16,194 nucleotides of DNA from Pseudolabrys sp. (GTDB lineage Bacteria; Pseudomonadota; Alphaproteobacteria; Rhizobiales; Xanthobacteraceae): contig JAFAQJ010000168.1 of NCBI GenBank assembly GCA_019246455.1, positions 1 through 16,194 on the forward strand, in the 5' to 3' direction. Numbering within the stretch: position 1 is the stretch's first letter; each line of letters opens with the position of its first letter. Made by a program: the position numbers and the translations under genes. A model generated the notes under the pieces. The model ran no database searches and was not told the origin of the DNA. It worked only from the letters and a program-made list of their open reading frames with translations. Shown piece after piece: positions 1-16,194 of the stretch.

Positions 1-1
1 G

Positions 2-463
2 GTCGCGGCAATGGCATCGGCGCCGATCGTGTTGATGTACCCACTCTTCATGGTGATCTTCGGCCGTAATGCCTGGACCATCATCATGATCGGTTTTATC
101 GCGGCATTGCCCCCCGTGATCCTCAAGACGATCGAAGGATTGACCAATACGCGCCGTGTCCTGATCAACGTCGGCAAGAGCCTCAATCTCACGCCGGCCC
201 AGCAATTCTGGAAAATCCTGTTTCCCGCGGCGTTGCCGACTATCTTTGTCGGCGTCCGGCTCGGGCTAATCTTCGCGCTCATCAACGTCGTCGGCGTCGA
301 ATTCCTGATCAATTACGGCGGTCTCGGCCAGCTCATTAACGATCTCGCCGAACGCTATGACCTCCCTGGCACTTACGCCGCGATTTGCTTCGTCATCCTC
401 GTGAGCATCGTGTTCTTCATCGCGCTCGAAAAGGTCGAACGATGGCTGAGACCGGCCGATTGA
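2..463 (+). CDS. ABC importer permease (NitT/TauT-SsuC type), 5' truncated
   Basis: Inner-membrane permease subunit of an ABC importer of the BPD_transp_1 family, NitT/TauT/SsuC branch. The reading frame is open to the left edge; the ATG at 11 is internal, because the 151 visible residues are only the last ~60 % of a ~250-residue family. Visible are hydrophobic segments near the start and from the middle on, and the EAA-type cytoplasmic loop (residues RVLINVGKSLNLTP, then the LFPAALP block) that contacts the ATPase, followed by a conserved YGGLGQLI block. The next permease starts inside its 3' end (22-bp overlap), so the two are translationally coupled and probably form a heterodimer. The substrate cannot be read from the sequence; the family takes up nitrate, taurine, sulfonates, riboflavin or pyrimidine precursors. 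Confidence 0.9.
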   Translation, partial: VAAMASAPIVLMYPLFMVIFGRNAWTIIMIGFIAALPPVILKTIEGLTNTRRVLINVGKSLNLTPAQQFWKILFPAALPTIFVGVRLGLIFALINVVGVEFLINYGGLGQLINDLAERYDLPGTYAAICFVILVSIVFFIALEKVERWLRPAD

Positions 464-1233
464 GCACCCGCGCACCGGCCTTCCCGCTGAGCCCGGTCAC
501 GTTGCTGCGGCTCGCGCTCATCCTTGCCGCGCTGGTCATCTGGGAAGTGCTGGCGCGCTCTGGCTGGCTCTATCGCGACGTCGTGCCGTCCCTCATCGCG
601 ATCGGCGGCGCGCTGATCCATCTGTTGTCGCTCCCCGACTATTATTTCCATCTCGGCGTTACCGCCAGCGAGATTAGCGTCGCGCTCGCGGTCGGCGGGT
701 TGTTGGGCGTCGCGGTCGGCATCATACTCGGCGCGAACCGCTTCCTGTCGAAAGCATTCGAGTCCTATCTCTATTATCTCGGTCCGACGCCGAAGATCAT
801 TTTCTTTCCCATCATGATTATGTGGTTCGGCGTGGGACCTGGCTCCAAGGTCGCGCTTGGCACTCTGTCCTGTTTTTTTCCCGTCGCGCTCAGCGTCGCC
901 GCCGGCATGCGCCAGATCGACAAAGTCCTGATCCGGGTCGGCCAGAGCTTCCGTGCCACGGCGTGGCAAACCGTAATGAAGATTTACCTGCCGGCGATGC
1001 GCCATCCGATCATCAACGGCGCCCGGCTCGGTTTCGGCGTGGCGCTGATCGGCACCCTGCTCGCCGAAACCAAACTGTCTAACAAGGGCATCGGCTTTCT
1101 CATCATCCAGGCCTACAGCATCTTCGACATGCCAAGCATGTATGCGATGCTGATCGTGTTGTTCGTGTTGGCGATCGGGGTCAATGCCATGATCGGCCGG
1201 CTTGGCGGGCTCGACGCCATCAGGCGGCACTAA
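442..1233 (+). CDS. ABC importer permease, second subunit (NitT/TauT type)
   Basis: Second inner-membrane permease of the same importer, 263 residues, full family length. I start it at the ATG at 442, preceded by AAGGT at about -10 within the end of the first permease, rather than at the in-frame start at 385, which would overlap the neighbour by nearly 80 bp. It has an N-terminal membrane segment (LLRLALILAALVIWEVLA), several further hydrophobic helices, the EAA-like loop (VGQSFRATAWQTVMKIYLPA) and the ISNKGIG-like end block (SNKGIGFLI). Two different permeases in tandem suggest a heterodimeric channel. The binding protein follows after 18 bp. Family is sure, substrate unknown. Confidence 0.92.
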   Translation: MAETGRLSTRAPAFPLSPVTLLRLALILAALVIWEVLARSGWLYRDVVPSLIAIGGALIHLLSLPDYYFHLGVTASEISVALAVGGLLGVAVGIILGANRFLSKAFESYLYYLGPTPKIIFFPIMIMWFGVGPGSKVALGTLSCFFPVALSVAAGMRQIDKVLIRVGQSFRATAWQTVMKIYLPAMRHPIINGARLGFGVALIGTLLAETKLSNKGIGFLIIQAYSIFDMPSMYAMLIVLFVLAIGVNAMIGRLGGLDAIRRH

Positions 1234-1251
1234 AAAACGGAGGATCGCGCC

Positions 1252-2211
1252 GTGAAACATTACCGCTCTTTCGCCGCCGCAGCTGTGCTCGTCGCCACCC
1301 TTGGCGCTGCGTCGTCGGCCTCAGCCGATGATCTCATCAAGATGACGCTCGGCCAGCGCGGCAACTGGGATACCGCGATTTGCCATCTCGGCGAAAAGGC
1401 TGGCATCTTCAAGAAGCACGGCATTGCGCTTGAACTGATTTACACGTCGGGCAGCGGCGAAACGCTTCAGCCGGTGATCTCGGGCAGCGTCGATATGGGG
1501 TTCGCCGTCGGCACCCAGGGCGCGATGGCGGCGTTTGCAAAAGGCGCGCCGATCAAGATCGTCGGCGCCGAGGCGACCGGCGCAGCGGATTATTGGTATG
1601 CCAAGAACCCGGCGATCAAGACGCTGAAGGATGCCAACGGCCACACCATCGCCTTCTCGACCAACGGTTCCTCGACCAACAGCGTCGTGCGCGCCTTCAT
1701 CGACGAATACAAGCTCACCGCCAAGCCGCAGGCGACCGGCAATCCGAGCGCGACACTGACTGCGGTTATGACCGACCAGGTCGACGTCGGCTGGGCCGCG
1801 CCGCCATTCGGGCTCAAGGAAATGGATGAAGGCAAGATTCACCTGATCGCCAAAGCGACGGATGCCGCTATGGTGCGCGGTCAAACCATCCGCGTGGTCG
1901 TTGCCAACAATGAATTCGTCACAAAGAAGAGAGAACTGCTCGAGCGCTTCATGAAGGCGTATCGGGAGTCGATCGACTACATGTATTCGGGCAATCCGCA
2001 GGTGCTCGCCGATTTCGCAGAGTTCAACAAGATCACGCCGGAATTGGCCAAGCGCGTGCGCGACGAGTTCTTCCCCAAGAGCCTGATTGATCCGGACAAG
2101 GTCGTCGGGATCGACAGCCTGATGGCCGAAGCGGTGACGCTCAAATTCATTCCGGCGCCGCTGACGAAGGAGCAGCTCGCCGACCTGATTCAGATCCCGC
2201 CGCGCAAATAA
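1252..2211 (+). CDS. ABC importer periplasmic binding protein (NMT1/SsuA-like)
   Basis: Substrate-binding protein of the importer, 319 residues. The GTG start follows a strong ribosome binding site (ACGGAGGAT, about 7 bases away). A Sec signal peptide (residues 1-25, cut after SSASA) is followed by an NMT1/SBP_bac_9-like periplasmic binding fold. Typical blocks are the GIFKKHGI lobe-1 segment, the SGSVDMGFAVGTQGAMAA segment and a lobe-2 region with VDVGWAAPPFGLKEMDEG. No lipobox cysteine is present, so it should be freely periplasmic. It is the last gene of the plus-strand operon; its TAA (2209-2211) abuts the reversed TGA of the next gene with no base between. Ligand is unassigned; organic anions, sulfonates and pyrimidine-like compounds are all possible in this family. 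Confidence 0.9.
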   Translation: MKHYRSFAAAAVLVATLGAASSASADDLIKMTLGQRGNWDTAICHLGEKAGIFKKHGIALELIYTSGSGETLQPVISGSVDMGFAVGTQGAMAAFAKGAPIKIVGAEATGAADYWYAKNPAIKTLKDANGHTIAFSTNGSSTNSVVRAFIDEYKLTAKPQATGNPSATLTAVMTDQVDVGWAAPPFGLKEMDEGKIHLIAKATDAAMVRGQTIRVVVANNEFVTKKRELLERFMKAYRESIDYMYSGNPQVLADFAEFNKITPELAKRVRDEFFPKSLIDPDKVVGIDSLMAEAVTLKFIPAPLTKEQLADLIQIPPRK

Positions 2212-2961
2212 TCAGTGGGCCGGCGTAAATCCGCCGTGGCGCCATTGCGCGCCCGCCGCTTTGTCGCTGATGTAAGCGATAAAGGCGGTCGCGCCCTCCG
2301 GATTTGCCGCCTTGCTCATAACCGCGGCGCCATAGACGGTGTTCAGCGTCAGCGGCTCTGGCACCGAGCCGACCACTTCGACGTCGGATATCTTGATCAC
2401 TTCGCTTGCCGGATAGATACCGAGTTCGGCTTCGCCACGCGCCACGAGCTGCACGCCGCCATCGAGCGCCGGGCGATATGTCGTCTTCTTCTGCATGTCG
2501 ACCGCAATGCCGAGCTTCTCCAGCATCTTGCCGAGATGGGTACCACTCGGCGTGACGCCGGTCGGCGAGTGCACCACACTTTTCGCCGATAACAGCGCGG
2601 CTTTGAATTTGTCGGGCGTCGAGATGTCCGGCTTTGCGGCGCCCTTGCGCACGATCACGCTCAGGCCAACAATCCCCAAGGCCGCGCGTTTCCCGGTGAC
2701 TGTGCCGTTCTTCTCCAGCCCGTCGAGAACCGGCACTGGCAAAACCAGAATGTCGACTTTCTCTCCCGCCCCTAGCCGGTCGTTGATGACGCTGGTTACG
2801 GCATAGTCGATCGTGACCTTACTGCCGGTCTTCTTTTCGAATTCCGGCGCTAGCGCCTTGAAGGCTTCTTTGGGCGCGCCGCCCGACAACACCTTGATCT
2901 CAGCACTCTGCACCGCGGTCGCTCCCATTATTGCCGGTAACGCAATCAACGCTGCGCGCAT
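2212..2961 (-). CDS. ModA-like periplasmic substrate-binding protein (SBP_bac_11)
   Basis: Exported binding protein of the molybdate-binding-like family, 249 residues, normal for ModA relatives. A short Sec signal (residues 1-19, AVQSA before EIKVLSGG) precedes the fold. Family marks are the opening IKVLSGGAPKEAF strand-helix, GEKVDILVLPVPVLDGL, the GLSVIVRKGA block and SPTGVTPSGTHLGKMLEKLG. It lies 8 bases downstream of the dihydroxyphthalate decarboxylase-like gene, so the two are probably co-transcribed. No ModB or ModC is seen beside it, which makes it an orphan in this window; many such orphans in soil Alphaproteobacteria have unknown ligands. A role in molybdate supply for SoxC (a molybdenum enzyme nearby) is attractive but only inference. 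Confidence 0.85.
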   Translation of the reverse strand: MRAALIALPAIMGATAVQSAEIKVLSGGAPKEAFKALAPEFEKKTGSKVTIDYAVTSVINDRLGAGEKVDILVLPVPVLDGLEKNGTVTGKRAALGIVGLSVIVRKGAAKPDISTPDKFKAALLSAKSVVHSPTGVTPSGTHLGKMLEKLGIAVDMQKKTTYRPALDGGVQLVARGEAELGIYPASEVIKISDVEVVGSVPEPLTLNTVYGAAVMSKAANPEGATAFIAYISDKAAGAQWRHGGFTPAH

Positions 2962-2969
2962 GTTATTCG

Positions 2970-3959
2970 CTAGAGTTTGAAGCTTTCGTGCGTTCCGGGA
3001 TGAAATAATTCCTCGATTTTCACCAACCGTGACGACAGCCCCTGGCTGTGGTGATGACGCAAGAAGGTCTCAAGCGTCTTGCGGTTGCCTTCCATGCCAT
3101 AAGACCAGAAATCGTGGCCCATCAACTGACGCGCTTCCGCCAGGCGCTCCTCGATAAAAGGCAACGTGACCTTGGTGGACGATGTGTCTGAAAGCTTGTC
3201 GAGCGCGATGATTTTGGCGCGCTCGAACGCCTTGAGCACGGCACCCGGCAGCCACGGATGTTGCTCGGCCAAAGTCTTGCGCACGCCGACAATATGCATG
3301 ACCGGGAAGATACCGGTGCGCTTGTAATAGTCTTTGGCCGCGGCAACTGGATCGGCGAACAGCCAGCCGATATGCGGGTGGCCCCGCTCGAACGGCGACG
3401 GCACGCGCGGGCCGATGAACCCATCGATCTCCCCCGCCTCGAGCATGCTCGAAAGCGTGCGACCCTCCGGCGCGTTATCGAGCCGAACATCTTTAGGCAA
3501 AATGATCGAAATCTTTTCGACCCGGCCGGCCTCCTCCAGACCGCCTCTGATCCAGTGAATGTCGCTCGGCTTGACGCCGTGATCGTCCTCGAGAATAGCG
3601 CGTGCCCAGACATTCGCGGTGAGTTGATATTCCGGGACGCCGATTTTCTTGCCCTTCAAATCGGCCGGTTTCTTGATGCGGTCCGTGCGAACATAGATCG
3701 AGGTGTGACGGAAGGCGCGCGACACGAAAGCGGGCACGCCAACATAGGGGCAGGTGCCCTGCGCTGTCTTGACTGTAAAACTCGACAGTGACAACTCGCA
3801 GATGTCGAACTCGGCCTGCCGGAACGCGCGGAAAAAAATTTCCTCCGGATCGAGCGCCATGAAGACGGGATCGACACCATCGATTTGCACGATGCCGTCG
3901 CTGAGCGGACGGGTGCGATCATAATCGCGCACCGCGATTGATAAATTAAGTTTCGCCAT
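2970..3959 (-). CDS. 4,5-dihydroxyphthalate decarboxylase-like protein (PBP fold)
   Basis: A 329-residue protein closely matching the Pht5-like 4,5-dihydroxyphthalate decarboxylase family, which has a periplasmic-binding-protein fold. The recognised signature runs from residue 1 on: YDRTRPLSDGIVQIDGV, PEEIFFRAFRQAEFDICELS, FRHTSIYVRTD, KIGVPEYQLTANVWARAI and HWIRGG. The ATG at 3959 follows GGGA at about -11. There is no signal peptide, fitting a cytoplasmic enzyme rather than a transporter component. Authentic Pht5 decarboxylates 4,5-dihydroxyphthalate to protocatechuate, but many genomic paralogues annotated this way are untested, and no other phthalate gene is visible here. It heads a two-gene unit with the ModA-like protein. 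Family assignment is firm; the reaction is uncertain. Confidence 0.85.
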   Translation of the reverse strand: MAKLNLSIAVRDYDRTRPLSDGIVQIDGVDPVFMALDPEEIFFRAFRQAEFDICELSLSSFTVKTAQGTCPYVGVPAFVSRAFRHTSIYVRTDRIKKPADLKGKKIGVPEYQLTANVWARAILEDDHGVKPSDIHWIRGGLEEAGRVEKISIILPKDVRLDNAPEGRTLSSMLEAGEIDGFIGPRVPSPFERGHPHIGWLFADPVAAAKDYYKRTGIFPVMHIVGVRKTLAEQHPWLPGAVLKAFERAKIIALDKLSDTSSTKVTLPFIEERLAEARQLMGHDFWSYGMEGNRKTLETFLRHHHSQGLSSRLVKIEELFHPGTHESFKL

Positions 3960-3989
3960 GGAAAATCCCGGACGAGAATTGCAGTCCGA

Positions 3990-4018
3990 GTTTTACGGGA
4001 AACGCCAAGACAAGGCAA
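3990..4018 (-). promoter_or_regulatory. Possible sigma-70-type promoter for the decarboxylase-like gene
   Basis: On the minus strand TTGCCT (4018-4013) is followed by a 17-base spacer and TAAAAC (3995-3990), giving a transcript start near 3983 and a leader of about 25 nt before the ATG at 3959. It sits in the 71-bp gap after soxD. A 5-bp inverted repeat (CGGAC/GTCCG, 3969-3988) lies in the predicted leader. The box matches are moderate, so this is tentative; read-through from the sox operon is equally possible. Confidence 0.3.
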
Positions 4019-4030
4019 AAATGTCCGCCG

Positions 4031-4690
4031 CTACTGCGCCGCTGCGCCTTTATCCTCCGGCGTTACGTCAACCGCGCGGGCGCGGCCTGTGATCGTCACC
4101 GGCCCGCGGCAGTTGTCCATACAAGGCCTCTTGTTCCAGAAAGCCTTTTCTGTCGTCTCGCGATCGTCGTCGTAAAAGCCGTTCGCGTTTGGCATCTTTA
4201 CTTGCTCCCAGGTTTCTTTCGACAGCACGAACTTGTCGTCGACGATATCGTTGAGATTGAGCACGTAGGCTACGACCGCATAGAGCTCGTCATTGTTAAG
4301 CGCCTGCGCATCGCCGAACGGCATGGCGCGGCGCACGTAGTCGAACAGGCTCGACAGACGCGCCCAATAAGAGCCGACGGTCCTGACTGGGTCGTTCGAA
4401 GCCAGCGTGCCTTTGCCCTGCGCGAGCTGCGGCCAGCGGCCGGCGCTCTCGCCGAATTCGCCGTGACACGCGGCGCAGCGCGTCATGTAAATTTCTTCGC
4501 CTTGCTTGACCGAGCCTTTGCCCGGCGGCGCGCCCTGCCCATCAGGGCGCACGTCGATGTCCCAGCCGGCGATCTGCTCGGCGGTCGCCATTTGACCGAT
4601 GCCGAGCTTTTTCGGTGCATTCTTGCTTTGGGCAAAAGTCGATGCCGCGAGTAGCAGCACGGCGCAGATCGCACTAACCAACCTCGACAT
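4031..4690 (-). CDS. soxD: SoxD, cytochrome c subunit of sulfane dehydrogenase SoxCD (monoheme)
   Basis: Periplasmic cytochrome c partner of SoxC, 219 residues. The ATG at 4690 has GGAGAGG 6 bases upstream and lies inside the end of soxC (17-bp overlap), so translation is coupled; the much longer upstream open frame is only soxC in another frame. A Sec signal (LVSAICAVLLLAASTFAQ) is followed by a class I cytochrome c domain: haem motif CAACH (C72, C75, H76) and a likely axial methionine at M123 (RAMPFG). The C-terminal part has a cysteine pair C190/C194 (PCMDNC) then RGPVTITGRA. The diheme SoxD of Paracoccus is much longer; this one keeps only the first haem domain. It accepts electrons from oxidation of SoxY-bound sulfane sulfur. 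Confidence 0.93.
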   Translation of the reverse strand: MSRLVSAICAVLLLAASTFAQSKNAPKKLGIGQMATAEQIAGWDIDVRPDGQGAPPGKGSVKQGEEIYMTRCAACHGEFGESAGRWPQLAQGKGTLASNDPVRTVGSYWARLSSLFDYVRRAMPFGDAQALNNDELYAVVAYVLNLNDIVDDKFVLSKETWEQVKMPNANGFYDDDRETTEKAFWNKRPCMDNCRGPVTITGRARAVDVTPEDKGAAAQ

Positions 4691-5939
4691 TCTCAACCTC
4701 TCCGTCGGGCTTGAGATGCCAGGTTTGGATGCCGTTGTTGTGATAGATCGAATTAACGCCGCGAATCTTGCGTAGATCGTCTTTGTTCGGCTGCACATAA
4801 CCGGTTTCGTCGATCGCGCGCGATTGCAGCAGCAGTGCCTCGCCGCTCCAATCGAACTCGTAGTAAAAACGCACGCAGGCTTTGTCGTAGACCGGGCCGT
4901 CGATCCTCGCTGTGCGCCAGTTGCGGCCGCCGTCGAGTGCGACATCGACCCGCACGACCTTGCCGCGGCCCGACCAGGCAAGTCCCGAAATCACAGTCAA
5001 GCCTTTCGACTTTGCCGGCGCCTGCGGCGAGGGCGATGTGATGATCGACTTCGCATCCATCACCCAAGTGAACTGACGCGCTTTGCCGTTCTCCATCAAG
5101 TCGGTGTATTTCGAGGTCTCTTCGCGCGTGAACCACGGCTGATCGCCAACCTTGAGGCGACGCAGCCATTTGATCCACATGTTGCCCTGCCAGCCCGGCA
5201 CGACCAGCCGCGCCGGATAACCGTTTTCCGGCCGTAGCATTTCACCGTTCATGCGGTAGGCGATGAGACAATCGTCGAGCGCCTTCGCCAGCGGGATCGA
5301 GCGGTTCATCGCGGCGGCATCTCCGCCTTCGGCCATGATCCATTTCGCGCCGCTCTTGAGTCCTGCCTCGTTGAGTAGCGTCTTGAGGGGCACGCCTGTG
5401 TACTGCACGCAATGCACCATGCCATGCGTGTACTGACAGCCATTGAGCTGCGCACCGCGCCATTCCATTCCGGAATTGGCAGCACATTCGAGGAAATAGA
5501 TTCTATTGGCGCGTGGAAAGCGCTTGAGCTCGTCGAGCGTGAAGATCAGCGGCTTGTCGACCATGCCGTGAATCATCAGCCGGTAGTCAGCCGGATCAAT
5601 TTCAGCGATGCCAGAGTGGTGACGCTCGAAACACAGGCCATTGGGCGTGATGATGCCGTCAAGCTCATGCAGTGGCGTGAAGCTGACTGATGACTCCGGC
5701 GTCGCGGTCAGCCAGGGCACCGTGCGCCGGATCACCTGCTTCTCGAATTTCGATGGCGTGCCGTAGGCACGAACGCCGACGCCGTCGCCCAGCGTGCGCG
5801 TCCATTCCGGCACGTTGGGTGGTTGGTTCTTGGGATTATCAGCAATTGCTTTGCCGGAGGCCCCTGCCACGACAAGGCCCGCAGCACCCACAACGAACTT
5901 GCGGCGCGAGGTCGATCCCTGGTCGGGCGGCTGGCTCAT
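4674..5939 (-). CDS. soxC: SoxC, molybdopterin sulfane dehydrogenase subunit
   Basis: Molybdenum-cofactor subunit of SoxCD, 421 residues, sulfite-oxidase family. It removes electrons from the sulfane sulfur on SoxY in the periplasm. The ATG at 5939 has GGGAGA about 6 bases upstream. The N-terminus carries a Tat signal (SRRKFVVGAAGLVVAGASG, residues 11-29), as expected for a cofactor folded before export. The SoxC mark LCFERHHSGIAEIDP (102-116) is followed by the cofactor cysteine C152 in FLECAANSG, then AGLKSGAKWIMAEG and VVPGWQGNMWIKWLRRL; the C-terminal dimerisation domain contains ISGLAWSGRGKV. Its end overlaps the soxD start. The 65-bp gap after soxB holds a promoter-like sequence with a perfect inverted repeat. 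Confidence 0.96.
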   Translation of the reverse strand: MSQPPDQGSTSRRKFVVGAAGLVVAGASGKAIADNPKNQPPNVPEWTRTLGDGVGVRAYGTPSKFEKQVIRRTVPWLTATPESSVSFTPLHELDGIITPNGLCFERHHSGIAEIDPADYRLMIHGMVDKPLIFTLDELKRFPRANRIYFLECAANSGMEWRGAQLNGCQYTHGMVHCVQYTGVPLKTLLNEAGLKSGAKWIMAEGGDAAAMNRSIPLAKALDDCLIAYRMNGEMLRPENGYPARLVVPGWQGNMWIKWLRRLKVGDQPWFTREETSKYTDLMENGKARQFTWVMDAKSIITSPSPQAPAKSKGLTVISGLAWSGRGKVVRVDVALDGGRNWRTARIDGPVYDKACVRFYYEFDWSGEALLLQSRAIDETGYVQPNKDDLRKIRGVNSIYHNNGIQTWHLKPDGEVENVEVG

Positions 5940-5965
5940 CAAGTTCTCCCGGCGGTGCCGCGCCA

Positions 5966-5993
5966 ATAATACATTCTCGTTTTTGAATGTAAC
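5966..5993 (-). promoter_or_regulatory. Putative internal soxC promoter with SoxR/SqrR-type operator
   Basis: In the soxB-soxC gap a perfect 7-bp inverted repeat, TACATTC-N8-GAATGTA, occupies 5970-5991. Its core ATTC-N8-GAAT equals the operator pattern I recall for the persulfide-responsive ArsR repressor SqrR. On the minus strand GTTACA (5993-5988) and TATTAT (5971-5966), 16 bases apart, look like -35 and -10 boxes, so the repeat spans the promoter and would block RNA polymerase if bound. The predicted start near 5959 leaves a ~20-nt leader to soxC. An alternative is an AU-rich mRNA hairpin between cistrons. The inverted repeat is certain, the function inferred. Confidence 0.5.
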
Positions 5994-6004
5994 TAATTTT
6001 CCGG

Positions 6005-7693
6005 CTAGAGGCCGGAGATTTTCACAGCACTGTTGGGTTGAACGTGGACGGTTTTTTCGCGCGCGATGTAACGCTCGACCAACTCCCAAACCGGCGGACC
6101 TTCCGTGCCTTCGTTGACACTGGCCCAGCCCGCCACGACGTATTCTTTCTTCGGATCGATCGGCGCACCGGTCTTGAGATGCGTCATTGCCGCGATCCGT
6201 GACCCGATCGGTTTGTTGATATCGATCGAGTAACCCAACCCGCCGCAGCGAACCATATCGCCGCCCTGCTGATAATATGGGTCGGGATTGAACAGATTGT
6301 CGGCGACGTCTTCGAGCACGTCCTTGAGACGTTCGCCGCTCATCGCGATACGGTAAACCTGCGGATAGGTAATCGCGGTCGCGTTGTGAATGTCTTCGAT
6401 CGTGATCGCTTGCCCTGGCAGAACACTGGTGCCCCAACGGAAACCGGGCGACAGTGCGATTTCGGCATCGCGTTCCTTGAGAAGCGCCGCGCAGATGAGA
6501 TCGTCAAACGTGCCGCTGAAATTGCCCCGCCGGTAGAGCAGCGAGTCCGTTTGGCCGACGACACGTGACAGCTGCGTTGCGTAGGGCGCGCGAGCCTTGG
6601 CGATCGCCGCGGCCATTTCCGGATCGGCAGCGATGGCGTCGGCGAGCAATGGAATAAGCTTGTAGCGGAAGTCCCTCACTTCGCCGCCACGTACGTCGAG
6701 GTCGAGTCGCGAGATGAACTTGCCGTGGCTGCCCGAGGCGACCAGCAGCGTCTTGCCGACCTTGACCACCTCCGGCAGTGCGTCGTGGGTGTGGCTCGTC
6801 AGGATGACGTCGATGCCGCCGACGCGCGAGGCGAGCTTGCGATCGACGTCAAAGCCGTTGTGGGACAGCAGAACGACCAGTTGCGCACCGGCCTTGCGCA
6901 CCTTTTCGACTTGTGCGCGCGCATCGTCTTCGCGGATGCCGAACGACCATTTCGGCATCATCCAGCGCGGATTAGCGACCGGTGTATAGGGAAAGGCCTG
7001 GCCGAGCACGGCGATCTTGATGCCGCCCTTCTCGAACATCTTATACGCATCGAATGCCGGCTCATTCCATTCCGTGTCGCGGATGTTGAGCGCGAGAAAC
7101 GGAAAATCGAGGCTGTCGATCAATTCCGTGACGCGGGCTTGGCCCAGCGTGAACTCCCAGTGCCCGGTCATCGCATCGGGCTTGAGCCATTTCATGCAGT
7201 CGGCCATGTCCTGACCGCGGCTCGCGTTCGCGCCGAGCGAGCCCTGCCAGGTGTCGCCGCCGTCGAGCAGCAGAACCTTGTCGTCGCCGCGCTCGGCGCG
7301 CACCGTTTTTGCCACCGTCGCCGCGCGATCAAGCCCGCCGATCTTGCCGTAGGATTTCGCTAGCGCCTCGAATTCCTCGAACGTCAATGCGTAAGCATCC
7401 GCGGACTTTTCTGGAATGCCGAACCGTTTGAGGAAATCGGTGCCGGTAAGGTGCGGGGGCTGGCCGCGCGCCTCGCCGACGCCGAGATTGATCGATGGTT
7501 CTCGAAAATAAATAGGTACCAACTGGCCGTGAATGTCGGCGACGTGCAGCAGCGTCACCGTCCCGACCGCCTCGAATTTCAGAAGTTCGGCCTGCGTCAG
7601 CCTCTGCTGCGCCAAGGCGCGCGTGAACGGCGAGCTACCGAGCAGTGCGGCCGTCGCGGCGCCAATCTGAAGGACGTCGCGACGGTTGAGCAT
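6005..7693 (-). CDS. soxB: SoxB, dimanganese thiosulfohydrolase
   Basis: Periplasmic hydrolase that releases sulfate from the SoxY-bound thiosulfonate, 562 residues, the usual family length. The ATG at 7693 shares its A with the TGA of the upstream soxXA gene (TGATG), indicating translational coupling; the open frame further upstream is soxXA read out of frame. The N-terminus is a Tat signal (NRRDVLQIGAATAALLG, residues 3-19). The metallophosphatase metal ligands are all visible: D53 and H55 (VADIHGQ), D147 (GGDTWQG), the SoxB-typical GHWEF replacing GNHEF at 177-181, H278 (LLSHNG), and H301/H303 (TSHTHD). The C-terminal 5'-nucleotidase-like domain contains the substrate-side GGDMVRCGGLGY segment. 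No damage seen. Confidence 0.97.
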   Translation of the reverse strand: MLNRRDVLQIGAATAALLGSSPFTRALAQQRLTQAELLKFEAVGTVTLLHVADIHGQLVPIYFREPSINLGVGEARGQPPHLTGTDFLKRFGIPEKSADAYALTFEEFEALAKSYGKIGGLDRAATVAKTVRAERGDDKVLLLDGGDTWQGSLGANASRGQDMADCMKWLKPDAMTGHWEFTLGQARVTELIDSLDFPFLALNIRDTEWNEPAFDAYKMFEKGGIKIAVLGQAFPYTPVANPRWMMPKWSFGIREDDARAQVEKVRKAGAQLVVLLSHNGFDVDRKLASRVGGIDVILTSHTHDALPEVVKVGKTLLVASGSHGKFISRLDLDVRGGEVRDFRYKLIPLLADAIAADPEMAAAIAKARAPYATQLSRVVGQTDSLLYRRGNFSGTFDDLICAALLKERDAEIALSPGFRWGTSVLPGQAITIEDIHNATAITYPQVYRIAMSGERLKDVLEDVADNLFNPDPYYQQGGDMVRCGGLGYSIDINKPIGSRIAAMTHLKTGAPIDPKKEYVVAGWASVNEGTEGPPVWELVERYIAREKTVHVQPNSAVKISGL

Positions 7694-8937
7694 CAGTGCC
7701 GGATGCCGGGGACGCTGAGCTTTTGACCCGCGTTCGTCGAGGCGAGATAAAGCTCGAGATCGCCGTATTCTTTGGCGTCGGGCGGCAGTTCGTCGGCGCG
7801 GATATTGACCTGGCACCATTGGAAGCGCTGCCGGATATCCCAAATCGCCTGCAGACTGGTGCGCCAGGTCGGAAAATGGTCGTACTGACCCTTCGGCTCA
7901 CCGAGCCACTGGCCGCGAATCCAATGATTGGCGGCTTTGCCGTGACAATCCGTGCAGGCAAAGTTGAGTTCGCCGACCTTGCGGTTCGCCAGTTCCTTGC
8001 CGCGCTCGATCGCGGCCTTGGCCGGCGCGCTCGTGGTGTCCACCCTGACCGGATTGCCGTTGGCGAGGAAGTGCAGATAGACCGACATCGCGCGGTTCTC
8101 ATCGGTCTCCATGAGCCAATCTGCGCCCGTCGTCGCCTTGGCGTGTCGTGTCACAAACTCCTCGACGCCGACCACCTTGTTGAGCCGCGGCTCCCATTTC
8201 GGCATCGATGCGGCCCAGGTCTTGAAAGCCGTCGCAGCATTCGTGTGGCAGTTCTGGCACGATTTGCCGGCCGGCCCATTCGCCTTCCACAAATCCTGCG
8301 CCTTTTCGACTGCCCACATCCCGGGATTTTCCATCGGGTCGAGATTTTCGCGTTTCTCGACCGGCGCTGGACGCTTCTCCGGATTATCGAGCGCGGTCTT
8401 GAACACGGCCGGCTTCTTCAGCGTTTTGAGGAACGCCACCATGTCCTTGATCTCTTCGTCATTGAAGAGACCGTGGCCGCCCCATGGCGGCATCACTGTC
8501 TCGGGATTGTAGACGCGCGCGTCGTAGATGTAGTTGAACAGCCACTCATCCTCGCGGCCGGCATTGCCGATCTCGGAGAGATCAGGACCGACGTTGCCGG
8601 GAAGATCGGCGTTCCCGGCTTGCCCCATCACGTGACAGGCGAGGCACGAGCCGCCGCGATTGCGGTCCGCGACGAGTTTGGCGCCCTTTTCCGCATCACC
8701 GGTGATCGGGCCATCGAGCTTGCGCGGCGTCTTCGGCGTCGGTAGCGACACGACCTTGCCGAGCGTGCTGAATTTGGATTCGTCCCGGGCCGGCCAACCG
8801 TTGTAGCGTTTCCATGGCCGCGCCGACGCATCAGCCTTCAATTCGAGCGGCGCCTCTTTTTTGCTCTGCGCGTAAACGCCCGCGGTCATCGTGACCGTCG
8901 CGGCCAAAACGCCTAAAGCCAGTATCCTTCCGCGCAT
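7693..8937 (-). CDS. soxXA: Fused SoxX-SoxA triheme cytochrome c
   Basis: A 414-residue exported cytochrome joining SoxX and SoxA, normally separate proteins. SoxXA oxidatively couples thiosulfate to SoxY. The start at 8937 has GGAGGG 6-7 bases upstream; an in-frame ATG at 8955 is less well placed. After a Sec signal (1-23, ending VYAQ) comes a SoxX-like domain (~75-180): haem CLACH (98-102), the DLPGNVGPDL block and axial-Met region NPETVMPPWG (M149). A proline/charged linker (~180-205) leads to SoxA: haem CQNCH (227-231), haem CTDCH (328-332) and the ligand cysteine C375 in QRFQWCQVNIRA, the residue that is a persulfide ligand in known SoxA. The gene lies 52 bp after soxZ and overlaps soxB by one base. 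No separate soxX is visible. Confidence 0.93.
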   Translation of the reverse strand: MRGRILALGVLAATVTMTAGVYAQSKKEAPLELKADASARPWKRYNGWPARDESKFSTLGKVVSLPTPKTPRKLDGPITGDAEKGAKLVADRNRGGSCLACHVMGQAGNADLPGNVGPDLSEIGNAGREDEWLFNYIYDARVYNPETVMPPWGGHGLFNDEEIKDMVAFLKTLKKPAVFKTALDNPEKRPAPVEKRENLDPMENPGMWAVEKAQDLWKANGPAGKSCQNCHTNAATAFKTWAASMPKWEPRLNKVVGVEEFVTRHAKATTGADWLMETDENRAMSVYLHFLANGNPVRVDTTSAPAKAAIERGKELANRKVGELNFACTDCHGKAANHWIRGQWLGEPKGQYDHFPTWRTSLQAIWDIRQRFQWCQVNIRADELPPDAKEYGDLELYLASTNAGQKLSVPGIRH

Positions 8938-8959
8938 CTTCGACCCTCCAGCCATGTGC

Positions 8960-8981
8960 CCGCTGCTCTTTCCGGCAGCGG
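8960..8981 (-). other. GC-rich mRNA hairpin between soxZ and soxXA
   Basis: A perfect 7-bp inverted repeat, CCGCTGC (8960-8966) and GCAGCGG (8975-8981), with an 8-base loop, lies in the 52-bp gap between the soxZ stop and the soxXA start. In the minus-strand transcript it forms a stable hairpin 8 bases after the soxZ stop. There is no following U-run, so it is not a classical intrinsic terminator; it could protect the 3' end of a soxYZ mRNA or mark a processing point. The pairing is seen, the role inferred. Confidence 0.5.
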
Positions 8982-8989
8982 CGAGCGCA

Positions 8990-9313
8990 TCAAGCCACGG
9001 TGATCTGTTCTTCCGCGGTCGTGACCGTGCCGTCGTCATCGGTCCAGGTGAACTTGAAGGTGCCGCTCTGTTCGACCCTGGCGTTGAACTGCACGTAGGG
9101 GTTCGCTGCCACCGCCGGTGCGATGTCGGCGCTGAACACCGGCTTGCCGTTGAATTCGCAAGTGAACTTGTTGATGATCTTGCGAGGAATCGTCTTGCCG
9201 TCTTTGTCCTTGCGCTGACCCGATTCCATGATGTGCGAGATCAGAGTCTTGATCTGAATGACCTCGCCCTTCTTGGCTTCCTTCGGAAGCTTGATGCGCG
9301 GCTTCTCCGCCAT
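8990..9313 (-). CDS. soxZ: SoxZ, sulfur-carrier scaffold subunit
   Basis: Partner of SoxY in the SoxYZ sulfur carrier, 107 residues, usual length. Family marks are PRIKLPKEAKKGEVIQIKTL at the N-terminus, SHIMESGQRKD, IPRKIINKFTCEFNGK and a C-terminal immunoglobulin-like strand set ending FTWTDDDG. No signal peptide is present, as is normal: SoxZ travels through the Tat system bound to SoxY, which carries the signal. It starts 21 bp after the soxY stop with a purine-rich GGGAGA upstream of the ATG. The intercistronic hairpin follows its stop. Confidence 0.96.
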   Translation of the reverse strand: MAEKPRIKLPKEAKKGEVIQIKTLISHIMESGQRKDKDGKTIPRKIINKFTCEFNGKPVFSADIAPAVAANPYVQFNARVEQSGTFKFTWTDDDGTVTTAEEQITVA

Positions 9314-9334
9314 GCCGATCTCCCTGGATTTCCG

Positions 9335-9790
9335 TTAGCCGCCGCAGCCGCCGATCGTGACTTTCACGAGCTTCTGGTCGGTGAAGAGTTGGCCGCCGCT
9401 GGTCTTGGCGACGACGATGATGTTTTGCGTGGTGGCGAGACGAATGCGAGTCGCGGCCTCCGCTTTGCCCGACATCGGCGTGAAATGGAACGTCGCGACT
9501 TCGGGCCGCGGATTGCCGTCGGCGATCACCATGATGTCGCTGACGTAGTTGTCGGCCGTCATCGGCGCGTCGACCGAGACCGATAGCGGCACCGTATTGC
9601 CGTTTTCGGCGATCTCCGGGAGCTCGATGGTGATCTTGCCTTTGTCCGGCGCCTTGCCGCCGGTGAACTTGGTAATCTCGTCAGCCGCCTCCTTGGCCGC
9701 GGCAAAGGCCTGGCCGCTCCAGCCGATCACCGAAATCGTGACCAGCCCTGCACCCACAGTGAGCGCCTGCCGACGCGACAAATTCTGCAT
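9335..9790 (-). CDS. soxY: SoxY, thiosulfate/sulfur-binding carrier protein
   Basis: Covalent sulfur carrier of the Sox pathway, 151 residues. The ATG at 9790 is supported by GGGGGA 7 bases upstream and by the position of the signal peptide; an in-frame extension to 9847 would run through the promoter. The Tat signal (SRRQALTVGAGLVTISVIG, residues 5-23) is followed by the mature domain with PEIAENGNTVPLSVSVDAPM and FTPMSGKAEAATRIRLA. The protein ends in the hallmark GGCGG arm; C149 carries the substrate between SoxXA, SoxB and SoxCD. It is the first gene of the core sox block, 110 bp after the soxW-like gene, with its own promoter. Confidence 0.97.
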   Translation of the reverse strand: MQNLSRRQALTVGAGLVTISVIGWSGQAFAAAKEAADEITKFTGGKAPDKGKITIELPEIAENGNTVPLSVSVDAPMTADNYVSDIMVIADGNPRPEVATFHFTPMSGKAEAATRIRLATTQNIIVVAKTSGGQLFTDQKLVKVTIGGCGG

Positions 9791-9819
9791 CGCAAATCCC
9801 CCGGACGAATGGTGGGCGC

Positions 9820-9869
9820 AGGATAGCGGGCGAACCGATGCGGTCAATTCATATTCACAGATTAATATG
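9820..9869 (-). promoter_or_regulatory. soxY promoter with adjacent inverted repeat
   Basis: On the minus strand TTGACC (9847-9842), a 16-base spacer and TATCCT (9825-9820) form a good sigma-70-like promoter about 30 bases before the soxY ATG. Two bases upstream of the -35 box lies a perfect inverted repeat CATATT-N8-AATATG (9850-9869). Its half-sites are A/T-rich like the candidate operator before soxC, with the same 8-base spacer, but the bases differ (no GAAT half). It may be a second SoxR site or an activator site. The promoter is moderately supported; the regulator is inferred. Confidence 0.5.
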
Positions 9870-9900
9870 CTTTCCCGCCATCCTCACACCGAAACTTATT

Positions 9901-10473
9901 TCAGCTCGGCAGCGATTTGAGAAAATCGCGAAAGCTCTTGCCCTCGTAGGCTTTCTCGCGAACGAAGCGGAACATCGCGCGGAAATCGTCAGGCCGCATA
10001 TAGCCCGGCGCCCGCGCCACCTCGCGCTCCGCCGGCGGCAATGCCTTGAGGCCATCGGCGCTTTCGCGGAAGAACTGGAAGGTCGGCGTGAACCGCACGC
10101 CATATTTGAGCGCAAGCTCTTTTTCGCCAAGCTCCTGACCGTCAAAATCGGTCACTTTGCGCGAGCCGATGATGTTGAGTTGCAGCACCTCGAAGTTCGC
10201 GCGGATGTAATCGGTGACGCGCGGCTGCGCGAAATTGACGAAATGCGTTTCCTTGCAATAGGGGCAACCTTTGAGCTCCCACATGATTGCGAAACGCTTA
10301 TTTTGCTTGCGCGCCCCATCGAGGTCTTCGGCGAGATCGAGGAAGCTTTCGAGAAACCACGGCTCCTTGTAGAGCCCGTCGTCAGTCAGGACCGGCTCGG
10401 CGCGGGTGACGCCGCCCGCAAGCGCCGAAGCGCCGACCGCCAAATTGCCGATCAGGAATTGCCGCCGATCCAT
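9901..10473 (-). CDS. soxW: SoxW-like periplasmic thioredoxin
   Basis: Thioredoxin-fold thiol oxidoreductase, 190 residues, exported. The redox motif GCPYC (C70, C73) follows FAIMWELK, and the cis-proline loop is RFTPTFQFF (P130). The N-terminus DRRQFLIGNLAVGASALAGG resembles a Tat signal rather than a plain Sec one, matching its SoxY, SoxB and SoxC partners. The ATG at 10473 has GAGGGCGG close upstream. Its position at the head of the sox genes and family resemblance point to SoxW, thought to help keep Sox proteins reduced in the periplasm; a general TlpA/DsbC-like reductase is the alternative. It is separated from soxY by 110 bp containing a promoter, so it may be transcribed partly apart. 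Confidence 0.8.
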   Translation of the reverse strand: MDRRQFLIGNLAVGASALAGGVTRAEPVLTDDGLYKEPWFLESFLDLAEDLDGARKQNKRFAIMWELKGCPYCKETHFVNFAQPRVTDYIRANFEVLQLNIIGSRKVTDFDGQELGEKELALKYGVRFTPTFQFFRESADGLKALPPAEREVARAPGYMRPDDFRAMFRFVREKAYEGKSFRDFLKSLPS

Positions 10474-10542
10474 TGCCGCCCTCGCCGCTCATACGCGCGC
10501 CGTTTATAGTCACCCGCCAATGTATAGACCCGTCACAGTCCG
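10474..10542. promoter_or_regulatory. Divergent intergenic region between soxW and the exported protein
   Basis: This 69-bp gap must hold start signals for both directions. Two TATA-like elements are seen, TTTATAGT (10503-10510) and TGTATAGA (10521-10528), each followed by a similar CACCCG / CCCGTCAC stretch, so the block looks like an imperfect direct repeat of about 18 bp. TATAAA read on the minus strand (10508-10503) could be the soxW -10 box and TATAGT the plus-strand one; no convincing -35 boxes were found, and no ATTC-N8-GAAT repeat. Confidence 0.25.
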
Positions 10543-11268
10543 GTGAAGCGCATGCTGGCCTGCCTTGCGCGTATCGCATTTCTCACGGCGTTGGTGGCCG
10601 CACCCGTTAACGCCGCTGAAATCGACGATTTCAACGTAGCGATCGAACAAGTGGCCTCGCACAACCGCGTCGCGATCGGCTATCTGCGCACCGGCAATGT
10701 CGATCTCGCTTCGCTCGAAATCGACCGCCTGCGCGATGCCTGGGCCGAAGCGGTGTCGCGATTCGGGAGGCCGTTCGGCCCCTTCGCCGAGAACAAGCAG
10801 CTTTACACAACGACGATGCTCGACGTCAGCGTGCGCATTGTCACCGCGCAAATCATGTCGGGGAGCGGCCGGCCCGACAATGCGCGTGACGCATTGGCTG
10901 CCATCCGCAACGAATTATCCGACCTACGCAAGAAAGCCGGCGTGCCGGTGCTTGCCGATTGCATTCGCGACAGCAACGACGCCATGGACAAGCTCTTTGC
11001 GTTTAACGACAGCGATCTCGATTGGTCGAAGTCGACAGATGAGGTTAGCGCCAGCGCAAGAGCTTATGGTGCGACGCTCGAGCGATGCGACGCAATGGCC
11101 GATACCGCCACGCAACAGAGTCCGGAATTCCGCCGTCTGATCGACGGCGCCAAAGCCAGTCTCAGCCTGATCCCGGAGACGATTGCCGCGCGCGACACCG
11201 GGCGGCTGCACCGAATCCTGATCGAACTGCGCTCGTTCGATAACCTTCTGGCATTCCGTTTTGGCTAG
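10543..11268 (+). CDS. Exported helical protein of unknown function, divergent from soxW
   Basis: I do not recognise this family. The 241-residue product has a clear Sec signal (positively charged MKRMLACLAR, then IAFLTALVAAPVNA, cut near residue 24) and a ~216-residue mature part that looks almost wholly alpha-helical. There are two cysteines in the mature part, C140 (LADCIRDSN) and C182 (LERCDAMAD), which could form a disulfide. No CxxCH haem motif, lipobox or further membrane segment is present. The pattern recalls a helical-bundle periplasmic protein. The start is GTG 10543 or, three codons later, ATG 10552. Codon use matches its neighbours. It diverges from soxW over 69 bp and is followed by ggt-soxS-soxR on the same strand, so a role in periplasmic sulfur or redox metabolism is a reasonable guess, no more. 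Confidence 0.75.
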   Translation: MKRMLACLARIAFLTALVAAPVNAAEIDDFNVAIEQVASHNRVAIGYLRTGNVDLASLEIDRLRDAWAEAVSRFGRPFGPFAENKQLYTTTMLDVSVRIVTAQIMSGSGRPDNARDALAAIRNELSDLRKKAGVPVLADCIRDSNDAMDKLFAFNDSDLDWSKSTDEVSASARAYGATLERCDAMADTATQQSPEFRRLIDGAKASLSLIPETIAARDTGRLHRILIELRSFDNLLAFRFG

Positions 11269-11447
11269 AGCTTGAGCCGCGCGCCAATGATAAGAAGCGC
11301 TGCCAAACTCAGCAGCGACGTAGCGATCAGATAAAAGCTTGGCGACAACGAGTTGTCTGTTTGGGCGGTCAGCCACGCCGAAATGAGTGGAGGTGTGCCC
11401 CCGAAAATTGGCACGTCGGTATTATACGCCAAAGCATTCCGACCATA
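11265..11447 (-). pseudogene. Remnant of an MHS-family MFS transporter (C-terminal end)
   Basis: Translated on the minus strand, this gap reads as the last ~60 residues of a metabolite:H+ symporter (MHS/ProP/KgtP-like MFS): YGRNALAYN, then FGGTPPLISAWLTAQTDN, then the final helix YLIATSLLSLAALLIIGARL and a natural stop at 11267-11265. The N-terminal ~370 residues are absent; upstream the frame continues without similarity for about 20 codons and hits a stop at 11507-11505. Its stop overlaps the stop of the plus-strand exported-protein gene. It is a decayed gene end, left when a deletion or insertion joined the ggt region here. Recognition is by family pattern from memory, not a search. Confidence 0.7.
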
Positions 11448-11552
11448 GTCGAGGACGCCATCGTTCGCTCCCTCAATTTGATCGGCGCGGCTTCGTTTTA
11501 ATCGTTATAGTGCCAGCACCTACAGCCTACGCGCGCCCTGCAAGGACACAAG

Positions 11553-13361
11553 ATGCCCGCCCCCGTCATCAATCCAAATTCCTTCACCACCCGTCCTGAA
11601 ATCGAAGGCACTTTCGGCGTGGTCGCGACGACCCACTGGATTGCGACCGCGATCGGGATGAGCATTCTCGAAAAAGGCGGCAACGCCTTCGATGCCGGCG
11701 CCGCCTCCGCTTTTTGCCTTCAGGTCGTCGAGCCGCATCTCAACGGACCAGGCGGCGACGTTCCGGTCATCGTCCATGCGGTCAAGCGCGGCAAGACCGA
11801 GATCATCTGCGGCCAGGGCCCGGCGCCGGCCGGCGCGACCATCGCCCACTACAGGTCGCTCGGTCTCGACATTGTGCCAGGCACCGGTCTTCTCGCCGCC
11901 TGCGTTCCCGGCATGTTCGATAGCTGGATGTTGCTGCTGCGCGACTACGGCACCCTGAAGCTCACCGACGTCCTGGCGCCTGCGATCTTTTATGCACGCA
12001 ACGGCCACCCGCTCGTCGAGCGAGCTAACGCCACGATCGGCATGGTCAAGGATCTGTTTCGCGATCATTGGCCGACCTCGGCCGCGATTTATTTACCGAA
12101 TGGCCAGGTGCCTGAAACCGGATCAATGTTCACCAACAGGACGCTCGCCAACACCTACGAGCGCGTCTTGAAGGAAGCGGAAAGCGTTGGTGGCGACCGC
12201 ATCGCGCAAATCGAAAAGGCCCGCAAAGTCTGGTCGCAAGGTTTTGTCGCCGAAGCGATCGACAAGTTCTGCCGCACGCAAAAAGTGATGGACGTCACCG
12301 GCGAGAAACATGGTGGCGTTCTCACCGGCCAGGACATGGCGAAATGGGAAGCAACCGTCGAAGCGCCGCTGACGTATCAGTATGGCCACTACACAGTGCA
12401 GAAGGCCGGTATCTGGTCGCAGGGACCGGTGTTGCTCCAGCAGCTCGCGCTGCTCAAAGGCTTCGAGCTCGAGGGTCTCGATCCGGCAGGTCCCGAATTC
12501 ATCCATCTGCAAGTCGAGGCAGCAAAGCTGGCCTTTGCCGATCGCGAGAAATTCTACGGCGATCCGAAATTCTCCAAGATTCCGACCGAAACCTTGTTGT
12601 CGGACGCGTATAATGCCGAGCGCCGCAAGCTGATCACGGCAAAAGCTTCGCTCGACTTGCGGCCGGGCTCGATCGAAGGTTTCGGCGGCGTCGTGCAGAT
12701 GCGCAAGGACGATGGCCCGCGCCTGGCGGTCGCAGCGTCAGGAGCCGGTGAACCGACCGTGGGCCGGATGGGGGCCGTGCGGGGCGATACGGTCCATTTC
12801 GACATCATCGATCGCGACGGCAATATGATTTCATCAACGCCGTCAGGCGGTTGGCTGCAGTCCTCGCCGGTCATTCCGGAAATCGGCTTTTGCCTCGGCA
12901 CCCGCGCCCAGATGTTTTGGCTCGACGAAAACCATCCGGCTGCGCTCGTGCCGGGTAAGCGCCCGCGCACGACGTTGTCGCCGACAATGGCGCTGCGCGA
13001 CGGCGAGCCGTATCTCGCCTGGGGCTCGCCCGGCGGGGATCAGCAGGATCAATGGATCGCGCAATTCTTCCTGCGCCACGTTCATTGCAATCTCAATTTG
13101 CAGGAAGCAATCGACGCGCCGGCCTGGCATTCGGAGCATTTCCCGATCTCGTTCTGGCCGCGCACGGCGCGCCCCGGCGTCCTCGTCGTCGAAGGCCGCG
13201 TTCCGGAGGCGACGGTGAAGGAATTGCGCAAACGCGGGCACGAAGTCGAGGTCGGTCCGGACTGGTCGGAAGGCCGCCTCACCGCCGCATCACGCACCGG
13301 CGTGCGGCGTCGCGCCGCGGCCAATCCTCGTGGCATGCAGGGCTACGCCACCGGGCGATGA
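11553..13361 (+). CDS. Gamma-glutamyltransferase family protein (Ntn hydrolase)
   Basis: 602-residue member of the gamma-glutamyltranspeptidase family, which self-cleaves and hydrolyses or transfers gamma-glutamyl groups from glutathione or related amides. The ATG at 11553 has AAGGA 6 bases upstream. Family marks are the N-terminal VATTHWIATAIGMSILEKGG, NAFDAGAASAFCLQVVEP, LNGPGGD, PGMFDSWMLLL and YGTLKLTDVLAPAI. The predicted nucleophile is T413 (GDTVHFDIIDRDGN), which would become the N-terminus of the small subunit, followed by STPSGGW, GKRPRTTLSPTM and GSPGGDQQDQW. No signal peptide is seen, so it should be cytoplasmic, like YwrD-type members, not the periplasmic glutathione enzyme. Its stop overlaps the soxS-like start. 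The substrate is unknown; acylases of this fold are an alternative. Confidence 0.88.
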   Translation: MPAPVINPNSFTTRPEIEGTFGVVATTHWIATAIGMSILEKGGNAFDAGAASAFCLQVVEPHLNGPGGDVPVIVHAVKRGKTEIICGQGPAPAGATIAHYRSLGLDIVPGTGLLAACVPGMFDSWMLLLRDYGTLKLTDVLAPAIFYARNGHPLVERANATIGMVKDLFRDHWPTSAAIYLPNGQVPETGSMFTNRTLANTYERVLKEAESVGGDRIAQIEKARKVWSQGFVAEAIDKFCRTQKVMDVTGEKHGGVLTGQDMAKWEATVEAPLTYQYGHYTVQKAGIWSQGPVLLQQLALLKGFELEGLDPAGPEFIHLQVEAAKLAFADREKFYGDPKFSKIPTETLLSDAYNAERRKLITAKASLDLRPGSIEGFGGVVQMRKDDGPRLAVAASGAGEPTVGRMGAVRGDTVHFDIIDRDGNMISSTPSGGWLQSSPVIPEIGFCLGTRAQMFWLDENHPAALVPGKRPRTTLSPTMALRDGEPYLAWGSPGGDQQDQWIAQFFLRHVHCNLNLQEAIDAPAWHSEHFPISFWPRTARPGVLVVEGRVPEATVKELRKRGHEVEVGPDWSEGRLTAASRTGVRRRAAANPRGMQGYATGR

Positions 13362-13774
13362 TGCGCACAGCGTCGAAAATTATTCTCGCGATTGTTACCG
13401 CCGTGCCAATTTTTTCTACGGCGTCCGCCGCCGAACTCGTGATGTTCGAGCAAGCGGGCTGTGAATGGTGCGCACGTTTCGACCAAGAAATCGCGCCGAT
13501 CTATCCGAAAACCGCCGAAGGCCAGCGCGCGCCTTTGCGTCGCGTCAATATGGACGAGCCTTTCCCGCCCGATCTGGCATTTATTCAGGTCGAACGACTG
13601 ACGCCGCTGTTCGTGATGATCGATAACGGACGCGAAATCGGCCGCATCCGCGGCTATCCCGGCGACGACAGCTTCTGGGGCCTGCTCGGTGTTCTGATCC
13701 GCAAGCTCGATGACGGCGCTGCGCGGGGAGAACTGCATGACCTCGTCCCAAGGCCATTGCACGTAAACGGCTGA
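13358..13774 (+). CDS. soxS: SoxS-like periplasmic thioredoxin
   Basis: Small exported thiol-disulfide protein, 138 residues, resembling SoxS, which in Paracoccus reactivates SoxYZ by reducing it. A Sec signal (MMRTASKIILAIVTAVPIF, cut after TASA near residue 24) leads straight into a thioredoxin fold with redox motif GCEWC (C35, C38), the RVNMDEP strand and cis-proline P83 (RLTPLFVM), then GYPGDDSFWGLLG. The start is one of two adjacent ATGs; the first (13358) overlaps the ggt stop as ATGA, the second (13361) as TGATG. No good ribosome binding site is seen, so translation is likely coupled to ggt. soxR follows after 40 bp. CcdA/SoxV, the usual electron donor, is not in the window. Confidence 0.85.
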   Translation: MMRTASKIILAIVTAVPIFSTASAAELVMFEQAGCEWCARFDQEIAPIYPKTAEGQRAPLRRVNMDEPFPPDLAFIQVERLTPLFVMIDNGREIGRIRGYPGDDSFWGLLGVLIRKLDDGAARGELHDLVPRPLHVNG

Positions 13775-13814
13775 TCGTCTGTATTACGCGCGCCGGCTGT
13801 CACTCGCCTTCGAG

Positions 13815-14162
13815 ATGAGTATGGATCTGCAAGTTCTGGAATTCTCGAGCTCTCGCGAACTCGATCGCATGGTCGAAAATGCGCAGCGCGCGACCAATTT
13901 CCTGAAAGCTCTGTCGCACGAGAGCCGGCTGATGATCCTTTGCATCCTGGCTGAGGGCGAGAAGTCGGTTAGCGAACTCGAAAAACTGCTAGCGCTGCGT
14001 CAGCCGACCGTCTCACAACAACTGGCGCGGTTGCGTGCCGACAAGCTTGTTTCGACAAGGCGCGACGGCAAGACGGTCTATTACAGCCTCGCCAGCGAAG
14101 ATGCGCGCGTGATCATCGGCGCGATCTACAACGTGTTCTGCAAAAAGACGCGTAAGAAATAG
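13815..14162 (+). CDS. soxR: SoxR-type ArsR-family repressor (persulfide-sensor cysteine pair)
   Basis: ArsR/SmtB-family winged-helix repressor, 115 residues. It begins with the dimer helix RMVENAQRATNFLKALSHESRLMIL; the helix-turn-helix is KSVSELEKLLALRQPTVSQQ with recognition helix QPTVSQQLARLRADKLV, then the wing TRRDGKTVYYSLAS. Cysteines C43 (LMILCIL) and C109 (NVFCKK) are 66 residues apart, the arrangement used by SqrR, BigR and SoxR to sense persulfide by forming a polysulfide bridge; metal-site cysteines of ArsR/SmtB are absent. Location beside soxS and opposite the sox operon supports SoxR. The likely start is ATG 13815; ATG 13821 is possible. The two inverted repeats near soxC and soxY are candidate targets. 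Its end is 7 bp from the convergent monooxygenase. Confidence 0.9.
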   Translation: MSMDLQVLEFSSSRELDRMVENAQRATNFLKALSHESRLMILCILAEGEKSVSELEKLLALRQPTVSQQLARLRADKLVSTRRDGKTVYYSLASEDARVIIGAIYNVFCKKTRKK

Positions 14163-14169
14163 CGCGCCG

Positions 14170-15357
14170 TCAGCGCAACTCGACCGTCAGCGGATTATAC
14201 GAATAGAGCCACGCGTTGCGGTCGGCGCCCTCGTTGCGCTTGGCGAATGCTGCACGCATCTCATCGACCGACCGCAAATGAAATAGCGCACGATTCGCCG
14301 TCGACTGCTCGACGATCCGCGTCGTGCGGTCAACACGATTGCGTTGATAGAGGTCAAGCGCCGCACCAATATTATTTTCCATCGCGAGCGCCCGCGCGAG
14401 CACCGCACCGTCCTCAATCGCCATCGCGGCACCCTGCGCGAGATACGGCAGCGTGGGATGCGCGCTGTCGCCGAGCAGCGTCACGCGGCGCGAACTCCAC
14501 ACTCGCGTCGGCGGCCGAGAGAACAGCGACCAACGGTAGATTTGGTCCTTGTCGGCAGCATTGAGGATCGCGAGCAGCTTGGGATGCCAGCCCACATAAT
14601 CGGCCATCAACCGTTCCCACGGGTATTTGACGGTCCAGGATTCTTCGTCGATGTCGTCGGTTTCCACGCAACCGACGAAGTTCACCAGCATTCCCGATCG
14701 CAAGTAGTAACAAACGCCGTGGCCACCCGATCCCAGGAACAGCGTCATCGCCTTCTCAAGACGTATGTCTTCCGGAATGCGTTCGATAGGCACGGTCAGA
14801 CGCCACACTGCGTCGCCTGTATAGGTCGCAACCGCGTCACCAAATAATTGTCGCCGTACTGCGGATTTCAGCCCGTCGGCGCCGATCAGCAAATCGCCTT
14901 TCACCGAGCCGCCATCGGCGAAATGCAGTTCGATCCCGCTCTTTGTCTCGGTAAAGCCGGCGACCTTCTTGTTGAGTTGCACGACATCCGGATCGAAAGC
15001 TCGCGCTCGCGCCGCAAGAATCTCGTGAAAGTCGGCGCGATGCATCTGCGTGTAAGGCGCGCCGTGGATGCGCTCGTGGTCTGCCGCAAGCGAAAACCGT
15101 TGCAGCACCTCACCGGTATCGTGCAGGCGAAAAACGTAAGCTTCGGGTTGGACGCCAATCCTACGGATGGCGGGCTCAAGTCCGAGATCGCGCAGCACAT
15201 GCATCGCATTGGCGCTGATCTGGATGCCGGCGCCGACTTCGGCGAGTTGCGGCGCCTGCTCATAGATCCGCACGCGATGGCCGGCCTTCATCAGGCAGGA
15301 CGCCGCCGCCAGTCCGCCGAGCCCTGCCCCAGCGATCAGAATATCGTAGTCCGGCAT
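14170..15357 (-). CDS. FAD-dependent aromatic monooxygenase (salicylate hydroxylase-like)
   Basis: Class A flavoprotein hydroxylase, 395 residues, of the group with salicylate 1-monooxygenase, 3-hydroxybenzoate 6-hydroxylase and 6-hydroxynicotinate 3-monooxygenase. It uses NAD(P)H and O2 to hydroxylate an aromatic acid in the cytoplasm. I start it at ATG 15357, so that the Rossmann motif lies at the N-terminus: GAGLGGLAAASCL (~8-20), with acidic E33 at the end of strand 2 (RIYEQA). Next come the DG motif (GADGLKSAVRRQL) and the second FAD motif GDSAHPTLPYLAQGAAMAIEDG. A TTG at 15390 is possible but would overlap recJ. It starts 10 bp after recJ, perhaps by chance co-transcribed. Its substrate cannot be deduced; the decarboxylase-like gene at 2970-3959 is the only other hint of aromatic metabolism. 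Confidence 0.88.
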   Translation of the reverse strand: MPDYDILIAGAGLGGLAAASCLMKAGHRVRIYEQAPQLAEVGAGIQISANAMHVLRDLGLEPAIRRIGVQPEAYVFRLHDTGEVLQRFSLAADHERIHGAPYTQMHRADFHEILAARARAFDPDVVQLNKKVAGFTETKSGIELHFADGGSVKGDLLIGADGLKSAVRRQLFGDAVATYTGDAVWRLTVPIERIPEDIRLEKAMTLFLGSGGHGVCYYLRSGMLVNFVGCVETDDIDEESWTVKYPWERLMADYVGWHPKLLAILNAADKDQIYRWSLFSRPPTRVWSSRRVTLLGDSAHPTLPYLAQGAAMAIEDGAVLARALAMENNIGAALDLYQRNRVDRTTRIVEQSTANRALFHLRSVDEMRAAFAKRNEGADRNAWLYSYNPLTVELR

Positions 15358-15367
15358 GACCGTCGCT

Positions 15368-16194
15368 TTACTGGGGAATAGCGATGTCAATCAAGCGCAA
15401 TTGCACGCGCTCGGCGCCCTGGTAACGGTCGATGGCAAGAAATCCCGCCGCGTGAACAGCACGCCCGCGGTTTTCAAGCAGCGCGTTGCCGAGCGGCTGG
15501 CCGGCGGTGCGAAACGCGATGCCGTTGACGATCGAACCATCCCCGGCGCGCAGCCGCACGCGGATATGTTTCTCGGCCGCCACTTCTGCAAAGGCAATCG
15601 TGTGCGCGGGGAAAGCGAATGCCGGTTCCGGACTGCCGGCGCCGAAGGGTCCCGCACGCGAGATCATCTCGATCAAGCTGACGCTCGCGCCACCGGCGCT
15701 GATGGCTCCGTCGATCAGCAGCACGTCCTCGCTGCGCGCTGCCGCGACCTGCTCGCGCAATGCTTCTTCAAGGAAGGCGCGAAATGGCGCGAGCTTGTCC
15801 TTTTTCAACGTGACACCGGCCGCCATTGCGTGTCCGCCGCCTTTCATCAGCAAGCCCTCACGTACCGCGCGCCGCACCACCGCACCAAGATCAGCGCCGG
15901 GGATGGAGCGTCCGGACCCCGTCCCCGTCCCGCCAGGTTCGAGCGCGATCGCGAATGCGGGCCGGCCGAAGCGCTCGCGTAGCCGCGCCGCCACCAGGCC
16001 GACGACGCCGGGATGCCAGCCGGGCGCGGCGGTCACCACCACCGCGCCGCGCTCCTCCGCGCCGAGTGCCGCTGACGCCTCGGCTTCGGCCGCCACCAGC
16101 GTTGCCTGCTCGATTGCTTGACGCTCGCGGTTGAGGCGATCGAGTTCTGCGGCGAGCGCCGCCGCCTCCGCGGGGTCTTGGGTCAGCAGCAACT
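15368..16194 (-). CDS. recJ: RecJ single-stranded-DNA exonuclease, C-terminal half
   Basis: C-terminal ~275 residues of RecJ, the 5'-3' single-strand exonuclease of recombination and mismatch repair; the gene runs off the right edge, so the N-terminal DHH domain with the catalytic motifs is outside. The frame is open through 16194 and the TTG at 16192 is not a start. Visible are the linker helix (LAAELDRLNRERQAIEQ), the APGWHPGVVGLVAARL block with FGRPAFAIAL, the DHHA1 substrate-binding motif GGHAMAAGVTL, and the C-terminal OB-fold region (ISRAGPFGAGSPEPAFAFP to IDRYQGAERVQLRLIDI). This housekeeping gene shows that the window is ordinary chromosome at this end rather than plasmid or island. 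Confidence 0.93.
   Translation of the reverse strand, partial: LLLTQDPAEAAALAAELDRLNRERQAIEQATLVAAEAEASAALGAEERGAVVVTAAPGWHPGVVGLVAARLRERFGRPAFAIALEPGGTGTGSGRSIPGADLGAVVRRAVREGLLMKGGGHAMAAGVTLKKDKLAPFRAFLEEALREQVAAARSEDVLLIDGAISAGGASVSLIEMISRAGPFGAGSPEPAFAFPAHTIAFAEVAAEKHIRVRLRAGDGSIVNGIAFRTAGQPLGNALLENRGRAVHAAGFLAIDRYQGAERVQLRLIDIAIPQ

Follow-up and report, generated by a model that had tools for sequence, protein, structure and literature searches.

Fusions of SoxX to SoxA are already in print, in papers that we cite here from excerpts. In thiosulfate-using Halorhodospira (Halorhodospiraceae) SoxX is fused to the N-terminus of a diheme SoxA, and the resulting single chain is called triheme (PMC8877833). 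In Beggiatoaceae SoxX is likewise followed by SoxA in one chain with three haems, and no individual soxX is reported (PMC11172852, PMC11507549); the first of these papers cites the SoxAX review of Kappler and Maher (2013) for the fusion, and the second gives the soxAX of Beggiatoa leptomitoformis one accession and one primer pair. For the 'soxXA' of Hyphomicrobium denitrificans, the text excerpted from PMC11582611 does not distinguish one gene from two. Type 1 SoxAX, as solved for Rhodovulum sulfidophilum (1h31/1h32) and Paracoccus pantotrophus (2c1d), consists of two chains. The SoxA haem 1 is present in type 1 and absent in types 2 and 3, and its job is unclear.

Here we describe a SoxXA fusion of Pseudolabrys sp. 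encoded in a window of 16,194 nucleotides, the whole stretch of DNA that was analysed. The fused architecture is known, and the unusualness that a preliminary description of this DNA had implied for it falls away in view of the Halorhodospiraceae and Beggiatoaceae fusions; what this work adds is a probable ligand swap at haem 1 and an exchange of the module between sox clusters. A literature search for Pseudolabrys with soxA and thiosulfate returned no paper. Our explanation as a whole, namely a periplasmic one-chain SoxXA with a predicted His231/His265 haem 1, a single His-type clade and exchange of the XA module, is one that we hold with considerable confidence.

A one-chain SoxXA in a complete sox cluster

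The sox cluster around soxXA is complete (soxW-Y-Z-XA-B-C-D). The window and the fused protein carry the following features:

4031..4690, minus strand: soxD-like c-type cytochrome (PF00034 40.8 bits, cut-off 21.3), named by its place after soxC; no NCBIfam model is over its cut-off
4674..5939, minus strand: soxC (TIGR04555 648.6 bits, cut-off 420)
6005..7693, minus strand: soxB (TIGR04486 838.8 bits, cut-off 550)
7693..8937, minus strand: soxXA, fused triheme cytochrome of 414 residues (TIGR04485 and TIGR04484 over curated cut-offs; AF2 fold)
7696..8325, minus strand: SoxA domain, residues 205-414 (bases derived from residue numbers)
8419..8655, minus strand: SoxX domain core with haem C98-H102 and Met149 (TIGR04485 81.8 bits on these bases)
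8990..9313, minus strand: soxZ (TIGR04490 116 bits, cut-off 76)
9335..9793, minus strand: soxY, product ending in GGCGG (TIGR04488 152.2 bits, cut-off 125)
9901..10473, minus strand: soxW-like thioredoxin, kept in the clusters of relatives (PF13098 66.3 bits, cut-off 27)
13815..14162, plus strand: ArsR-family regulator, SoxR-like by position (NF033788 89 bits, cut-off 55; NF040642 BigR 108.5 bits, below its cut-off of 155)
soxXA residues: signal-peptide-like N-terminus, SoxX domain about 76-180, linker, SoxA domain about 195-414
SoxA-domain sites: haem 1 C227/C230/H231; putative distal ligand His265; second haem C328/C331/H332; active-site Cys375

The minus strand of 7693-8937 is open for 414 residues and the plus strand has internal stops, and the ATG of soxB overlaps the soxXA stop (TGATG). 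In an NCBIfam profile search the SoxX model TIGR04485 scores 79.8 bits (cut-off 61) on residues 95-173 and the SoxA model TIGR04484 scores 166.7 bits (cut-off 110) on residues 205-413. The AF2 model of the protein matches both chains, SoxX and SoxA, in solved structures of the SoxAX complex. The preliminary description had proposed both this domain search and this structural comparison, and its single frame, its residue numbers and its SoxX-like domain, with the C98-C101-H102 haem motif and Met149 present, are all borne out. What it called a 'full diheme SoxA' stands as to the two haems, Cys375 and the TIGR04484 score, but not as to haem 1, where the cysteine is replaced by His265.

To place the protein among its relatives we used alignment A1, which holds 95 fused proteins including that of the window, and a SoxA-domain alignment of 335 rows (252 fused and 83 unfused). 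The rows of the latter were drawn from 22 named loci matching the fused protein, from loci of the own genome, genus, class, phylum and the class of genome G605, and from the best 120 of 1910 and best 120 of 1893 proteins, after removal of identical sequences and of ORFs scoring below 60 bits against the SoxA domain. All A1 members match both the SoxX and SoxA models at E ≤ 1e-10, and C98-C101-H102, Met149, C227-C230-H231, C328-C331-H332 and Cys375 are invariant among them. The same three haem motifs, Met149 and Cys375 recur, in the order SoxX then SoxA, in 252/252 sampled non-redundant fused rows; the second SoxA haem motif and Cys375 are in addition found in 83/83 sampled unfused rows.

Matches to the SoxX and SoxA models, the catalytic haem with its distal cysteine, the folds and the linkage to soxYZ and soxB place the protein in SoxXA, and its SoxX on the N-terminus of a diheme SoxA in one chain fits the triheme form as excerpted from PMC8877833. 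With type 1 SoxAX it shares the fold, the haem count (two haem motifs in SoxA), the active-site cysteine and the SoxX domain, whereas type 1 has two chains and a cysteine at the position of His265. By its membership the one-chain SoxXA would transfer thiosulfate to SoxY, the first and oxidative step of the Sox cycle. The SoxX:SoxA ratio follows as a fixed 1:1, provided that the chain stays uncut.

That no separate soxX accompanies the fusion also holds in the own genome (2.64 Mb in 465 contigs, 85% complete), which contains one match to the fused protein and, within those contigs, no second SoxX over the TIGR04485 cut-off. At a loose E-value limit one other place reaches 24.2 bits to the SoxX model, and the same limit gives matches in 7 of 14 control genomes, none over the cut-off. 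In five relatives that are 97-99% complete (G003, G004, G026, G032 and G033) the fusion is again the only SoxX over the cut-off. Across 36 genomes of the genus, 22 (own included) carry the fusion, 21 at full length and one (G035) cut by a contig end; 16 have it as their only SoxX over the cut-off, 6 have it together with a separate SoxX, 10 have a separate SoxX only, and 4 have no SoxX.

Histidine at the haem-1 ligand position

His265 pairs in the alignment with the cysteine of Rhodovulum SoxA, which we take to be the distal ligand of haem 1 in the solved structures. Column 265 is His in 249 of the 252 sampled fused rows and Cys in the remaining three (L111, L112 and L113). The 249 His rows are a single clade of mostly near relatives and so count as one event. 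In the sampled unfused rows it is Cys in 77 of 83 (Ser in 3, Glu in 2, His in 1), and among the 59 that keep the haem-1 motif it is Cys in 53, the six without Cys being the same three Ser, two Glu and one His. Besides the haem motif, His265 is the only His or Cys between residues 200 and 300 that is kept in more than 90% of His-type rows; Arg264-His265 is invariant in A1, and Arg264 is present in 249/252 sampled fused rows. The Pseudolabrys protein has seven cysteines in total, six in the haem motifs and Cys375. Because a histidine occupies the ligand column and there is no spare cysteine, haem 1 of the fused protein is probably bis-His, with His231 and His265 in place of the usual His/Cys pair. 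Since three fused proteins keep Cys, the histidine is not required for fusion. In the excerpts covered, the literature searched does not mention that haem 1 of a fused SoxXA has a histidine, although Kappler and Maher (2013) may do so.

The main alternative is that His265 is not a ligand at all, with haem 1 absent, five-coordinate or bound by Met245, which is present in 247 of 250 His-type rows; in its favour, too, 24 of the 83 unfused SoxA are without the full haem-1 motif. However, the haem-1 CxxCH is retained in 252/252 sampled fused rows, and the 24 unfused SoxA without the motif all have Cys, and none His, at column 265. Column 245 in the unfused rows is Tyr in 60, Met in 14, Phe in 7 and something else in 2, and thus varies where Cys is present. 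We judge a non-ligand His265 unlikely and keep bis-His coordination as the preferred reading.

Bis-His ligation would be expected to change the redox chemistry of haem 1. The closest measurement, from an excerpt of PMC6879331, is for Campylobacter jejuni TsdA, where a Cys-to-His change at haem 1 gives about -100 mV versus -185 mV for wild type, the same range according to its authors; these values belong to the catalytic haem in a related enzyme and serve as an analogy only, and because the variant stays in the wild-type range the analogy does not help the case for a large redox effect. A large natural clade with His for Cys is a ready test of whether SoxA haem 1 conducts electrons.

The linker between the domains

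A fused chain could still be cut in the periplasm, at the linker around residues 180-195, to give an ordinary SoxX/SoxA heterodimer as the working enzyme. Yet the spacing between the haem motif of SoxX and that of haem 1 in SoxA stays within 117-150 residues (median 129, 252 rows), P186 and R189 of the linker are invariant in the 95 A1 rows, and mean pLDDT in the AF2 model is about 89-92 at residues 181-200. The confined spacing, the invariant residues and the high pLDDT suggest that the linker is structured and under selection, and we regard cleavage as quite improbable compared with a chain that works in one piece.

Distribution and origins of the fusion

The 22 named loci comprise 9 from Pseudolabrys, 12 from other Hyphomicrobiales/Rhizobiales-type genomes and one from a Thiomargarita MAG (L022). 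A class sample of 386 genomes and a phylum sample of 397, in most of whose genomes only the four best first-look candidates were scored, gave no full-length match to the fused protein apart from the window itself; matches at 1e-20, own included, occur in 53/386 and 41/397, respectively. With the L022 protein as query, 36 of 369 genomes in the G605 class have any match at 1e-20, and 7 of the 369 contain a fused ORF (L107-L113). We take this class as Gammaproteobacteria because in the quick tree the SoxA domains of L107 and L108 equal those of P0129 (Thioflexithrix psekupsensis) and P0157 (Thiotrichaceae). Fused relatives among the matches listed from the protein database come from Beggiatoa alba, B. 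leptomitoformis, Thioflexithrix, Ca. Parabeggiatoa and Thiomargarita.

A careful SoxA tree was built from 61 of the 128 quick-tree rows, 27 of them fused. In it the 24 His-type rows form one clade (100/100), the Cys-type L112 and L113 group with the unfused L129 (100/100), and L111 stands apart. A single fusion event behind all SoxXA fusions would account for the shared domain order and haem motifs, but a constraint uniting the 27 fused rows is 55.6 log units worse (p-AU 0.0025), and we give it very little probability. Because a single origin is rejected under this sampling and model, SoxX and SoxA were fused at least twice, the exact number being unsure as L110 and L111 are long branches that are poorly placed in both trees. 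The Cys-type fusions L111-L113, which differ from the Pseudolabrys protein in their separate origin and their Cys at haem 1, may include some of the Halorhodospira kind; no Halorhodospira fused SoxXA was identified by name among the sampled rows. An N-terminal part that is an unrelated cytochrome c, as the preliminary description had considered, or a join that is an assembly or frameshift artefact has practically no probability and is rejected, since, while generic cytochrome c families also match the N-terminal part, the SoxX equivalog model TIGR04485 is over its cut-off and both domains with three haem motifs are joined in 252/252 sampled fused rows, including Pseudolabrys sp. Root1462 (L023).

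The His-type fusion clade spans Rhizobiales and Beggiatoaceae-like Gammaproteobacteria. Its members with His in column 265 include Beggiatoa alba (P0128), B. leptomitoformis (P0137) and Ca. Parabeggiatoa (P0176), and in the quick tree Pseudolabrys and two other Rhizobiales loci fall in an 18-row set that also includes L109 from the G605 class (SH-aLRT 96); in the careful tree, the deeper branches within the fused clade are poorly resolved. Pseudolabrys SoxB groups with SoxB of its own order and has only 48-50% identity to SoxB of G1133 and G1051. The simplest reading is that soxXA alone crossed between the classes by horizontal transfer, in either direction. The surroundings differ as well: unlike the Pseudolabrys clusters, the 10-13 kb examined at L022 and at G1133 (L182) contain the fused gene as the sole recognisable sox gene, and whereas the Beggiatoaceae Sox system is described without SoxCD (PMC11172852, excerpt), the Pseudolabrys window has soxC and a soxD-like gene.

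Exchange of the XA module within Pseudolabrys

The XA slot has been exchanged between otherwise alike sox clusters of Pseudolabrys. The soxW-Y-Z-slot-B-C-D set is kept, and the content of the slot varies. It holds the fusion in G000, G007 (up to the contig end), G021, G026, G031 and Astr-EGSB, and soxX and soxA as two genes in G028, which G029 resembles in its 1.5-kb flank. In G005, G015 and G020 soxZ is next to soxB, and the space between soxY and soxW is taken up by soxA/soxX in the opposite orientation. The SoxA of G005 matches PDB chain 3oa8_A, of the Starkeya SoxAX, at 5.4e-86, and from this match the SoxA of all three genomes, which together sit on a very long branch, appear to be Starkeya-type. 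The G028 SoxA groups with the unfused L106 and L122. Both the G005 and G028 SoxA are over the SoxA cut-off, and the G028 SoxX is over that for SoxX. Kin of type 2 (Starkeya, 3oa8) and type 3 (with SoxK) thus fill or flank the same slot; unlike the fused protein, type 2/3 SoxA is monoheme and unfused, with about 24-25% identity to the Pseudolabrys SoxA domain.

The exchange is clearest between G026 (fused) and G028 (separate), which align by blastn at 84% identity up to the soxZ stop (L178:6149) and again at 87% from L178:7507 onwards, which is some 35 bases beyond the last matched soxXA codon. Between these points, 1,357 bases carrying the fusion in G026 stand against 1,880 bases carrying soxX, soxA and a gene of 104 residues in G028, and blastn finds no alignment between the two segments. 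The small gene matches NF052674 SAXB, the SoxAX-binding protein, at E 3.4e-12 (46.8 bits, cut-off 95), and may be SoxK-like. The SoxB proteins of G026 and G028 are 95% identical and sisters at 100/96.

A 34-row SoxB tree calls for 4 changes between the fused and the separate state, and starred branches force every one of them. A genome with both forms counted as fused, the slot beside soxB being fused; the tree left out L200 (partial, G027), L167, L201, L202 and L171 (a distant SoxB type), together with all rows from the G605 class. The counts are unrooted; as the outgroups have separate forms and most of the ingroup has the fusion, the likeliest course is that the fusion was gained once and later displaced. 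Six of the ten separate-only genomes bear on the exchange because only these have main-type SoxB (G001, G005, G015, G020, G028 and G029); G017 and G018 have a distant SoxB, and G016 and G025 have no SoxB at 1e-100. An exchange of SoxA type has been proposed for Starkeya (PMC4003848, excerpt), and in the excerpts of the literature searched there is no mention of XA exchange in Pseudolabrys. Three different SoxXA modules that serve closely alike SoxB, SoxC and SoxD amount to natural swap experiments on SoxXA-SoxYZ recognition.

Proposed mechanism

Under the SoxA/TsdA model, Cys375 would bind thiosulfate as an S-thiosulfonate, which would then be transferred to the cysteine of SoxY; this cysteine mechanism and a rival copper-based proposal are both set out in the excerpt of PMC4423706. 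The two electrons would leave via the covalently held SoxX haem, which could accept them without a docking step. A stronger version, in which the His-type fusion is a fourth SoxAX type, electrochemically distinct, with a bis-His haem 1 taking part in electron transfer and a plug-in module trading with types 2 and 3, is possible but doubtful in our view, lowered by the wild-type-range potential of the TsdA variant. If true, it would describe a covalently wired three-haem chain whose module displaces, or is displaced by, type 2 and 3 SoxAX in clusters that are otherwise unchanged. The model of the fused protein also gives weak fold matches to the thiosulfate dehydrogenase TsdA, which, unlike SoxXA, makes tetrathionate and lacks a SoxX domain.

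SoxXA arrangement and its sox partners

In G005, G015 and G020, the genomes with Starkeya-type soxA and soxX (loci L173, L174 and L175), SoxY and SoxZ share only 59-67% identity with those of the window, as against 78-80% for SoxB. Because the SoxY/SoxZ identity lies below that of SoxB, these comparisons suggest that SoxYZ may have changed jointly with the Starkeya-type SoxXA.

In G028 separate soxX and soxA occupy the position held by the fusion in G026, and they are adjoined by a gene resembling that of the SoxAX-binding protein (SAXB):

L172 5182-5496, minus strand: SAXB/SoxK-like gene, ~104 aa, score under the SAXB cut-off

Both SoxX forms, fused and separate, are found in 6 of the 36 genus genomes. 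G031, which has the fusion as well, bears on its contig 14 (L180) an additional set in which soxY, soxZ and soxA are unfused.

At the haem-1 ligand column of the SoxA alignment, which is Cys in most unfused SoxA, the unfused L093 has His and is nested within Cys-type relatives in the SoxA tree. Ser (L058, L067 and L095) or Glu (L062 and L077) stands there in other unfused SoxA that retain the haem-1 motif.

Other genes near the sox cluster

10543-11268, plus strand: 241-aa protein, kept in relatives
13358-13774, plus strand: another thioredoxin-like protein besides the SoxW-like one; it contains a CxxC motif and adjoins the ArsR-type regulator
2970-3959 (minus), 2212-2961 (minus), 385-1233 (plus) and 1252-2211 (plus): NMT1/SsuA- and SBP_bac_11-type substrate-binding proteins and one ABC permease (Pfam/NCBIfam), close to the sox cluster

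The 241-aa protein has no Pfam or NCBIfam match at 0.01; in relatives it is likewise retained next to the sox cluster, at 34-55% identity.
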